Source: Parahoeflea alexandrii
Lineage (GTDB): Bacteria; Pseudomonadota; Alphaproteobacteria; Rhizobiales; Rhizobiaceae
Reading direction: 5' to 3'
Assembly (NCBI RefSeq): GCF_027214025.1
Contig: NZ_JAPWHB010000002.1
Span: 1 to 64,000 of the forward strand
Length of the DNA stretch: 64,000 nucleotides
In this document: positions 1 to 64,000 of the stretch, one piece after another
How positions within the stretch are numbered: the first letter of the stretch is position 1
How the letters are laid out: each line of letters starts with the position of its first letter
Notes under the pieces: generated by a model
The model's database searches: none
What the model was told of the DNA's origin: nothing
The model's input: the letters and a program-made list of their open reading frames with translations, nothing else
Made by a program: the position numbers and the translations under genes

Positions 1-28
1 CCCCTGCCGGGCCACGCCTTGGCAGGGG
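1..28. repeat. Inverted repeat at the window edge
   Basis: Perfect 8-base arms CCCCTGCC (1-8) and GGCAGGGG (21-28) surround a 12-base loop. It lies inside or just before the truncated permease frame, whose first 20 or so residues do not look like membrane protein. It may mark an insertion or rearrangement junction, or be chance; the sequence to the left is not available. Confidence 0.4.
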
Positions 29-992
29 CTCATGGCACCTGCGCAAAAGCAATTTCCAGACGTCAAGTTACAGTACCGTCGGGCTGATCATCTTCGCCTA
101 TCTCGTAAACGTCTCGGGAAGCCGTTCTGTCGGACTTCTGTCTATCGTCATGGCGGTGCTCAAGGTCGGCGGCATTACGCTGTTCGGCGCGGCCGGCCTC
201 TGGGCCAGTGGCATCACCTTCGAGGCGACGGCCGGGGATGCTGGCGCAGGTGTTTTCGTGGCATCCGTCGCACTGTCGATTCTTGCATTCAAGGGCTTTA
301 CCACAATCACGAACAGCGGCGCGGAAATCACAAACCCGCACCGCAACGTGGGCCGGGCCATCATCCTGTCCATCGCAATATGTGTGGCTGTCTATTTGCT
401 TGTGGCATTCGCCGTGGGCTCCAGTCTGCCGCTGGAACGCATCGTGGCAGCGAAGGACTATGCCCTCGCGGAAGCGGCTAAACCGGCGCTTGGACCGACC
501 GGCTTCTACTTGACGGTGGCGCTTGCGCTTGTGGCCACAGCTTCGGGCCTGATCGCGAGCGTTTTCGCGGTATCGCGGATGCTGGCAATGTTGACCGAGA
601 TGAAGATGATCCCGCACAGCCATTTCGGAATGCCTGGCACGATCAGGGACCACACGCTGGTCTACACTGTCGTGATCGCGGGCTTCCTGACGGTGTTCTT
701 TGATCTCAGCCGTATCGCCTCGCTTGGCGCTTTCTTCTACCTCGTGATGGACATCATCATTCACTGGGGCGTCTACAGAAATCTTCGCCACGAAATCGGT
801 GCGCAGGGCTGGATGCTGTTGACGGCAATCGCGCTCGACGTGGTGGTTCTAGCTACCTTCGCCGCGATCAAGTGGCAGTCCGATCCGCTGATTGTCGGTC
901 TCGGCATGGTCGGTATGGCGTTGGTGTTTCTGTTCGAGCGGATTTTTCTCACCCGACATCCCGTCAGTGCGGGCGATCACCATAACCATTGA
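3..992 (+). CDS. Amino acid permease (APC superfamily), C-terminal part
   Basis: The frame is open to the left edge, so the gene is incomplete at its 5' end. The visible part is a polytopic inner-membrane protein with about nine hydrophobic segments, including GLIIFAYLVNVSGSRS and a loop with EITNPHRNVGRAI, both typical of amino acid-polyamine-cation secondary transporters. The protein ends in a His-rich tail (GDHHNH). Substrate cannot be told from the sequence. The first 20 or so residues in frame (before STVGLII) are not hydrophobic and start within a small inverted repeat, so the N-terminal half may be missing through rearrangement rather than only cut by the window. An internal ATG at 150 exists, but homology-like sequence continues upstream of it. 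Confidence 0.75.
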   Translation, partial: PAGPRLGRGSWHLRKSNFQTSSYSTVGLIIFAYLVNVSGSRSVGLLSIVMAVLKVGGITLFGAAGLWASGITFEATAGDAGAGVFVASVALSILAFKGFTTITNSGAEITNPHRNVGRAIILSIAICVAVYLLVAFAVGSSLPLERIVAAKDYALAEAAKPALGPTGFYLTVALALVATASGLIASVFAVSRMLAMLTEMKMIPHSHFGMPGTIRDHTLVYTVVIAGFLTVFFDLSRIASLGAFFYLVMDIIIHWGVYRNLRHEIGAQGWMLLTAIALDVVVLATFAAIKWQSDPLIVGLGMVGMALVFLFERIFLTRHPVSAGDHHNH

Positions 993-1078
993 CCAAGGCT
1001 CGAGCTTCCCCCGTGAGTGAATGCTCCAGGCTACGACTAATCAAATGATGGAACCACAATCAAGAAGTTACGCTGGGC

Positions 1079-2113
1079 CTACTCAGATCTGATGTGCGCC
1101 CATCCAGGTCGCTCGAACAGGAAGTGCCCGAAACCGGTCAAGCCGATAGCAAAATAGAGTATGATCGGAGTCGTCAGGGCTACAACAAAGACCGCAAGGC
1201 TGAGTGGCCCAGTTTGCGTGATCAGCCCGGTATTCATAGCTATCTCGCGAAAGATCGACATGGGAATGGTGAAAGCAAGATAGATGACAAGCGAATGCGC
1301 GCCGATCCATCGCAACCAGCCAGTATACGGCCGATCCATCAAGACCACACTGAAGGCACAAAGCGCCACCGCGCCCGCAACACCAAGCAGGAAATGCAGC
1401 GGTGGAAATGCAGCAAATCCCATATGGGTTTCGCCCGGCATCAGTTCGAAACTCGGCAGAAACACCAAAAGTCCGTTGACGACGAACCAGGCAACCAGCG
1501 CCGCAATTCCTTTCCCTCGGTTTTCGGCTACCCAGCCCGCCACCCTGAAAATCTGCGGAGCGAACGCATAACCGATGTAGAAAAACACGAAATAGGCGGC
1601 AAATTGCGTCACAATGTAACTTGAAACGTTGATCGAAGCGATCTGCAAACCCGTCGCAACAGCAATCACAAGCCAGTGCGGAATCCGGAATTGCCAAAGA
1701 AGCTTTGCGGCTATGGCAAACAAGCCGAGCATGTAGACAAACCACAGTACGCCATAGGGCTGGACAATGGCGCGGGCAAGATCCGCCACCATGGCGATCG
1801 GATCGCGAGCGAAAATGCCCACCTTCAAAGCGATCATGATGAATGCCCACAAAACATAGAAATACATGTAATGTACAAAACGGCGATCAGCGTATCGCTG
1901 CCAAGGACGTGCAATCACGGTCGAAAGAAACAGGCCGGAAATGAGGAAGAATTCCGGCATGCGAAAGGGCGTCGCGAACGCGATCACGTAATGAAGGAAA
2001 CCGACGCTGCCGGTATGTGTACCGGTGTTGTAGGCCGCATACATCATCACGACCAAGATCATCGACATGCCCTTTGCCAGGTCCACCCAAGCCAAACGCT
2101 TCGAATTGGTCAT
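1079..2113 (-). CDS. Acyltransferase 3 family integral membrane protein
   Basis: A 344-residue multi-pass membrane protein. It begins with the acyltransferase-3 type opening (RLAWVDLAKGMSMILVV) and continues through roughly ten hydrophobic helices, with FRMPEFFLISGLFLS in the second one. Such enzymes move acyl or succinyl groups onto envelope glycans or other extracytoplasmic acceptors; the substrate here is unknown. The start codon overlaps the stop of the upstream cytochrome c gene in an ATGA, so the two are translationally coupled. It is the last gene of a leftward operon DUF411, L,D-transpeptidase, cytochrome c, acyltransferase. A role in wall or glucan modification alongside the transpeptidase is inference. 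Confidence 0.8.
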   Translation of the reverse strand: MTNSKRLAWVDLAKGMSMILVVMMYAAYNTGTHTGSVGFLHYVIAFATPFRMPEFFLISGLFLSTVIARPWQRYADRRFVHYMYFYVLWAFIMIALKVGIFARDPIAMVADLARAIVQPYGVLWFVYMLGLFAIAAKLLWQFRIPHWLVIAVATGLQIASINVSSYIVTQFAAYFVFFYIGYAFAPQIFRVAGWVAENRGKGIAALVAWFVVNGLLVFLPSFELMPGETHMGFAAFPPLHFLLGVAGAVALCAFSVVLMDRPYTGWLRWIGAHSLVIYLAFTIPMSIFREIAMNTGLITQTGPLSLAVFVVALTTPIILYFAIGLTGFGHFLFERPGWAHIRSE

Positions 2114-2598
2114 TTTGGCTCCAGGGCATAGCGCGTATTCATCTCATCATGTCCGCTGCGGATTTCGTCCGGCCATGTGCTCTTGATGTAGGAAAGCACT
2201 GCGATGATTTCTGCATCGGTGAGCACTCCTTCATAGACCGGCATTGCCGAAGTGTAGTTCTTCAGATTTGCTGCGGCTACAATTCCGTACTTTGTGATCT
2301 CGAAGAGAATTTGATCCGTGTGATGCCAAGTATGGCCGGTCTCGTCATGGGGCGGCGCTGGCATCAGACCGTCCGGTCCCGGCGAACGCCAATCCTCGAC
2401 TTGTCCTTCCAATTGAACGCCATGGCAGGACGCGCAACTATCGGCATAAAGGGTTTTGCCCAACGCCAAAACCCGCCGGTCATCTAGCTTTAGGAGACCA
2501 GCCCGCAGCTCATCCTGTTGCACCGTCACTGCAGTCGCGGCGATTGCGAACCCCGCGAGTGCGGCAAAGACCATGGCATACAAAGTTTTTTCCCGCAT
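2110..2598 (-). CDS. Secreted c-type cytochrome
   Basis: A 162-residue protein with an N-terminal hydrophobic signal or anchor (residues 8-25). It has one haem-binding motif CASCH (Cys55, Cys58, His59), and Met119 in SAMPVYEG is the likely distal axial ligand. The fold is a class I mono-haem cytochrome c acting in the periplasm as an electron carrier. The gene starts 7 bases after the transpeptidase stop and overlaps the acyltransferase by 4 bases. Cytochromes of this kind often accompany copper oxidases and DUF411 proteins in metal-resistance clusters, which fits the multicopper oxidase 2.4 kb away. The electron partner cannot be assigned. Confidence 0.85.
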   Translation of the reverse strand: MREKTLYAMVFAALAGFAIAATAVTVQQDELRAGLLKLDDRRVLALGKTLYADSCASCHGVQLEGQVEDWRSPGPDGLMPAPPHDETGHTWHHTDQILFEITKYGIVAAANLKNYTSAMPVYEGVLTDAEIIAVLSYIKSTWPDEIRSGHDEMNTRYALEPK

Positions 2599-2605
2599 GG
2601 GCGTC

Positions 2606-3265
2606 TCAAACCACGATCAGCCGGGAGCCCGAAGGCACGCGGTTGTAAAGATCAATAATGTCCTGATTCATCAGCCGGACGCAGCCGCTCGAGACCGCCT
2701 TGCCGATCGTCCAGTATTCGGGCGAGCCATGGATACGGTATAGTGTGTCTACACCGTTTTGGAAGATGTAGAGCGCGCGTGCACCCAAAGGGTTATCGAG
2801 CCCAGGTGGCATGCCACCATTGTCCGCGCTCCATTGCTCCAGCTCCGGTTTCCGCGCGATCATCTCCGCGGGCGGCGTCCATTTTGGCCACTGCTGCTTC
2901 CATTGTATGCGGCCCTCGCCCGACCATTCAAAGCCTTGCCGGCCAAGGCCAACCCCATAGCGCATAGCCTTGCCGCCTTCCTGGACAAGATGAAGGTAGA
3001 ACGTGTTTGTGTTGACCACGACAGTCCCGACTGGGTGCGGGCCGACGTAATCGACCTGTCTACGCCAAAATTTTTCCGGTACTTTTGTCAGGTCTACCGC
3101 TGGAATGGGAAACCTTTCACCCGGCATCGGTCCGTACATGGCAAGATAGGCAGGCGGTGGCCCTTGCGGCTCTGGCGTCGTCTGCAGTGTTTCAGTTGTC
3201 GAACACCCCTGTAGGGCCAAAGCCGAAAGGCTTCCCGCGCCCGTAATAAATTGACGCCGGTTCAT
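2606..3265 (-). CDS. L,D-transpeptidase (YkuD family), lipoprotein-like
   Basis: A 219-residue periplasmic peptidoglycan enzyme. The N-terminus has a twin arginine (MNRRQF) followed by a hydrophobic stretch and a lipobox-like LQGC (Cys21), so it may be an exported lipoprotein. The catalytic YkuD signature is complete: HGSPEYWTIGKAVSSGC with His179 and Cys195. Family members form 3-3 cross-links or attach proteins to the wall, and they are inhibited by copper through the catalytic Cys. The start overlaps the DUF411 stop by 4 bases. A paralogue with the same layout (NPLG.RALY..., YRIHG) is encoded at 4040-4597. Confidence 0.88.
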   Translation of the reverse strand: MNRRQFITGAGSLSALALQGCSTTETLQTTPEPQGPPPAYLAMYGPMPGERFPIPAVDLTKVPEKFWRRQVDYVGPHPVGTVVVNTNTFYLHLVQEGGKAMRYGVGLGRQGFEWSGEGRIQWKQQWPKWTPPAEMIARKPELEQWSADNGGMPPGLDNPLGARALYIFQNGVDTLYRIHGSPEYWTIGKAVSSGCVRLMNQDIIDLYNRVPSGSRLIVV

Positions 3266-3744
3266 TGTTTGCCGGCCTCGAAGAAAACCGCAGGTGCATC
3301 ACCGGATCGACCAGTGAACGCGTAGACCGCATAGTTTGCCTCCGAATCATCGCCCATGCCTAGTGACCCCATCGGCATGCCCGGGGTCGACACTCCCCGG
3401 ATATCCGGTCGCTCGGTCATCAGTTTTTCGACCGCCTCGATCGGCACATGGCCTTCAAGCACGTATTTGGTTTCACCGCCGATCACCGCAGTATGGCAGG
3501 CCTCAAGACCGCCGGGCACGCCGGCTTGCGTCTTGATCGCGGTGAGGTCCTCGACGTCTGTGGTCGCGACGTCGTAGCCAGCCTGTTCCATGGCTTCAAC
3601 CCAGGCCTGGCAGCACCCGCACCATGGCGTCTTGAACACCATGATCTGGCTGTCAGTATCGGGCGTTTCGGCGAGTGCAACCGTGGCCGTTACGGAAACT
3701 CCAATGGCAAACACGGCGGCTAATGAGATGAGAATTTTAGTCAT
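3262..3744 (-). CDS. DUF411 periplasmic metal-binding protein
   Basis: From ATG 3744 the protein is 160 residues with a clean signal peptide (MTKILISLAAVFAIG ... ALA). The start is preceded by GAGAG. The mature part opens with a thioredoxin-like strand and a WCGCC motif (Cys42, Cys44, Cys45), followed by the DUF411 body (GHVPIEAVEKLM, RPDIRGVSTPGMPMGSLGM). DUF411 proteins are periplasmic and occur in copper and other metal-resistance clusters; the exact role is unsettled. It heads the operon that continues with the transpeptidase (4-base overlap). The frame stays open for 45 codons upstream (to 3879) with a Cys-Cys-containing hydrophobic stretch; I treat that as leader sequence, not protein. 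Confidence 0.85.
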   Translation of the reverse strand: MTKILISLAAVFAIGVSVTATVALAETPDTDSQIMVFKTPWCGCCQAWVEAMEQAGYDVATTDVEDLTAIKTQAGVPGGLEACHTAVIGGETKYVLEGHVPIEAVEKLMTERPDIRGVSTPGMPMGSLGMGDDSEANYAVYAFTGRSGDAPAVFFEAGKQ

Positions 3745-4039
3745 TTCAGATGTCTCTCGTATTCTTGAGGAACTGGTCATGGCGATTATGGCCGACGGAG
3801 CACAACATGAAGCGGTGAGCACCGCGGCATAGGCCAAAAAAACAAACTCCACTTGTGGCGTTTCCTTCGGCATCGCCAAAAGAACCAGTCCTGCGCCCGC
3901 GACCTACGGCAATCAGCGTGTCAACATCAGCATTTACCGGGCGGGGTGTCCGCACCGGCCCTGCCGACGTTGCATATATTTGTCCACAGGACGCTGGCGA
4001 CGCCGGAACACGGTAACGGTTCGTGTGTTTGCTGATGCA

Positions 4040-4597
4040 TCACAAAACCACCACCTGTGCACCGACAGGCACCCTTTCATACAGGTCTTCGACATGTACA
4101 TTGATCATGCGAATACAGCCGTTGGAGACCGAGCGCCCGATGGACGACGGCTGTGTCGTGCCGTGGATGCGATAGTAGGTGTCGCGTCCGTTCTTGTAGA
4201 GATAAAGCGCACGCGATCCGAGCGGATTGCCTGGACCGCCGGGGACACCCTTGGCATATTTAGCGTACTTGCCGGGCTGACGTCGGATCATATTTTTTGT
4301 CGGCGTCCAGCTCGGCCATTTCGCCTTGCGAGCTATTGTGGCAGTCCCTTTGAAAGTAAGGCCTGCCTTGCCAACGCCCACGCCATAGCGGCGTGCCATT
4401 CCATCGCTCAACTGCAAATAGAGAAAGTGGTTGCGGGGATCGACAATGACGGTGCCGGGCGCATATCCCGAGAACGCAACTGATTGTGGCTCGAACCTCG
4501 GGTCCAGCTTGAATGGCTGAATGTGCGCGTGAGCCTGCGATGCAGGCATCAATGCCAAAGCTGCAAAACCCAACATGAATTTCCGTTTGGAGATCAT
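4040..4597 (-). CDS. L,D-transpeptidase (YkuD family), secreted
   Basis: The start at ATG 4597 is chosen because GAGGTAAT lies just upstream and a signal peptide follows (MISKRKFMLGFAALALMPAS, then QAHA). The frame is open 81 codons further upstream, but that part overlaps the preceding gene. The 185-residue protein keeps the YkuD catalytic motif HGTTQPSSIGRSVSNGC (His145, Cys161). It closely parallels the transpeptidase at 2606-3265 but lacks a lipobox. It is the last gene of the leftward series multicopper oxidase, Cys/His mini-protein, transpeptidase. Having several L,D-transpeptidases beside copper genes suggests envelope repair or reinforcement under metal stress (inference). Confidence 0.87.
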   Translation of the reverse strand: MISKRKFMLGFAALALMPASQAHAHIQPFKLDPRFEPQSVAFSGYAPGTVIVDPRNHFLYLQLSDGMARRYGVGVGKAGLTFKGTATIARKAKWPSWTPTKNMIRRQPGKYAKYAKGVPGGPGNPLGSRALYLYKNGRDTYYRIHGTTQPSSIGRSVSNGCIRMINVHVEDLYERVPVGAQVVVL

Positions 4598-4653
4598 GAT
4601 TACCTCGTGACTGGTCAAATTCCGGAAGCGCCGATTGGCGCGGCTATCCGTGA

Positions 4654-4980
4654 TCAGGACACGATGGGGGGTCTCATGAGGTGGTCTTCGACCGAAGACG
4701 TCGGCAAAACCGTATACGTACTTACTTTCACTGGGACTGTTCGCAGGAAACCCGAATACATATAGGGCGCAAGGTAATGGCAGTCCATGGCACAATTCAT
4801 GTGCCCATGCCCCATCATGCTGGCGGTCTTCACACAGCAATTCATCATGACGGCATCGGGTAGGCTTTGCATGGTCATCATCTGGTCAACCGCATCTGCA
4901 GTTTGCGCACTCTGCGTCGAGGCCATGAATGCGCCATTGGTAAATAGCAATAAAACGACTGCGATGATGATGCTGCGCAT
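4654..4980 (-). CDS. Secreted Cys/His/Met-rich mini-protein
   Basis: A 108-residue protein with a signal peptide (MRSIIIAVVLLLFTNGAFMA). The short mature part is dense in soft-metal ligands: Cys48, Cys49, Cys63, Cys67, His58, His60, His68 and many Met (NCCVKTASMMGHGHMNCAMD). I do not recognise a named family. Similar small secreted proteins sit in copper-resistance loci, and its position between the multicopper oxidase and a transpeptidase, all on one strand, supports a periplasmic copper-binding role. That role is inference from composition and context. Confidence 0.7.
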   Translation of the reverse strand: MRSIIIAVVLLLFTNGAFMASTQSAQTADAVDQMMTMQSLPDAVMMNCCVKTASMMGHGHMNCAMDCHYLAPYMYSGFLRTVPVKVSTYTVLPTSSVEDHLMRPPIVS

Positions 4981-5030
4981 ACCAACCTAATTACCCGAAA
5001 AAGCTGAAATATTCCATAACAAACCAACCA

Positions 5031-6422
5031 TCACGCAACCGTGAACCACGTAGTCATGCCTGCCGCCGCATGTTCAAGCATGTGACAATGGTAAAGCCAT
5101 TTTCCCGGATTGTCGGCGACAAAGGCAATTTCTGTCGTCTGTTCGGGCCCGATCAGGAAGGTGTCGCGCCACGGCTTGCCTTCGTCCACCTCGCTCCCTG
5201 ACCGGGAGGTCACCCGGAAATGATGCCCATGCACATGCATGGCATGAACCCAGGCCGTTCTGTTGACGGTTTCTATGATGATGGTTTGCCCGCGTTCCGC
5301 AGCGAACAGGGGATCGTCGGCGAGGTTTGCAACGCCGTTGAATGCCCACAACTGGCGTGTGCTTTGCGCATCCTCGCCCTGAAGCTTCTTGCCCTGGTAT
5401 ATAATTTCGACAAAGCCGCCCATGGCCCCGCCCTCCATGACGACTTTGACTCGCCGTGCATTTGCGATGTCGGGCTCGGGAATGGCGTTGACCGTAAGAG
5501 CTGGTGCGGCCGCAGCGGCGGTTGCAACGCCCTCGACTTTGAATTCTGCCATGACGAAAGGATCGTTGCCCGACACCTCCTCCAGTGCGAAATGTTCCTG
5601 AGGGACAACCAGCAAATCCATGCGCTGTGCCGGGCCAAGCATCGCGGGCGCATAACCAAGGCTGATTGGCTCGGACAAAGCCTGGCCGTCATAGGCCAGC
5701 ACCTTGGCATTGAACCTGTTGGGGTCTATTTCGAAGACGCGGGCGTTGGCTGCATTGATCAGGCGCAACCGGTAAGCTTCGCCGCGCTTGAGCGCCATAA
5801 CCGGCACCGGCTCCCCATTCACTGTGATCCAGTTGCCGAGGCGGCCACCGTGGCTCCAGTCCATCAGCGAACCGAAGCTCTCGGTGTCCAGCACGCCCGG
5901 CCGGCGCAACCGCCAGTCATCGATAACCAATGCGATGTCGCGTGAGCTGTCGAACGGCATCTCCGGCTCATCGATGATCAACGGACCGTAAAGGCCACGG
6001 CCCACCTGGTTCCAGCTTTTATTGTGTGCATGATACCAATAGGTACCCGCATCAGGCACTTCAAAATCATACAGAAAGCTTGCGCCCGGTTGCACCGGAT
6101 CCTGCGTCAGTCCGGAAACGCCGTCCATGGCGTTGTCGATCCGGATACCGTGCCAGTGAATGGATGTCGGTTCGTCCAGATTGTTGGTGAAACGGATACG
6201 GACGCGGTCTCCCTTTCGTGCGCGAATTTCGGGCCCGGGCACCTCGCCGTTGTAGGCCCAGACATCGGAAGCTTCAGTATCTGGCCGGTAGAATTTTTTC
6301 CTTGCAGGGCCAGCAATAAACTCGAGCTCTGTGGCGCTTGTGCGCGCCAGCGACAGAGCAGGAAACTGAGCGGCTGAGACAAGACCCGCCGCCCCGACAA
6401 TGAAATTGCGCCGATTGATCAT
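5031..6422 (-). CDS. Multicopper oxidase (CopA/CueO-like), Tat-exported
   Basis: 463 residues with a twin-arginine signal (MINRRNFIVGAAGLVSAA). All four copper-binding motifs are visible: HWHG (89-92), HAH (131-133), HAMHVHGHHF, and a C-terminal HCHMLEHAAAGM that supplies the type 1 copper ligands including Met. Such periplasmic laccase-like enzymes oxidise Cu(I) to Cu(II) and reduce oxygen to water, and are a standard part of copper tolerance. It has only modest Met-rich insertion, so the substrate could also be another metal or phenolics. It is the first gene after the two-component system, which is on the same strand 328 bases upstream. Confidence 0.92.
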   Translation of the reverse strand: MINRRNFIVGAAGLVSAAQFPALSLARTSATELEFIAGPARKKFYRPDTEASDVWAYNGEVPGPEIRARKGDRVRIRFTNNLDEPTSIHWHGIRIDNAMDGVSGLTQDPVQPGASFLYDFEVPDAGTYWYHAHNKSWNQVGRGLYGPLIIDEPEMPFDSSRDIALVIDDWRLRRPGVLDTESFGSLMDWSHGGRLGNWITVNGEPVPVMALKRGEAYRLRLINAANARVFEIDPNRFNAKVLAYDGQALSEPISLGYAPAMLGPAQRMDLLVVPQEHFALEEVSGNDPFVMAEFKVEGVATAAAAAPALTVNAIPEPDIANARRVKVVMEGGAMGGFVEIIYQGKKLQGEDAQSTRQLWAFNGVANLADDPLFAAERGQTIIIETVNRTAWVHAMHVHGHHFRVTSRSGSEVDEGKPWRDTFLIGPEQTTEIAFVADNPGKWLYHCHMLEHAAAGMTTWFTVA

Positions 6423-6750
6423 TTTTCAGGTTCCAAGAGATAAGTAGCATTTGCGGTGAGATCCAGATCGTACAGTAACTACGCGCCTTCGCGAGCGACC
6501 ACTCCCATTGAGCCACCGTCATCAAAAAGGGTATCGACAAGGTTGGTCCGCCAACCATTTTTTTTGCCGGTCGCCGTCTGCGCCGAATGCGAATTTCCGG
6601 ACTTGCGGATGCCGGCAACCAACCTCACGATCTTTCTGCGGATCGTCCATAAGGCACTGATAGTGGTTCCACCGACAGGAAGGTCAAGCCAGCAATTTCG
6701 CGATTACTCCGACCGGGGAGCGATCTCGGATCCACCCGCGAGCCAACGGT
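6423..6750. other. Intergenic region upstream of the multicopper oxidase
   Basis: This 328-base stretch lies between the sensor kinase stop and the multicopper oxidase start. It should hold the oxidase promoter and perhaps a kinase terminator. I see no convincing gene, repeat or hairpin. The TGTNACNGAA pairs seen in front of the response regulator do not recur here. Confidence 0.4.
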
Positions 6751-8187
6751 TCAAGCAGGAGAACTGATCCACTGCGTGCGTTTGTCCTCACCAGTTTCTT
6801 GGGCAGTCCCCTCCAGCGGGATCAAGATCGAGGCACATAACCCACCCTCCTCCCGATTGACCAACCAGATGTCGCCACCATGCGCAGTAATGATTGTACG
6901 TGCAATTGACAGACCGAGCCCGTGCCCACCGGTTTCCAATGACCTCGATTCTTCGAGCCTGAAAAATGGATCGAAAACCCGTTCAAGATCGGTTTCCGGG
7001 ATGCCAGGCCCGTCATCTTCTACCGTGATCATGAGGTGGTCGTCTCTAGCCCAATATGCAACGCGCGCGTTTCCACCGTAGCGCACAGCGTTTTCGATCA
7101 CATTGCGAAGGGCCCGGCGCATGGCGGTGGGACGAATGCGAACACTTGTCGGCGCACCCCTATCCAGGAGGAAGGGGACTGGAGAGCCGGTTCTCAGATC
7201 TTCGAGCAGGCCGCCAACATCAACAGATTGAGAGGCCTCGGACGCGGCCATCCCGCGGGCGAAGGTTAGTGTCTCCTCGACCATAGTCTGCATTTCCTCC
7301 ACCGAGGCCACCAGACTGCTACGTGTTTCCTCGTCATCGACCAACTCGGCGCGGACACGAATTGCCGTAAGGGGGGACCTGAGATCGTGTCCCAACGAAG
7401 CCAGCAACCGTGTTCGGTCCGCCACAAACCGCGTCAGGCGATCCTGCATTCTGTTGAAGGTTGAAGTAAGCTCCCGCACTTCGGTCGGACCCACTGCGGG
7501 TAGTTCAGCAATCTCTTCGCCCCGTCCCAGTCTGTCAACCGCGCCGACCAGCCGCCTCAATGGACCAGTAAAGCGGGTAATGAGAAACCAGAAAACAGCG
7601 ATCAGGATGACCGCCGCGGTCAGGATAAATGTCAGCATCGAGTAAAGCGGCCACTGGAGGGGCGGACGCTCGAACCGGGTGCCGACATTTAGCCAACGTC
7701 CGTCAGAAAGCGCGATGGACAGGTTCATTTCTACTGCCGAGAGCGCACCGTGCATCATAGTCCGATGCATTTCAGCCATTTCCGGCGAAAGGTGCGGCAT
7801 CGGCAGGATTTGCCCCTCAATTCCATGCAATTCGACACGGATGTCGCCGCGATAGCTGTCGCCCAGAAGCGCACGTATTCGGGATTCAACAAGACCACCA
7901 TCCGAGCCATCTGAATTTCCAGCTGTCGCTTCACCCGACAAGTCAAATCGGACAAGCGGCGAATTGGCCGCGCGCAGAATCGAGTCTTGCAGATTGTCGG
8001 GTGCCTCTTCAATTAGCCTCGCCACGTTTGCGGCGCGGCCTGCGGCTTCGAAGCCGAGCGCAGCCCGAACAGCGAGGCTTCTCTCATCGACGAACAACCA
8101 CAGACTCACGACTTGCGCGACGACAAGCGCCGCGACAACAAGAAGCACGAGTTGTGCCCTGAGGCTTGTCAACGGCCCCCAACTCAA
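6751..8187 (-). CDS. Sensor histidine kinase with Met/His-rich periplasmic loop
   Basis: I place the start at TTG 8187, which overlaps the response regulator stop (TTGA) and has GGAGG 7 bases upstream; an earlier TTG at 8217 is also possible. From 8187 the protein is 478 residues. It has a first membrane segment (11-33), a periplasmic domain to about 180, a second membrane segment (183-204), HAMP, and HisKA with the phospho-accepting His267 in SLGHDLRSPLTAIR. The HATPase domain follows, with NVIENAVRYGG, DDGPGIP and GGHGLGLSI. The loop at 130-154 contains PMPHLSPEMAEMHRTMMHG, a dense cluster of Met and His. With the copper genes alongside, this suggests a Cu(I)-sensing kinase of the CusS/CopS kind (inference). 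Confidence 0.9.
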   Translation of the reverse strand: MSWGPLTSLRAQLVLLVVAALVVAQVVSLWLFVDERSLAVRAALGFEAAGRAANVARLIEEAPDNLQDSILRAANSPLVRFDLSGEATAGNSDGSDGGLVESRIRALLGDSYRGDIRVELHGIEGQILPMPHLSPEMAEMHRTMMHGALSAVEMNLSIALSDGRWLNVGTRFERPPLQWPLYSMLTFILTAAVILIAVFWFLITRFTGPLRRLVGAVDRLGRGEEIAELPAVGPTEVRELTSTFNRMQDRLTRFVADRTRLLASLGHDLRSPLTAIRVRAELVDDEETRSSLVASVEEMQTMVEETLTFARGMAASEASQSVDVGGLLEDLRTGSPVPFLLDRGAPTSVRIRPTAMRRALRNVIENAVRYGGNARVAYWARDDHLMITVEDDGPGIPETDLERVFDPFFRLEESRSLETGGHGLGLSIARTIITAHGGDIWLVNREEGGLCASILIPLEGTAQETGEDKRTQWISSPA

Positions 8188-8906
8188 CCTAGCACCTCCA
8201 CGTCCGCAGATAGGCAATAGCCGCCGTTTCTGACGGTCGCAATGATCTTTGGCTGAAGAATGTCAGGTTCGATCTTGCGCCTGAGACGGCTGATCTGGTT
8301 GTCGATGGTGCGGTCCAACGGCCCAGCTGAACGGCCAGCCGTAAGGTCCAGAAGCTGCTCACGGCTCAGTACCACACGCGCGCGCTCCAACAGGACGATC
8401 AGCAGCTTGAAGTCTGCGCTCGTCAAGCGCGTTTCGTTTCCAGATACGTCCACCAGCGTCCGACTGTCTGAATCAAGCACGAGGTGGGCAAAACGAAGCC
8501 GCTTTCCCGCGAACCCGCCCGCGAGCTTTTCGTCGCGTTCCGAACGCCGAAGAACCGCCTTGATCCGGGCCAGCAACTCTCGCGGATTGAACGGTTTCGC
8601 AAGATAGTCATCGGCTCCGATTTCGAGTCCGACGATCCGGTCCGTGTCGTCACCCAATGCTGTCAGCAAGATGATCGGCAACACGCGCTCGGCGGAAAGC
8701 CGCTGGCACAGCGAAAGACCGCTTTCGCCCGGCATCATGACGTCCAGCACCATCAAGTCATAATTGCCGATCGCAAGTTTTGCTTCGGCATCTTGCGCAT
8801 CCCTGGCGGTGCCGGCGCGCATGCCGTTCTTCTCAAGAAAACGCTTTACGCTTTCACGGATTTCCTTGTGATCGTCGACGACGAGAATATGCGGAGCATC
8901 GGACAT
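8184..8906 (-). CDS. OmpR-family response regulator
   Basis: From ATG 8906 the protein is 240 residues. The receiver domain has the acidic pair in LVVDDHKE and phospho-acceptor Asp55 in LMVLDVMMPG. The C-terminal winged-helix DNA-binding domain ends with GPLDRTIDNQISRLRRKIE...KIIATVRNGGYCL, typical of OmpR/PhoB regulators. It is translationally coupled to the kinase (overlapping stop and start). It is divergent from the Met-rich EF-hand gene, and a 10-base direct repeat lies in the shared upstream region. By context it probably controls the neighbouring copper genes. Confidence 0.92.
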   Translation of the reverse strand: MSDAPHILVVDDHKEIRESVKRFLEKNGMRAGTARDAQDAEAKLAIGNYDLMVLDVMMPGESGLSLCQRLSAERVLPIILLTALGDDTDRIVGLEIGADDYLAKPFNPRELLARIKAVLRRSERDEKLAGGFAGKRLRFAHLVLDSDSRTLVDVSGNETRLTSADFKLLIVLLERARVVLSREQLLDLTAGRSAGPLDRTIDNQISRLRRKIEPDILQPKIIATVRNGGYCLSADVEVLG

Positions 8907-8950
8907 GAGCTCTTCTATCGAAAACCAACACAATGCGTCAGTGATTGTTT

Positions 8951-8970
8951 TGTCACCGAATGTAACAGAA
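8951..8970. promoter_or_regulatory. Candidate response-regulator operator (10-base direct repeat)
   Basis: Two adjacent copies, TGTCACCGAA (8951-8960) and TGTAACAGAA (8961-8970), match at 8 of 10 positions with exact one-turn spacing. OmpR-family regulators typically bind head-to-tail repeats at this spacing. The site lies between the response regulator gene and the divergent EF-hand gene, so it could control both. Binding is inferred, not shown. Confidence 0.45.
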
Positions 8971-9074
8971 CCCGCATCCTACGACATGCCGGTACAAACC
9001 GCTGGATGCAATCCATTTAAATCGGGTTCTTTATGCCCAGATAAGGAATGTGAAACCAACTAGGAGACTGTCAG

Positions 9075-9752
9075 ATGTACAAGTTCAAGACCATCGCAAC
9101 GGCACTGATCTTATCGGCCGCTTTGCCGACTCTCGCGCTCGCTGATTCCGATCACGGTCATGGCCAACGGCAAGAAACGTCGAATTTCGGCTCCGCGGCG
9201 GCCATGGCGGGCGGCAACCCCAACATGATGCAAGGAATGATGGGCGGCGACATGGGATCCATGATGCGCATGATGAGGATGATGCACGGCGGTCAATCGG
9301 GCATGATGGGCATGGGTGGTGAAATCGGCGGCATGGGCGCGGGAATGATGGGCATGGGTGGGACGATGATGGGTGACGCCGACCATATGCAACGCCTGTT
9401 CGACGCCGATAATGACGGAACAGTCTCGCCCGAGGAACTTCGCACTGGTCTGCTTGATGCCCTGAAAACCTACGACGTGGATGGGAACGGAACCCTTTCG
9501 CTCGCCGAATTCGAAACGCTTCACGCCGCCCATGTCAGGGAACAGACGGTCGACCGTTTTCAATCCTTCGACGCGGATGGAGACGGACAAGTCACCTCCG
9601 AAGAATTTGCCGCGCCAGCGGACAGGATCAAGCGGATGATGATGATGCGTTCGGGGAACATGCCTGGTCAGAATGGCGGCATGATGGACGGCGAGCAGCC
9701 GGGGAGCATGATGCAGAACGACGTGCAGAGCGAAACAAAAGAGGACAATTGA
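9075..9752 (+). CDS. Secreted Met-rich EF-hand protein
   Basis: 225 residues. A signal peptide (1-23, ending ALA) is followed by HGHGQ, a very Met/Gly-rich segment (45-104, many MM, MMGM and GGM units), then three EF-hand loops starting at Asp110 (DADNDGTVSPEE), Asp134 (DVDGNGTLSLAE) and Asp166 (DADGDGQVTSEE), and a second Met-rich tail. EF loops bind calcium in this family; clustered Met binds Cu(I) or Ag(I) in periplasmic copper proteins. The combination suggests a periplasmic metal buffer. It has its own upstream region, divergent from the two-component system, with an AGGAG 7 bases before the ATG. It is followed by two small genes on the same strand. Confidence 0.82.
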   Translation: MYKFKTIATALILSAALPTLALADSDHGHGQRQETSNFGSAAAMAGGNPNMMQGMMGGDMGSMMRMMRMMHGGQSGMMGMGGEIGGMGAGMMGMGGTMMGDADHMQRLFDADNDGTVSPEELRTGLLDALKTYDVDGNGTLSLAEFETLHAAHVREQTVDRFQSFDADGDGQVTSEEFAAPADRIKRMMMMRSGNMPGQNGGMMDGEQPGSMMQNDVQSETKEDN

Positions 9753-9823
9753 GCGTTATGCTGATTGGATGAACCAGTGGCGGAGGCAACGCCTTCGCCA
9801 CTACATAGCAAGGGATTGAATGA

Positions 9824-9928
9824 ATGATGAACGGTTATGGCATGGGATTTGGCGGGCTTTGGATGATTCTAATCCTGGTCCTTGTCGGCCTCGCGATTGC
9901 CGCGCTGATTAAGTATCTAAGGAAATGA
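9824..9928 (+). CDS. 34-residue single-pass membrane peptide
   Basis: ATG 9824 (or the adjacent ATG 9827) to TGA 9926-9928, with AGGGA a few bases upstream. The peptide begins MMNGYGMGFGG, then one hydrophobic helix (about 12-29), and ends KYLRK. Short Met/Gly-headed membrane peptides like this are common in copper clusters, sometimes as the front part of SHOCT-domain proteins; here there is no SHOCT tail. It lies 71 bases after the EF-hand gene and 26 before the DUF302 gene, so it is probably co-transcribed. The size makes the call moderate. Confidence 0.6.
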   Translation: MMNGYGMGFGGLWMILILVLVGLAIAALIKYLRK

Positions 9929-9954
9929 AGGCTGCGTGAAAGGATGACAATCAG

Positions 9955-10341
9955 ATGAGCTACACCATAGACAGAATATTTCCCGGGGCTGATATCGACG
10001 ATATTGACGCCCGCACACGAGTTGCCCTGGCGGCAGCCGGCTTCGGAGTCCTGACTGAAATTGACGTCAAGGCGACAATAAAGAAGAAAATTGACAAGGA
10101 CCTGCCGGGGTATCGCATCCTTGGTGCCTGCAATCCGAACATGGCCTGGCAGGCCATCGGCATGGAGCCGAGGGTCGGGGCCATGCTTCCGTGCAACGTG
10201 ATTGTGCGGGAGACGAACGAAGGTGTGGAAGTGTCCGCGGTCGATCCGGTGGTCTCGATGACCGGGATCAACAATCAGGAGCTTGGCGAGGTCGCTGACC
10301 AAGTCAGGCAAATGCTTTCGGACGTTGTATCAGCGATTTGA
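9955..10341 (+). CDS. DUF302 domain protein
   Basis: A 128-residue soluble protein. The family features are visible: an N-terminal strand MSYTIDRIF, the alternating RVALAAAGFGVLTEIDVKATIKKKI, then YRILGACNPNMAWQAI and AMLPCNVIVRE. DUF302 proteins are small alpha/beta proteins frequently found in metal-stress clusters; the biochemical role is not established. There is no signal peptide, so it is probably cytoplasmic. The single Cys residues (in GACNP and LPCNV) are typical of the family. It follows the EF-hand gene and membrane peptide on the same strand. Confidence 0.88.
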   Translation: MSYTIDRIFPGADIDDIDARTRVALAAAGFGVLTEIDVKATIKKKIDKDLPGYRILGACNPNMAWQAIGMEPRVGAMLPCNVIVRETNEGVEVSAVDPVVSMTGINNQELGEVADQVRQMLSDVVSAI

Positions 10342-10385
10342 TCCTTCGTGCCGGAAGTCCGCGAAACCGAAACAATCCGCGCGCA

Positions 10386-10427
10386 ACATGCAAGCTTAAC
10401 TAAGACGATTTGGTCACGCTTGCATGT
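10386..10427. repeat. 10-base inverted repeat between convergent genes
   Basis: Perfect arms ACATGCAAGC (10386-10395) and GCTTGCATGT (10418-10427) with a 22-base spacer. It sits between the DUF302 stop and the stop of the convergent small gene, so it may act as a weak terminator on both strands, although no T-run follows. It could also be a protein-binding site. Confidence 0.4.
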
Positions 10428-10452
10428 CCTGCACTATCTATAATTCGTCCGC

Positions 10453-10695
10453 CTAAGCAATTGCTATGCAGCTCGGCGGGCAGTGTATCGCTTTGCCGTT
10501 GTCATCAGCGCCTTTGAGGCACACCTTGCAGGAACCATTCATGGTGAAATCAGGCATCCTGGCCATGCCAGGCTCTGCGGGCATAGTCATGTCACTGCCG
10601 CTCATGGTCATCATTCGGGCCGGCATGGCACTAGCCTGAGATGCGAAAAGGCTGAACCCATCCGTTCGGCAGACCACTGGCAGTGTGACAAACAC
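10453..10695 (-). CDS. Small secreted Met/Cys protein, unknown
   Basis: An 80-residue frame beginning with GTG 10695. The N-terminal part looks like the end of a signal peptide (FSLFASQASA). The rest is Met-rich (MPARMMTMSGSDMTMP) and ends with four Cys (SCKVC ... HCPPSC), a pattern seen in other small secreted proteins of copper clusters. The signal is unusually weak, so the true start may be elsewhere or the 5' end may be degraded. Convergent with the DUF302 gene. I cannot name a family. Confidence 0.5.
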   Translation of the reverse strand: MFVTLPVVCRTDGFSLFASQASAMPARMMTMSGSDMTMPAEPGMARMPDFTMNGSCKVCLKGADDNGKAIHCPPSCIAIA

Positions 10696-10931
10696 ATGCT
10701 CTTGGCTAGCAACGTGCTATTACAACCCCAAGCCGGCATCGAAATGTACTATTGGCACTTCATTCAATCTCGAAAAAAATCAAAATCGTCCCGTGCAAAT
10801 CAACGAATTTCGAACTTTCGTTAACCACACAAACGCACATAGCTGCTACGATGTGATTATGAAAAGCAACATCGCGCTCTCAATGGCACCTGCGGCACCA
10901 GCGCTCGGATCCACAAGGGACAGAGACGAAT

Positions 10932-11939
10932 TTGTTTCAAAAGCTACTCAGATTTGTGATCCTGCCCGCATTGGCTGCGACTATGACGGCTTGCGTATCG
11001 ACGGTTCTTGACGTCGAGAACAAGGCAAATCAACCAATTGCGGCAAGCATCGTCAGCGATATGAGCCGACGCAAAATGACCGCGGCCGACCCCATCCTGA
11101 TCCGAATCTTCAAGGATGAAAGCGAGCTTGAAATCTGGAAACGTGATCGCACTGGGCGTTACGCGCTTTTGAAGATCTTTCCAATGTGTCGCTGGTCTGG
11201 GAAGCTCGGCCCAAAAACCAAAGATGGGGACCGGCAGGCTCCAGAAGGATTCTACCATGTCTCCGCCGGCATGCTAAATCCCAACTCGCAATATTATCTC
11301 TCTTTCAATCTCGGCTACCCAAACAAGCTCGAAAGTGCCCTCGGCTACAGCGGCGAAGCCTTAATGGTTCATGGTGCCTGTTCGTCGTCAGGATGCTTCG
11401 CTCTCACGGACGCAGGCGTCGCGGAAATCTATGCTATTGCCCGTGAAGCCATCAGGGGCGGACAGTCGTCGTTTCAGGTGCAGGCTTTTCCATTCCGGAT
11501 GACGCCTGAAAACATGGCACGAAATCGAAATGACCCTAATTTCAATTTTTGGACAAACCTGAAACAGGGCTACGACATTTTGGAAGTCACGGGCCGTCAA
11601 CCCAAGGTGTCCTATTGCGGCAGACGATATGTCTTCGACGCGACCTTTGAAGGTGGAAATCCTCGCGACCCACTTGCTTCATGTCCACCGCTACTGAGCG
11701 CGGAAGACGATGTCCTGGCAGCTCGGCGCGTTTCAGATGAACGCAAGATGGAATCGGTGCTTGCCTCAGGCACATATGTATCGGCACATGCGTATTCGGA
11801 TGGTGGCATGCATCCAAGTTTCCGAAAACTTCTGAAAAGTCGTGGCGCAAAGTTGCTTGCCCAGAAAACATCATTGAATGGCGTACCGATCAGTCGACCG
11901 GATGCTGCGCTGGCCGACCCTCACACTCCCAGCGAATGA
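10932..11939 (+). CDS. YafK-type L,D-transpeptidase lipoprotein
   Basis: 335 residues from a TTG start with AAGGGA about 10 bases upstream. The signal ends in a lipobox-like MTAC (Cys21). The YafK branch of YkuD enzymes is recognised by ILIRIFKDESELEIWK, the FYHVSAGMLNPNS block and the catalytic HGACSSSGC (His147, Cys155). The long C-terminal extension (about 190-335) is typical of this branch. Known YafK/DpaA enzymes release Braun lipoprotein from the wall; here activity is inferred only. It is the third L,D-transpeptidase in 9 kb. Flanks are long and it looks monocistronic. Confidence 0.82.
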   Translation: MFQKLLRFVILPALAATMTACVSTVLDVENKANQPIAASIVSDMSRRKMTAADPILIRIFKDESELEIWKRDRTGRYALLKIFPMCRWSGKLGPKTKDGDRQAPEGFYHVSAGMLNPNSQYYLSFNLGYPNKLESALGYSGEALMVHGACSSSGCFALTDAGVAEIYAIAREAIRGGQSSFQVQAFPFRMTPENMARNRNDPNFNFWTNLKQGYDILEVTGRQPKVSYCGRRYVFDATFEGGNPRDPLASCPPLLSAEDDVLAARRVSDERKMESVLASGTYVSAHAYSDGGMHPSFRKLLKSRGAKLLAQKTSLNGVPISRPDAALADPHTPSE

Positions 11940-12531
11940 CTGTTCCCGCAACCAATTCGCTGGGCGGCTTCTTCGACTACCCACCCGAAACCAGAACGCG
12001 ATTTTTTCCGCAATTGCTGTCTGAAATTGTGGTGGCATGATCGTCCTGCAACCAGCAAACCTCACCGAGGCGGTTCAACATCCACAACGTGAACGATACT
12101 CGAGCCAACGCCTGTAAGCTGCAGGTGGTTTCTGTACACCGTCGCTTCCAAAACCGACGACGTGAAAAATGTTCTTGCCGATATCAATTCCATAAACCGC
12201 CGCAAGGCGCGGCATATTGCGTTCACACAATGCAATCACTTTTGGTTCGTTAGCCCCTCAATTTGATGCGCTTCAAAAGTCGAGTCTTCGCGGACTTATT
12301 AATCGAGAAGATTTTGATGGAGACAATCAGGTTTAGCGAACCGCGAGTCCTTTCAATCCTGCACCGGGGAAAATCTTGCGTGGGCCGTTCCACACCTTGG
12401 CAAGATGAGAGAATGACGCCGTATCAAAGCGGTGGCTGAACGCGCGATCATCTTCGGAGGGGCGTTCAGCCCTTGCCGCCACTCGAAACATCCATCAGCA
12501 TGGAATACATGAATTCGATTGGGGTATTTCT
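11940..12531. other. Gene-poor stretch with an IS110 scrap
   Basis: Nearly 600 bases between the YafK-type gene and a possible mini-gene. It contains only the short IS110-like fragment at 12075-12215. I see no intact gene, RNA or strong hairpin. The character is that of decayed mobile DNA at the edge of the defence-like region. Confidence 0.4.
12075..12215 (-). pseudogene. N-terminal scrap of an IS110-family transposase
   Basis: A 46-codon frame opening with MPRLAAVYGIDIGKNIFHVV, the DEDD-type N-terminus of IS110-family transposases (first catalytic Asp in GIDIGKN). Similarity fades after about 30 residues and the frame stops. The remaining roughly 300 residues of a normal transposase are absent. 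It differs from the other IS110 copy at 22976, so these are remnants of two separate elements. Confidence 0.6.
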
Positions 12532-12705
12532 ATGGCAAGATTGATTGAGAACTTCAGGTTTGATGACAAACGCCTGGCGGACCGCCTGGAAGCCGAAGCC
12601 AAGGAACTGCGTTCTCGGCTTCGGTATGAGGGCGATAAGGAGAGACGTTACATCCAAGACGAAATCGATGAAATAGAATCGATCCTTTGCCAGATGTGTT
12701 GTTGA
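12532..12705 (+). CDS. Possible 57-residue charged mini-protein
   Basis: ATG 12532 to TGA 12703-12705 with GGGG about 8 bases upstream. The protein is highly charged and helical (LADRLEAEAKELRSRLR), ending in ILCQMCC, with composition like a real coding sequence. No family recognised. It stands alone in a gene-poor stretch. It could be a small regulator or toxin-antitoxin relic, or chance. Confidence 0.4.
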   Translation: MARLIENFRFDDKRLADRLEAEAKELRSRLRYEGDKERRYIQDEIDEIESILCQMCC

Positions 12706-13037
12706 TCCGGAATTGGTTTGCGCCGAGGTGGCGGAATGACCTCGCGCCAGATGTTGGCCAGTTGGAGGTTTGTTTCCAAAGATTGATGATTGAACAGGAC
12801 AGAGTCTCGAAGGCATCCTCTGCGTCACGGCAAACGCCTGCTGACCGCCCATTCCGTCGATGACCTGATCCAAGGGGCCAGCGAAAGCGACAATGGTAGC
12901 TTCTGTCACTCCTAGATCAGGACTACCCCCTAACTTCCGCTTTCCACCCGAGGTTGCCAATTGCTCTTTGGAGCTTTCGGCTCAAGGCCGACATCGCCTG
13001 CTTCCCGATGACTAACGCGTTGCCCAGTTGGCACGGG
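12706..13037. other. Intergenic, nothing recognised
   Basis: About 330 bases between the mini-gene and the stop of the phosphoribosyltransferase gene. I find no coding frame with convincing composition, no tRNA and no strong hairpin. Confidence 0.35.
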
Positions 13038-13676
13038 TTAATCATCATCGGGAAAAATACGTCTAGCTACAAATAGCCCGATGATATTTGCGTCGGGGAA
13101 GCGGTTGATCAGAATGGTATGCATGGCTCGGTAGTGCGTTCCGGCTGTCAGCATATCGTCTACAATACCGATGCTACTGGGTTCCGGGTTAGCCAAGCTT
13201 TCGTCAATCGAATAGGCTGCCAGCAATTCTTCTACCGTTACCCGCTCATCAGAGCCTCGCGCATGGTTTGCAACCATTGTTGAGTTTTGGACAACTAAGT
13301 TGCGGACGTCCTGTCCTTGTACGACCAAGCGGCAGATTCTTTCCATCCGATTATCGTATGCGGGATCATTTAAAGCCTTTGATGGTGGGACTGGGACGAG
13401 CGTTGCATTTGCCAGCCATCGTGGGTTCAAGGCTTGGCGGAAAGCTGCTGCGCATTCCTGGATTGCCCGATTCTTGTATCCCAACACGGTGGGGTTACTA
13501 GTCACTGGTTTTTTTAGATTGGAGACAAGATTGTTTGTGGCGCTGAACGTGTAGTCCCTACCGGAGGTCTTTTCGTAAAGGAAAAGACAGACGTCATCGT
13601 CAGTCAGCCTCGTGTGACTGTCTCGGTTCGTGTCGTCTATCCTTGAAAAGCGGATCGGTTTAAGGCTCAAGGGCAT
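13038..13676 (-). CDS. Phosphoribosyltransferase (ShosT-like / ComF-like)
   Basis: From ATG 13676 the protein is 212 residues. It has the PRTase features LVPVPPSK (93-100) and the PRPP-binding loop IGIVDDMLTAGTHYRAM (169-185), followed by the C-terminal strand NIIGLFVARR. PRTases of this type transfer or hydrolyse phosphoribosyl groups. The start lies 17 bases inside the upstream DprA-like gene, so the two are coupled. In the ShosTA toxin-antitoxin/anti-phage pair a PRTase toxin (ShosT) is neutralised by a DprA-like partner (ShosA), and this arrangement matches. Assignment to ShosTA is by domain pairing, not by alignment. A competence-type ComF role is the alternative, but comF and dprA are not normally adjacent and overlapping. 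Confidence 0.75.
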   Translation of the reverse strand: MPLSLKPIRFSRIDDTNRDSHTRLTDDDVCLFLYEKTSGRDYTFSATNNLVSNLKKPVTSNPTVLGYKNRAIQECAAAFRQALNPRWLANATLVPVPPSKALNDPAYDNRMERICRLVVQGQDVRNLVVQNSTMVANHARGSDERVTVEELLAAYSIDESLANPEPSSIGIVDDMLTAGTHYRAMHTILINRFPDANIIGLFVARRIFPDDD

Positions 13677-14553
13677 TCCAAATGTCATCTGGCGTCCGAA
13701 CCCGAACCGCACCTTGTTTCTCAAACCGTGCTGGCCAAGTGATGTCAGTACGTTTGAAGCAACTATCTAGAATGAACAGCTTGCGCCCCTGTTGCATAGC
13801 AGCCCGCGCCTGCGTGAGCGTCCCCGACGTCTCACCCGCCTCGACAATGATGGTTCCCTCTGTAAGGGCTGACATCGTAGCGTTGCGCTCTGGAAAATAC
13901 TGCCGCTTGTTACGGAAAGGTTCTTCAGAATAACGAATCACAGGAACCTGTGAAATCAACAGGTGGTCTTTGGCGATATGTTCCTGAAGTTTCTGATTTT
14001 CTTTGGGGTAGAATTCACCAAGCGGCGTCCCGATCACACCAATGGTCGTCCCGCCAGCCTCCAGTGCGGCATTATGAGCAGCACTATCAATTCCCGTGGC
14101 AAGTCCAGACACTACGGCATAGTCGCGCTTTACCAGTTCTTTAGCCAAACGGGCAGCACGCTGCTGACCTTCTTCAGAGGCCTTGCGGCTACCGACGATA
14201 CAAAGGCCCCGCTTTTCAGACAGTTCCCACGTCCCCTGATAATAGAGCATTTCGACCGGGTTTCTAGCGTCCCGCAACTTGATTGGATATTCACCAGCGT
14301 GGTGGATGCGAACGCCAAATGGATTAACCCCACGGTCTTTGAGCATAACCATCACACGCTTTGCAGTCGCATCAGCTTCAGACGGTGTAACAAAGTCGGA
14401 CGGCATCGCATCGGGGTCATCACGGAACATATCCGCCATCCGCTTCCATGACATGCCTTGCCGAGTCCACAGGGCTTCATATGCGCCCAGTTCTCGCATC
14501 GGTGAGATCGCGTTGACAGTGGCGTCTTCTTCAGTGAATGCAAGTTTGTTCAT
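13660..14553 (-). CDS. DprA/Smf-like Rossmann protein (ShosA-like)
   Basis: 297 residues. The SMF/DprA Rossmann core is clear: GLCIVGSRKASEEG (GSR at 121-123), VVSGLATGIDSAAHNAAL (148-164), GTTIGVIGTPL, then FPERNATMSALTEGTIIVEAG and TSGTLTQARAAMQQGRKLF. Canonical DprA loads RecA on incoming DNA. This copy lacks the C-terminal winged-helix of housekeeping DprA and is paired with a PRTase, which points to the accessory ShosA-type antitoxin role. The gene directly abuts an IS66 fragment to its right, whose tnpB segment starts 73 bases from the dprA-like ATG. Function as antitoxin is inference. Confidence 0.78.
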   Translation of the reverse strand: MNKLAFTEEDATVNAISPMRELGAYEALWTRQGMSWKRMADMFRDDPDAMPSDFVTPSEADATAKRVMVMLKDRGVNPFGVRIHHAGEYPIKLRDARNPVEMLYYQGTWELSEKRGLCIVGSRKASEEGQQRAARLAKELVKRDYAVVSGLATGIDSAAHNAALEAGGTTIGVIGTPLGEFYPKENQKLQEHIAKDHLLISQVPVIRYSEEPFRNKRQYFPERNATMSALTEGTIIVEAGETSGTLTQARAAMQQGRKLFILDSCFKRTDITWPARFEKQGAVRVRTPDDIWNALEP

Positions 14554-14625
14554 TGTGTCTTGACGGTGCTGGTCATCATCTCACCTTGTATCATAATTTC
14601 AATTCTGGGTCCGTTGCGCCGCACT

Positions 14626-14967
14626 ATGACGTCTTTTGCACGTGTGGCAATAATGAGCAAAGGGCATTCGGCTATGCGCAAGGGAATCGACGGCCTTGCG
14701 GCGCTCGCGCAGGACGTGCTGCGGCAGAAGCCGACAGGTGGCGCGGTGTTTGCCTTCCGGGGCCGCCGTGGCGACAGATTGAAACTGCTTTATTGGGATG
14801 GCCAGGGGTTCTGCCTCTATTACAAGGTGCTTCAGCGGGGCCGGTTTCCATGGCCGACGGCGACAACGGGTGCGGCGCGTCTGACGTCCGCACAGCTGGC
14901 GATGTTATGGGAAGGAATTGACTGGCGGCGTCCGGATTGGGGTGCTCCACCCGCGCGTGTCGGCTGG
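14626..14967 (+). pseudogene. tnpB: IS66 accessory protein TnpB segment
   Basis: The sequence MRKGIDGLAALAQDVLRQKP ... AVFAFRGRRGDRLKLLYWDG ... FPWPTA ... WEGIDWRRPDWGAPPARVG is the typical IS66 TnpB. The expected stop after PARVG is missing (TGG at 14965), so the frame runs on through about 20 foreign residues straight into tnpC, making an in-frame tnpB-tnpC read-through. The first residues (TSFARVAIMSKGHSA) are also unlike the usual VRVWLA start. TnpB is needed for IS66 transposition but its biochemistry is unknown. Confidence 0.7.
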
Positions 14968-15030
14968 CTTTTTAACCTACCAGTCGATTGTTTTTATGGA
15001 GTTATCGGCTGCCTTGTGGTAGTCAATGGC

Positions 15031-16659
15031 ATGTCGAGTGATGTCGAAAATCTTCCCCAGGACCCCGCCTTTCTCAAGGCGATGATCGCTGCTTTGCAGG
15101 CGGAAAATGAGAAGATGTCGGCCAGTCTGCGGGCTCATAACCTGCTGGTTCAGGCGCTGCGGGTGCGCATTGCCAAGCTACAGAAGCAAAAGTTCGGCCC
15201 CAGCTCGGAAAAGATCGAACGCGAGATCGAACAGCTGGAACTGGCCTTGGAAGACCTGCAGGTCGCACTGGCCGAGGCAGACGATGCGCCGCCGGATGAA
15301 GGCGATGGGCCAGAGACAAATGACCAGACCTCAGAGCCTGACGAGTCCCAGGAATCAAGGCGTCGCCGTCCCAAGGTTTTGAAGGACACACCGCGCGAAC
15401 GCCGCGAGATTGATCCTGGCGATGCCTGCCCGGAGTGTGGCGGTGACCTTCGCGTGGTTGGCGAGGATGTCAGCGAACTGATCGATTTGATCGCAGCGCA
15501 GTTGAAGGTGATCGAGATTGCACGGATCAAGAAATCCTGTCGGCGCTGCGAGAAGATCGTTCAGGAACCCGCACCCAGCCGACCCATTCCGCGCAGCATG
15601 GCAGGTCCCAATCTGCTGGCCTAAATCCTGACCTCGAAATTCGACGACCACGTTCCGCTTTATCGCCAACATGAAATCTTCGCCCGCATGGGCGCGGATA
15701 TTCCAGACACGACGATGGTCGGTTGGTGTGGTGGGGCAATGAAGACGCTGGAGCCCCTGATCGAGAAGATCGAAGCCGAGATCATGGCCAGCGATCTGCT
15801 CCACGCTGATGACACGCCCATTCGTGTGCTGGATCGCAGCCGACGCGACAAGGGTCTTGGAAAGGGCGTCAAGAAAGGCCGAATTTGGGCCTATGTGCGC
15901 GATCAGCGCCCTTGGGCAGGGACTTCCCCGCCGGGTGCAGTCTATCAATTTGCGCCCGACTGGAAAGAGGAGCACGTCCTCGCCCACCTCAGCGAAGCCA
16001 GCGGCATTCTGTAGGCCGATGGTTACAAGGGGTATGCCAAACTCTATTCCGCCGATCTTGATGGCAATCGCCAGTTCCGTGAAGCCGCATGTTGGGCGCA
16101 CTTCCGCCGTGACTTTCACGATGTCTGGGCGGCGACAAAATCCGAAATCGCGCGTGAGGCGCTCGACCGGATCGGGGCACTTTACGACATCGAACGCGAA
16201 ATCAGCAGCAAGCCTGCCGATCTCCGGCAGAGCGTGCGTCAGGTGAAAAGCAAACCCAAGGTCGACGCCTTCCACGCCTGGGCCGAAAAGCAACTGACCC
16301 GTATTCCGGGCAAAAGCGAACTCGCCAAGGCGTTCCGTTACGGGCTAAGTCGCTGGTCCTCCTTCACGCTGTTCCTGGAGGACGGGCGTGTGGCTATCGA
16401 CAACAATCCAGCCGAGCGCGCGCTCAGACCTATTGGTGCTGGCAGACGAAATTGGTTGTTCGCTGGGTCAGATATCGGCGGCGAAACGCTCGCCCGTGCC
16501 ATGACCATCATTGAGACCGCGAAAATGAATGGTCTCGATCCGCAAGCCTACCTGGCTGATGTGTTGGATCGCATCCACGACCACATGAACAACCGTCTCA
16601 GTGAATTGCTGCCCTGGAACTGGACCCCAGCAGGAACTGTGCAATCGGAGGCTGCCTGA
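15031..16659 (+). pseudogene. tnpC: IS66 transposase TnpC, split by two nonsense codons
   Basis: One continuous frame of 543 codons with exactly two internal stops: TAA at 15622-15624 (PNLLA*ILTSKFDDH, where relatives read Gln) and TAG at 16012-16014 (SGIL*ADGYKGY, again Gln in relatives). Both are explained by a single C to T change of CAA or CAG. The rest is intact: coiled-coil and zinc-finger N-terminus (CPECGG, CRRCEKI), the DDE core (LLHADDTPIRVLD, ADGYKGYAKLY), and the C-terminal NNPAERALRPIGAGRRNWLFAGSD. Without suppression it yields three inactive pieces. Confidence 0.85.
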
Positions 16660-16958
16660 TGGGTCGCACGACCAGTGTCTACACCATCACGCATGTTGCC
16701 AAGATGCTGGGCGAAACCCTCGAATTGCTTGAAGAGATTGCCAGCAACGCTGACAATCTCGACTATGGCGACATCGTCACCATCTGGACCGGCGACGAAG
16801 AGACCATTACCTCCTTTACCGACGACGGCATCGACAGCCTGCGCGCCTTCATCCGTGATGTGAGAACATGGTCGGGCGGTATCCACCAGTTCCTAACCGG
16901 CAGCCTATGCGAGCCTGACGTGATCGAACGCATCATGTCCGATGAGCCCAAAACCTGA
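16659..16958 (+). CDS. Small IS66-associated protein
   Basis: 99 residues (MGRTTSVYTITHVAKMLGE ...). The ATG overlaps the tnpC stop (TGATG), so translation is coupled to tnpC. The sequence is acidic with no known motif. Short proteins of this kind follow tnpC in several rhizobial IS66 relatives; the role is unknown. Part of the decayed element, probably not functional on its own. Confidence 0.6.
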   Translation: MGRTTSVYTITHVAKMLGETLELLEEIASNADNLDYGDIVTIWTGDEETITSFTDDGIDSLRAFIRDVRTWSGGIHQFLTGSLCEPDVIERIMSDEPKT

Positions 16959-16988
16959 TCCTGCTATCACCGACCCAGACTTTCCCAG

Positions 16989-17150
16989 ATGCGCAAGGCG
17001 GTGCCAATCGAGTGGTTACGGTTTGAGTTGGACGGAGTGCCTCCATTATTTGCAGGTGCGATTACCATCAAGTTGAGTTCTCGCAAGCCAAAACGCTATG
17101 AACGAATTGATAAGACTTCTGAGAGTGGTGAGCGGTCATTCGCCGCATAA
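16989..17150 (+). CDS. Possible 53-residue mini-protein
   Basis: ATG 16989 to TAA 17148-17150, 31 bases after the IS66-associated gene. The frame reads MRKAVPIEWLRFELDGVPPL and ends SGERSFAA, with plausible composition but no family. It has no clear ribosome binding site. It may be the end of the IS66 region or a fragment of an older gene. Confidence 0.22.
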   Translation: MRKAVPIEWLRFELDGVPPLFAGAITIKLSSRKPKRYERIDKTSESGERSFAA

Positions 17151-17208
17151 GCCACAAATGGACCGAACTCGATCAAACAGCAGGCAGCCATCGCAACGCC
17201 CGTCCCTC

Positions 17209-17994
17209 TCATCCCACCATGTTCGGATCAAGGTTCAGGATCGTCATAACACCCTCTCCGGGGATCTGGAATGACTGCTCTGTTATCTCATATCTGGCTG
17301 CGGAAGCCTTGTCGAACCATGCATCGGCCCCGATCTTCCGCGGAAAGCGTTGCTCGTCCTGGTTCTGATTGTGGAGCAATTCAAACGCGAAGCTGTCCGC
17401 ATCCAACTCTTCCCGCGGAAACCACCAAGTCGCCATCTTGGGAGCGGATCTGTGCCACTTCCTGCCGCCAGTTCCGTGGCTGATCATCATCGAAGCCGGA
17501 TAAGTGTCGCTGTCGATCATCCTTATAAGAGTAGCCGTGAGGCTTGTCTTAAAGATCCCTGCCACTTCCTTCAGCGCCTTCAGATCAAGGCGAGGATGCT
17601 TGCGGCACTCGGCCTTGAACATGGACCACGGCATCAAGAGATCTGCAGCATACTGATCAGCAGCCCGCTCCACATTGTTCGTCTTCGAGAACTTGCCTAT
17701 GTCGGTTGCGCGGCATGCGACGGTCTCGCCACGGTGATGAGCCCAATGGCCGAGTTCATGGGCAATCGAGAAGCGCTCGCGCTGAGGCATGCCATTCGGA
17801 TTGACTGAGATTATCCCCTTATTCCCCAGACCCGTAATCATTGCCTCGCAGCACTTGAGACAGCGCCGTTTCACGCGAAGACCGACATAGTAAGCTATTG
17901 CCTCGATATCGATATCGCGCGGTTCTGTAATACCAAGGGAACGAAGCAATGCATCAGGAGACAAATTTGTAGGAAGCGGATCAATTCTCTTCAT
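17209..17994 (-). CDS. ImmA/IrrE-type metalloprotease
   Basis: From ATG 17994 the protein is 261 residues. The zinc-protease motif is HELGHWAHH (His79, Glu80, His83), with the downstream helix NNVERAADQYAADLLMP carrying the third ligand. Two Cys pairs before it (CLKCC) are unusual. ImmA/IrrE proteases cleave repressors or regulators in response to DNA damage or mobile-element signals. The start lies 14 bases inside the upstream small gene, and the three genes sigma-like, small acidic, protease form one leftward operon divergent from the ubiquitin-like genes. A role as the switch of this locus is inference. Confidence 0.85.
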   Translation of the reverse strand: MKRIDPLPTNLSPDALLRSLGITEPRDIDIEAIAYYVGLRVKRRCLKCCEAMITGLGNKGIISVNPNGMPQRERFSIAHELGHWAHHRGETVACRATDIGKFSKTNNVERAADQYAADLLMPWSMFKAECRKHPRLDLKALKEVAGIFKTSLTATLIRMIDSDTYPASMMISHGTGGRKWHRSAPKMATWWFPREELDADSFAFELLHNQNQDEQRFPRKIGADAWFDKASAARYEITEQSFQIPGEGVMTILNLDPNMVG

Positions 17995-18358
17995 TGTTTT
18001 TATCTTCGTCTTCCAACTCCCCGAGATCTTCAAGAATTGCTTCAAGATCACCGTCCATGGAGCCATCCCCAAATCGAGCAGCCAAAGTGAGACCTGCCGT
18101 TGAATCACCCGCTTTCGCGCGGTCATAGCGACGCTTCGCACGCTCCTTATCTAGGTTGCTTACGCCACTAGACATATTGCTGGAAAATGCGCCTGCGCGA
18201 GCGCGTTCTAATCGCGAATTCGCAAGCCTGACTTTTGCACTTTCGATAGCATTATTGAACATCTGAATATTTGCCTCATCTTCCGGACCGACAGGGCTGT
18301 CGTCCGAGAGGATGAAGTCTATGAAGTTGTCCACGGCGTCTTTCTTATTGTCGCTCAT
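17981..18358 (-). CDS. Small acidic protein, unknown, in the sigma/protease operon
   Basis: 125 residues from ATG 18358, which shares bases with the sigma-like gene's stop (TGATG). It has acidic ends (ILSDDSPVGPEDEAN and LEAILEDLGELEDEDKNNEEN) around a basic helical middle (LERARAG, DKERAKRRYDRAKAG). No family recognised. Position between a sigma-like protein and a metalloprotease, with coupling on both sides, suggests an anti-sigma, adaptor or protease substrate. That is a guess from context. Confidence 0.7.
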   Translation of the reverse strand: MSDNKKDAVDNFIDFILSDDSPVGPEDEANIQMFNNAIESAKVRLANSRLERARAGAFSSNMSSGVSNLDKERAKRRYDRAKAGDSTAGLTLAARFGDGSMDGDLEAILEDLGELEDEDKNNEEN

Positions 18359-18969
18359 CACGCCAGTCCTTCCTTCGCTCGATAATCATCGGCGAGGTTG
18401 TCGATCTTCCGCTTCAGCCGGGTGCGCAGCGCCTCAAGGCGCTTGGCGTCCACTCCCACTGCCTCCTGCAGATCCTTTCCTATCAAGCCTTCTTGGATAC
18501 CCATGAGGAGCAGCTGCATCTCGTCGTCATCCGCGAAGTGTTCCTCCAGCTTGGAAAGCGCGTCTTCTATGATCGCCTTGCAAGCAAGCCCGTCATCGTC
18601 GTCGTTCGCGGCCACCATCTCAAGGTCCTCGGAAGTCACGATAGCGAAGCCCTGGTCCAGGCGCACGACCTTTCTTTCGTCGGTCACGAATGCACTATCG
18701 CTGCGCAGGCTCTTCATCACGCCCGCCACGAACGGGACGAATCCGTGCGCCCGCGGCCAGGGCCGTTTCCCTTCCGCGATCCGAACGTATGCCTCGTTGA
18801 TCAGGTCATCTGGAGACGGGAAGCCGCTGGTGCCCGCAATGAAGCGGGCAATGCGAGCAAGGTTGTCCCGATCCTTGCCGGAAAGCGCGTCGAACGCCGC
18901 AATGGCGTCTTCCGCGCCGTGGTATTCTTCATCAGGCTGATCCACCAGGTCCTCCGAATTCTCTTCCAC
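18358..18969 (-). CDS. Sigma-70-like (ECF-like) regulator
   Basis: 203 residues from GTG 18969, with a strong AGGAGG about 10 bases upstream (an overlapping ATG two bases away is in another frame). The N-terminal half has a region 2-like helix set (DDLINEAYVRIAEGKRPWP ... FVPFVAGVMKSLRSD). The C-terminal half has a region 4-like helix-turn-helix (GLIGKDLQEAVGVDAKRLEALRTRLKRKI). It is probably a specialised sigma factor or sigma-derived regulator. It is the first gene of the leftward arm and shares its upstream region with the ubiquitin-like operon, so it is the best candidate to control that operon. Confidence 0.75.
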   Translation of the reverse strand: MEENSEDLVDQPDEEYHGAEDAIAAFDALSGKDRDNLARIARFIAGTSGFPSPDDLINEAYVRIAEGKRPWPRAHGFVPFVAGVMKSLRSDSAFVTDERKVVRLDQGFAIVTSEDLEMVAANDDDDGLACKAIIEDALSKLEEHFADDDEMQLLLMGIQEGLIGKDLQEAVGVDAKRLEALRTRLKRKIDNLADDYRAKEGLA

Positions 18970-18999
18970 ATGTGTCGATCTCCTCCTTGATCTTCACTC

Positions 19000-19070
19000 T
19001 GTTTGCGCGCGGGAACGTGGATTCCGACAAATTTTTTTCGTGTCGGAATCATCGGTTCGGTGCGCAAACA
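19000..19070. promoter_or_regulatory. Concentric palindrome in the divergent promoter region
   Basis: Two nested inverted repeats share one centre at 19035. The inner arms GATTCCGACA (19020-19029) and TGTCGGAATC (19041-19050) are perfect 10-mers. The outer arms TGTTTGCGC (19000-19008) and GCGCAAACA (19062-19070) are perfect 9-mers. The site lies between the GTG of the sigma-like gene and the ATG of the ubiquitin-E2 gene. A GGAAC (19012-19016), like an ECF -35 element, falls between the arms. It is probably a shared operator or a double-promoter symmetry. An RNA hairpin in the 5' leader is an alternative. Confidence 0.6.
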
Positions 19071-19119
19071 AGGTGGACGAACTGTCCTCCCCAACTCCAT
19101 CAACCAGGAATCACATACT

Positions 19120-20223
19120 ATGACTATCGAACATCAGGAAACGGACCGCGGCAAGAACACTACTGTCGAAATCGCGGGTCTCGATCTCAACTTCCACGCT
19201 TTTGCGCTCGACACGCGCACGCCTACCGGTGGCAAGATCGCCAAGGCCGCCGGCTTCAATGGGGACCAGTATCCTCACGTCCTGCAGTGGCGCGACGACG
19301 GCGATCTCGAAGAACTCCGTGCCCGGGAAGAGGCCGACCTCAGCAATGGCGTGAAGTTCATCGTTGCCGAAAGCGACGGCACCAATCGCATCGCCATCGA
19401 AGGTGAAGGTCTCGATTGGCCTGCGGACGAAATCTCCGGGGCCGTTGTCCGCAAGCTAGGCCGGATCCCTGCCGACCGCTTCGTCTACCTCGAACGCACG
19501 GACAAACCTGACCGCCTTGTGGAAGATGCCGACATCATCAAGATCAAAAAGGGTGGTGTCGAGCAGTTCCGCAGCCGCAAACCCGAGATCTGGGAGTTGA
19601 TCGTACAGGGCAAGAAGATCATCTCAACCATCCCCGTCATCTCGGTTGTGGACGCGCTTACTCGCGCAGGATTCGATCCGAACGCCTGGATCATCATCCT
19701 GAAGGTCGCAGGCCAGCCGAAGCGTCAGCTTTCGGTGGGCGACGAAATCGATCTGCGCGCGCCGGGGATCGAGAAGATCCGCCTGACGGCGAAGGATGTG
19801 AGCAATGGTGAGGCGCGCACTGCGCCTTCCCGTGACTTCGCGCTTCTGGAAGTTGACGAATCCTACCTGGACGGTCTCGGCCTTCAGTGGGAAACCCGCA
19901 ACAGCGACGGCCACCGCTGGTTGATTATTCATGGTTATCCGGTTCCCATTGGCTACACCGCAACCACCACGACGCTCGCCCTTATGATCCCACCTACGTA
20001 CCCGCAGTCCCAGATCGACATGTTCTACGCGTATCCGCCGTTGCAGCGGGCAACAGGCGCGGCCATTCCTGCGACCGAGGCAGTCCAGAGTGTCGGCGGT
20101 CTGCCCTTCCAGCGCTGGTCACGCCACCGCGGCACTGTTGTTCCGTGGAACCCTCAATGCGACAACGTCGTCACCCACCTCGCTCTGGTAGAGTCCTCGC
20201 TGGCGAAGGAGGTTGACGAATGA
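19120..20223 (+). CDS. Triple ubiquitin-like domain fused to an E2-like domain
   Basis: 367 residues from ATG 19120 (AGGAA 9 bases upstream). Three beta-grasp (multiubiquitin-type) repeats are suggested at about 15-85, 90-148 and 155-226. An E2-like domain follows at about 238-364 (Prok-E2 family E) with IPPTYPQSQIDMFYAYPPL, QRWSRHRGTVVPWNP and VTHLALVESSL. The only Cys is Cys347 (NPQCDN), at a position not expected to be catalytic; the conserved His336 of RWSRH is present. No Gly-Gly tail follows the repeats. It is coupled by a 4-base overlap to the JAB-E1 gene. Known relatives are predicted bacterial ubiquitin-like conjugation systems with likely anti-phage roles; the target here is unknown. 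Confidence 0.82.
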   Translation: MTIEHQETDRGKNTTVEIAGLDLNFHAFALDTRTPTGGKIAKAAGFNGDQYPHVLQWRDDGDLEELRAREEADLSNGVKFIVAESDGTNRIAIEGEGLDWPADEISGAVVRKLGRIPADRFVYLERTDKPDRLVEDADIIKIKKGGVEQFRSRKPEIWELIVQGKKIISTIPVISVVDALTRAGFDPNAWIIILKVAGQPKRQLSVGDEIDLRAPGIEKIRLTAKDVSNGEARTAPSRDFALLEVDESYLDGLGLQWETRNSDGHRWLIIHGYPVPIGYTATTTTLALMIPPTYPQSQIDMFYAYPPLQRATGAAIPATEAVQSVGGLPFQRWSRHRGTVVPWNPQCDNVVTHLALVESSLAKEVDE

Positions 20224-21617
20224 TGCCTGAACGCACCCTCGCGATGGCAGGTGTCACCCACTCCATGCTCATGGCTCATCTGCTCTCTGACGGCAATGAG
20301 GCTGCTGCAATCCTAATCTGCGCGCCCTCGCCCGGCCCCAGGCAGCGGCTCGTCGTTCGACAGGCTATACTGGTTCCGCATGAAGCCTGTCCCGTTCGAA
20401 AGCCGGACGCCATCGTCTGGCCTGGCGTCTATATCGAAGACGCTATAGATATCGCCGAACCTGATGGATTCGTGATCATTCTGCTTCACTCCCATCCGGG
20501 TGGCTGGTTGCGGTTCTCGCATATCGACAACGAAAGCGACGCGCGCGTTATCCCCGGTCTGTTCGAAGCTTTCGGCAGTTGTCACGGTTCGGCGATCATT
20601 ACCCCAGAAGGCGCAATTCGTGCTCGCCTCTACGCGCCCGACATGACTTGGCAGCCCGTGGATCTCGTGACGATCGCCGGCGACAACATCAGCTACTGGT
20701 GGAATGATTGCATCAACAACATTGTCCCGGCTGGTCGACCTCTCGCCTTTACGAGTGCCATGACCAAGGAACTCTCCAGGCTGTCTGCTGCAGTCATCGG
20801 CGTGTCGGGAACCGGATCCATTGCGGCTGAACAGGTCGCGCGCCTCGGCTTCGGGTCTGTAACGCTGATCGATTCCGACAAGATCGAGAAGAAGAACCTC
20901 AATCGCATCCTGAACTCCACCACTGAGGACGCGCAACGAGTCCGTCCGAAGGTCGAGATGTTCGCCGCCGCTATTGCTGCGCACCGAGGCGACGGAATCG
21001 CGGTCAGCATCGCAGACACTCTTGGAACGCGGGAGGCAATCGAAGCCGTCGGTCAATGCGACCTGATCTTCTGCTGCGTGGATAGCAAGGAAGGCCGACA
21101 GTACGCCGACCTGATTGCTTCAGCCTTCCTGATTCCGCTCTTCGATGTCGGCGTTACGATCCCGACATTCCTTGATGAAGGCACGGTTACCATCGCGGAC
21201 GTCAGCGGGCGGATCGACTATATCCAACCTGGCGGCTCCACGCTTTCCGATCGCGGCGTGTACACCCAAGAAAGTCTGCGGGCCGAGTATCTGCAGCGCA
21301 CCGACTCGGCTGCGTTCCGGGACGAACTCGCAGCGGGCTACATCAAGGGAATCCACGAGGAGGCTCCCTCGGTGATCACTCTGAATATGAGAGCCAGCTC
21401 TGCCTTGGTGAACGAGTTCGTCGCCCGCGCCTACCCCTATCGCCAAGAGCCGAACCGGAACTACGCGCGCGTCGTATTCAGCCTCGCGGCTTGTGAAGAG
21501 GACCACTACTCGGAGGACGACTTCGAGCGGACAGAGAACGCACTCCTTGGTCGGGGAGCTACCGAGCCGTTGCTCGGGCTGCCATTGTTCCGCAAGACGC
21601 GAAAGGATGCAGCATGA
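20220..21617 (+). CDS. JAB peptidase-E1 (ThiF) fusion protein
   Basis: 465 residues. The N-terminal JAB/JAMM metalloprotease domain (about 1-150) has its zinc motif LLHSHPGGWLRFSHID (His90, His92, Ser100, Asp103). The C-terminal ThiF/E1 domain has an ATP-binding loop VIGVSGTGSIAAE (192-204), LIDSDKIEKKNLNRI (217-230) and CDLIFCCVDSKEGR (280-293). In the crossover loop where E1 enzymes carry the active Cys, this protein reads PGGSTLSDRGVY (337-348); there is no Cys between 286 and 425. The JAB half would process or remove the ubiquitin-like domain and the E1 half would activate it. It overlaps both neighbours by 4 bases. Confidence 0.85.
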   Translation: MMPERTLAMAGVTHSMLMAHLLSDGNEAAAILICAPSPGPRQRLVVRQAILVPHEACPVRKPDAIVWPGVYIEDAIDIAEPDGFVIILLHSHPGGWLRFSHIDNESDARVIPGLFEAFGSCHGSAIITPEGAIRARLYAPDMTWQPVDLVTIAGDNISYWWNDCINNIVPAGRPLAFTSAMTKELSRLSAAVIGVSGTGSIAAEQVARLGFGSVTLIDSDKIEKKNLNRILNSTTEDAQRVRPKVEMFAAAIAAHRGDGIAVSIADTLGTREAIEAVGQCDLIFCCVDSKEGRQYADLIASAFLIPLFDVGVTIPTFLDEGTVTIADVSGRIDYIQPGGSTLSDRGVYTQESLRAEYLQRTDSAAFRDELAAGYIKGIHEEAPSVITLNMRASSALVNEFVARAYPYRQEPNRNYARVVFSLAACEEDHYSEDDFERTENALLGRGATEPLLGLPLFRKTRKDAA

Positions 21618-21946
21618 GGTTCGCTCGTTGGTTTCGACAACTGTGGGGCAAATATGGCCCAGCCCGTCGGCTGCAGATCATTGAGGGCGACACACTGCCG
21701 TCGGACTTGCCTGCTCGCGACCTTGTCCTGACACGGGACACTGGAGACGACTGGAGCGTCGGTATGCGATGCCCGTGCGGATGTGGTGAGACAATTGAAC
21801 TCATGATCCTGAGGGAGGCGCGTCCGCGTTGGGATATTCGCCTCAACGCAGCAGGCCATCCAACTCTACACCCTTCGGTCTGGCGGAAGACTGGATGCCG
21901 ATCGCATTTTTGGGTGCGCGACGGGCGAGTCCTTTGGTGCGACTAG
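21614..21946 (+). CDS. DUF6527 protein, predicted zinc-binding
   Basis: 110 residues; start overlaps the E1 stop by 4 bases (ATGA). The Cys pattern CPCGC (53, 55, 57) with a distal GCRSHFW and LWC (Cys95, His98, Cys109) suggests a zinc site. DUF6527 proteins are regular companions of multiubiquitin/E1 operons, and a substrate-adaptor or E3-like role has been suggested by context only. The operon ends here: 91 bases separate it from the next gene. Confidence 0.8.
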   Translation: MRFARWFRQLWGKYGPARRLQIIEGDTLPSDLPARDLVLTRDTGDDWSVGMRCPCGCGETIELMILREARPRWDIRLNAAGHPTLHPSVWRKTGCRSHFWVRDGRVLWCD

Positions 21947-22037
21947 GAACGGCCTGCGCCGATTGCACTTGCCGGTCAAGTGGCCAGTATACATGGTGCT
22001 GACCAGAGCGCGGTCCTTAGTCAACTGAGAGTTATGT

Positions 22038-22877
22038 ATGTTCGAATTCAATGATTTCCTTCGTCGCATCGACCTAGACCCCGCGCGCATCAGGCTTCTG
22101 CGTCACGATACACGCGGAGTTGCGGCTTGGCGTCGCGGTCGTGAGGTTAGTTTCGGCTGCTTTGCTAGTTTTCAGAAGAAAACAAACTCGCCTTATGGTG
22201 GTGCCAGCGTAGCTTGCCATTTCTTGCCGGGCCCATCCCTCGATGACGGTTCCGCAACGGCCCTCTTCATAGGTATTACCAGGATAATTGATCGTTGGGA
22301 CTGGGACGAGGTGCGCATGCCGAGGATCATCGACGCAGAGATGATCAAAACGGAACGAGGTCGTTTAGACATCGAAGCGTTCGACCTTGAATGGCTGGAC
22401 GCGGGACACGATTTCGCCGAACGGATGCTCGTTAAGTGGGGAACCGGAACACGTGCTTGGTCGCAGTGGACGGCCCGCAATTCGAAGGAAATCTTGGAGC
22501 TGCGCCTCCAGGCACAGGAGCCACCTTTTCCGGGTTTCTCCGGTTTCATTTCGCGGATTCGTGATTTGCCCACTTTCCCGCAATCCTGGGTCAATGCACT
22601 GGAAAGCGTGCGCGGCATCTATTTGTTGGTCACAGACGGAGGAGAACAGTATGTCGGCTCCGCAATCGGTGTTGACGGACTGATGGGGCGTTGGCGCTCA
22701 TACTTCGCAAACGGTCACGGTGGCAACGTCCTCCTCAGGGAAGGAGGCTATCGGGACTACTCCGTTTCCATCCTCGAGGTCGCGTCGCCGGACATGGCCC
22801 CGGAGGATATCTTGGCAAGAGAAGCATTCTGGAAGACAAAGCTTGGAGCGCGTGCGCACGGCTTGAACGCAAATTGA
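22038..22877 (+). CDS. GIY-YIG nuclease family protein
   Basis: 279 residues. The C-terminal GIY-YIG nuclease domain (about 190-279) shows GIYLLVTDGGEQYVGSA (GIY 193-195, YVG 205-207), GRWRSYFANGHG with the likely catalytic Arg, Glu262 in LAREAFWKTKLG, and a terminal Asn (LNAN). The N-terminal 185 residues are a separate domain I do not recognise. It lies 91 bases after the ubiquitin-like operon on the same strand with its own leader, so it could be part of the same defence cassette or a neighbour. The substrate is unknown. Confidence 0.8.
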   Translation: MFEFNDFLRRIDLDPARIRLLRHDTRGVAAWRRGREVSFGCFASFQKKTNSPYGGASVACHFLPGPSLDDGSATALFIGITRIIDRWDWDEVRMPRIIDAEMIKTERGRLDIEAFDLEWLDAGHDFAERMLVKWGTGTRAWSQWTARNSKEILELRLQAQEPPFPGFSGFISRIRDLPTFPQSWVNALESVRGIYLLVTDGGEQYVGSAIGVDGLMGRWRSYFANGHGGNVLLREGGYRDYSVSILEVASPDMAPEDILAREAFWKTKLGARAHGLNAN

Positions 22878-22975
22878 ACGGCAATCGCGGCCCGAAGCAT
22901 GCGTAATTGGGCCGCCTCTGTTCTGGGGTCGAGCTCCCGATAAGATCACAGGGTATCTGTGAACAAGGGTGAAAG

Positions 22976-23506
22976 ATGATGGAATATTTTGCTGGATTGG
23001 ACGTGTCGCTGCGGTCGTGTGCTCTTTGCATCGTCGACGGCAAGGGCAAGGTGATGTTGGAGCGGGAACTGCCGTGCGAGGTCGATGACATTGCGGCGTG
23101 CTTGACGGCCTTGCCGTATTCCATTGACCGCATCGGCTTTGAGGCTGGAACGATGACCTTCAAATCCGCCGTCGATGATCCATCCCGCTTCAAGCGATCG
23201 CGCACTGTTGCCGCCCATTTTGGACTGACACCACGACGCTATCAGTCGGGTGAGGCGGATAATCCTGGCCGCATATCGAAGGCGGGCGACAGAGATGTGC
23301 GTGCAACGCTTTATGCCGCTGCAAACGCACTTCTGATGCGCACGATGGCTGGGTCTCAGATCAAGACCTGGGGCATGCGGCTGATCCGCACCAAAGGTCG
23401 CCGCCGCGCTATCGTCGCGGTCGCACGAAAGCTTGCCGTTGTCTTGCACCGAATATGGACAGATGGCACCGAATTCCGTCCGGCAAAAGTGGAGGGCATG
23501 GCATGA
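22976..23506 (+). pseudogene. IS110-family transposase with a large internal deletion
   Basis: A 176-codon frame made of an intact IS110 N-terminus (YFAGLDVSLRSCALCIVDGKGK ... IGFEAGTM, about 55 residues) joined directly to the C-terminal half (TFKSAVDDPSRFKRSRTVAAHFG and the rest). A normal protein has about 170-200 residues between these parts, including further DEDD acidic residues. The deletion is in frame, so a short protein could be made, but it cannot be an active transposase. GGTGAAAG precedes the ATG. Confidence 0.85.
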
Positions 23507-23696
23507 CCTGAAACGCCTGCCACCCAACCCTGACGGGGTCGTCCCTCACCGGACGAGGTTTGTGGATGAAGCCGAAAATGTCAGCTGCGCAACGTGAAGC
23601 GCGTCCCAAAGCAAGGCTCACCACTGCCAATCCGACATATGCGTGCAGCGATGCCACCAAGGCATCAACCAGACTGCGAAGAGAAGCGTGACCCGG

Positions 23697-23828
23697 ATGA
23701 GCGACTACGACCCGAAAGAAAGAAAGAAGGAAAACGAGCTTGACCCAAACACCCAATTAGAGAAGCCACCGTTGGCTAGCTTTTGGATCAACGACGAGTT
23801 TCTGATTCACATCGAAAGCGTCTGGTAA
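23697..23828 (+). CDS. Possible 43-residue mini-protein
   Basis: ATG 23697 to TAA at 23826-23828 in the former 3' flank of the IS110 element. It is rich in Lys and Glu at the start (MSDYDPKERKKENELD) and ends in FWINDEFLIHIESVW. No family recognised; ribosome binding site weak. Confidence 0.22.
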   Translation: MSDYDPKERKKENELDPNTQLEKPPLASFWINDEFLIHIESVW

Positions 23829-23971
23829 ACCCGTTCGATGAGATATAGTAATTGTTTAAGCCTAAAATTCGTTTGAGCCGCCGCAATTTGCTCGTCATTC
23901 GGTGCAGTACTCGTGACAACGTTAATCCAAAAGCCAAACGGCTGATAAATTAGAAATGGTAGGATCAGACT

Positions 23972-24394
23972 ATGACAGAAGTAACCAGTGACAACGGCGC
24001 GGACCTTCTCATCGAGTTGACCGCCGAGATTGTCGCAGCCTACGTGAGCAACAATTCTGTCGCAGCAAATGACTTGCCAAATGTGATTTCCCAGGTGCAT
24101 GCAGCGCTCGGCGGTGCAACAATACCCGTCGACGAGGTCGTGGAAAAGCAGAAGCCTGCCGTTACGGTTCGCCGTTCGATTCAAAACGATCACTTGATCT
24201 GTTTGGAGGATGGCCAGAAATTCAAGTCACTAAAGCGCCACCTGATGACCCATCACGGACTGACGCCTGAGCAATATCGTGAAAAGTGGGAACTGCCTGC
24301 CGACTACCCGATGGTTGCACCAGCCTATGCCGAAGCGCGCTCGAAGCTGGCTAAGGAAATGGGATTGGGCCAGAAGCGCAAGCGCGGCAAGTAA
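23972..24394 (+). CDS. MucR/Ros-family zinc-finger regulator
   Basis: 140 residues. It contains the MucR layout: a helical N-terminus ([16 protein letters not shown]), then the C2H2-like zinc finger region [32 protein letters not shown] (first Cys in ICLEDG, His in HLMTHH) and the conserved [19 protein letters not shown] tail. MucR proteins are rhizobial and brucellar H-NS-like or specific repressors of surface polysaccharide and virulence genes. This is an accessory-region copy, one of several usual per genome, and may silence island genes. It appears monocistronic. Confidence 0.93.
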
Positions 24395-24529
24395 GCGGGG
24401 CTCAAGCGTACTTACTTCCAAGTTTTCGTTTTCCGACAAAGCACAGAATTTCCGTTAGATCGATGGACCGCTATAATCGAACGTGAAGATGACCGCACGA
24501 ATGCAGGTTTGGTTCAGTGAGTTTTATTG

Positions 24530-25267
24530 ATGACGTCAATCAAGATTCATCCAATTGAGCGGGATGACCCTGACCTAGATGGTTCAAGGCTGCTCGATGC
24601 GATCTGCAAGACAGTGCGATACGCCAACGAGCAAGGCGGGATCGGCCTCACCCAGTCCAAGGCTTTCAACCGCAAATTTTGCCACTGGGCATCAGAGAGT
24701 TTCAACTGGAAAGAATATTCTGCTGACGAGCTTTTGAGCATTCAAAAAGTGCTCAACGAGCAGGATGTCATGCCAGTGATGCTGCTGCACGAACTGTTTG
24801 TCGGCATGCGACTTGGACGGCATAGCAAGGGCAAGTTTCAGTTCAACAAGAAGGCCTATGCATTGATAGAGGACAAAGGGGCACTTTTTAGCGCGATCGC
24901 GAATTATTACCTTTTCGAATTTGATCACTCCAATTTTCAGCGACGGCCATTCGTGGCTCCAGGGAACTGGGATGTTTTTCTCAATGTCATCAATGTCGAA
25001 GCCCATGGCGGAGCCACCGAACCCGATCTTTTGGAAGTGCTTTATGGGTGCAGTTCCCAAGACGCAGCTGCAGAAGGTTATTGGCACTATGCGTCATTTC
25101 TGCACTGGCATGTTTTAACGCCGCTCTACTGGATCGGCTTTCTCGACAGGATTCAGGTTGGCGACAGTTTTCGGGATAGAGAAAACTTTTACATCAAGAC
25201 GCCACTTTGGCAGAAATGTTTTCGTCTTGAGACGGATGGAGGCTTGGAACCGATATTGGTGCACTGA
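24530..25267 (+). CDS. Hypothetical protein, unknown family
   Basis: 245 residues from ATG 24530 (a TTG directly upstream is also possible). It is soluble, rich in Trp, Phe and His (FCHWASESFNWKEY, YWHYASFLHWHVLTPLYWIGFLDRI), with no signal peptide or membrane segment. No motif I can name. Base use is more AT-rich than in the core region. It stands alone after mucR. Function unknown; a DNA- or phage-related role is possible only from its surroundings. Confidence 0.7.
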   Translation: MTSIKIHPIERDDPDLDGSRLLDAICKTVRYANEQGGIGLTQSKAFNRKFCHWASESFNWKEYSADELLSIQKVLNEQDVMPVMLLHELFVGMRLGRHSKGKFQFNKKAYALIEDKGALFSAIANYYLFEFDHSNFQRRPFVAPGNWDVFLNVINVEAHGGATEPDLLEVLYGCSSQDAAAEGYWHYASFLHWHVLTPLYWIGFLDRIQVGDSFRDRENFYIKTPLWQKCFRLETDGGLEPILVH

Positions 25268-25297
25268 TTTCACGGAGAGGTTTTCCGACACGAATTT

Positions 25298-25500
25298 CTA
25301 TATCAATTTCCTCACAAGCAATGATGGCTTGTACCGCTTTCCGTCCCGTTTGAGACGTTTGATGAGTTCTGTCGCAATGGCCCCGCAGTAGTAATCTCGG
25401 ATATGTGGACAGGCTTGATGTAGCCGACAGCATAATCTTCGTCGCCAAACCGCTTGATGTTCTCCAATTCCCACTCGTCCATGTAGTTATCATCCATCAT
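25298..25500 (-). pseudogene. Small gene with an apparent one-base deletion
   Basis: From ATG 25500 (or 25497) the frame reads MMDDNYMDEWELENIKRFGD and continues sensibly to HISEITTAG. It then crosses a GGGG run near 25380-25384 and becomes poor (PLRQNSSNVSN). Adding one G gives AIATELIKRLKRDGKRYKPS ... KLI ending at a TAG (25298-25300), a continuous protein of about 67 residues. This suggests a frameshift; a programmed shift or chance is possible. Confidence 0.35.
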
Positions 25501-25761
25501 GACGATATCCTAGCTCAACGGAAGGTCCGACAGGGTGAAGGTCTGGAAGGACTAGTGGAGAATTTGGCCATGCCACTTTTGGCCATGCGGCAAAGAAAAC
25601 AGCAACGGCGACGCGCTTTGTCAACGCCAGCCTCAGCAGGAGAACCGGAAGGATATTCCGCCCACCTCCGCCGTTTGCCGCGGTGCCACAAATGCCCACA
25701 CATGGGCCCAAAGTGACCGTCGCGCATTCAGCGTGATGGGTCTTAACCCTAGCGGTAAACC

Positions 25762-28140
25762 TCAAACCCGCGGCCGATATCTCGACCGCAAAGCGATCCA
25801 CGCCTCGTTCGCCTTCCTGCCCGCCGCGCCGATCGCCGACGGTTCTGCCTTGAGCATCTCTAGAAGGCCCGTAAGCTCTGCTTCAACAAACATTGGGTGA
25901 ACACTGGCTTTGGTCATGATTTCAATGCAGGCACGCGCTTTCGACGGCTGACGGAGGGTCAGGACGTCTACGCGTAGTTCGTGGATCGCCTCGCAGAGTG
26001 ATACGATGTCATCGGAAAATCTTTGCGCCAGCCATCGGCAATCCGGATGCCCCATTGCAAGCGTCTGTGCCCGCTTTTCAGCGAGCAAATCGACCTTATT
26101 CTGGATCGCCTCAACAAGGGCCAAGCGAAGCCGATCCGTTTCCAGTTCCAGTTCAGCATGCCACTCGGACGAAAGAAGCCGTGAGGCATGCTCGCGGGTC
26201 CAACCAGCGCCAAGAAGTGCGCCAACCCCGCCTACTCCGCCGAGCACCAGAGCCCCCGGTGGACCGAAAACCAATAACCCAAGGAACTTTCCCGACAGCC
26301 CGCCTACAGTCGCCAGACCACCCTTGATGCTGCCATCCAGCACCACGGCGATAGGAAGGTCGGATAACGGCATTCTTCCCTGCCACCATCGATGCAAATT
26401 GCGGGCCGATGAAATTGCCATGGCGATATATGGGACATTGAGGTCGCCAAGGGCTTCCCCCGCCTCGAGCGAGGTCTTCATGACGAAGTCTGCTATTTCG
26501 CGATCAAAGCCATCTATGTAGAAGACCTTGGCGGCCCAAACCTCACCGCTGTCGATGACTGCTTCAGCCAGTTCACTGTTGGCGTAGACGGGCATGTCTG
26601 GATACTTAGCAAAATGCTCCCGCAACCCACTGACACCGAGCAAGCACTTGACCTGAAATGGGTGGCCGTCGACGAGAAGGTCGAAACCCGGATTGTTGGC
26701 TGTATCGGGGAAGCTAACGACATGGCCGTTCTCTACAAGCCGCGCAGCCACGATCTGCTCCGCCACATAGCCTCGAAGATTGTTTCCTGCCCCCGCAGCC
26801 GCAGTCGAAGCCATCGCGCCAATCCCGTCAGCGAACGCGCCGAACTGGAAGATGTCTCCGATGTCCGCCGATCTTGAGAAATCCGCGGCATTCAGGACGG
26901 CAGGATCGATTGAGACCGCGTTGTAAAGCATGTCGCCGGCCGTGATGCCCGCGACCGCTGCCACTTCCGCACCATCTCCTGTTCCCCGCGACAGAACTCC
27001 GTCAAGGAGGTGGCTCATGCGATCGCTTTGACCGGGGTCCGCACGATACTCTCCGGGAGCATCAGGAAGAGTGCCACCCGTTTCCTTGCCAATGGCTTTG
27101 ACCTTGCGGAGCGTTTCGTCCCTGAAGGCGTCGGGGAGCACTGTAAAGTCGGCATATGTCGCTGACCTGTAGTCGTTCAGAGCAATACGCAACCCATTCT
27201 GCTCGGCAGATAGACCGCGCAAGGCGAGTTGGACCGCAGCGAGGGAGGCCAGACGAGCGCCCTGGCCGCCCGTGACATGCCTGTTCGCAAAATAGACGCC
27301 GCCAGCAAGCACCGGAATGCTGAACCACGGATTTGCAGCCATAAAGAGAGTGGACACGACTGCCGGGCCGCTCATCAACGGCATGAACGCCGAAGCCTGG
27401 GCTGCGAGAATGTAGGCGCTGAAGCCCGCGAGATTCACTCCGAGGCCAACGCCGAATGCAGAACTGCCCGAAATAAACAGCGCGAGTACCGCCCTGTCGC
27501 CAGACTTCATCGCTGTGCGCATGGCATCGTCCCGCATCTCGGGAGATAGCTTTTCAATATGGTGGCGAACCCTTTGACCATGGATCAGTTTCTCTTCATC
27601 CGACAGGACATCGGATTTCACTGCTTCGGCGACGGCACGCGTAACCAGTTCCGCCTGGACGGCGACTAGGGAAGAGAACTCAACAGCCTGCCCACCGCGG
27701 ATCGACTTGAGCTTGCCCCATACGCGCTGAATTTTCGTCGGCGAGACCACGTCGCTATTTTCGTCGGCAGGTTTGGTCCCGGAGATCCCCGCTGCTTTGT
27801 GCGCCATAGCTGCGCCGTGCGCATTTGCAGTCCGCTTCGAGAGCGGAAGCACCGGGTCGAGTTGCAGGGCCTCCATCATCCGGAACCACAAGCGAATACG
27901 CAGGGTCCGATCAGGAACGCTAGAGGACAACATTTTATCAGCGGCGTTCTTCATCCGGCGGGCAAAAGCTGTCGCTTCGGTATCCGGACGACCGTTCTGG
28001 AGGCGGGCGAGGAGATCGGTGGCCTTATCTGCAGAGATCGCAAGCAGTGTGGTCTCTTCGAAGCTTGCCAGCAGATTGCAGAGATCACGTCGGTCCAGTG
28101 CGCCAAGGCCGGCGAGGATAGTCCATGGTGGTACGTACAA
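25762..28140 (-). CDS. Large protein with PD-(D/E)XK-like core and hydrophobic segments
   Basis: 792 residues from TTG 28140, chosen because AAAGGGG lies 5 bases upstream and the protein-like sequence (YVPPWTILAGLGALDRRDL) begins there; a GTG at 28296 would add 52 poorly structured residues. Layout: helical N-terminus, hydrophobic region (about 215-287), then LRGYVAEQIVAARLVENGH ... NNPGFDLLVDGHPFQVKCL (454-500). The last resembles a PD-(D/E)XK nuclease site (Glu461, Asp487, Gln496, Lys498). A Gly-rich hydrophobic stretch (LVFGPPGALVLGGVGG) and a helical C-terminus follow. I know no named family with this order. It could be a membrane-associated nuclease effector or an McrBC/Mrr-like restriction component. 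Confidence 0.72.
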   Translation of the reverse strand: MYVPPWTILAGLGALDRRDLCNLLASFEETTLLAISADKATDLLARLQNGRPDTEATAFARRMKNAADKMLSSSVPDRTLRIRLWFRMMEALQLDPVLPLSKRTANAHGAAMAHKAAGISGTKPADENSDVVSPTKIQRVWGKLKSIRGGQAVEFSSLVAVQAELVTRAVAEAVKSDVLSDEEKLIHGQRVRHHIEKLSPEMRDDAMRTAMKSGDRAVLALFISGSSAFGVGLGVNLAGFSAYILAAQASAFMPLMSGPAVVSTLFMAANPWFSIPVLAGGVYFANRHVTGGQGARLASLAAVQLALRGLSAEQNGLRIALNDYRSATYADFTVLPDAFRDETLRKVKAIGKETGGTLPDAPGEYRADPGQSDRMSHLLDGVLSRGTGDGAEVAAVAGITAGDMLYNAVSIDPAVLNAADFSRSADIGDIFQFGAFADGIGAMASTAAAGAGNNLRGYVAEQIVAARLVENGHVVSFPDTANNPGFDLLVDGHPFQVKCLLGVSGLREHFAKYPDMPVYANSELAEAVIDSGEVWAAKVFYIDGFDREIADFVMKTSLEAGEALGDLNVPYIAMAISSARNLHRWWQGRMPLSDLPIAVVLDGSIKGGLATVGGLSGKFLGLLVFGPPGALVLGGVGGVGALLGAGWTREHASRLLSSEWHAELELETDRLRLALVEAIQNKVDLLAEKRAQTLAMGHPDCRWLAQRFSDDIVSLCEAIHELRVDVLTLRQPSKARACIEIMTKASVHPMFVEAELTGLLEMLKAEPSAIGAAGRKANEAWIALRSRYRPRV

Positions 28141-28438
28141 ATCAGCCCCTTTGCTATCCGTGCAACTGCTTGACTGAATGCTAAAGAGAAGTCGAATTGT
28201 TTCGCTCCTGCCATGAAAAGCACAGCCAAGTCGGCGGAATTCAAAGGCGAAATCGTTTGAGCCTAATGAAAATTGGTCTGGAAGGATTAGGAGCACGCGG
28301 TACGCCGCGTGACTTGTTGGGAAGAAGTGGCGAGATCACACGCCATTCAAATTCAGTCAGATCGTAACGGCTCATCCAGCACCTTCAGTCGAGAGGTTGA
28401 ATCACGCCGAAGCAAATTTGGGAATTCCGTTTATGAGT

Positions 28439-28579
28439 TCACGGACTAATCAATTTCTTGACTAGAGAGCGCGCCAGAATGTTGACTGTCGTCGGCGGAT
28501 GCATGTTCGGGTCAGTGTCGTTGTGACGGTAGCGCTCTACAACATAGCCGTCGACGTTGTGAATTGCTTCTGTCAGTGA
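28439..28579 (-). pseudogene. Coding-like fragment near the tRNA
   Basis: One frame reads SLTEAIHNVDGYVVERYRHN, then DPNMHPPTTVNILARSLVKK, and stops at 28439-28441. It has no start codon and a stop directly upstream, so it looks like the C-terminal end of a lost gene. Family not recognised. Confidence 0.3.
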
Positions 28580-28633
28580 TCATCTGGCCGATTTGGACAC
28601 TCGTATCGTAGCTAGCACATTCCCAATAAAATC

Positions 28634-28673
28634 AAAGGCCTCGGACATCATTTGAAGATGTTCGAGGCCTTTT
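28634..28673. terminator. Strong bidirectional hairpin
   Basis: 16-base arms AAAGGCCTCGGACATC and GATGTTCGAGGCCTTT with one G-U pair and a 7-base loop, followed by TTTT on the plus strand and preceded by A-rich sequence. It acts as an intrinsic terminator, probably for tRNA-Pro transcription coming from the right. Confidence 0.7.
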
Positions 28674-28764
28674 GAATATTCATCAACAGTGGCGGTAACG
28701 GTGGCGGTAGTCTGTCGCCATTACCGTGTCCTTGAAAGTAAGCCTTATTACACAAGGGGTTGAT

Positions 28765-28841
<77 letters not shown>

Positions 28842-28922
28842 TTGCCTAAGGCGTGATCCGGATACACTGGAACGCCATGCCCCGCAACTCCAAATCGTCG
28901 CTTGCCCCGCCTTGCGGGCAAT

Positions 28923-29390
28923 TCATTTGCCAATCACCCGGTGGCGCACTTTGTCGCCTGCCGCAATGCCCCGCTTCGCAGCCGTTCCGCCATTCAATTC
29001 CAGCACATAGCGCACCGGCGCAACCGACGGGAGAATTGTTTCGGAAAAGGGTTCCGTATCCTCGGCGATCCTTGCGACCACGCCATCGGCATCGATGAAG
29101 ATCATGTCCAGCGGCAGCGGCGTGTTCTTCATCCACATCAGAACCTGCCGGGTCTGATCGAACCTGAACAGCATTCCATGATCGGCGGGCATGCTTTGCC
29201 GGTTCATCAGGCCACTGGCGCGGTCGTCCGCGGTCAGCGCCAGTTCAACCGAAAAGGCCACCGGCCCGTTTCGGGTCTCGATGACCAGCCGCTCGGAATC
29301 AGTCGGCAGCTGCGCGGCCATGCAAATGGCCGGAAAGACGAAGATCAGGATTGAAGCTATAAGGATCGCGACTTGCTTGAAGCTGCGCAT
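28923..29390 (-). CDS. DUF192 family periplasmic protein
   Basis: 155 residues with a signal peptide (MRSFKQVAILIASILIFVFP). The DUF192 core is plain: FSVELALTADDRASGLMNRQ, GMLFRF, MWMKNTPLPLDMIFID and RYVLELNGGTAAKRGI. The family is a small exported beta-barrel of uncertain function. It begins 7 bases after the stop of the cold-shock gene on the same strand, a pairing conserved in Rhizobiales, and lies next to the tRNA-Pro gene. Confidence 0.92.
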   Translation of the reverse strand: MRSFKQVAILIASILIFVFPAICMAAQLPTDSERLVIETRNGPVAFSVELALTADDRASGLMNRQSMPADHGMLFRFDQTRQVLMWMKNTPLPLDMIFIDADGVVARIAEDTEPFSETILPSVAPVRYVLELNGGTAAKRGIAAGDKVRHRVIGK

Positions 29391-29397
29391 GGCCCGG

Positions 29398-29973
29398 TCA
29401 GTGGGAATTGGGGATCGGCGAGTCGATATCCGGATGGATTTCCGCCGCCATCAGGCCCTTGTCGCCATCGCCGAAACGCACCAGCACCACCTGCCCCGGA
29501 CGCAGTTCGGCCAGGCCGTAGCGTCTGAGCGTCTCCATGTGAATGAAGATGTCTTCCGTCCCCTCGCCCCGGGTCAGGAAGCCAAAGCCCTTGGTGCGGT
29601 TGAACCACTTGACGATGGCCCGCTCCAGCCCGCTCGAAGGCTTGACCTGCACATGTGTGCGCACCGGCGGCAATTGCGACGGGTGAACTGCAGTGGAGGT
29701 ATCCATCGAGATGATTCTGAAGGTCTGGTAGCCGCGTTCCCGTTTCTGGATCTCGCAAACCACCCGGGTGCCTTCCAGAACGGTCTGGTAACCATCACGT
29801 CGCAGGCACGTCACATGCAGCAGCACGTCTTCCATCCCGTTGTCTGGAATGATGAAGCCGAAACCCTTGGCGACATCGAACCACTTAATGACCCCGGTGA
29901 TCTCCATGAGATCGACAGCGTCTCCAAGTGCTTCCGCATCAACCTGGTTCTTTTCTGAGGACCTTTCCCCCAT
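29398..29973 (-). CDS. Double cold-shock domain protein
   Basis: 191 residues with two CspA-like domains: [19 protein letters not shown] (about 27-45) and [19 protein letters not shown] (about 118-136). Each carries the RNP1 (KGFGF) and RNP2-like (VLLHV, IFIHM) motifs that bind single-stranded RNA or DNA. The double-domain form is typical of Rhizobiales. It is probably an RNA chaperone. It is followed 7 bases later by the DUF192 gene, so they form an operon. Confidence 0.93.
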
Positions 29974-30163
29974 CCGGATGCCTCTCCAATACGCGCCACA
30001 AGCAAATGAAGTGATTCTCGTTCAAAACATTAACATTGTATTGCGAGGACAGCGCAAGCCCTGCAGGAAAACTTGTTCATTCATCCCCTTCTATCGGGCT
30101 ATCATTGCCTCCGGCACTTTTCCGCCTATCGTTAAGCCCAACAAGAATCATGAGGTAAAGCCA

Positions 30164-30604
30164 ATGCGTTATCTGCACACGATGGTCCGCGTCACCGATG
30201 TCGATGCATCGCTCGATTTCTACTGCAACAAATTGGGACTTTTGGAAATCCGGCGCCACGAGAGCGAGGCCGGCCGGTTCACCCTGATCTTTCTCGCCGC
30301 CCCCGAAGACAAGGAGCGGGCGCTTGCCGAGCAGGCGCCATTGCTCGAACTGACCTACAACTGGGACCCGCAGGAGTATGACGGCGGTCGCAATTTCGGA
30401 CACCTGGCGTACGTTGTCGACGACATTCACGAGCTTTGCCAGTCGCTGCTCGACAATGGCGTCACCATCAACCGTCCGCCCCGGGACGGTCACATGGCCT
30501 TTGTCCGTTCTCCGGACGGAATATCCATCGAACTCTTGCAGAAGGGCCAACCGCTTGAACCGGTCGAGCCCTGGCTGTCGATGAAAAACACAGGTTCCTG
30601 GTAG
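30164..30604 (+). CDS. gloA: Lactoylglutathione lyase (glyoxalase I)
   Basis: 146 residues from ATG 30164, with GAGG 9 bases upstream. The metal ligands of GloA are all in place: His5 (RYLHTMVRV), Glu62 (LLELTYNW), His80 (FGHLAY) and Glu123 (SIELLQ). It isomerises the hemithioacetal of methylglyoxal and glutathione to S-lactoylglutathione in the cytoplasm. Length is at the short end for the Ni-dependent bacterial form. It stands alone, divergent from the cold-shock operon. Confidence 0.95.
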   Translation: MRYLHTMVRVTDVDASLDFYCNKLGLLEIRRHESEAGRFTLIFLAAPEDKERALAEQAPLLELTYNWDPQEYDGGRNFGHLAYVVDDIHELCQSLLDNGVTINRPPRDGHMAFVRSPDGISIELLQKGQPLEPVEPWLSMKNTGSW

Positions 30605-30832
30605 GGTCTTTCGCAACCGGTCCGGACCATGCCGGACCGGATCTGCGAGGCGCAAGGCTCACGCAACGGACGTGACCTAACCTTCAGATAGGGCCATGCT
30701 TTTGCCTCATTTACCAAGCATCGCATGGATTTTGGCCAGTACGCCGAATTGCGTACTCAGGGCGTTGCCTTTGTTCGTTTACAAGGACGCCGCAAATGAG
30801 TAGGCATCCTTTCAGGACCTTCGGGTCTGCCG

Positions 30833-32032
30833 TTGCAAGATACCCGGGGGCTCCAGAGTTTGCAGATTGGCGGAAACAAAGCAGTCTACGGACGCAAGAC
30901 CACGCGGGCGTTGCTGTTGGCGGGTGTGGCGGCAATCCTCAGCGGATGCATATCAGCCGCGGATCCCGAGATGTTCGCAACCCAGGGATTCGCGCCCGGC
31001 GCCCCCGCCATGACCGATGGCAGCGTCGTCGTTGATCAGTCAACCGCAATGGCCGTGGGTGAACAGACCGCGACCGAAACCGCCGCGGGGATTCCGCTGC
31101 CGGTACCCTCCCCGAATGCATCCGATGCGCCTTCGCGTATGCCGGCTGTGGCACAGGGCGAGGTCGCATCAGGTCAGTCCGTCGTCATGGCCGATACCGC
31201 GGTCGATGCGCTGAACCGCGGCATCACCCAAAGCCAGCCAACCCAGCCGATCGCCAATCTCTATGGCGCAGCACCCGTTGCAGCCGACCTTGCGCTGCAG
31301 CAGAACACATCGCTTCAAGCAGAGCCAGCAGCTCAACCGGCCTCCGACAGCCTGACACAGGGCAACCCCGCGGATTCGGGTCTGACCGAAGTCCAGCCGC
31401 GGGTCCAGGAACTGGCGGTCGTCGCGCCGCCAAAGAAGAAATCGATTTTCGCGCGGATGTTCGCGCCGCAAAAGACAGCGGCAAGAAACGCGCCTGATGG
31501 AACCACAAAACGCCTGATCAAGCCAAAGGCCGCTCAGGTCACCGTTGCCTCGGCAGGCGGGAACGCGCTGCCCGGCGTCAAACTTGAGAGCATGTTCGGC
31601 GACGGGTCCGAAGACGCTTCGGGAGATTCCGATTCGGGCCAGATCCAACTCGCCTCGGCTGCCGGCCTGGCGCGCCTTGCACCCAACGGACTGCACCTGC
31701 AGACCGAAAAGGTCGAGGTCGCCTGCTTCAAGCCACAGCTTGTCCGTACGCTCAAGAGCATCGAGCGCCATTATGGCCGCCCGGTGGTGGTAACCTCCGG
31801 GTACCGGAGTCCGAAGCACAACCGGCGCGTCGGTGGCGCGTCCGGATCACGGCACACATCCTGTGAGGCCGCCGACATCCAGATCGAAGGCGTGTCGAAA
31901 TGGCAATTGGCGAAGTATCTTCGCTCCATGCCCGGCCGCGGTGGCGTCGGCACCTATTGCCACACGGAATCAGTCCACATCGACGTCGGAAACACCCGTG
32001 ACTGGAACTGGCGCTGCCGTCGCCGCAAGTAA
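30833..32032 (+). CDS. DUF882 / peptidase M15-like lipoprotein
   Basis: 399 residues from a TTG start; a lipobox-like LSGC (IL-SGC-IS) follows the signal segment, so it is probably a lipoprotein. The middle (about 50-270) is Ala/Gln/Pro-rich and low in structure. The C-terminal domain is M15 type: VTSGYRSPKHNRRVGG, SRHTSCEAADIQIEG and ESVHIDVG supply His/Asp/His zinc ligands. Relatives cut or bind peptidoglycan stem peptides. Its position with no close partner suggests single-gene regulation. The exact start is uncertain since no ATG fits. Confidence 0.85.
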   Translation: MQDTRGLQSLQIGGNKAVYGRKTTRALLLAGVAAILSGCISAADPEMFATQGFAPGAPAMTDGSVVVDQSTAMAVGEQTATETAAGIPLPVPSPNASDAPSRMPAVAQGEVASGQSVVMADTAVDALNRGITQSQPTQPIANLYGAAPVAADLALQQNTSLQAEPAAQPASDSLTQGNPADSGLTEVQPRVQELAVVAPPKKKSIFARMFAPQKTAARNAPDGTTKRLIKPKAAQVTVASAGGNALPGVKLESMFGDGSEDASGDSDSGQIQLASAAGLARLAPNGLHLQTEKVEVACFKPQLVRTLKSIERHYGRPVVVTSGYRSPKHNRRVGGASGSRHTSCEAADIQIEGVSKWQLAKYLRSMPGRGGVGTYCHTESVHIDVGNTRDWNWRCRRRK

Positions 32033-32186
32033 TCCCGCAACACCTTCCGCAGGGGTTTGCGCTGTTTCGGCAACGCGTTCCGGTGGCATCAAAACAATCT
32101 TCATCCGAATGTCATTTTTTTCTCCTCAACACCAATTATCCGCTTGCGGTCCTAAAGCGGTCTGATTATAAGACGCCACATCGCAC

Positions 32187-32261
32187 GCGCCCTTCGTCTA
32201 TCGGTTAGGACGCCAGATTTTCATTCTGGAAAGAGGGGTTCGACTCCCCTAGGGCGTGCCA
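32187..32261 (+). tRNA. tRNA-Glu (anticodon TTC)
   Basis: 75 bases with encoded CCA. The acceptor GCGCCCT pairs with AGGGCGT, the anticodon arm CCAGATTTTCATTCTGG carries TTC, and the T arm is GAGGGGTTCGACTCCCCT. A core-genome tRNA between the M15-like gene and recJ. Confidence 0.95.
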
Positions 32262-32457
32262 CCCACTTCAAGCACTTAGCTTGAATTCTTCATTCAAAAT
32301 CTGAAGTTCATGCAAGCCAGCGCCGCAGCGTTGGCGCCTCGGTCCGTGCGCTTTTTGCGTGGGCGAAATCCGCGGCTCCAAGGCATCCAAACATGCCGCG
32401 GAACAACTGCTCTGTGTGGATTTATGATGGTTTTCTGACGAGCCCGAAACTCGTCGC

Positions 32458-34257
32458 CTAGCGCGCCACAGCCGCGTCGATCACACGGATCTGAACCCGC
32501 CTGACGCCCTGCCAGTAATCGGCCGACAGCGAACCGGCGACGTGAAATGCCATTCCCCGTCCGCCAAGCAGCGTGGCCCCCATCTCGGTATCGGCGGCGC
32601 GGAATGCGATGCCGTTGAGTCGTCCGCCATCGGGACCGGCAAAGGCCAGCTTGATGTGATTTTGTCCGACAACGCGCGCATCCTTGAGCGTGTGTGCCGG
32701 CACCGCAAAAACCGGTTGCGGATGTCCGGCGCCGTAAGGACCGGCCCGTTCGATCATGTCGACCAGCTCGAGCGTTGCCCCCGAGGCCGAGATCGCGCCG
32801 TCAATTCTCAGCCGGTGCGCCAGGGTCAGACTGGCCACGGTCTCCGCGGCGTTTTCCTCGAAAAAGGCGCGCAGGTCGCCGAGGCGGCTTTGCTCGACCG
32901 TCAGCCCCGCCGCCATCGCATGGCCGCCGCCCTTGACCAGCAGCCCGGCTTCCACCGCCTTGCGCACCAGCCGGCCGATATCGACGCCCGGCACCGACCG
33001 GCCGGATCCGGTTCCCTTGCCATTGCCGTCAAAGGCGATCGCGAATGCCGGTCTCCGGTAGCGTTCCTTGAGCCTGGAGGCCAGCAGACCGACGACGCCG
33101 GGATGCCAGCCCTGCCGCTCGGTGACGATGACCGCAGGTCCGTCGCCGCTGGCCATTTCGATGGCCGCCTCCGCATCGGCTTCCGCCAGCATGGCCGCCT
33201 CGATCGCCTGCCGCTCGCGGTTCAGCTCTTCCAGCCGTTCGGCGATCGCCGCCGCCTCGTCTCGGTCCTCGAGCGTCAGCAGGCGGCTGCCAAGCGCCGC
33301 ATCGCCGATGCGTCCCCCGGCATTGATGCGCGGACCGATGAGAAAGCCCAGGTGATAGGGCGTGACGGGTCCATTGACGCCGGCGCGCTGGGCAAGCGCT
33401 GCCAGGCCGACATTGCCCATGCTGCGCGCCGCAAGCAGCCCCTTGACCACAAAGGCGCGGTTGAGCCCCTTGAGCGGCACCACGTCGCAGACCGTTGCCA
33501 GCGCAACCAGATCGAGACACGCCAACAGATCGAAGCCGGCGGCCCGGGCGTCGCCTTTCGTCCGCAACAGCCGCAGGGTACCTGCCAGCACCATGAACAC
33601 CACGCCGCAGGCGCACAGGTGCCCCAGGCCTGACAGATCGTCCTCGCGGTTGGGATTGACCAGAGCATGCGCCACAGGCAGCTCGCTCGCCACCTGGTGA
33701 TGATCGATCACCACCACGTCTATCCCCCGCCGGGCGGCCTCCTGGAGCGCATCGTGGCTGGTCGAGCCGCAGTCGACCGTAATGATCAGCTTCGCCCCCC
33801 GGTCTATCAACTCGCCGATGGCGGCAGGATTGGGCCCGTAGCCCTCGAAGATCCGGTCGGGAATATAGATCTCGCTTGCGACGCCAAAATGCCTCAGGAA
33901 CCGCTGCATCAGCGCCGAGGATGCGGCGCCGTCGACATCGTAGTCGCCAAAGATCGCCACCCGCTCGCCGCGCGAGATCGCAAACGCGATACGGTCGGCC
34001 GCCTTGTCGCAATCGGTCAGCTTTGAAGGATCGGGCATCAGCGACTTGATCGTCGGATCGAGAAACGCCCGGGCATCCCCTATGGCCACGTCGCGGCCCG
34101 CCAGCACGCGGGCGATGACATCCGGCAGTCCGGTCATCTGCGCGATCGAGATGGCCTTGTTCTCGCCCGCCATGTCCAGCCGGGACACCCATTTCTGGCC
34201 GGACAGCGACTCCTCCACCCCAAGAAATGCCCGGTCCGATGCGCCGTTGCCCGTCAT
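32458..34257 (-). CDS. recJ: Single-stranded-DNA-specific exonuclease RecJ
   Basis: 599 residues from ATG 34257. The DHH/DHHA1 phosphoesterase signatures are present: AIFGDYDVDGAASSAL, LIITVDCGSTS, VVIDHHQVA and the DHHA1 GGGHAMAAGLTVE. It degrades single-stranded DNA 5' to 3' in RecF-pathway recombination and mismatch repair. It forms the end of the leftward run aminotransferase, hom, glpX, recJ, conserved in Rhizobiales. Confidence 0.96.
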   Translation of the reverse strand: MTGNGASDRAFLGVEESLSGQKWVSRLDMAGENKAISIAQMTGLPDVIARVLAGRDVAIGDARAFLDPTIKSLMPDPSKLTDCDKAADRIAFAISRGERVAIFGDYDVDGAASSALMQRFLRHFGVASEIYIPDRIFEGYGPNPAAIGELIDRGAKLIITVDCGSTSHDALQEAARRGIDVVVIDHHQVASELPVAHALVNPNREDDLSGLGHLCACGVVFMVLAGTLRLLRTKGDARAAGFDLLACLDLVALATVCDVVPLKGLNRAFVVKGLLAARSMGNVGLAALAQRAGVNGPVTPYHLGFLIGPRINAGGRIGDAALGSRLLTLEDRDEAAAIAERLEELNRERQAIEAAMLAEADAEAAIEMASGDGPAVIVTERQGWHPGVVGLLASRLKERYRRPAFAIAFDGNGKGTGSGRSVPGVDIGRLVRKAVEAGLLVKGGGHAMAAGLTVEQSRLGDLRAFFEENAAETVASLTLAHRLRIDGAISASGATLELVDMIERAGPYGAGHPQPVFAVPAHTLKDARVVGQNHIKLAFAGPDGGRLNGIAFRAADTEMGATLLGGRGMAFHVAGSLSADYWQGVRRVQIRVIDAAVAR

Positions 34258-34451
34258 CCACTCACCAACCTGTTGCAAGAGCACCGCGCTGGCGACGCCT
34301 TCAGAGACTGCTCATAGCGCAAACCGCCCGGCGCAGCAAAGCGCAGACACGGATCCCTTGAAGGCAGAGCAAGAACGAGACCGCCCCGGCTTCCGGGGAA
34401 GTCGGGGCGAGCGGAAATTCACGATCGGACAATGGCCGGCAGGCCGAAGAT

Positions 34452-35438
34452 CTAGTCGAACTTGGCAAGATCCTGGTGCCGCGCCTTGATCTCGCGCACC
34501 GTGCGGGAGGAGGAACGCATCACGATAGTGTGGGTAACGATCGCATCCCGGGTGAAGCGGACACCCTGCAGCAGGTTGCCGTCGGTCACGCCGGTGGCGG
34601 CAAACAACACGTCGCCACGGGCCATTTCTTCCATCGTGTAGATCTTGTTGGGATCGGATATGCCCATCTTGGCCGCACGGGCAATCTTTTCCTCGGTGTT
34701 GAGCTGCAGCCGTCCCTGCATCTGTCCGCCGATGCACCGGAGCGCCGCGGCCGCCAGCACGCCTTCCGGCGCGCCGCCGATGCCGAGATAGATGTCGATG
34801 CCGGTTTCATCCGGATCCGTCGTATGGATGACGCCGGCAACGTCGCCATCACCGATAAGCCGGATGGCCGCGCCGGTGGCACGCACTTCCTCGATCATCC
34901 GCGCATGCCGGGGCCGGTCGAGAATGCAGGCCGTCACCTGCCCTACCGGCACGCCCTTGGCACGGGCCACGGCGTTGATGTTCTCGGTCGGCGTCGCGTC
35001 CAGCGCCACCGTGTTGGCCGGGTATCCGGGTCCGATGGCAATTTTCTCCATGTACACATCGGGTGCGTAGAGAAGGCTGCCCTTTTCGGCAATCGCGATC
35101 ACGGCCAGCGAGTTGGGAAGGTTCTTGGCGCAGATCGTCGTGCCTTCGAGCGGATCGAGCGCGATATCGACCTTGGCGCCGTCGCGGGTGCCGACTTCCT
35201 CGCCGATATAGAGCATCGGGGCTTCGTCGCGTTCGCCTTCGCCGATCACAACGGTGCCGTCGATCGGCAACCGGTTGAGCTCCTGGCGCATGGCATCGAC
35301 GGCAACCTGGTCGGCGGCCATCTCGTCGCCGCGGCCGCGCAGCCGGGCCGCAGCAACCGCTGCACGTTCGGTCACGCGCGCGATTTCCAGTGTAAGTATC
35401 CGGTCCAGACCACTTGCTTCTGTCGGTTTGCCTGCCAT
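34452..35438 (-). CDS. glpX: Class II fructose-1,6-bisphosphatase
   Basis: 328 residues, normal length for GlpX. Motifs: VIGEGERDEAPMLYIGEEVG, DIALDPLEGTTICAKNLPN (metal-binding Asp/Glu) and GIDIYLGIGGAPEGVLAAAAL. It removes the 1-phosphate from fructose-1,6-bisphosphate in gluconeogenesis. Preceded by hom in the same direction with about 200 bases between. Confidence 0.96.
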   Translation of the reverse strand: MAGKPTEASGLDRILTLEIARVTERAAVAAARLRGRGDEMAADQVAVDAMRQELNRLPIDGTVVIGEGERDEAPMLYIGEEVGTRDGAKVDIALDPLEGTTICAKNLPNSLAVIAIAEKGSLLYAPDVYMEKIAIGPGYPANTVALDATPTENINAVARAKGVPVGQVTACILDRPRHARMIEEVRATGAAIRLIGDGDVAGVIHTTDPDETGIDIYLGIGGAPEGVLAAAALRCIGGQMQGRLQLNTEEKIARAAKMGISDPNKIYTMEEMARGDVLFAATGVTDGNLLQGVRFTRDAIVTHTIVMRSSSRTVREIKARHQDLAKFD

Positions 35439-35642
35439 GGCCTTGATCTCCCAGGGTATGTCGTTTGGCCGCTCATACAGCTTTCGACGCTAGCAAGGCA
35501 ATGTGAAAGCCGCATTAAAAGCCGTTGTTTTTTCAGGAATTTGACCTGATCCAAAACTAAATCGATTAGGCTATGCGCAAGCTCCCGCCGCCGCCGGAAC
35601 CTTCGGCGGCAAGGAGCGGCAAGGACAGGACTTGCAGCGCAT

Positions 35643-36965
35643 TCAATTATCGCGGGTCCGTTCGATCCTGATTACCTGCGGCTCGCCCGCAAGGTAGCCT
35701 TCGCTCTTGATGGCATCGACCGCGGCTCGCACCCGCGACTCCGTGGTTGCGTGCGTGACCAGAATGACCGTCTGCGGTCCGTCATCCGTCCGCGTCGGAC
35801 GCGCCCGCTGAACGATCGATTCCAGCGATATCCCGTTCTTCGCCATCGAGGTGGCGATCGAGGCAAACACCCCTGCCCGGTCATCCACCTTGAGCGAGAT
35901 GAAGTAGCCGCCTTCATGGCTCTGGATCTGCGCCCGCGTGTAGGGCTCGAGCTTGTCGGCGGGACGGCCGAGAGCCGGCGCGTGCTGATGGCCGGGCCGG
36001 CTCTTGGCGATATCGGCGATATCGCCGAGCACCGCCGACGCCGTGGCGTCGCCGCCCGCACCGGGACCGGACAACATCAGTTCGCCGAGAATGTCGGCTT
36101 CGATTGTCACCGCATTGGTCACACCTTCTACCTGCGCGATCATCGAGCCTTTCGGCACCATGGTCGGGTGCACCCGCTGCTCGATGCCGGTCGCAGTGCG
36201 CTGGGCCACGCCGAGCAGCTTGATCCGGTAGCCGAGTTCGTCGGCGGCATGGATATCGTCGATGGAGATGTTGGTGATCCCCTCGATGTAGACTTCATCG
36301 GCGGCGATCTGGGTCCCGAACGCCAGGCTTGTCAGGATCGACAGCTTGTGCGCGGTGTCGTTGCCCTCGATGTCGAACGCCGGGTCGGCCTCGGCATAGC
36401 CGAGCCGCTGCGCCTCTGCCAGGCACTCGGCAAAGCCCATGTTGTCGCGCTGCATGCGGGTCAGGATGTAGTTGCAGGTGCCGTTGAGAATGCCGTAGAT
36501 CCGCGTCACCGCGTTGCCGGTCAGCGATTCCCGCATCGCCTTGATCACCGGAATGCCACCCGCAACCGCCGCCTCGAAGTTCAAGAGAACGCCGTTGGCC
36601 TCTGCCAGCCGCGCCAGCTCGACTCCGTGCCGCGCCAGCATCGCCTTGTTGGCGGTCACAACGTGACGCCCGGCTGTCAACGCCGCTGTCGCCGCGGCAA
36701 GCGCCGGATCGCCCTCGCCGCCGACCAGTTCCACCAGAACGTCGATGTCGGCGTCGCGTGCCATGGCGACCGGATCATCGAACCAGGCCACATTCTCGAG
36801 GTTGATGCCACGGTCACGGCTGCGGTCACGCGCACACACGGCGGTGATCACGATTTCGCGGCCGCATATGTCGGCCAGCAGGTTGTGCCGGCTCGTGACA
36901 ATTCGAAACAATGCCGCTCCGACAGTGCCAAGGCCTGCAATGCCGATTTTCAGGGCATCAGTCAT
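35643..36965 (-). CDS. hom: Homoserine dehydrogenase
   Basis: 440 residues from ATG 36965 with AGGTGG about 8 bases upstream. N-terminal NAD(P)-binding fold (IGIAGLGTVGAALFRI), catalytic domain (GILNGTCNYILTRM, DPAFDIEGNDTAHKLSIL) and a C-terminal ACT domain (YFISLKVDDRAGVFASIA). It reduces aspartate semialdehyde to homoserine for threonine and methionine; the ACT domain usually gives threonine feedback. It follows the aminotransferase by 88 bases. Confidence 0.96.
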   Translation of the reverse strand: MTDALKIGIAGLGTVGAALFRIVTSRHNLLADICGREIVITAVCARDRSRDRGINLENVAWFDDPVAMARDADIDVLVELVGGEGDPALAAATAALTAGRHVVTANKAMLARHGVELARLAEANGVLLNFEAAVAGGIPVIKAMRESLTGNAVTRIYGILNGTCNYILTRMQRDNMGFAECLAEAQRLGYAEADPAFDIEGNDTAHKLSILTSLAFGTQIAADEVYIEGITNISIDDIHAADELGYRIKLLGVAQRTATGIEQRVHPTMVPKGSMIAQVEGVTNAVTIEADILGELMLSGPGAGGDATASAVLGDIADIAKSRPGHQHAPALGRPADKLEPYTRAQIQSHEGGYFISLKVDDRAGVFASIATSMAKNGISLESIVQRARPTRTDDGPQTVILVTHATTESRVRAAVDAIKSEGYLAGEPQVIRIERTRDN

Positions 36966-37053
36966 GTCAAAAGTCCACCTGTATGGGATCGTCCGCAACG
37001 AACGTGCGAAGCTTTGAAACTCTGGGCGGGTTTACCGGCGAGAGACCGGACGG

Positions 37054-38274
37054 TCAACGCCGGGCGGTCAAGGAAACCACATTCTCGCCGCCGCCATTGG
37101 TGGCAGTCGAGAAGAAACGCTTGATGTTGCGCGCCGCCTGGCGGATCCGGTGTTCATTTTCCACCAGCGCGATGCGCACATGCTCGTCGCCATGTTCGCC
37201 AAATCCGACACCGGGCGCAACCGCCACGTCGGCCTTCTCCACCAGGAGCTTGGAGAATTCCAGCGATCCCAGATGCTTGAACTGATCCGGGATCGGCGCC
37301 CAGGCAAACATCGTCGCCGCCGGCGGCGGCACATCCCATCCGGCCTTGCCGAAACTGTCGACCAGCACGTCCCGGCGGCGCTTGTAGATTGACCGCACTT
37401 CGGCGATGTCGGACCCATCGCCGTTGAGTGCGGCAGTCGCAGCCACCTGGATCGGGGTGAACGCGCCGTAGTCGAGATAGGACTTGACCCTTGTCAGCGC
37501 CGAGATCAGCCGCTCGTTGCCAACCGCAAATCCCATCCGCCAGCCCGGCATCGAGAAGGTTTTCGACATCGAGGTGAATTCGACGCAGATGTCCATCGCA
37601 CCGGGTACCTCAAGCACCGACGGCGGCGGCGTGTCATCGAAATAGATCTCCGCATAGGCCAGGTCGGAAAGCACGATGATATCGTGCTTGCGGGCGAATG
37701 CGACGACGTCCTTGTAGAAATCGAGCGTCGCGACATAGCTCGTCGGATTGGACGGGTAATTCAGGATCAGCGCTAAGGGCTTCGGGATCGAATGCCGCAC
37801 CGCGCGTTCCAGCGCGGCGAAGAAGCTGTTGTCCGGCACCACGTCAAGCGAGCGGATGACGCCGCCCGACATGATGAAACCGAATGCGTGGATCGGATAG
37901 GTCGGATTGGGGCACAGGATCACGTCGCCCGGCGCGGTGATCGCCTGGGCCATATTGGCAAACCCTTCTTTTGAGCCCAGCGTTGCAACAACCTGGGTTT
38001 CGGGATTGAGTTTGACGCCAAAACGCCTCTGGTAATAATTGGCCTGCGCACGCCTCAGGCCCGGTATTCCGCGCGAGGTGGAATAGCGGTGGGTGCGCGG
38101 ATCGCGGACGGCTTCGCACAATTTGTCGACAATGGCCGTGGGAGTCGGCAGGTCGGGATTGCCCATTCCAAGATCGATGATGTCGGCGCCACCGGCCCGC
38201 GCCGAGGCCTTCAGCCGGTTGACCTGTTCAAACACATAAGGCGGAAGTCGGCGGACCTTGTGAAACTCTTCCAT
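37054..38274 (-). CDS. Class I/II aminotransferase (LL-DAP/alanine aminotransferase-like)
   Basis: 406 residues from ATG 38274. PLP enzyme of fold type I: DLGMGNPDLPTP, CPNPTYPIHAFGF, LNYPSNPTSYVA, the PLP lysine in SMSKTFSMPGWRMGFAVGN, and the C-terminal Arg in EHVRIALVENEHRIR. In Rhizobiales this gene sits directly before hom and is often annotated as LL-diaminopimelate or aspartate/alanine aminotransferase; the sequence alone does not settle the substrate. Confidence 0.9.
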   Translation of the reverse strand: MEEFHKVRRLPPYVFEQVNRLKASARAGGADIIDLGMGNPDLPTPTAIVDKLCEAVRDPRTHRYSTSRGIPGLRRAQANYYQRRFGVKLNPETQVVATLGSKEGFANMAQAITAPGDVILCPNPTYPIHAFGFIMSGGVIRSLDVVPDNSFFAALERAVRHSIPKPLALILNYPSNPTSYVATLDFYKDVVAFARKHDIIVLSDLAYAEIYFDDTPPPSVLEVPGAMDICVEFTSMSKTFSMPGWRMGFAVGNERLISALTRVKSYLDYGAFTPIQVAATAALNGDGSDIAEVRSIYKRRRDVLVDSFGKAGWDVPPPAATMFAWAPIPDQFKHLGSLEFSKLLVEKADVAVAPGVGFGEHGDEHVRIALVENEHRIRQAARNIKRFFSTATNGGGENVVSLTARR

Positions 38275-38352
38275 GGAATTCCCCGGAATGGTGGGCTGGA
38301 CGGTGCATTCTGATGGCACGGATTTGCGTCCAAACCAAGTCAGACGCAAGTT

Positions 38353-38868
38353 CTATTTCTCGATTTCCTGCTGTGTATCGCTGCCATGGCTCGCGGCCAG
38401 GGCGCGCAATTGCCGCAGCCGCGCTTCATATTGCGCCCGCGCATCCGGCGTGGATGCACGATTTGCCAGCAGCTCGGTCATTTCCGCCTCGGCGGCCAGC
38501 TTGTCGGCTTCGGAGAACTGGGCATTGGCCGCACGCGGCTGCCGTCCGAAAGTCGGAAACTGCCCGGATTTGGCCACCCCCGCGTCGACGAACTCCTTGG
38601 TGTCTGGCGGAAGTGTTCTCTCAAGCGGAAGAATCGAGGCAAGATCAGGACTGCGGCGTTCTTCGGTGGTCTCTACAGCCTCGCCGGTCGACTGCCCTCC
38701 GGCATCAGATACAATCCCTTCCGCCGCAACACCGTTGGCCGGTGTGGCGTCATTGGTCCGACTGACAGGAACCGTCGTCGGCGCGACATCCTCGAGCGAC
38801 GCCGTCTGGCATCCTGCCGCAAGCAGCGAGAACAAGGCAACAAACGCCGGGCGGACAATAGGTCTCAT
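38353..38868 (-). CDS. Putative lipoprotein, unknown function
   Basis: 171 residues from ATG 38868. A signal peptide ending in a lipobox (FSLLAAGCQTAS) marks it as a lipoprotein. The mature part is hydrophilic, with a helical C-terminus (SEADKLAAEAEMTELLANRA ... ARLRQLRALAA). No domain recognised. It lies between phaC (divergent) and the aminotransferase gene. Confidence 0.75.
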   Translation of the reverse strand: MRPIVRPAFVALFSLLAAGCQTASLEDVAPTTVPVSRTNDATPANGVAAEGIVSDAGGQSTGEAVETTEERRSPDLASILPLERTLPPDTKEFVDAGVAKSGQFPTFGRQPRAANAQFSEADKLAAEAEMTELLANRASTPDARAQYEARLRQLRALAASHGSDTQQEIEK

Positions 38869-39037
38869 GATCACGAATATTCCGGTCTCCACCAAATGGC
38901 GGTCATGACATGGACAAAAAAAGTCCGTATCAAGGAAGGATAGATGCCAGCAAAGGCATCCAAGCAAAGCAAGTAAGCCGATTTAAGGCAGAAGACGGGC
39001 CGGAGGCAAGCTCGGGAACACATGAGGAGGCGCCGCC

Positions 39038-40873
39038 ATGGCGGACAAGGGGAAAACCACGGCCGGAAACGAGGACGCAAAAACCGGCACGCCATCGGCC
39101 GAGGCCTACGTCGTCAAGAATCCCGAAGCATTTGCCCGCAATATCGCCCGCATGCTCGAAGAACTGGGCAAGGCTGCATCCGCCTGGGTTGAACCGCGTG
39201 AAAAAGGCGAAGTCGTCGACACCATCTCGGAGCCGATGGCCGACATGGTCAAGACCTTCTCCAAGGTTGGCGAATACTGGCTGTCAGACCCCAAGCGCGC
39301 CATCGAGGCCCAGACGTCGCTGCTGACCAGCTATTTCGGCATGTGGAACGAATCCGTCAAGCGGATGTCCGGCGAAGATGACAGCCCCAAGGCAAAGACG
39401 ACGGACAAACGGTTTTCCGATCCCGACTGGGAAAACAACCCGTTCTTCGAATTCCTCAAGAACGCCTATTTCATCACCTCCGACTGGGCCAACAAGCTCG
39501 TTGACGAAAGCGAAGGGCTCGACGAACACACAAGGCACAAGGCGGCATTTTACGTTCGCCAGATCACCAGCGCGCTTTCGCCGGCCAATTTTCTGGCCAC
39601 CAACCCCGAACTCTACAAGGAAATGGTCGCCTCCAACGGCGAAAACCTGGTCAAGGGCATGCACATGCTGGCCGAGGACATCGCCGCCGGCAAGGGCGAG
39701 CTCAGGCTGCGTCAATCCGATGCCTCGAAGTTCAAGGTCGGAGAAAACGTCGCGGTTTCGCCCGGCAAGGTCATCGCCCAGAACGACATCTGCCAGATCA
39801 TTCAATATGATCCGTCAACCGAGACCGTGCTGAAGCGGCCCTTGCTGATCGTGCCGCCGTGGATCAACAAGTTCTACATTCTCGATCTCAACCCGAAAAA
39901 GTCCTTCATCAAGTGGGCTGTCGACCACGGTCACACGGTCTTCGTGATTTCCTGGGTCAACCCCGACCAGCGCCATGCAGGGAAGGATTGGGAAGCCTAT
40001 TCCCGCGAGGGAATCTCCTTTGCCCTCGACACGGTCGAGAAAGCCACCGGCGAGCGCGAAGTCAACGCCATCGGCTATTGCGTCGGCGGCACCCTGCTGG
40101 CAGCGACCCTGGCACTGCACGCCCAGGAAAAAGACACCCGGATTGCCACCGCCACATTCTTCACCACGCAGACCGACTTCACCTTTGCCGGGGACCTCAA
40201 GGTCTTTGTCGATGATGCGCAGATCACATCCATCGAAAACGCCATGGAAAAGAACGGTTATCTCGATGGCTCCAAGATGGCGACCGCCTTCAACATGCTG
40301 CGCGCTTCGGATCTGATCTGGCCCTATGTCGTCAACAATTACCTCAAGGGCAAGGATCCGATGCCCTTCGACCTGCTCTACTGGAACTCCGACGCCACTC
40401 GCATGCCCGCAGCCAACCATTCCTATTATCTGCGCAATTGCTACCTCGAGAACAACCTGTCCCGGGGCCAGATGGAACTGGCCGGCAAGACCCTCACGCT
40501 CGGTGACATCACGATCCCGATCTACAATCTCGCGGCCAAGGAAGATCACATCGCGCCTGCCCGCTCCGCCTTCATCGGCGGCAAGCTGTTCGGTGGCGAT
40601 GTCACTTATGTGATGGCCGGTTCCGGCCACATCGCCGGCGTCGTCAATCCGCCGGAAGCCGGCAAGTACCAGTTCTGGACCGATGGCCCGCGGGATGCCG
40701 GCTTTGATGACTGGGTAGCCGGCGCGACGGAAACGCCGGGCTCCTGGTGGCCGCACTGGCATGCCTGGATCCGCGCTGCATCGGACGAGGAGGTGCCGGC
40801 CCGCAAGCCCGGCGGCAAGAAACTCAAGCCGATCGAGGATGCCCCCGGCTCCTACGTCCGCGTCCGGGTGTGA
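39038..40873 (+). CDS. phaC: Class I poly(3-hydroxyalkanoate) synthase
   Basis: 611 residues with AGGAGG 9 bases before the ATG. The lipase-like box GYCVGG has the nucleophile Cys348. The remaining triad is in the C-terminal half ([11 protein letters not shown] for Asp, [12 protein letters not shown] for His). Also visible are [16 protein letters not shown] and the family-typical WWPHWHAWI end. It polymerises hydroxyacyl-CoA into PHA granules in the cytoplasm. No phaA, phaB or phaE nearby. Confidence 0.97.
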
Positions 40874-40964
40874 GTTCGGACTTCAGCAAGCGGGGATCGT
40901 CGTACTAACAGAAAATTTTAGCGGCACCGTCCTCAGTGACCGCATCGGCCTCTCGCGGCTGAGT

Positions 40965-41288
40965 TTACGACCCGATCTCCAGCGTCTGAATGGAGTCGCC
41001 CGCAAACGTGAAGCGATATCTCAGCTTCGCGGGGCTGCCAGGAAATGTACCCCTCACCTTCGCCACCACGACGATCGCACCCGGCTCTTCCCGGCTTTCG
41101 AGGGGCTCGCTCAATTCGTTGTATTTCTTACTCGTTTCCGCCATCCACGCTGTGATTTCCTGATGGCCGCGATACTTTCTCGCTTCGTCTCCAACTATCG
41201 CACCGGCAGCAAAACCTGACAATGCACGCTTCGGATCACGGGCATTCTTGCCGTCGAAATAGGCTTGGATCTGATCGGGCAGTTTCAT
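40965..41288 (-). CDS. NTF2-like / SnoaL family protein
   Basis: 107 residues from ATG 41288 (a GTG two codons upstream fits the ribosome site less well). A compact alpha-beta barrel type sequence: IQAYFDGKNARDPKRALSGF, YRGHQEITAWM, then strands IVVVAKVRGTFPGSPAKLRYRFTF. Members are enzymes or binding proteins with varied roles. It is divergent from the HxlR-type regulator 72 bases away and is its likely target. Confidence 0.85.
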   Translation of the reverse strand: MKLPDQIQAYFDGKNARDPKRALSGFAAGAIVGDEARKYRGHQEITAWMAETSKKYNELSEPLESREEPGAIVVVAKVRGTFPGSPAKLRYRFTFAGDSIQTLEIGS

Positions 41289-41360
41289 TTTCACGGCCTT
41301 TCGTGTTCATGGGATCGGTTGGCATTTGCTCACTGAAATAAATGGCTCCATACTACCGGA

Positions 41361-41756
41361 ATGAAAAGTACTGATAAAAAAGTAAGGTACATCCGAAAAA
41401 GTAAGTCCGACACTCCACCTCCAGCCAGTGGCGCCGCGCGGGTCGGAAATGCCTTGCGGGTGCTGGAAGGACGCTGGAAGCTGGTGCTGCTGTTTCACCT
41501 TTTCGGCGGCAAGGTTCTTCGTTTCTCCGAACTCGAGCGGCAGACGCCCGGGATTTCGCAGAAGATGCTGATCCAGCAATTGCGGCAGCTCGAAGCGGAT
41601 GGGATCGTGCGCCGCGTCGTGTATCAACAGATCCCACCAAAGGTCGAATACTCACTGACCGAATGGGGCCAGGCGCTTTGCCCGGCGCTCGATGCACTGG
41701 TCACATGGGTCGAGAGCAAGCCCGCAGGGCTCGAAAATGCAACGGATGATAACTGA
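41361..41756 (+). CDS. HxlR-family transcriptional regulator
   Basis: 131 residues. The winged-helix core reads GRWKLVLLFHLFGGKVLRFSELE, GISQKMLIQQLRQLEADGIV and YSLTEWGQAL, typical of HxlR. The N-terminal 25 residues are basic and extended. There is no Cys in the DNA-binding part, so it is not an obvious thiol sensor; the only Cys is in LCPALDAL. Divergent from the NTF2-like gene and 6 bases before sfsA on the same strand. Confidence 0.92.
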   Translation: MKSTDKKVRYIRKSKSDTPPPASGAARVGNALRVLEGRWKLVLLFHLFGGKVLRFSELERQTPGISQKMLIQQLRQLEADGIVRRVVYQQIPPKVEYSLTEWGQALCPALDALVTWVESKPAGLENATDDN

Positions 41757-41762
41757 TCTCGC

Positions 41763-42485
41763 ATGAAATTCGACCCGCCCCTGATCCCTGCCACGCTGAT
41801 CCGCCGCTACAAGCGGTTCCTGTTCGACGCGGAGCTTGAAACCGGCGAACTGATCACCGGCTCCTGCCCCAACACCGGCTCTATGCGCGGCCTGACCACG
41901 CCGGGGTCCCGTTGCTACCTGACACTTCATTCCGGCGGCACCCGGAAATATCCCCATGCGCTTGAACTGGTCGAGGCGGACAGCACGCTGGTCGGAATCA
42001 ACACCGCCCGTCCCAACCGGCTGGTCGAGGAAGCGATCGAGAACGGATTGATCGGATCGCTCGGCAGCTACGCCGAACGCAGGACCGAGCAGAAATACGG
42101 GATCAACTCCCGCATCGACATTCTCCTGAGCGACCCTAACAGGGGCCTCGCCTATGTCGAGGTCAAGAATGTGCATTTCCGCCGCAATGGCAGACTGGCC
42201 GAGTTTCCCGACAGCGTCACCACGCGTGGCGCCAAGCACCTTGAGGAACTCGGTGACATGGTGGAGGCTGGACACCGCGCGATAATGGTCTATCTGATCC
42301 AGCGCGGCGATGTGGACAGCCTCAGCCTGTGCCGCGATCTCGACCCCGCCTATGCAGCGGCCTTTGACCGCGCCATGAAACGCGGGGTTGAAGCTTGCGC
42401 CATACGGTGCAAGATCACATCTGAGCAAATACACGCCGAAAGGTTGGTTCCCGTTGAGGAATCCGGTCTAAACAGCGTATCATGA
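41763..42485 (+). CDS. sfsA: SfsA DNA-binding / nuclease family protein
   Basis: 240 residues. Conserved SfsA motifs: TGSCPNTGSMRGL, INTARPNRLVEEAI, EQKYGINSRIDILL and YVEVKNVHF followed by FPDSVTTRGAKHLEEL, a PD-(D/E)XK-type core. Known as sugar fermentation stimulation protein A; bacterial members bind DNA and may be nucleases. It starts 6 bases after hxlR and precedes map, so it may be the start of a core operon with map and radC. Confidence 0.95.
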   Translation: MKFDPPLIPATLIRRYKRFLFDAELETGELITGSCPNTGSMRGLTTPGSRCYLTLHSGGTRKYPHALELVEADSTLVGINTARPNRLVEEAIENGLIGSLGSYAERRTEQKYGINSRIDILLSDPNRGLAYVEVKNVHFRRNGRLAEFPDSVTTRGAKHLEELGDMVEAGHRAIMVYLIQRGDVDSLSLCRDLDPAYAAAFDRAMKRGVEACAIRCKITSEQIHAERLVPVEESGLNSVS

Positions 42486-42531
42486 AGTTGTGCCGGCAAA
42501 GCCGGCCGGGACAAGACAAAGCGAGCCTGCC

Positions 42532-43359
42532 ATGGTTACCTATATCGATGCCGCCTCGGCCCCGATGAAAAACACCGGCCAGATCCGGCTCTACGGCCCG
42601 GAAGGGTTCGAGGGCATGCGCAAGGCAAGCCAGATCACCGCCCGCTGCCTGGACGAGCTGGTCAGCCGCGTGGCGCCCGGCGTCACCACCAACGAGATCG
42701 ACCGCTTCGTCTTCGAATTCGGCATGGACCACGGCGCCCTGCCCGCGACGCTGAATTATCGCGGCTACACCAAATCCTGCTGCACCTCGATCAATCACGT
42801 GGTCTGCCACGGCATTCCCAACGACAAGCCGCTGCGCGAAGGCGAAATCGTCAACATCGACGTGACCTACGTGCTGGATGGCTGGCACGGCGATTCGAGC
42901 CGCATGTACCCGGTGGGCGAGATCAAGCGCGCAGCCGAGCGCCTGCTGGAGATCACCCACAAGACCCTGATGCTCGGCATAGAGGCCGTCAAGCCCGGCG
43001 CCCGAACCGGCGCCATCGGCGAAGCCATCCAGAAATATGCCGAATCCGAGCGCTGTTCGGTGGTGCGCGATTTCTGCGGCCACGGCGTCGGCAAGCTGTT
43101 TCACGATGCGCCCAATATCCTGCATTACGGCCGCGCCGAAGAGGGTCCGGAAATGCGTCCGGGCATGATCTTCACCATCGAACCGATGATCAATCTCGGC
43201 CGTCCGCACGTCAAGGTGCTCTCCGATGGCTGGACGGCAGTGACCCGGGACCGCTCGCTGACCGCTCAATACGAGCACACCATTGGCGTCACCGAAACCG
43301 GGTGCGAGATCTTCACCCTCTCGCCCGCCGGGCTCGACCGCCCCGGACTGCCTGCATGA
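42532..43359 (+). CDS. map: Type I methionine aminopeptidase
   Basis: 275 residues from ATG 42532. Metal ligands and motifs: [35 protein letters not shown] (two Asp), [16 protein letters not shown] (His), IFTIEPMI and YEHTIGVTE (Glu). It removes the initiator Met from nascent proteins. Its stop overlaps the radC start by 4 bases. Confidence 0.96.
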
Positions 43360-44204
43360 CGTCACGCCGTCGCCCAGGTCTGAATGAACAGGGCCCGGAC
43401 GGCGACGGACCAATCGATGCAGACGATCATCACGCGCCGCAGGACGAACGCACCTATTTTGCCGAAAGCCGCCAGGGCAAGACCCGCGGACGGGCGCTGG
43501 AACCCGGTCCGGACGCCGCACCTGCCGCACCCGACGAACATTTCCACGGTCATCGCGACCGGCTCCGCAATCGCTTCCGCGAGGGCGGCGACCGGGCGCT
43601 GGCCGATTACGAATTGCTCGAACTGCTGCTGTTCAGGCTGATTCCGCGCCGGGACACCAAGCCGATCGCCAAGGCGCTGCTGGCCCGGTTTGGCTCCCTG
43701 CCGGAAGTGCTCGGCGCGCCAGCCCACCTGCTCACCGAGGTCAAGGGCGTCGGCGACAGCGTCGCAACCGAACTCAAGCTCACCGCTGCCATTGCCCACC
43801 GCATGCTCAAGGGCGAACTCAAGGGCCGCCAGGTGCTTGCGTCGTGGACCTCGGTGATCGAGTATTGCCGCGCGGCGATGGCCTTCGAGGCGCGCGAACA
43901 GTTCCGCGTGCTGTTCCTCGACAAGAAGAATGCGCTGATCGCCGACGAGGTGCAGCAGACCGGGACCGTCGACCACACCCCGGTCTATCCGCGCGAGGTG
44001 GTCAAGCGGGCGCTCGAACTCTCCGCCACCGCGCTCATATTGGTCCATAACCATCCGTCCGGCGACCCGACGCCATCACGCGCCGACATCGAGATGACCA
44101 AGCTGATCATCGACACAGCGCGGCCGCTCGGAATCACCGTGCATGACCACATCATCATCGGCAAGGACGGCCACGCCAGCCTCAAGGGGCTGAAGCTGAT
44201 CTAG
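43356..44204 (+). CDS. radC: RadC-family JAB protein
   Basis: 282 residues from ATG 43356, overlapping the map stop (ATGA). A helix-hairpin-helix part ([19 protein letters not shown]) is followed by the MPN/JAB domain with the full JAMM motif [18 protein letters not shown]. Historically called DNA repair protein, but its real role is unclear. The N-terminal 60 residues are low-complexity and charged. Confidence 0.94.
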
Positions 44205-44209
44205 TCGGA

Positions 44210-45778
44210 TCAGGCTTCATCCCAGCCTCGCATCTCGGAACTTTCGAAAAACCGCTTCGAATCCGCACGGACCTCGTCAAGACGCTCGGGTTTCATCTTG
44301 TCGAGCGAGCCCATGATCAGCCCCATGCGGTGGTTCTGTCTCAGCAGCTGTTCGTTCTCAGAGAGGAAGTTCCAGTAGAGATAATTGAACGGACAGGCCT
44401 TCTCGCCGCTTTTCCGCTTCACGTCGAACCGGCAGGAGCCGCAGTAATCGCTCATCTTGTTGATGTAGGCGCCTGAGGCCGCATAGGGTTTGGAGGCAAC
44501 GAACCCGCCATCGGCAAAGAGCGCCATGCCCACGACGTTGGGCATTTCCACCCATTCATAGGCATCGGAATAGACGACCAGGAACCATTCCTGAACCTCA
44601 CGCGGATCGATGCCGGCAATCAGGCAGAAATTGCCGATCACCATCAGCCGCTGGATATGATGCGCATAGGCATTCGACCTGGTTTCCGAGATCGCCTGGG
44701 ACAGGCAATTCATTGCGGTCTCGCCGGTCCAGAAGAACCCCGGCAACGCACGCGTGGCCTCCAGCGCATTGGCGTCCGCATAGTCGGGCATCTTCAGCCA
44801 GTACACGCCGCGAATGAACTCGCGCCAGCCGATGATCTGGCGGATGAAGCCTTCCACCGCGTTGAGCGGCGCCGCACCGTTCCTGTAGGCCTGCTCCGCC
44901 TTTTCGCAACCCTCTCTCGGATCGAGCAAACCGCAATTCATCAGGGTGGAAAGGTGGCTGTGGAACAGCAGCGGCTCGCCCTGCTTCATCGCGTCCTGCC
45001 AGTCCCCGAAAGAGACAAGCGCCTCGGCCACGAACCAGTCGAGATAGGCCACGGCGCCGGCCCGCGTGACGGGATAGTCGAACGGTTCGAGATCGCCGAA
45101 ATGTTCTCCGAACCGTTCGGCAACCAGCTCGATGACCTTGCGTGTCATGCTGTCGGGCAAGAACTCCGGCCTCGACGGTAATGTGATCGAATCGGGCAGC
45201 GACTTTCTGTTTTCGGCGTCAAAGTTCCACTGACCGCCCTCGGGCTCGCCATCCGTCATCAGGTAGCCGGTGCGCCGGCGCATCTCACGGTAGAAATACT
45301 CCATCCGCAGCGATTTCGGCTGCCCGCCGCTGTCGGTCGTGGCCCAGCTGACGAACTCCTCGTGGCTTGCCAGAAAGCGGGTGTCGGCCAGAATATCGAG
45401 ATCGACGTCGAGTTCCTCCCGCCAGGTTTCGGCGGCTTCGAGCACACGCATTTCGGACGGCTCGGTCATGACCACGCGGCTTGCCCCGTGGCGCTTCACG
45501 GCTTCAGCCAGCGCTGTGCCGAAATCTCCGGGATTGCCCTTTGCATCGAGGCACAGGTAATCGACCGTGAAACCTTCGCAGCGCAGATCATCGGCAAAAT
45601 GCCGCATGGCCGAGAACAGGAACGCGATCTTCTTCTTGTGATGCCTGACCGAGGTGGCCTCGGCCATCACCTCCGCCATGAAGATCACGTCGGTGTCGGG
45701 CCGGGCGTCGCCAAGACTTGAAATGGTGCGCGACAGCTGATCGCCAAGGACAAACCGCAACACTCGCTTCTCTGGCAT
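44210..45778 (-). CDS. Cryptochrome/photolyase, FeS (6-4) type
   Basis: 522 residues from ATG 45778. It begins RVLRFVLGDQLSRTISSL and later shows HIQRLMVIGNFCLIAGIDP, NVVGMALFADGG and the Cys cluster CGSCRFDVKRKSGEKACPFN that ligates a 4Fe-4S cluster in this prokaryotic (6-4) photolyase group. FAD- and light-dependent repair of UV lesions is the known role. It is convergent with radC (5 bases between stops). Confidence 0.9.
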   Translation of the reverse strand: MPEKRVLRFVLGDQLSRTISSLGDARPDTDVIFMAEVMAEATSVRHHKKKIAFLFSAMRHFADDLRCEGFTVDYLCLDAKGNPGDFGTALAEAVKRHGASRVVMTEPSEMRVLEAAETWREELDVDLDILADTRFLASHEEFVSWATTDSGGQPKSLRMEYFYREMRRRTGYLMTDGEPEGGQWNFDAENRKSLPDSITLPSRPEFLPDSMTRKVIELVAERFGEHFGDLEPFDYPVTRAGAVAYLDWFVAEALVSFGDWQDAMKQGEPLLFHSHLSTLMNCGLLDPREGCEKAEQAYRNGAAPLNAVEGFIRQIIGWREFIRGVYWLKMPDYADANALEATRALPGFFWTGETAMNCLSQAISETRSNAYAHHIQRLMVIGNFCLIAGIDPREVQEWFLVVYSDAYEWVEMPNVVGMALFADGGFVASKPYAASGAYINKMSDYCGSCRFDVKRKSGEKACPFNYLYWNFLSENEQLLRQNHRMGLIMGSLDKMKPERLDEVRADSKRFFESSEMRGWDEA

Positions 45779-45922
45779 AGGAACTCCGGCAAAGACATTT
45801 GCTTCACGCCCTTCCGGACGAGGTTTCCTATGCTTACGAAGCTGAAGCGCACATGGATTGTTTGCCGAAAGAAGCAATGTGGCTGTGCCAGCGCCCTGAC
45901 AATACTCAAGGTGCAGAACGCA

Positions 45923-45951
45923 AAAACGCCGGAGCAATGCTCCGGCGTTTT
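45923..45951. terminator. Perfect 13-base stem terminator
   Basis: Arms AAAACGCCGGAGC and GCTCCGGCGTTTT with loop AAT. T-runs occur in both orientations. It lies downstream of the trigger factor gene, so it probably ends tig transcripts and insulates the photolyase gene. Confidence 0.85.
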
Positions 45952-45974
45952 CAGACATCGAAATCGGACGGGGC

Positions 45975-47396
45975 TTATTCGGAAGCCGCGTCGTCCTTCT
46001 TGGCGGCCTTCTTCTTGGCAGGCGCCTTCTTCTTCGCGGCCGGCTTTTCGGAGGCTTCCGCCTCGTCCTCGGCCATCAGTTCGTCCTTGCTCACAGACTT
46101 GTCCGTCACATCGATGACGGTCAACAGGTGATCGACGGTCTTTTCTTCAAAGATTGGGGCGCGCAGCGAGGCTACGGCACCGGGAGTCTTCTGGAAATAT
46201 TCGTAGATTTCCTGTTCCTGGCCCGGGAACCTCCGGACCTGCTCGAACAGCGAGCGCTGCAGTTCTTCGTCGCTGACCTGAACGCCGGCTTCCTCGCCGA
46301 TTTTCGACAACACCAGTCCGAGACGCACGCGGCGCTCAGCCAGCGCGCGGTATTCTTCGCGGGCTGCCTCTTCGGTCGTGTCTTCATCGGCAAAGGTCTT
46401 GCCGTTATCCGACAGTTCCTGGTTGATCTGGCGCCAGATGCTTTCGAACTCAGCGTCGACCAGCTTGGACGGCGTATCGAACTTGTGCGCCTCGTCGAGC
46501 TGATCGAGGATCTGGCGCTTCAGCTTCTGGCGCGTCACCTGGCCATACTGGTCTTCGATCTGCGAACGGACGATCTCGCGCAGCTTGTCAGCCGAATCGA
46601 GGCCCAGCGTCTTGGCCAGTTCGTCGTTGATTTCCAGTGCGCCCGGTGCGGCAACCGCCTTGACCTTGATGTCGAAGGTGGCTTCCTTGCCGGCAAGATG
46701 GGCTGCTTGGTAGTCCGCCGGGAACGTGACCGTGATCACCTTCTCGTCGCCTTCCTTGAGGCCGACCAGCTGCTCTTCGAAGCCGGGGATGAAGCGGTTC
46801 GAACCGATGACCAGTTCCGCATCCTGATCGGCGCCGCCTTCGAAAGGCTCGCCGTCGAGCTTGCCCAGGTAATCGATCGTCACCTTGTCGCCGTCGGCAG
46901 CCTTGCCCTTCTTGGGCTCGAAAGTGCGGCTGTTCTCGGCAACGCGAAGCACCTGCTCCTCGACTTCCTCGGCCGGCACTTCGACGACTTCGCGGACAAC
47001 CTTGACCTTCGACATGTCAGCTAGCTCGAAGGCCGGGATGACTTCATAGGCCATGGTGAATTCGAAATCGGCCGAACCGCTGAGGATCGCGTCGGCTTCC
47101 TTCTCGTCCTCGGTCATCGAGATCTCGGGCTGGGTGGCCGAACGCTCGCCACGCTCTGCCAGGATCGAAGCCGGCTTTTCCTGGATCATCTCGTTGACGA
47201 GCTGCGCCATGATCGACTTGCCGTAGACCTTTTTCAGGTGCGCGATCGGCACCTTGCCGGGGCGGAAGCCCTTGATCTGCATCTTGCCCTTGGCTTCGGC
47301 AAGCTTCTCGTTCATCTGCGATGCCATGTCCGCGGCGGGAACGACAATCTTCAATTCGCGCTTCAGCCCTTCGGCAAGCGTTTCGGTAACCTGCAT
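45975..47396 (-). CDS. tig: Trigger factor
   Basis: 473 residues from ATG 47396, with AAGG upstream. N-terminal ribosome-binding domain ([19 protein letters not shown]), FKBP-type PPIase domain ([20 protein letters not shown]) and helical C-terminal chaperone domain ending in a Lys/Ala-rich tail ([16 protein letters not shown]). It is the ribosome-associated chaperone for nascent chains. Upstream lies a tRNA-Leu gene on the same strand. Confidence 0.97.
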
Positions 47397-47576
47397 GTTC
47401 AAACCTTCATTTCCTCGCGACTGCGACCGTTCGGGTTGGCCCCGCGACTGGGCCGGTTTTCCGGCGTCGCTTGTGGCTTTCTTCATTGTAAGCCCCAGAC
47501 CGGATCAACCGGCTGAACGCCCTTCGTGCTTGCCCTGCCGTCCGATGCCAGGCGGCAATCGGACCGGACTGTAATC

Positions 47577-47661
<85 letters not shown>

Positions 47662-47811
47662 TCTTAGGGCCGCAAAACCACGCTCGCGCGAGGCGACCCT
47701 GAACGCGGTCGCTCTATATCACCCGATTGGCAGCGATCAAAGGAAAAATCACCCTCAGTGTCAGTGATTTTGGGCCTGGATGCCGCGCCGTGCCGATTTG
47801 AAGCCGGCTTT

Positions 47812-48420
47812 TCAGTAAAGCGGCTCCTCGTAAAGGGTCTCGCCGTCGATCATCAGGCGGGCAATTTGCGGCTCTCCATCCTCTGACACGCGAACTGCGA
47901 CCGTGGTTCGGCCCGCGTTCTGGGCCTTTTCGATTTCCAGCCCCTCGCCTTCAGGCACGTAGTAGCGTTCGATGCCGAAACGCAGCGGGCCGAAAGAATT
48001 CAATCCGTTGCCCGGTCCGGCGACAGAAATCCGCACCGGCAGCGACCGTAACACCACGTCCTCTCCGGCCACCGCCGAGGGTTTGGAGAAGCGCGCAGCC
48101 CTGGCGACATAGGCGCCATCACTTCCCGGCGCCAGGATCAGCCACACAGGCGCGGTGGTGTCTTGCTCGGGCCAGCTGCCCTCGACGAGGCCTTCGTCTA
48201 TCGACGAGACGTCGGTATAGCCGAGCCGGACATAATCCCCGCGCATCAAGTCACGCGGATCGACCGGTTCGGTCTTCAGCACGATTTCGCGTCCGTCCCT
48301 GAGAATCGCAGCCCTGTGCTCGATCGCCAGCGCCAGGGTTCCCAACAGAATCACGCCCGACACGATCGCTGCCAGCAGCGGATTGAGCCGCCGCCGCAGG
48401 AGTTGCCCGAGATCGGTCAT
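47812..48420 (-). CDS. GDYXXLXY domain membrane-anchored protein
   Basis: 202 residues with one N-terminal membrane segment (15-33). The family signature GDYVRLGY is at residues 60-67 after DPRDLM, and a second FGIERYYVPEGEG block follows. The function is unknown. Its start overlaps the DUF2157 gene by 4 bases; this pairing is conserved in many bacteria, so the two probably act together in the envelope. Confidence 0.9.
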   Translation of the reverse strand: MTDLGQLLRRRLNPLLAAIVSGVILLGTLALAIEHRAAILRDGREIVLKTEPVDPRDLMRGDYVRLGYTDVSSIDEGLVEGSWPEQDTTAPVWLILAPGSDGAYVARAARFSKPSAVAGEDVVLRSLPVRISVAGPGNGLNSFGPLRFGIERYYVPEGEGLEIEKAQNAGRTTVAVRVSEDGEPQIARLMIDGETLYEEPLY

Positions 48421-49523
48421 GACCGCCCCTCCGCCTTCTTGAACCGTTTTTCTATCTTCATCACCGCAAATGCGATGATGGCCAGCACCAGTCCGCCCAG
48501 GAACAGGAACCCGGAACTGCCGAGCAGCGACCCCAGTGTTTCACTGACCACGTAGATCGTCTCGCAGGCGAAGGCGAAATAGGCAAACCGCCGCACCAGC
48601 CGGTTTTCGCCGCCAGCCACGACCAAGAGCGCGACGCTGATCACCAGGATGAGCGCCGCCATCGCCAATTCGACCGCCAGCGAGGGATTGTCGAGCATGG
48701 CCTGGATCAGGCCGAGCCCGGAGAGCAGCATGACCGCGCCATAGGCCGACAGCGTACCATGCCGGGCGATTGTGTTGCCGAACAGGCCGGGCGCCAGGGA
48801 CCCGGCGCCAAACGCGGCCGCGCCGAGCGCCGCCAGCACGTAGCCGGGTTCAAGATCACCAGCGTCGTGAACGATCCACATCACCCAGCAGATGAGCAGC
48901 AGGGCAGAGAGATGCCCGGCGATCACCGAGCCGGACCGCCAGGCCGACAGCCCGGTCGCCAGGGCAAGCGCCAGAACGGTCACGTAGGCCGAGACAGGGA
49001 CACCCGGGCGGGCGTCGAAGATCGACAGGTCGGCGAACAGATATCCGAATCCCAGCAGGCCGGCGCCGATCGCGGCCATGGCCGAGGAGAAGGACAGCGA
49101 CACCACCAGCGCACCGATCGCCCATGTCAGCATGAACGCCGCTTCGTCGCCGCTGAGATGATACATCTGCCCGACGAGCGCTACTCCCGCCCCATAACAT
49201 AAAAGCGTGAACACCAGGGCTGCCTCGGAGAGACCGCCTGAACCCCGCCGGAGCGCCAGCGCCGCCAGGACAAGGCCGCCTACTATAAGGACAAAGACAC
49301 CGATAACCCGCATCAGCCGCGGGATGAATTCCCAGTTCGCAGCGATCAGCGCGATCACCGCCGCGCCAAAGAGCACCGCGGCCAGCACCGCCAACACAGC
49401 GGACAAGCTGAAGCCGGTGTGACGCCGGTCATGATCAGCAAGCAAGGCTTCCCCCTGCCCGGGCTGCAAGAGCCCGTTCCGGGTCCACTGATCGATCTCG
49501 CGGGACAGGTACCTTCGAAACAT
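48417..49523 (-). CDS. DUF2157 multi-pass membrane protein
   Basis: 368 residues with a soluble N-terminus (YLSREIDQWTRNGLLQPGQGEALL) typical of DUF2157 and about ten membrane segments. No catalytic motif is evident. It is coupled by 4 bases to the GDYXXLXY gene. Function unknown. Confidence 0.9.
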   Translation of the reverse strand: MFRRYLSREIDQWTRNGLLQPGQGEALLADHDRRHTGFSLSAVLAVLAAVLFGAAVIALIAANWEFIPRLMRVIGVFVLIVGGLVLAALALRRGSGGLSEAALVFTLLCYGAGVALVGQMYHLSGDEAAFMLTWAIGALVVSLSFSSAMAAIGAGLLGFGYLFADLSIFDARPGVPVSAYVTVLALALATGLSAWRSGSVIAGHLSALLLICWVMWIVHDAGDLEPGYVLAALGAAAFGAGSLAPGLFGNTIARHGTLSAYGAVMLLSGLGLIQAMLDNPSLAVELAMAALILVISVALLVVAGGENRLVRRFAYFAFACETIYVVSETLGSLLGSSGFLFLGGLVLAIIAFAVMKIEKRFKKAEGRS

Positions 49524-49721
49524 GGGGCGATTCTTTCACTCAAGAGCCGGCGATTCTCTCCTTGAAGGAGCCGAAATCGAGATTACATCAACCGGGCGCG
49601 CGAACAACGGCGGCTTTAGAGGCAGTTTGCCTCCTAGTATGTCCGAGTTGCACAGCTTTGCGGCAAGAACGACCAAAACACGCCTTAGCTATGCAATTAC
49701 AGAATAGCTTCCATGATGATA

Positions 49722-49755
49722 TTGCACTGCACAAATCGATTGAACGCCCCTATAT
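49722..49755 (+). promoter_or_regulatory. Shared DUF1127 promoter motif, copy 1
   Basis: TTGCACTGCACAAAT (49722-49736), 12 bases, then CCTATAT (49749-49755). Same layout as copies 2 and 3. Probably an activator site abutting a -10 element (TATATT); ATG is 68 bases after the CCTATAT start. Confidence 0.7.
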
Positions 49756-49816
49756 TCAAATCATCGGAACGCCACAGTGGTGAACCGGACAACAGCGGGA
49801 CAAAGGAAGGTCGCCA

Positions 49817-49957
49817 ATGAAACTGATCCAATCCTACGCCAGCTGGCGGAAATACCGCGAAACCTGCGTCGAGCTGAACCGGCTTTCCGAACGCGAGTTG
49901 AGCGACATCGGCATGACACGGGGCGATATCCCATTCGCCGCACGGCGCGCCATATAA
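49817..49957 (+). CDS. DUF1127 mini-protein 1
   Basis: 46 residues (MKLIQSYASWRKYRETCVEL, then LSERELSDIGMTRGDIPFAARRAI). Arg-rich DUF1127 proteins are small rhizobial regulators that bind RNA or affect metabolism, and are often controlled by a LysR-type regulator (VtlR/LsrB). AAGG lies about 10 bases upstream. First of three tandem copies, each with its own motif and terminator. Confidence 0.88.
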   Translation: MKLIQSYASWRKYRETCVELNRLSERELSDIGMTRGDIPFAARRAI

Positions 49958-50055
49958 AAGTTTCTGGAATTCGGAGCGGCCTCCTCCTCCTCCCAAAAAG
50001 CCGCTTCGATGTGACTGGTGTCCATCCTCCTCCCGGACATCAGTCTCCCAAAATG

Positions 50056-50098
50056 ACGCCCACCGGATCCTCCTCCCCCGGTGGGCGTTATTTTTTTT
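50056..50098 (+). terminator. Intrinsic terminator after DUF1127 copy 1
   Basis: 11-base arms ACGCCCACCGG and CCGGTGGGCGT with an 11-base loop, followed by TA and eight T. Strong rho-independent terminator. Confidence 0.9.
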
Positions 50099-50288
50099 GC
50101 CTGGACGCCAGCCACCTTTTCAAGACCATGACCTTCCGTGCCGCCAGGACACCTGGCAGACAGGCCGTTGCGCGCCGGATTCAGGGGCTCGGCACAGCAG
50201 CCTTGCCACAAACCCATGCAAATTAACGATGGTTAACAAGAGTTTACCAAGATGCCTTGCAGGATTCGCATGGCTCCTTTGCAATCTT

Positions 50289-50322
50289 TTGCACTGCACA
50301 AATATCCATTTTGCACCTATAT
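50289..50322 (+). promoter_or_regulatory. Shared DUF1127 promoter motif, copy 2
   Basis: TTGCACTGCACAAAT (50289-50303), 12 bases, CCTATAT (50316-50322), identical to copy 1 in both boxes; ATG 69 bases after the CCTATAT start. Confidence 0.7.
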
Positions 50323-50384
50323 CAGCATCAACCAAACACGGCGGCCAAACTTTCGGTACACCGTCACAAAGAAAGGAAAATACC

Positions 50385-50528
50385 ATGAACTTCCGTAAGG
50401 CTTACAAGGACTGGCGCGAATACCGCAACACCGTCAACGAACTGTCCCGCATGTCGCAGCGCGAGCTCAACGACCTCGGCATCTCCCGCGGTGACATCCC
50501 GTTCGTTGCACGCCGTCCCGGCAAGTAA
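50385..50528 (+). CDS. DUF1127 mini-protein 2
   Basis: 47 residues (MNFRKAYKDWREYRNTVNEL, then SRMSQRELNDLGISRGDIPF). GAAAGGAAAA lies just upstream. Nearly the same frame as copy 1 (SWRKYRET versus DWREYRNT), so these are recent paralogues. Expected role as for copy 1. Confidence 0.9.
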   Translation: MNFRKAYKDWREYRNTVNELSRMSQRELNDLGISRGDIPFVARRPGK

Positions 50529-50571
50529 CAGCGCGACACCTCTGCCCGGTCGATGACCGGTCATTCAAACG

Positions 50572-50597
50572 GCGCCCTGGCAACAGGGCGCTGTTTC
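50572..50597 (+). terminator. Intrinsic terminator after DUF1127 copy 2
   Basis: Arms GCGCCCTG and CAGGGCGC with a GCAA tetraloop, followed by a T-rich stretch (TGTTTC). Confidence 0.75.
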
Positions 50598-50740
50598 TGT
50601 TTGGGCAGCCATTCTTCACTTTCGAGAGGCGCACTGCGATAACCCTGTCGCTCGCGCTATCGCTTGTTTTTTGATCATTTTCAAAAGTTGACGAACCGAT
50701 AACCCAGCCATTCCGGAAGCGCATATCAGACTTGCGAATA

Positions 50741-50774
50741 TTGCGCTGCACAAATGGTCGGCAAACGCCTATAT
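50741..50774 (+). promoter_or_regulatory. Shared DUF1127 promoter motif, copy 3
   Basis: TTGCGCTGCACAAAT (50741-50755; one difference), 12 bases, CCTATAT (50768-50774); ATG 70 bases after the CCTATAT start. Confidence 0.68.
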
Positions 50775-50837
50775 GGCAGGCATCAGATTGAGTAAATCGT
50801 CATCACTGCCCGAACGGGCATACCCGAGGAGACTGCC

Positions 50838-50984
50838 ATGAAATTCTTCAGCAGAGCCCGCACCTGGATGAAAACCCGCCAGACTGCACAGGAACTTGCA
50901 AATCTTTCCAACGAAACCCTGGCCGACATCGGCCTGACCCGTTTCGACATCGACAATGTGGCTCGCGGCCTTCGCACCCGCTAA
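50838..50984 (+). CDS. DUF1127 mini-protein 3 (divergent)
   Basis: 48 residues (MKFFSRARTWMKTRQTAQEL, then LSNETLADIGLTRFDIDNVA). GAGGAGA lies upstream. Weaker conservation than copies 1 and 2 but the LxDIGLTRxDI core is kept. Probably under the same control as its neighbours. Confidence 0.85.
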   Translation: MKFFSRARTWMKTRQTAQELANLSNETLADIGLTRFDIDNVARGLRTR

Positions 50985-51008
50985 TCGCATATCGCATGAC
51001 CGCTCGTT

Positions 51009-51038
51009 ACGGCGTCCCCAGGGACGCCGTTTTCGTTT
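51009..51038 (+). terminator. Intrinsic terminator after DUF1127 copy 3
   Basis: Perfect 10-base arms ACGGCGTCCC and GGGACGCCGT with a CA loop, followed by TTTCGTTT. Confidence 0.8.
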
Positions 51039-51094
51039 CTGGATCGATAACAAACATCTTTGAGACGGGATCGCGCCCGTGGTAAACGGACGCC

Positions 51095-52534
51095 ATGACC
51101 AAGTCCAACTCTCCCCACTCCCCCATCCATGTTGTCGGCGGCGGCCTCGCCGGCTCGGAAGCTGCCTGGCAGATCGCCCGGCGCGGCCTGCCCGTGATCC
51201 TGCACGAGATGCGGCCGGTGCGCGGCACCGAAGCCCACAAGACCGACAGCCTGGCCGAGCTGGTCTGTTCCAACTCGTTCCGCTCGGATGACGCCGAAAA
51301 TAACGCGGTTGGCGTCATTCACGCCGAAATGCGCATGGCGGGTTCGCTTATCATGTCCTGCGCCGACGCCAACCAGGTCCCCGCCGGCGGCGCGCTCGCT
51401 GTCGACCGCGAGGGTTTCGCCCAAGCCGTGACCGACGCCATCGCTGCAGAGCCGCTCATCACCATTGCCCGCGAAGAAGTCACCGGCCTGCCGCCAGCTG
51501 ACTGGGATCAGACCATCATCGCCACAGGCCCGTTGACGGCGCCCGGACTGGCGGAAGCGATCAGCACCGAAACCGGACAGGATGCGCTGGCCTTCTTCGA
51601 CGCAATCGCACCGATCATTCACACCGACTCGATTGACATGTCGGTCTGCTGGTTCCAGTCGCGCTACGACAAGGTCGGCCCCGGCGGCACCGGCAAGGAC
51701 TACATCAACTGTCCGATGGACAAGGATCAGTACGACGCCTTCGTCGACGCGCTGGTCGGCGGCGACACCACGGGCTTCAAGGAATGGGAAGGCACGCCCT
51801 ATTTCGACGGCTGCCTGCCGATCGAGATCATGGCCGAGCGCGGCCGCGAGACCCTGCGTCACGGCCCGATGAAGCCGATGGGCCTGACCAATGCGCACCA
51901 GCCCGACATCAAGGCCTACGCCGTGGTTCAACTGCGCCAGGATAATGCGCTTGGCACGCTCTACAACATGGTCGGCTTCCAGACGAAGCTGAAATACGGC
52001 GCCCAGGCCGACATCTTCCGGATGATCCCGGGTCTCGAAAATGCGGAGTTCGCGCGTCTAGGCGGCTTGCATCGCAACACCTACCTCAACTCGCCGCTGC
52101 TGCTGAACCAGAGCCTGCAGCTCAGGAGCCGCCCTGGCCTGCGCTTTGCCGGCCAGATCACCGGTTGCGAGGGTTACGTTGAAAGTGCCGCCATCGGTCT
52201 GCTCGCCGGACGCTTTGCCGCCGCCGAACGGCTGGGGGACAAGCTGCCTCCGCCGCCGCTGACGTCGGCCTTCGGGGCGCTACTCAATCACATCACCGGC
52301 GGCCATATTGTCAGCGACGACGAGCCGGGCAAGCGCTCGTTCCAGCCGATGAACGTCAATTTTGGCTTGTTTCCGCCGCTCGAGCCTGGCGCCATTGTCC
52401 GCCCCGAAGGCGGTGGGCGGTTCCGCGGCAAGGAAAAAGCCAAGGCCAAGAAGCAGGCCATGGCCCGCCGGGCCTTGACCGACTTCGCCGCATGGCTCGG
52501 CCACGCCACGGTTGCCGCCGACGCAGCCGAATAG
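51095..52534 (+). CDS. trmFO: TrmFO, folate/FAD-dependent tRNA U54 methyltransferase
   Basis: 479 residues. FAD-binding dinucleotide motif [17 protein letters not shown] (14-30), then [37 protein letters not shown] and a C-terminal Lys-rich region. It makes 5-methyluridine at position 54 of tRNAs using methylenetetrahydrofolate. It follows the DUF1127 genes and stands alone. Confidence 0.96.
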
Positions 52535-52612
52535 TGCCATTCATCCGATCGGACGATTGACCTCCGCCATCTGCCGTTTCACCATGTCGCAGACAACGGA
52601 CGGGAGGGAGCC

Positions 52613-53242
52613 ATGCGGTTCGATATCGGCAAAGTTTACGGGACACTGCACCCCTTGGCGGCAGTCGCGATGCTCGTCGCCCTCGGCGCCGCGCCGGCAC
52701 TGGCCGAACCCGACTGTGCCGATGAAGTCCGCGCCCTGATGCAGGGCGTTGCCCCCGGTGAAACCGCGGTCAAAAGCCGGTCGACCACGACGATGGCGGG
52801 CGGCCACACCATGGTCAATCTCGGACTGAGCGACGGCAAGAACCACATGAGCATGGACGAGGACGGCTCGCCGGTTTCGCTCTTCCGCGAAAACAAGTTC
52901 TACACCACCGCCGACAAGGGCGAGACCTGGACGCTGGTGCAGACCTATTCGCCCGAAGTGATGGAACAGTCCCGCGATGGTCTCGCCTCCCAGGCCAAGA
53001 AGGCGACCAACATCACCTGCACCTACGGTGTCGACCTCGACGGCAAGACCGTCAACCACTTCACCGTCGATTACGCCATCTACAACACCGGCACCCCGGT
53101 CCACGGCGAATACTGGGTCGATCCGGAAACCGGCTTTGCCTGGAAGGCCAGGACGGTCAGCGATCCGGGCGGCAACGAGATCGTCATCGAACAGGTGAGC
53201 GAACCTGCACCGGGGGAAAGCCCGCCAGACCCGGACAACTGA
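52613..53242 (+). CDS. Secreted protein, unknown function
   Basis: 209 residues with a signal peptide (LAAVAMLVALGAAPALAE). The mature part is beta-rich with two Cys (DCADEV and ITCTYG) and a conserved-looking YWVDPETGFAWKARTVSDPGG end. No family named. GGAGGGAG precedes the ATG. Convergent with the sterol desaturase family gene. Confidence 0.75.
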   Translation: MRFDIGKVYGTLHPLAAVAMLVALGAAPALAEPDCADEVRALMQGVAPGETAVKSRSTTTMAGGHTMVNLGLSDGKNHMSMDEDGSPVSLFRENKFYTTADKGETWTLVQTYSPEVMEQSRDGLASQAKKATNITCTYGVDLDGKTVNHFTVDYAIYNTGTPVHGEYWVDPETGFAWKARTVSDPGGNEIVIEQVSEPAPGESPPDPDN

Positions 53243-53285
53243 CCGAAGGATTGGACGTCGGAGAAAGGGGGCCGCGCGCGGGCGG

Positions 53286-54263
53286 CTATTCGGCTGCCGC
53301 GACCGATTCGGTTGCGCGGGTGGCTGCTCCGCCGCCCGGCAGTCCGGGTGTACCGGCTGCCTGCGGATGGCGGGCCACATAGTCGGCCTTCAGCGCCTCG
53401 GATCCCATCCGCGATCCGTCATGGCTCCACCCAGGCGGTGCGAACAGGTAGGCCAGCCGCTGCCTGAGGCTCAGGCCCGGCCGAAGCGCATCCCTGAACA
53501 TGTCGACCCACTCGTGAAACGCCACTCTCACCGGGTTGAACGTGCCGATGTTCTTGACGATCCCGTAGCGCGGCATGTCCTCGTCGAGTTCCGGCACGAA
53601 GGTCCCGAACATCCGGTCCCAGATGATCAGCGTGCCGGCATAGTTGGAATCGAGATAGCGCGGATTGGTGGCGTGATGCACCCGGTGATGCGACGGCGTG
53701 TTGAAGATCCACTCGATCGGCTTCCACATCCTGCCGATCGTCTCGGTATGGATCCAGAACTGGTAGACCAGGTTGAGACCGCCGACGAACAGGAGAAGCA
53801 GCGGGTGAAATCCGAGCAGCGCCAGCGGGATTCTGAGGATGAACATGCCGGTAAACGTCCCGGTCCAGCTCTGCCTCAGCGCGGTCGACAGGTTGTAATG
53901 CTGCGAGGAGTGGTGAATCACATGCTCGGCCCATACCCAGCGGCAACGGTGGGCGATCCGGTGGTACCAGTAGTAGCGCAGGTCATCGAGAATGAAGCAG
54001 AGCGCGATCACCACCCAGGATGTGCCGAGATCGACGATTCGGAACTGCCAGGCCCACATCAGCACGCCGAAAGCGACAAAACCCAGGAGCAGGCCGGACG
54101 CAACATTGCCGACCCCCATCAAGAGCGACGTCGTCGTATCGCGGGTCTCGTAATCACCCCGCCCCTTGAAATAGCGGATAACCAGCAACTCGATCAGGAT
54201 GGCCGCAACGAAGAACGGGATCGCCAGCTGGGTTACATCCGGAAAATCCTTGAGATCAGGCAT
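53286..54263 (-). CDS. Sterol desaturase / fatty acid hydroxylase family protein
   Basis: 325 residues from ATG 54263. Membrane protein with the eight-His di-iron pattern: DLRYYWYHRIAHR, WAEHVIHHSSQHYN and NTPSHHRVHHATN. Such enzymes hydroxylate or desaturate lipids; in alphaproteobacteria the substrate may be a carotenoid, sterol-like or ornithine lipid. It overlaps the preceding small gene by 8 bases. The phytoene synthase family gene is nearby but the link is uncertain. Confidence 0.9.
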   Translation of the reverse strand: MPDLKDFPDVTQLAIPFFVAAILIELLVIRYFKGRGDYETRDTTTSLLMGVGNVASGLLLGFVAFGVLMWAWQFRIVDLGTSWVVIALCFILDDLRYYWYHRIAHRCRWVWAEHVIHHSSQHYNLSTALRQSWTGTFTGMFILRIPLALLGFHPLLLLFVGGLNLVYQFWIHTETIGRMWKPIEWIFNTPSHHRVHHATNPRYLDSNYAGTLIIWDRMFGTFVPELDEDMPRYGIVKNIGTFNPVRVAFHEWVDMFRDALRPGLSLRQRLAYLFAPPGWSHDGSRMGSEALKADYVARHPQAAGTPGLPGGGAATRATESVAAAE

Positions 54264-54714
54264 TGCCGTTGTCCTCCGGAGCATCAAGCGCCGGACTCGC
54301 CAGGGCGAAGCCGCCGCACAGCCAGAGGGAAACCTCGGCGGCGTCCTCGGCCGACTCGAACACATAGTCTCCGCCCTTGAGCGTCGATTCGTGGAACTCG
54401 ATCCGCAAGCCCGGCTGATCGCCGATCGGTTGCACGGCCACATCGCCGGGCAGGATCAGGCGCGCTACATTGTGGCGACCCATACTCTGCATGAAGCCGG
54501 TCTTGCCGTCCGCCAGCCGAAGGAAGCTGGCATTGCCGTCCTTCGTCATCGTCACCGAGCGGATCGCCTCGCCCGGATAGGCGCGTGCAAACTCGAGGAT
54601 GACTTCGCCTGGGTCCCGGTTGTCCTTCTGTCCGGACCCGCCGGTGTAGTGGACCGCACCGATCACCAGTATGACCGCGAAGGCGACGACGACAATCAGG
54701 GCTCCGAGACTCAT
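54256..54714 (-). CDS. Membrane-anchored protein, unknown
   Basis: 152 residues with one N-terminal helix (4-23) and a soluble domain (PGEVILEFARAYPGEAIRSV ... GRHNVARLILPGDVAVQPIG). No family recognised by me. It overlaps the sterol desaturase family gene by 8 bases, suggesting co-translation. Confidence 0.78.
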   Translation of the reverse strand: MSLGALIVVVAFAVILVIGAVHYTGGSGQKDNRDPGEVILEFARAYPGEAIRSVTMTKDGNASFLRLADGKTGFMQSMGRHNVARLILPGDVAVQPIGDQPGLRIEFHESTLKGGDYVFESAEDAAEVSLWLCGGFALASPALDAPEDNGNA

Positions 54715-54855
54715 GCATTCCTCCGGCTTGACGCAGCTCCCGACCGCGTCAACGTCCCTTGACTATGCCGCGCCAGATGCCGGTTCGCAAGGCATCACAG
54801 AATCCTTGCGCGAGACGGTATATCCGTGCGGAAGGGACTTTTTATTGCAAGAATG

Positions 54856-55719
54856 TCAGATATTGCCGCGCCGCTGGGCCCACCAGAGCTGAATTTGACG
54901 GCGCCATTGCGGCATCCGAACCGAACGCTCGAGACACCCGGCGTCCTCCTTCTCGGCCCGATCGAACACTGCGTTGGCAAGGGCTACCGGCAGATAGGCG
55001 GGCGTGACTGAAGCGGGGAGATCGCGAATCGCCGTGCTCGCCTTTTCCAGATGCTCCCGCCCGAAACCGGCAAAGGCACGAACCGCATTTGCCGCCTGTC
55101 CGGGATTGCCGCCGGTAAGAAAGCTGTCACGATCGAGCCCGGTGGCCGACAGCAGGTCTGCGGGTATGAACAGCTGGCCCCGCGCCTGCGAGATCGGCAG
55201 CAGCATCAGATGCCCTGCAACCGCCTGGGCGACACCGGCATGGCCGCTTGCCGTGGCAGTCAACGCCGATGCCTCGGGGTCGATCAGATACGCCGTCATT
55301 TGCAGAAGCGACGATGCGGTTTCACCGGCATAGCCCTCGTAGCTTGTCCGGTCCGGCATCGGGTCGTCGTAAAGATCGAAGATCCGCGCGTCGCACATGG
55401 CGATCAGCGGGGCAACCGGCATGGCGCGACGGTCGATCACCCCGCGCAACAGTGACGCAATCGGATGGGCCAGCGCCTCGCCGTCCCTCTCACCCGAAAG
55501 CACATCCCGCCACCATTGAAGACGCACTTCGCCGGGCAGCGGCTCGCGCACCTTGTCGCGGATGGAAGCGATTTCGGCATTGAACAGAAACAGCGCCAGC
55601 AGATCGTCGCGTACGCCCTCCGGCATCAGCAGCAGCGCGAGGTAGCGATCGATGTCGGCCTCGCGCAGTTCGCCAAGCAATCGTGACCGGGCATCCGTTG
55701 TCAGGGGTGGCGCCGGCAT
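54856..55719 (-). CDS. Squalene/phytoene synthase family protein
   Basis: 287 residues. The fold is recognised by LLALFLFNAEIASIRDKVREP, the RLQWWRD helix, YEGYAGETAS and the LPISQARGQLFIPADLL helix. The Asp-rich motifs of true phytoene synthase are weak (no clear DxxxD pairs), so it may be the NDUFAF6-like branch found in Rhizobiales rather than a carotenoid enzyme. It follows the Mth938-like gene by 5 bases. Confidence 0.85.
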   Translation of the reverse strand: MPAPPLTTDARSRLLGELREADIDRYLALLLMPEGVRDDLLALFLFNAEIASIRDKVREPLPGEVRLQWWRDVLSGERDGEALAHPIASLLRGVIDRRAMPVAPLIAMCDARIFDLYDDPMPDRTSYEGYAGETASSLLQMTAYLIDPEASALTATASGHAGVAQAVAGHLMLLPISQARGQLFIPADLLSATGLDRDSFLTGGNPGQAANAVRAFAGFGREHLEKASTAIRDLPASVTPAYLPVALANAVFDRAEKEDAGCLERSVRMPQWRRQIQLWWAQRRGNI

Positions 55720-55724
55720 CGCGC

Positions 55725-56111
55725 TCAGACAGCGATCAGGGCGGCGGCCACTGCCCGGGATTCAGCCAGCATGACATTGTAGGTTCGCACGGCAGCCCCG
55801 GTGCTCATCGGATCAGAAGAGACATTGGCCGCTCGCAAAGAGGTCTTCAACTCCGCCGGCAGGGGCCGGATCGACATGCCGGTTCCGACCAGCAGGAACT
55901 CGATGTCCCCTGTCTCGGCCAGCACCCGCTGGAACAGATCCATTGTCAGCGGCTGGTCCTCAACCACGTCCCATCCGTGCACACCCGATGGCAGGCAGAG
56001 GATCGAGCCGCGATGCGACATGTCCGCGAACCTGAACCCGCCATTGCCATAGGCGTCGATCGGTGGACGGCCCGGAAAATGCGCCGCGCGGATCTCGATC
56101 CCCGAGGCCAT
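55725..56111 (-). CDS. Mth938-like domain protein
   Basis: 128 residues. The sequence IEIRAAHFPGRPPIDAYGNG, HGWDVVEDQPLT, FLLVGTGMSIRPLPAELK and AVRTYNVMLAESRAVAAALIA matches the Mth938/NDUFAF3-like family. It is coupled between secDF (3 bases before) and the squalene/phytoene synthase family gene, an order also seen in relatives. Function unsettled. Confidence 0.88.
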   Translation of the reverse strand: MASGIEIRAAHFPGRPPIDAYGNGGFRFADMSHRGSILCLPSGVHGWDVVEDQPLTMDLFQRVLAETGDIEFLLVGTGMSIRPLPAELKTSLRAANVSSDPMSTGAAVRTYNVMLAESRAVAAALIAV

Positions 56112-56114
56112 TCC

Positions 56115-58685
56115 TCAGGCCCTGCTCTGGTCCGGAACTTCGGCCGAAGTCTCGGTTTCGCTGTCGTCGTCCAGTCCAACGCGGAAATTGTCGGCCCGGA
56201 GCTTGAACAGGATCAGCACCGGCGCAGCGATGAAGATCGACGAATAGGTACCGACCACCACACCGAAAATCATCGCGAACGTGAAGGACCGGATCACTTC
56301 ACCGCCGAAGATGAACAGCGCCAGAAGCGCCAGAAGCGTTGTCACCGATGTCAAAATGGTGCGCGGCAGCATCTGGTTGATCGACAGATCGAGCAACCCG
56401 GTCAGCGGCATCTTTTTGTAGCGCCTCAGATTTTCGCGAACGCGGTCGTAAACCACCACCGTATCGTTGAGCGAATAGCCGACAATGGTCAGCACCGCCG
56501 CGATACTCGACAGGTTGAACTCGATGCCCGACACCACGAAGATGCCGATGGTCAGCACCACGTCGTGAACCGTCGCAATGATCGCGCCGAGCGCGAACTG
56601 CCACTCGAACCGGAACCAGATATAGACCAGTATGGCGAGCAACGACGCGATCACGGCAATGGTACCGGCCTGCGCCAGCTCCCCCGAAACCGTCGGGCCG
56701 ACAACCTCGACACGGCGAATATCATAATCGCCTTCGAGTTCGCCGCGCACCAGCGTGATCACCGACTGTTCGGCGTTTTCTCCGCCGCCTTGCGCCTGCA
56801 CCCGGATCAGCACTTCACGCGGCGAGCCGAATTCCTGCGCCTGGATGTCGCCGAGATTGAGCTCCGACAGCCGTGCGCGGATATCGCCGACATCGGCATT
56901 TCCGTCCTTGGCCTGAACCTCTATCATCGACCCGCCCTTGAAATCGATGCCGTAATTCATGTTGATCGTGGCAAACAGTCCCATCGCCGCCAGTGACAAC
57001 ACTGCCGATAAAACGAAAGTAAACCTGCGGATTTTCATGAAACGGAAGGTGAAATCCCGGATAATGGCGTCGAGCGCACCCTTGGGCATGGATTTCGGCC
57101 GCCGGCGGCGCACCCATTCCGCAACCATCCAGCGCGTGAAGGTGAACGCGGTAAACACGGTGGTGACGATGCCGACGGCAAGCGTCACGGCAAAACCGCG
57201 CACCGGACCGGTGCCGAGATAGAACAGGATGACCGCGGCAATCAGCGTGGTGACGTTCGCATCCAGAATGGTGGCGAAGGCCTTGCTGAAGCCCGCATCG
57301 ATCGCCTGGATCAGCGACCGGCCGGACCGGTGCTCTTCGCGAATGCGCTCATAGATCAGCACGTTGGAGTCGACCGCCATACCGACGGTGAGCACGATGC
57401 CGGCGATGCCCGGCAGGGTCAGTGTCGCCCCCAAAAGCGTCAGCACCGCGATGATCATGGTCACGTTGGCAATCAGCGCCAGGTTGGCGATGAAGCCGAG
57501 CATGCCGTAGGCCACGAACATGAACACCAGCACCAGCGTCGCGCCGATGATGCCGGCGATCTCGCCGGCAGCGACCGAATCCGCGCCAAGGCCTGGACCG
57601 ACTGTCCGTTCCTCGATCACCGTCAGCGTGGCAGGCAGGGCACCCGCGCGCAGCAGGATCGCCAGATCATTGGCGCTCTGAACGTCGAAATTGCCGGAAA
57701 TCTGTCCGGTGCCGCCGAGAATGGGTTCGCGGATCACCGGTGCCGAAACCACCTGATCGTCGAGAACGATGGCAAAAGGCAGGCCTACGTTCTGGGTGGT
57801 CGCCTGGCCGAAACGCTGTCCGCCCTTGGAATCGAAGCGGAAACTGACGATCGGCTCATTGGTCCGCTGGTCGTAGCCGGCCTGCGCGTCGACAAGGTTT
57901 TCGCCCGACACCAGAACCGAGCGCTGAACCAGGTAAGGCACCGGCGGATCATCTGTTGTGTAAAGAACCTCGGAGTTGGCCGGCGGACGACCCTGGATGG
58001 CCTCCTGCACCGGCATGGAGGTATCCACCATCCGGAACGCCAGTTTTGCGGTCTGGTTGAGCAGGTTCTTCAGCCGCTCGGGATCGTCAAGTCCGGGAAC
58101 CTGGACCAGGATTCGGTCAGCGCCCTGGCGTTGGATCACCGGTTCCGTAGTCCCGAGTTCGTCGATGCGCTTGCGAACAACCTCGATCGATTGCGCCACG
58201 GCCGAGGAGACGCGATAGGTGATGCCGTCATCGGTGAGAAGAATGCGCAACTGACCCGGCTGGGTTTCCTCGATCGTCGCTTCCGCCACCGTGCCGCCGC
58301 CAAACAGTCCGGAGTTGACCGGTTGGGTGAGTTCGTCAAGAACCGTCTTGGCTTCCTCGACCTTGGCATCGTCGCGAATCCGGACCTGAACCATCTGGCC
58401 GGTCCCGGACAATCCCGTGTACCCGATCCCTGCTTCGCGCAACAGCCGCCGGACATCGTCAACCGTCGTGGTCAACCGGTCCTTGATGATGTCCTGACGC
58501 TCCACCTGCAGGAGCATGTAGGAACCACCTTGCAGATCGAGACCGAGCGTGAGTTTCTTCGATGGCGCCCATTCCGGCAGGCTGTCTGCCTGCTGCTGGC
58601 TCAGAAGATTCGGAAACGCAAACACCACGCTGGCAAGAACGGCAAGCCAGATGAGGGTTGTTTTCCAACGGGAGAAATAAAGCAT
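56115..58685 (-). CDS. secDF: Fused protein translocase SecDF
   Basis: 856 residues, a natural SecD-SecF fusion usual in Rhizobiales. SecD part: membrane helix, LGLDLQGGSYMLLQV, then LPATLTVIEERTVGPGLG and TVGMAVDSNVLIYERIREE. SecF part: NYGIDFKGGSMIEVQ, VLTIVGYSLNDTVVVYDRVR and LPRTILTSVTTLLALLA. It uses the proton gradient to pull exported proteins. It is preceded by yajC on the same strand, the classical arrangement. Confidence 0.97.
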   Translation of the reverse strand: MLYFSRWKTTLIWLAVLASVVFAFPNLLSQQQADSLPEWAPSKKLTLGLDLQGGSYMLLQVERQDIIKDRLTTTVDDVRRLLREAGIGYTGLSGTGQMVQVRIRDDAKVEEAKTVLDELTQPVNSGLFGGGTVAEATIEETQPGQLRILLTDDGITYRVSSAVAQSIEVVRKRIDELGTTEPVIQRQGADRILVQVPGLDDPERLKNLLNQTAKLAFRMVDTSMPVQEAIQGRPPANSEVLYTTDDPPVPYLVQRSVLVSGENLVDAQAGYDQRTNEPIVSFRFDSKGGQRFGQATTQNVGLPFAIVLDDQVVSAPVIREPILGGTGQISGNFDVQSANDLAILLRAGALPATLTVIEERTVGPGLGADSVAAGEIAGIIGATLVLVFMFVAYGMLGFIANLALIANVTMIIAVLTLLGATLTLPGIAGIVLTVGMAVDSNVLIYERIREEHRSGRSLIQAIDAGFSKAFATILDANVTTLIAAVILFYLGTGPVRGFAVTLAVGIVTTVFTAFTFTRWMVAEWVRRRRPKSMPKGALDAIIRDFTFRFMKIRRFTFVLSAVLSLAAMGLFATINMNYGIDFKGGSMIEVQAKDGNADVGDIRARLSELNLGDIQAQEFGSPREVLIRVQAQGGGENAEQSVITLVRGELEGDYDIRRVEVVGPTVSGELAQAGTIAVIASLLAILVYIWFRFEWQFALGAIIATVHDVVLTIGIFVVSGIEFNLSSIAAVLTIVGYSLNDTVVVYDRVRENLRRYKKMPLTGLLDLSINQMLPRTILTSVTTLLALLALFIFGGEVIRSFTFAMIFGVVVGTYSSIFIAAPVLILFKLRADNFRVGLDDDSETETSAEVPDQSRA

Positions 58686-58779
58686 GGGGCTCTCGGTTCA
58701 TCCTCGGGGACGAAAAAGGGTAAGATGACAGGCAACGCGACCTGGCAGACAGGACCGATGTCCTGTCTGCACTATGCGG

Positions 58780-59109
58780 CTATTCCTTGACCGGCTCGCC
58801 CTTGACGCGAACATCGGCGATCAGGCTGCGGATCAGGCGGACCTTCACGCCATCGGCGATTTCGACTTCCAGTTCCGCGTCGTCGATCACCTTGGTGACC
58901 TTGCCGACCACGCCGCCGCCAGTGATCACCTGATCGCCACGGCGCACGTTCTTGAGCATTTCCTGACGTTGCTTCATCTGGGTCCGCTGCGGGCGGATGA
59001 TGAGGAAATACATGATCACGAAGATCAGCAGGAACGGCAGGATCGACATCAGGATCTCGCCGCCGCCACCGCCGAGTGCGGACTGGGCATAGGCCGGGGT
59101 AACAAACAT
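58780..59109 (-). CDS. yajC: Preprotein translocase subunit YajC
   Basis: 109 residues with one membrane helix (MSILPFLLIFVIMYFLIIRP), then the typical QRTQMKQRQEMLKNVRRGD ... VITGGGVVGKVTKV. Part of SecDFYajC. 94 bases upstream of secDF and on the same strand. Confidence 0.95.
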   Translation of the reverse strand: MFVTPAYAQSALGGGGGEILMSILPFLLIFVIMYFLIIRPQRTQMKQRQEMLKNVRRGDQVITGGGVVGKVTKVIDDAELEVEIADGVKVRLIRSLIADVRVKGEPVKE

Positions 59110-59416
59110 GAAAAACTCCTTGAAGATAAGGCATGGAGCCCTTCACGGGGCCTCCAGCGGTCGAGCGGAATATAGTGGCAAGATGGGCGATTGCAACGCA
59201 AACATCGTGCCTTCCCACCTGAATTCCTGCTCAAAACCGCTTTTCCGCTTCCCCACGCCGTGCTACCCGCACTTGAACGTCTCGGGCGCGGAGGAATTTG
59301 GCTGCGCTGGAGGCAAACGCAGTGTATCGGGTGGAGCGGCAAGGCTTGCGCATTTTTGCAATGTGCGCGGACGCCGGACGCCCAAGCCCAACATCAGCCA
59401 GCTCACGGACGCTAAG
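59110..59416. other. Intergenic region between yajC and the DUF815 ATPase gene
   Basis: About 300 bases between divergent genes, so it should hold both promoters. I see no gene, tRNA or strong hairpin. Confidence 0.4.
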
Positions 59417-60286
59417 ATGCAAGACCAGACAGCCCAGCAAATCCTCGCAGAACTCGCCCGGCTGTCACGCGCCGTGGAATCTCTGGCGCCGGCACCCCGC
59501 ATGGAAAATCGTCTCGATGCGGCCGATTGTTTTGTCTGGAACGCCGATGCGCATCATCTCGCACCGGTAGCCCGGCCAAACCGGATCGACATCGGCCTGA
59601 TCAAGGGAGTCGATCACGTCCGCGATATTCTGGTCGACAATACGAGGCGCTTTGCCCGCGGCCTGCCGGCCAACAACGTTCTCCTGTGGGGCGCGCGGGG
59701 TATGGGAAAATCCTCGCTGGTCAAATCCGCCCATGCCGAACTCCTCGCCGAAAGGGAGACAATCGCTCCCCTGAAGCTGGTCGAAATCCACCGCGAAGAC
59801 ATCAATTCCTTGCCCGAGTTAATGGCCATACTCAGGCCCGCGCGGGAACGTTTCATTCTGTTCTGCGACGACCTGTCGTTCGACCACGACGACACCGCAT
59901 ACAAATCGCTCAAGGCGGCACTCGACGGCGGCATCGAGGGCCGGCCGGACAATATCGTGCTCTACGCCACATCGAACCGGCGCCACCTGCTGCCGCGCGA
60001 CATGATCGAGAACGAGCGCTCTACCGCCATCAACCCGAGCGAAGCAGTCGAGGAGAAAGTCTCGCTCTCCGACCGCTTCGGACTGTGGCTCGGTTTTCAC
60101 AAATGCTCCCAGGACGACTATCTCGAGATGGTCGCCGGCTATGCTGCGCATTTCGATCTGAAGATCGCACCTGAGGACCTGCAGGCCCAGGCGCTTGAAT
60201 GGTCCACCACCCGCGGCGCGCGTTCGGGCCGCGTCGCCTGGCAATTCATCCAGGATCTCGCCGGCCGCAGCGGCCAGAAGCTGTAG
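59417..60286 (+). CDS. DUF815 family ATP-binding protein
   Basis: 289 residues from ATG 59417. AAA-type ATPase: Walker A LLWGARGMGKSSLVKS, Walker B-like RFILFCDDLSFD, sensor ATSNRRHLLPRDM and a C-terminal region with GLWLGFHKCSQDDYL. DUF815 proteins are conserved, cytoplasmic and of unknown role. Divergent from yajC, convergent with the LytM-domain gene. Confidence 0.92.
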   Translation: MQDQTAQQILAELARLSRAVESLAPAPRMENRLDAADCFVWNADAHHLAPVARPNRIDIGLIKGVDHVRDILVDNTRRFARGLPANNVLLWGARGMGKSSLVKSAHAELLAERETIAPLKLVEIHREDINSLPELMAILRPARERFILFCDDLSFDHDDTAYKSLKAALDGGIEGRPDNIVLYATSNRRHLLPRDMIENERSTAINPSEAVEEKVSLSDRFGLWLGFHKCSQDDYLEMVAGYAAHFDLKIAPEDLQAQALEWSTTRGARSGRVAWQFIQDLAGRSGQKL

Positions 60287-60321
60287 CTGTAGCCAGTGAG
60301 ATCCACCTAACCGGAAATCGA

Positions 60322-60353
60322 AAAAGGCCGGCACTGCAAAATGCCGGCCTTTT
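60322..60353. terminator. Bidirectional terminator between convergent genes
   Basis: 12-base arms AAAAGGCCGGCA and TGCCGGCCTTTT with an 8-base loop. Serves the ATPase gene on the plus strand and the LytM-domain gene on the minus strand. Confidence 0.88.
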
Positions 60354-60375
60354 CCGCTTTCGCCTGGAGGGGCGT

Positions 60376-62124
60376 TTATTCGAGATACTTGATCGGATCG
60401 ACCGGCGAAGCATTCTTCCGCACTTCAAAGTGCAGCCGCGGCGTCTTGGCCACGCCGGTCATTCCGGAACTCGCAATCACCTGGCCGCGCGTTACCTTGT
60501 CGCCGCGATTGACATTGAGCTGGTCGGCATGCGCGTAGACCGTGACCAGACCGTCATCATGCCGGACCAGAACCGTCTTTCCGTATTCCTTCAGACCATC
60601 GCCCGAGTAGATGACTACGCCGTTTTCCGCAGCCTTGACCGGGGTTCCAGTCGGCATCGAGATATCGATGCCGTCATTGCGCTTGCCGTTCTCGGTCTTG
60701 GCAAAGCCGGTGATCACCTGACCGCGTGCCGGCCAGCGGAACTTGCCGATCCCCGTCGCCGCAGGCGCCACGGAAGCGGTGTCGCCCTTGGTCTTTGCTG
60801 CAACGCTGTCGCCAGCGGCTGTCACCGGCGGCGTATAGGCCTTGGGCGCCTGTGCTGTGTTGACCGAAGCCGTTGACGACGGATTGAGCGTCGAACCGGC
60901 GCCGCCGGGAATGGTAAGCGTCTGTCCGATTCGGATATTGCTGCCCGAAATCTTGTTGGCGGCCTTCAACGCATCGACGCTCACACCATGACCGCGTGCG
61001 ATCTTGCTGAGTGAATCCCCGGCCTTGACCACATAGACGCCACCGCCCGCCTCGCCGGACTTGGAGGCCGTTCCGGAAATTGGCTGATTTGCCGACGATT
61101 GCTTGTCCGGATTGCGCAGCGACGGCGCTGCCGGCAGCACCGCCACTTCGCGACCCGGCGCAGGTGCGGGCAGAGGAAGCCGGTCATGCTTGACCTCGCC
61201 GACCAGGCCGGAGCTGGAATGCGAGGCGCGGGTTTTCGCATCGCTGTCCGGCGCCGAAACCGGTGCCTGGCGCGAATAGACATAGATCGGGATCAGCAAT
61301 TTCTGGCCGCTTGGAACCTTCGAGGCGTCGGTGATGCCGTTGGCCTTCATGATTTCGCTGGCGGGAACGCCGTAACGCTTCGACAGATTGTAGATCGTCT
61401 CGCCTTCGCCAAGCGTGATGCGTGTCGCACCGGTCGTGGTCCAGCCGGCACTCTGCGGCGCGGATCCGGTCACGATCGGATCCGGCGCCAGCACCGGGTC
61501 GGCATCCTGATAGCGCGGATTAACCGGGACCGTTGACGTCAACTGCTGCGGCCGCTCAGGGAAAGCCTGGGCCTGCGGCTGGGACGCCACAGGTTGCGTC
61601 ATCGGCTCCAGAACCGGCAAGTTCGCCGCCTGCTGCTGCACCGGCTGGCGCGACGGCAGGATGCTGCGCGCCACGGACGAAACCCGCTGCACGCCGCCGG
61701 TAATGATATTCGATGAGGAAGACGCCCCGCGCGCAACCGAGCCGGGGATGGAGCCGGTCGATGTCGGGTCATAACCCTGTTGCGCCGGCGAGCGGTAATC
61801 TCCGGGAAACGCCTGCGAAACCGACGCCGGCGCCTGCGGGAAAGCCTGCTGTCCGGCACTCGGCGCCTGCGGATACGCCTGGGCCTGCGGGTATGCCTGA
61901 GCCTGAGGATAGCCCTGCGGCGCCGCATTGCCGCCGACGGAGCCCATCGGCGCCAGCCGGTCGGACGCGGGCTGCGGCACGGAGGCTGTCAGCAACTGAT
62001 CGGTGTTTCGATAGGAAAAGCGATTGGCGTCCGAACTGCAGGCGGCGGCGGAGCCCGCCAGGAGCGCAACACCAAGCAAACGAGTTACCGATGTGCCGGA
62101 AACGACAGTCTGTCTGAGACGCAT
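60376..62124 (-). CDS. LysM + degenerate LytM (M23) lipoprotein, NlpD-like
   Basis: 582 residues from ATG 62124. Lipobox-like SAAACSS, a Gln/Ala/Pro-rich repeat region (YPQAQAYPQAQ), two LysM domains (TLGEGETIYNLSKRYGVPAS and VVKAGDSLSKIARGHGVSVD) and a C-terminal LytM domain. The zinc ligands appear lost: RNDGIDI has Asn for the first His, and RLHFEV lacks the first His of HxH. That pattern is typical of amidase activators (NlpD/EnvC) rather than active endopeptidases. A cell-division or envelope role is likely. Confidence 0.92.
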   Translation of the reverse strand: MRLRQTVVSGTSVTRLLGVALLAGSAAACSSDANRFSYRNTDQLLTASVPQPASDRLAPMGSVGGNAAPQGYPQAQAYPQAQAYPQAPSAGQQAFPQAPASVSQAFPGDYRSPAQQGYDPTSTGSIPGSVARGASSSSNIITGGVQRVSSVARSILPSRQPVQQQAANLPVLEPMTQPVASQPQAQAFPERPQQLTSTVPVNPRYQDADPVLAPDPIVTGSAPQSAGWTTTGATRITLGEGETIYNLSKRYGVPASEIMKANGITDASKVPSGQKLLIPIYVYSRQAPVSAPDSDAKTRASHSSSGLVGEVKHDRLPLPAPAPGREVAVLPAAPSLRNPDKQSSANQPISGTASKSGEAGGGVYVVKAGDSLSKIARGHGVSVDALKAANKISGSNIRIGQTLTIPGGAGSTLNPSSTASVNTAQAPKAYTPPVTAAGDSVAAKTKGDTASVAPAATGIGKFRWPARGQVITGFAKTENGKRNDGIDISMPTGTPVKAAENGVVIYSGDGLKEYGKTVLVRHDDGLVTVYAHADQLNVNRGDKVTRGQVIASSGMTGVAKTPRLHFEVRKNASPVDPIKYLE

Positions 62125-62229
62125 AACACTACCCAATCAACGCAAAACCAACTGGGATGATTAAAGCGCGTTAGTGTTACTCATCGGTTAAGGCGGCTAA
62201 AATCGGTGCTTTTTGTGATGATTTATGCC

Positions 62230-62883
62230 TCAAAGCGCAGCTGCAACACCCGGGATGAAAGCCCTGTAAGGCACCGCGAAAAGGTCCTCGCGTTCAAAAC
62301 GGCTGCCGATCTTGGTCAGGCGCACCATCTGCGCCCGCCCATTCTCCTGAAGGATGGGCGCCAGCATGACGCCCCCCGACGCCAGTTGATCGACAAACTG
62401 GCGCGGCATGCCGTCAAAGGCGCACGTGGCAATGATCCGATCGAAGCTGCCCTCCCCGTTCATGCCCTTCAACCCATCCGCCTGACGCGAAACGACATTG
62501 CCAAGCCCGAGATGGCCAAAGCGCTGCTGCGCCAGCTGGACCAGCGTCTTGTAACGGTCGACTGTCACCACCCGCTCGGCCAGCCGCGCCGCAACCGCCG
62601 CCAGAAAACCGCTTCCCGTCCCGAGATCGAGCACCCGGTGACCCGCCTCGATCGCCGCAGCCATGATCAGCCTCGCAACCAGGTCGGCGCTTTCGGCGAA
62701 ACTGCCGCAATCGATCGGCACCAGGCGGTCCTGGTAGGCGGCATCGGAGTAAGCGGCGGAAAAAAACAGCGTCCGCGGAGTCTGCTCAAGCGCCGTCAGC
62801 AACGCCTTGTCAGCCAGACCCTCGGCCCTGAGGCGCAGGAAAAGTCCCGCGAACCCCTCCTTCTCCGCCAGCCGCGCATTCAT
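62230..62883 (-). CDS. pcm: Protein-L-isoaspartate O-methyltransferase
   Basis: 217 residues. SAM-binding motif LDLGTGSGFLAAVAARLAERV, then VVSRQADGLKGMNGEGSFDR and an IIATCAFDGMP. It methylates isoaspartyl residues to start repair of aged proteins. It starts 3 bases after the surE stop, the classical surE-pcm pair. Confidence 0.95.
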   Translation of the reverse strand: MNARLAEKEGFAGLFLRLRAEGLADKALLTALEQTPRTLFFSAAYSDAAYQDRLVPIDCGSFAESADLVARLIMAAAIEAGHRVLDLGTGSGFLAAVAARLAERVVTVDRYKTLVQLAQQRFGHLGLGNVVSRQADGLKGMNGEGSFDRIIATCAFDGMPRQFVDQLASGGVMLAPILQENGRAQMVRLTKIGSRFEREDLFAVPYRAFIPGVAAAL

Positions 62884-62886
62884 CGC

Positions 62887-63645
62887 TCAGTCTTCCAGCC
62901 TTTTGGCAATCAGTTCCTGAACCGCATGATTGGTCAGGTCCAGCTTCAGCGGCGTCACCGAAATGTAGCCGTTCGAGATGGCCTTGATGTCGCTGTTGGC
63001 TTCCGGAGAGAAATCACGGCGGCCGAATTTCAGCCAGAAATAGGGAAAGCCGCGGCCGTCGTGACGTTCCTCGATCGAAAGACCGTGCGTCATCTGCCCC
63101 TGGTCGGTCACGATCACACCCTTGACCTCATCGGCCGGGCAATTCGGGAAATTGACATTGAGCAGCGTGCCTGCCGGAAGATCGATCTTCACCAGCTTCT
63201 TGAGAAGATCCGGCGCAAGGGTCTCGACCACGTCCCACGGGACGATGCGGCCATTGACGAAATTGTAGGCCTGACTGATGGCGATCGAGCGGACGCCGAG
63301 CAGCGTGCCTTCCATGGCGCCGGCCACCGTGCCCGAGTAGGTCACGTCATCGGCGACATTCTGGCCCGAATTCACCCCCGAGAGCACCAGGTCCGGCGCC
63401 TCGTCCATCAGGCTCCGGATCGCCATGATGACGCAATCAGTCGGCGTGCCGCGCAGCGCATAGGTCTTGTCGCGGACCTTGCGCAGCCTGAGCGGCTCCG
63501 ACAGGGTCAGTGAATGCGCAAGCCCGCTCTGGTCGGTTTCAGGCGCAACGATCCAGACGTCGTCCGAAAGTGTGCGGGCAATGCGCTCGAGCACCTCAAG
63601 CCCCTCGGCATGGATGCCGTCGTCATTGGTGATGAGTATGCGCAT
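62887..63645 (-). CDS. surE: 5'/3'-nucleotidase SurE
   Basis: 252 residues. N-terminal [20 protein letters not shown] with the metal-binding Asp pair, [20 protein letters not shown] and a [14 protein letters not shown] core. It hydrolyses nucleoside monophosphates and related substrates. Directly upstream of pcm and downstream of serS. Confidence 0.96.
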
Positions 63646-63670
63646 TGCCTGCTCTCCTGAAATAAATAAA

Positions 63671-64000
<330 letters not shown>

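What the first reader, a model, noticed from the sequence alone, without database searches (positions are those of the whole stretch)
17209..21946. Divergent ubiquitin-like conjugation locus with its own sigma-like protein and metalloprotease
Seen: two divergent three-gene operons share one 150-base upstream region. The right arm encodes three ubiquitin-like domains fused to an E2-like domain, a JAB-E1 fusion and a DUF6527 zinc-type protein, all with 4-base overlaps. The left arm encodes a sigma-like protein, a small acidic protein and an ImmA/IrrE protease, also overlapping. Established: multiubiquitin/E2/JAB-E1 operons are predicted or shown anti-phage conjugation systems, and ImmA/IrrE proteases cleave regulators to switch on mobile-element or damage responses. 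Inference: the left arm is a dedicated sensor and switch for the right arm, which would make the whole a self-regulated defence module. I do not know a described system with exactly this six-gene layout.
Basis: partly seen in the sequence, partly recalled or inferred. Interest (0 to 1): 0.85.

Follow-up and report, generated by a model that had tools for sequence, protein, structure and literature searches.

The report
Portable sigma-factor switch for defence operons
A three-gene control cassette, made of a sigma-factor-like protein, a small partner and a DNA-damage-type protease, sits back-to-back with a bacterial ubiquitin-like operon here and with several other anti-virus operons elsewhere, and probably switches them on through a matching pair of promoters.

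Summary
The right arm is a Bub (bacterial ubiquitination-like) operon: its E1/JAB protein matches solved BubCD and its E2 part matches BubB. The left arm is not dedicated to Bub. Searches with its sigma-like protein and relatives led to 28 complete sigma/small/protease cassettes, all in one order on one strand, divergent from Bub (11), a DUF2188 pair (6), CBASS (4), Pycsar (2), 6A-MBL (1), a Ubl/E2/JAB/E1 operon (1) and three others. The protease matches CapP (E 1.7e-62), but no CapH-like repressor was found. The sigma-like protein is a remote ECF sigma relative. Between the arms lie two outward copies of TGTCSG-N17/18-GCHH, a sigma-promoter spacing. In loci fetched after the pattern was fixed, the pair occurs in 5 of 15 (strict) or 12 of 15 (one mismatch); shuffles predict 0.0 and 0.11. 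Best reading: CapP destroys an anti-sigma and frees a sigma factor that fires both arms. The promoter part is well supported; anti-sigma action, cleavage and phage defence are inferred. New variant of the Cap regulators.

The parts
19120..20223 (+). bubA-bubB fusion: three ubiquitin-like domains and an E2-like domain (367 aa)
   Evidence: Pfam Multi_ubiq E 4.8e-25 (3 stretches) and Prok-E2_E E 7.2e-36; PDB multi-ubiquitin protein 9d59 E 1.2e-49, Citrobacter BubB E 3e-37
20220..21617 (+). bubCD: JAB peptidase fused to E1-like adenylyltransferase (465 aa); HSHP-x6-S-x2-D JAB motif and GVSGTGS loop seen by eye
   Evidence: Pfam ThiF E 1.4e-22, Prok-JAB E 1.7e-6; PDB Citrobacter BubCD E 9.9e-146
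21614..21946 (+). DUF6527 protein with Cys/His pairs (110 aa)
   Evidence: Pfam PF20137 E 4.1e-24; no meaningful PDB relative
18358..18945 (-). sigma-factor-like protein (195 aa)
   Evidence: profile of 28 relatives: hhalign to four ECF sigma factors 98.3%, E 2.6e-14; PDB SigH E 2e-5 over residues 38-183; no Pfam family for this protein on its own
17981..18358 (-). small acidic helical protein (125 aa), candidate anti-sigma, with conserved TLAARFGD...LEDLGELE C-terminus
   Evidence: no family; an A-A-R or A-F-R motif and a DL-containing tail in the 28 relatives printed; AF2 pLDDT 63, pTM 0.26
17209..17994 (-). CapP-type ImmA/IrrE metallopeptidase (261 aa) with HELGH
   Evidence: PADLOC capP E 1.7e-62; Pfam PF06114 E 1.2e-14; alignment of 11 to PDB CapP 7t5t E 1.4e-18
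19041..19069 (+). predicted sigma promoter of the right arm, TGTCGG-N17-GCAAAC
   Evidence: exact pattern search of the genome; conserved in relatives
19001..19029 (-). predicted sigma promoter of the left arm, TGTCGG-N17-GCAAAC
   Evidence: exact pattern search of the genome; conserved in relatives

Best explanation
The left arm is a portable, defence-linked switch. In quiet cells the small acidic protein holds the sigma-like protein inactive. When single-stranded DNA appears, as from phage attack or DNA damage, CapP cuts the small protein in its conserved AAR-acidic C-terminal part. The freed sigma factor takes RNA polymerase to two divergent promoters of the same sequence, one in front of each arm, so the switch makes more of itself and turns on the cargo, here the Bub conjugation operon. 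Shown here by sequence: gene order, family relationships, the paired promoter motif and its spacing, exchange of cargo. Inferred: sigma activity in the cell, anti-sigma function, cleavage, the ssDNA signal, phage protection.
For: 28 of 28 complete cassettes keep the order sigma, small, CapP on one strand, and 28 of 28 CapPs keep HExxH. Cargo varies: 9 kinds, 12 changes at least on the CapP tree, 8 being the minimum possible. The sigma profile matches ECF sigma factors over both domains; NCBI names the sigma-like proteins of L120, L121, L123 and L125 sigma-70 family. Outward pairs of TGTCSG-N17/18-GCHH: 13 of 18 discovery loci, 0 of 9000 shuffles, 0 of 15 Bub loci without the cassette; held-out loci 5 of 15 strict (0.0 expected) and 12 of 15 with one mismatch (0.11 expected). 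The distance within a half-site is 23 or 24 from start to start while the gap between the two half-sites runs from 6 to 178 bases, which fits two sigma promoters and not one dimer operator. The window's own form of the motif occurs at exactly these two sites in 5.54 Mb, reversed-pattern control 0. L058 and L120, whose sigma-like proteins are 55% identical, share a different -35 (TTTCWGAAA by eye). Where no CapP follows the sigma (L126, L128, L130, L131, L066), the partner lacks the AAR-acidic tail.
Against: The window's sigma-like protein alone matches no Pfam model and only a sub-threshold NCBIfam sigma model (E 0.015). The Foldseek hits, though the top six are transcription complexes or sigma factors, are not significant (best E 0.064). 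3 of 15 held-out loci (L120, L128, L129) and L065 of the discovery set show no pair even with one mismatch. The discovery count at one mismatch (15 of 18) includes a wrong pairing in L019, so 14 is fairer. L124 keeps sigma, a tailed partner and Bub but has a 478-aa protein of unknown family instead of CapP. The held-out loci are relatives, not fully independent (L122 resembles L014; L130 and L131 are near-identical). No experiment supports anti-sigma action or cleavage.
Confidence: 0.62

Rival explanations
1. The sigma-like protein is a DNA-binding repressor that stands in for CapH. It sits on the dyad and shuts both arms; CapP, helped by the small protein, removes it after damage.
For: The two half-sites form a near-perfect dyad, in L057 with arms of about 30 bases. 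All Cap regulators named in PMC13373217 (CapW, CapH+CapP, CapK+CapS) work by relief of repression (passages).
Against: The gap between half-sites varies from 6 to 178 bases while the inner spacing stays at 23-24, and profiles relate both domains to sigma factors. No HTH-repressor family matches.
Confidence: 0.17
2. The sigma factor drives both arms, but the small protein is an activator, chaperone or sensor subunit, not an anti-sigma; CapP cuts it to end the response or acts on something else.
For: The small protein has no known family and its model is poor. No tool here tests its binding.
Against: Order sigma, partner, protease recalls sigma/anti-sigma/protease sets such as Calp, and the tail is missing where CapP is missing, as expected of a protease target.
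Confidence: 0.16
3. The left arm is a separate element (toxin-antitoxin-like or stress cassette) that only happens to lie beside the Bub operon.
For: 13 of 15 Prok-E2_E loci in the sampled family lack it.
Against: 28 of 28 cassettes are divergent from a cargo, 25 of them kinds listed here as defence or candidate defence operons, with paired promoters between.
Confidence: 0.05

Closest known systems
CapH + CapP regulators (CBASS and other immune operons)
   Same: CapP-type protease beside an immune operon; family match. Published: CapP binds ssDNA and cleaves CapH (PMC13373217 and PMC10904395, passages).
   Different: No CapH-like HTH repressor was matched; a sigma-like protein and a small protein take its place, which suggests activation instead of derepression.
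CapK + CapS and CapW
   Same: Portable controllers next to Bub, CBASS and other immune operons; CapKS was also found with Bil and YegP-like genes (PMC13373217, passages).
   Different: Those are a kinase with a STAS repressor and a WYL repressor; none is a sigma factor with a protease.
Calp (CalpL/CalpT/CalpS, type III CRISPR)
   Same: Protease, anti-sigma and sigma in one defence circuit (abstracts in listing; the cleavage of CalpT is recalled).
   Different: CalpL is a SAVED-Lon protease that binds cA4; here the protease is a CapP-type metallopeptidase, and the circuit is linked to many kinds of operon.
PprI/IrrE + DdrO (Deinococcus)
   Same: M78 protease, ssDNA-stimulated, cutting a regulator at a loop with a key arginine (PMC10904395, passages).
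   Different: The regulator there is an HTH repressor.
Bub operon (Citrobacter BubA, BubB, BubCD)
   Same: The right arm matches BubA, BubB and BubCD structures.
   Different: Here the three Ubl domains and the E2 are fused in one protein, and the controller is the sigma cassette.

Membership tests
Bub operon | BubCD-like JAB-E1 fusion | tested here: met
   PDB Citrobacter BubCD E 9.9e-146
Bub operon | BubA Ubl and BubB E2 | tested here: met
   9d59 E 1.2e-49 and BubB E 3e-37; fused here
Bub operon | conjugation activity | not testable with these tools
   needs biochemistry
CapH+CapP | CapP metallopeptidase | tested here: met
   PADLOC capP E 1.7e-62; HExxH in 28 of 28
CapH+CapP | CapH, an HTH repressor next to CapP | tested here: not met
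   neither neighbour matches an HTH family; the small-protein profile finds no CapH in the PDB
sigma-70/ECF factors | sigma2 and sigma4 homology | tested here: met
   by profile only: hhalign 98.3% over residues 30-186, SigH E 2e-5, Sigma70_r2 in 8 of 28 members, best E 1.6e-4
sigma-70/ECF factors | reaches the curated cut-off of a sigma family model | tested here: not met
   window protein: TIGR02937 14.9 bits against 42.9; L120 33.9, L125 25.5
sigma-70/ECF factors | cognate -35/-10 promoter with constant spacing | tested here: met
   held-out 12 of 15 with at most one mismatch
sigma-70/ECF factors | sigma fold | tested here: inconclusive
   pLDDT 78.5, pTM 0.48; top hits sigma complexes but E 0.06 or worse
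sigma-70/ECF factors | binds core RNA polymerase | not testable with these tools
   -
anti-sigma factor | binds and inhibits its sigma | not testable with these tools
   operon position and tail loss are indirect

The most novel reading that the evidence does not exclude
A fourth kind of portable immune-operon controller, and one that activates: CapP frees a dedicated sigma factor from an anti-sigma, and the sigma drives a symmetric promoter pair that is carried along with the cassette from Bub to CBASS, Pycsar, 6A-MBL and uncharacterised operons. Any operon opposite such a promoter pair is then a candidate defence system (DUF2188 with TIR genes, DUF3892, Beta_protein).
Probability: 0.65. Interest if true: 0.85.

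Novelty: new variant of a known kind. Interest (0 to 1): 0.78.

Why it matters
It would show that bacterial immune operons are also run by positive, self-amplifying sigma circuits coupled to a DNA-damage protease, not only by relief of repression. It gives a testable promoter code, and the code points to operons that are not yet recognised as defence.

Tried and rejected
Dedicated six-gene system: rejected, since 2 of 15 Prok-E2_E loci in 297 sampled genomes have the cassette, and of five relatives of the Ubl/E2 protein two are complete (L006, L008), one is a remnant (L010) and two lack it (L007, L009). A CBASS label for L120 was changed to 6A-MBL. The idea that the 478-aa protein of L124 is a proteasome-like protease (by eye) found no support. 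Single dimer operator: disfavoured by the variable gap. CapP in phages: 2 partial matches in 50,697 records. Of 13 strong genome hits (E 2e-14 or better) 6 are complete cassettes (G340, G690, G658, G502, G1068, G1071); G378, G052 (overlaps a leucyl-tRNA-synthetase-like frame, doubtful), G464, G1000, G950 and G862 are not, and G573 is cut by a contig end. Plasmids: 29 records by my count hold a sigma hit; 23 were opened; 18 are complete cassettes. The six unopened are five further Cereibacter records and one further B. barranii record. Tree labels were corrected once and recounted; the count stayed 12.
Full report
Observation. The six genes and their overlaps are real, with a later start for the sigma-like gene (GTG 18945). 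The locus lies between transposase-like frames, named by eye (IS66-like at about 14.6-16.7 kb, IS110-like at 22.98-23.5 kb).

Right arm. Multi_ubiq and Prok-E2_E are fused in the first protein; the second is Prok-JAB plus ThiF; the third is DUF6527. The best solved relatives are a multi-ubiquitin protein (E 1.2e-49), Citrobacter BubB (3e-37) and Citrobacter BubCD (9.9e-146). This is a Bub operon. [quoted passage not shown] The same genome holds a second Bub-like locus whose left neighbours are a small HTH protein and an M78 protease, not the sigma cassette.

Left arm. The protease is CapP-like: PADLOC capP E 1.7e-62, and a profile of 11 relatives finds CapP 7t5t at E 1.4e-18. No HTH repressor was matched in either neighbour. 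The sigma-like protein matches nothing in Pfam by itself and a sigma family only weakly (E 0.015). With 28 relatives the profile finds SigH in the PDB at E 2e-5 over residues 38-183 and aligns to four ECF sigma factors with 98.3% probability. Those four were themselves found by the earlier sigma profile, two of them being confirmed as sigma factors by Pfam (L061, L062), so that comparison is not blind; the PDB search is. Pfam Sigma70_r2 is hit by 8 of 28 members, below its cut-off. The AlphaFold model (pLDDT 78.5, pTM 0.48) has two helical parts; Foldseek's top six hits are transcription complexes or sigma factors, none significant.

The cassette travels. Searches with the sigma-like protein or its profile (by the Ubl/E2 protein, 33, 52-54, 71, 72, 95-98) led to 28 complete cassettes. 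All have the order sigma, small, CapP on one strand. Cargo by annotation, Pfam, NCBIfam and likeness to the window: Bub 11 (window, L006, L008, L012, L014, L057, L064, L122, L123, L127, L129), DUF2188 pair 6 (L015-L018, L063, L087; in L015 an IS21 lies between), CBASS 4 (L019, L065, L118, L125), Pycsar 2 (L013, L088), 6A-MBL 1 (L120), Ubl/E2/JAB/E1 1 (L058), and L117, L119, L121 with small unknown genes, DUF3892 and Beta_protein. Some labels rest on thin evidence: DUF2188 in L063 is read by likeness to L016, and L118 is called CBASS from its annotation only. On the CapP tree the cargo changes at least 12 times, 8 being the minimum for 9 kinds; the clade L058/L120/L125 (99/97) holds three kinds. 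Sampling was by sigma likeness, so the share of each cargo is not a census.

The promoter pair. Between the arms of the window are two identical-type sites facing outward, 19001-19029 (-) and 19041-19069 (+); the pattern TGTCGGAAT-N12/16-GCGCAAAC occurs at these two places only in 5.54 Mb, reversed-pattern control 0. Across cassettes the sites read TGTCSG, 17 or 18 bases, GC plus an A/T-rich stretch; both arms of one locus share the spacing. Strict pairs: 13 of 18 discovery loci, 0 of 9000 shuffles, 0 of 15 Bub loci without the cassette; one of those 15, L111, has a single half-site. The pattern was then kept and tried on 15 sigma loci fetched later: 5 of 15 strict and 12 of 15 with one mismatch, against 0.0 and 0.11 expected; sigma-side half-site 12 of 15, expected 0.14. 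Without a pair: L120, L128, L129 (held out) and L012, L058, L065 (discovery, one mismatch allowed); by eye L012 has GCAGAC at one side, and L058 and L120 share TTTCWGAAA in place of TGTCSG. L019's pair at one mismatch is a wrong pairing; its true sigma-side site ends in GCAGA. The gap between the -35 parts is 6 to 32 bases, and 152 and 178 in L122 and L014. Two separate promoters explain this better than one operator.

The small protein. It is acidic and mostly helical without a stable predicted fold. An AAR or AFR motif followed by an acidic stretch is seen in all 28 tails printed (26 of 28 by the regular expression used; L123 and L127 have QAAR). Five sigma loci without CapP have a shorter partner or a fused one that lacks this tail: L126, L128, L130, L131 and, fused to a SNF2 helicase, L066. 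The partner matches are weak (scores 12-20 bits in a search of six sequences), and L128's partner was read by eye. L124 goes the other way: no CapP, but a tail with MAFKS. The arginine recalls the loop of DdrO that PprI cuts (PMC10904395, passages). From this I infer that the tail is the CapP target.

Model and limits. CapP cuts the small protein on ssDNA, the sigma factor is freed, and both promoters fire. Only the anatomy, the kinship and the promoter pair are shown. Whether it is in print: searches in the open-licence library listed no paper that I recognised as describing it; most listings were capped, and the key papers on CapH/CapP (Lau 2022), Bub (Gong 2025, Ye 2026) are not held, so prior mention there cannot be excluded.

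Noticed in passing
L057:119-9264: The whole six-gene cassette sits inside a prophage head-gene cluster, between a minor head gene and head protease/major head genes.
   Followed up: partly
L011 (G000:C1 about 53-58 kb): A second Bub-like locus in the same genome has an HTH protein and an M78 protease instead of the sigma cassette.
   Followed up: partly
L124:5526-6962: In place of CapP there is a 478-aa protein of no known family.
   Followed up: partly
L066:6095-9842: Sigma-like gene followed by a SNF2 helicase whose N-terminus resembles the small partner.
   Followed up: partly
L128, L130, L131: Sigma-like gene with a short partner beside a methyltransferase (PCMT-like in L128; annotated rRNA adenine methyltransferase family in L130, L131), without CapP.
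   Followed up: no
L087:6681-7385 and L018:9424-10416: TIR-domain genes in or near DUF2188 cargo, a possible uncharacterised defence operon.
   Followed up: no
L010:7700-8093: A remnant of the locus: the promoter dyad, about 50 residues of the sigma-like protein and 31 of the Ubl protein.
   Followed up: no
L009:4477-7863: A Bub locus preceded by a UvrD-type helicase with an M78 protease domain at its N-terminus.
   Followed up: no
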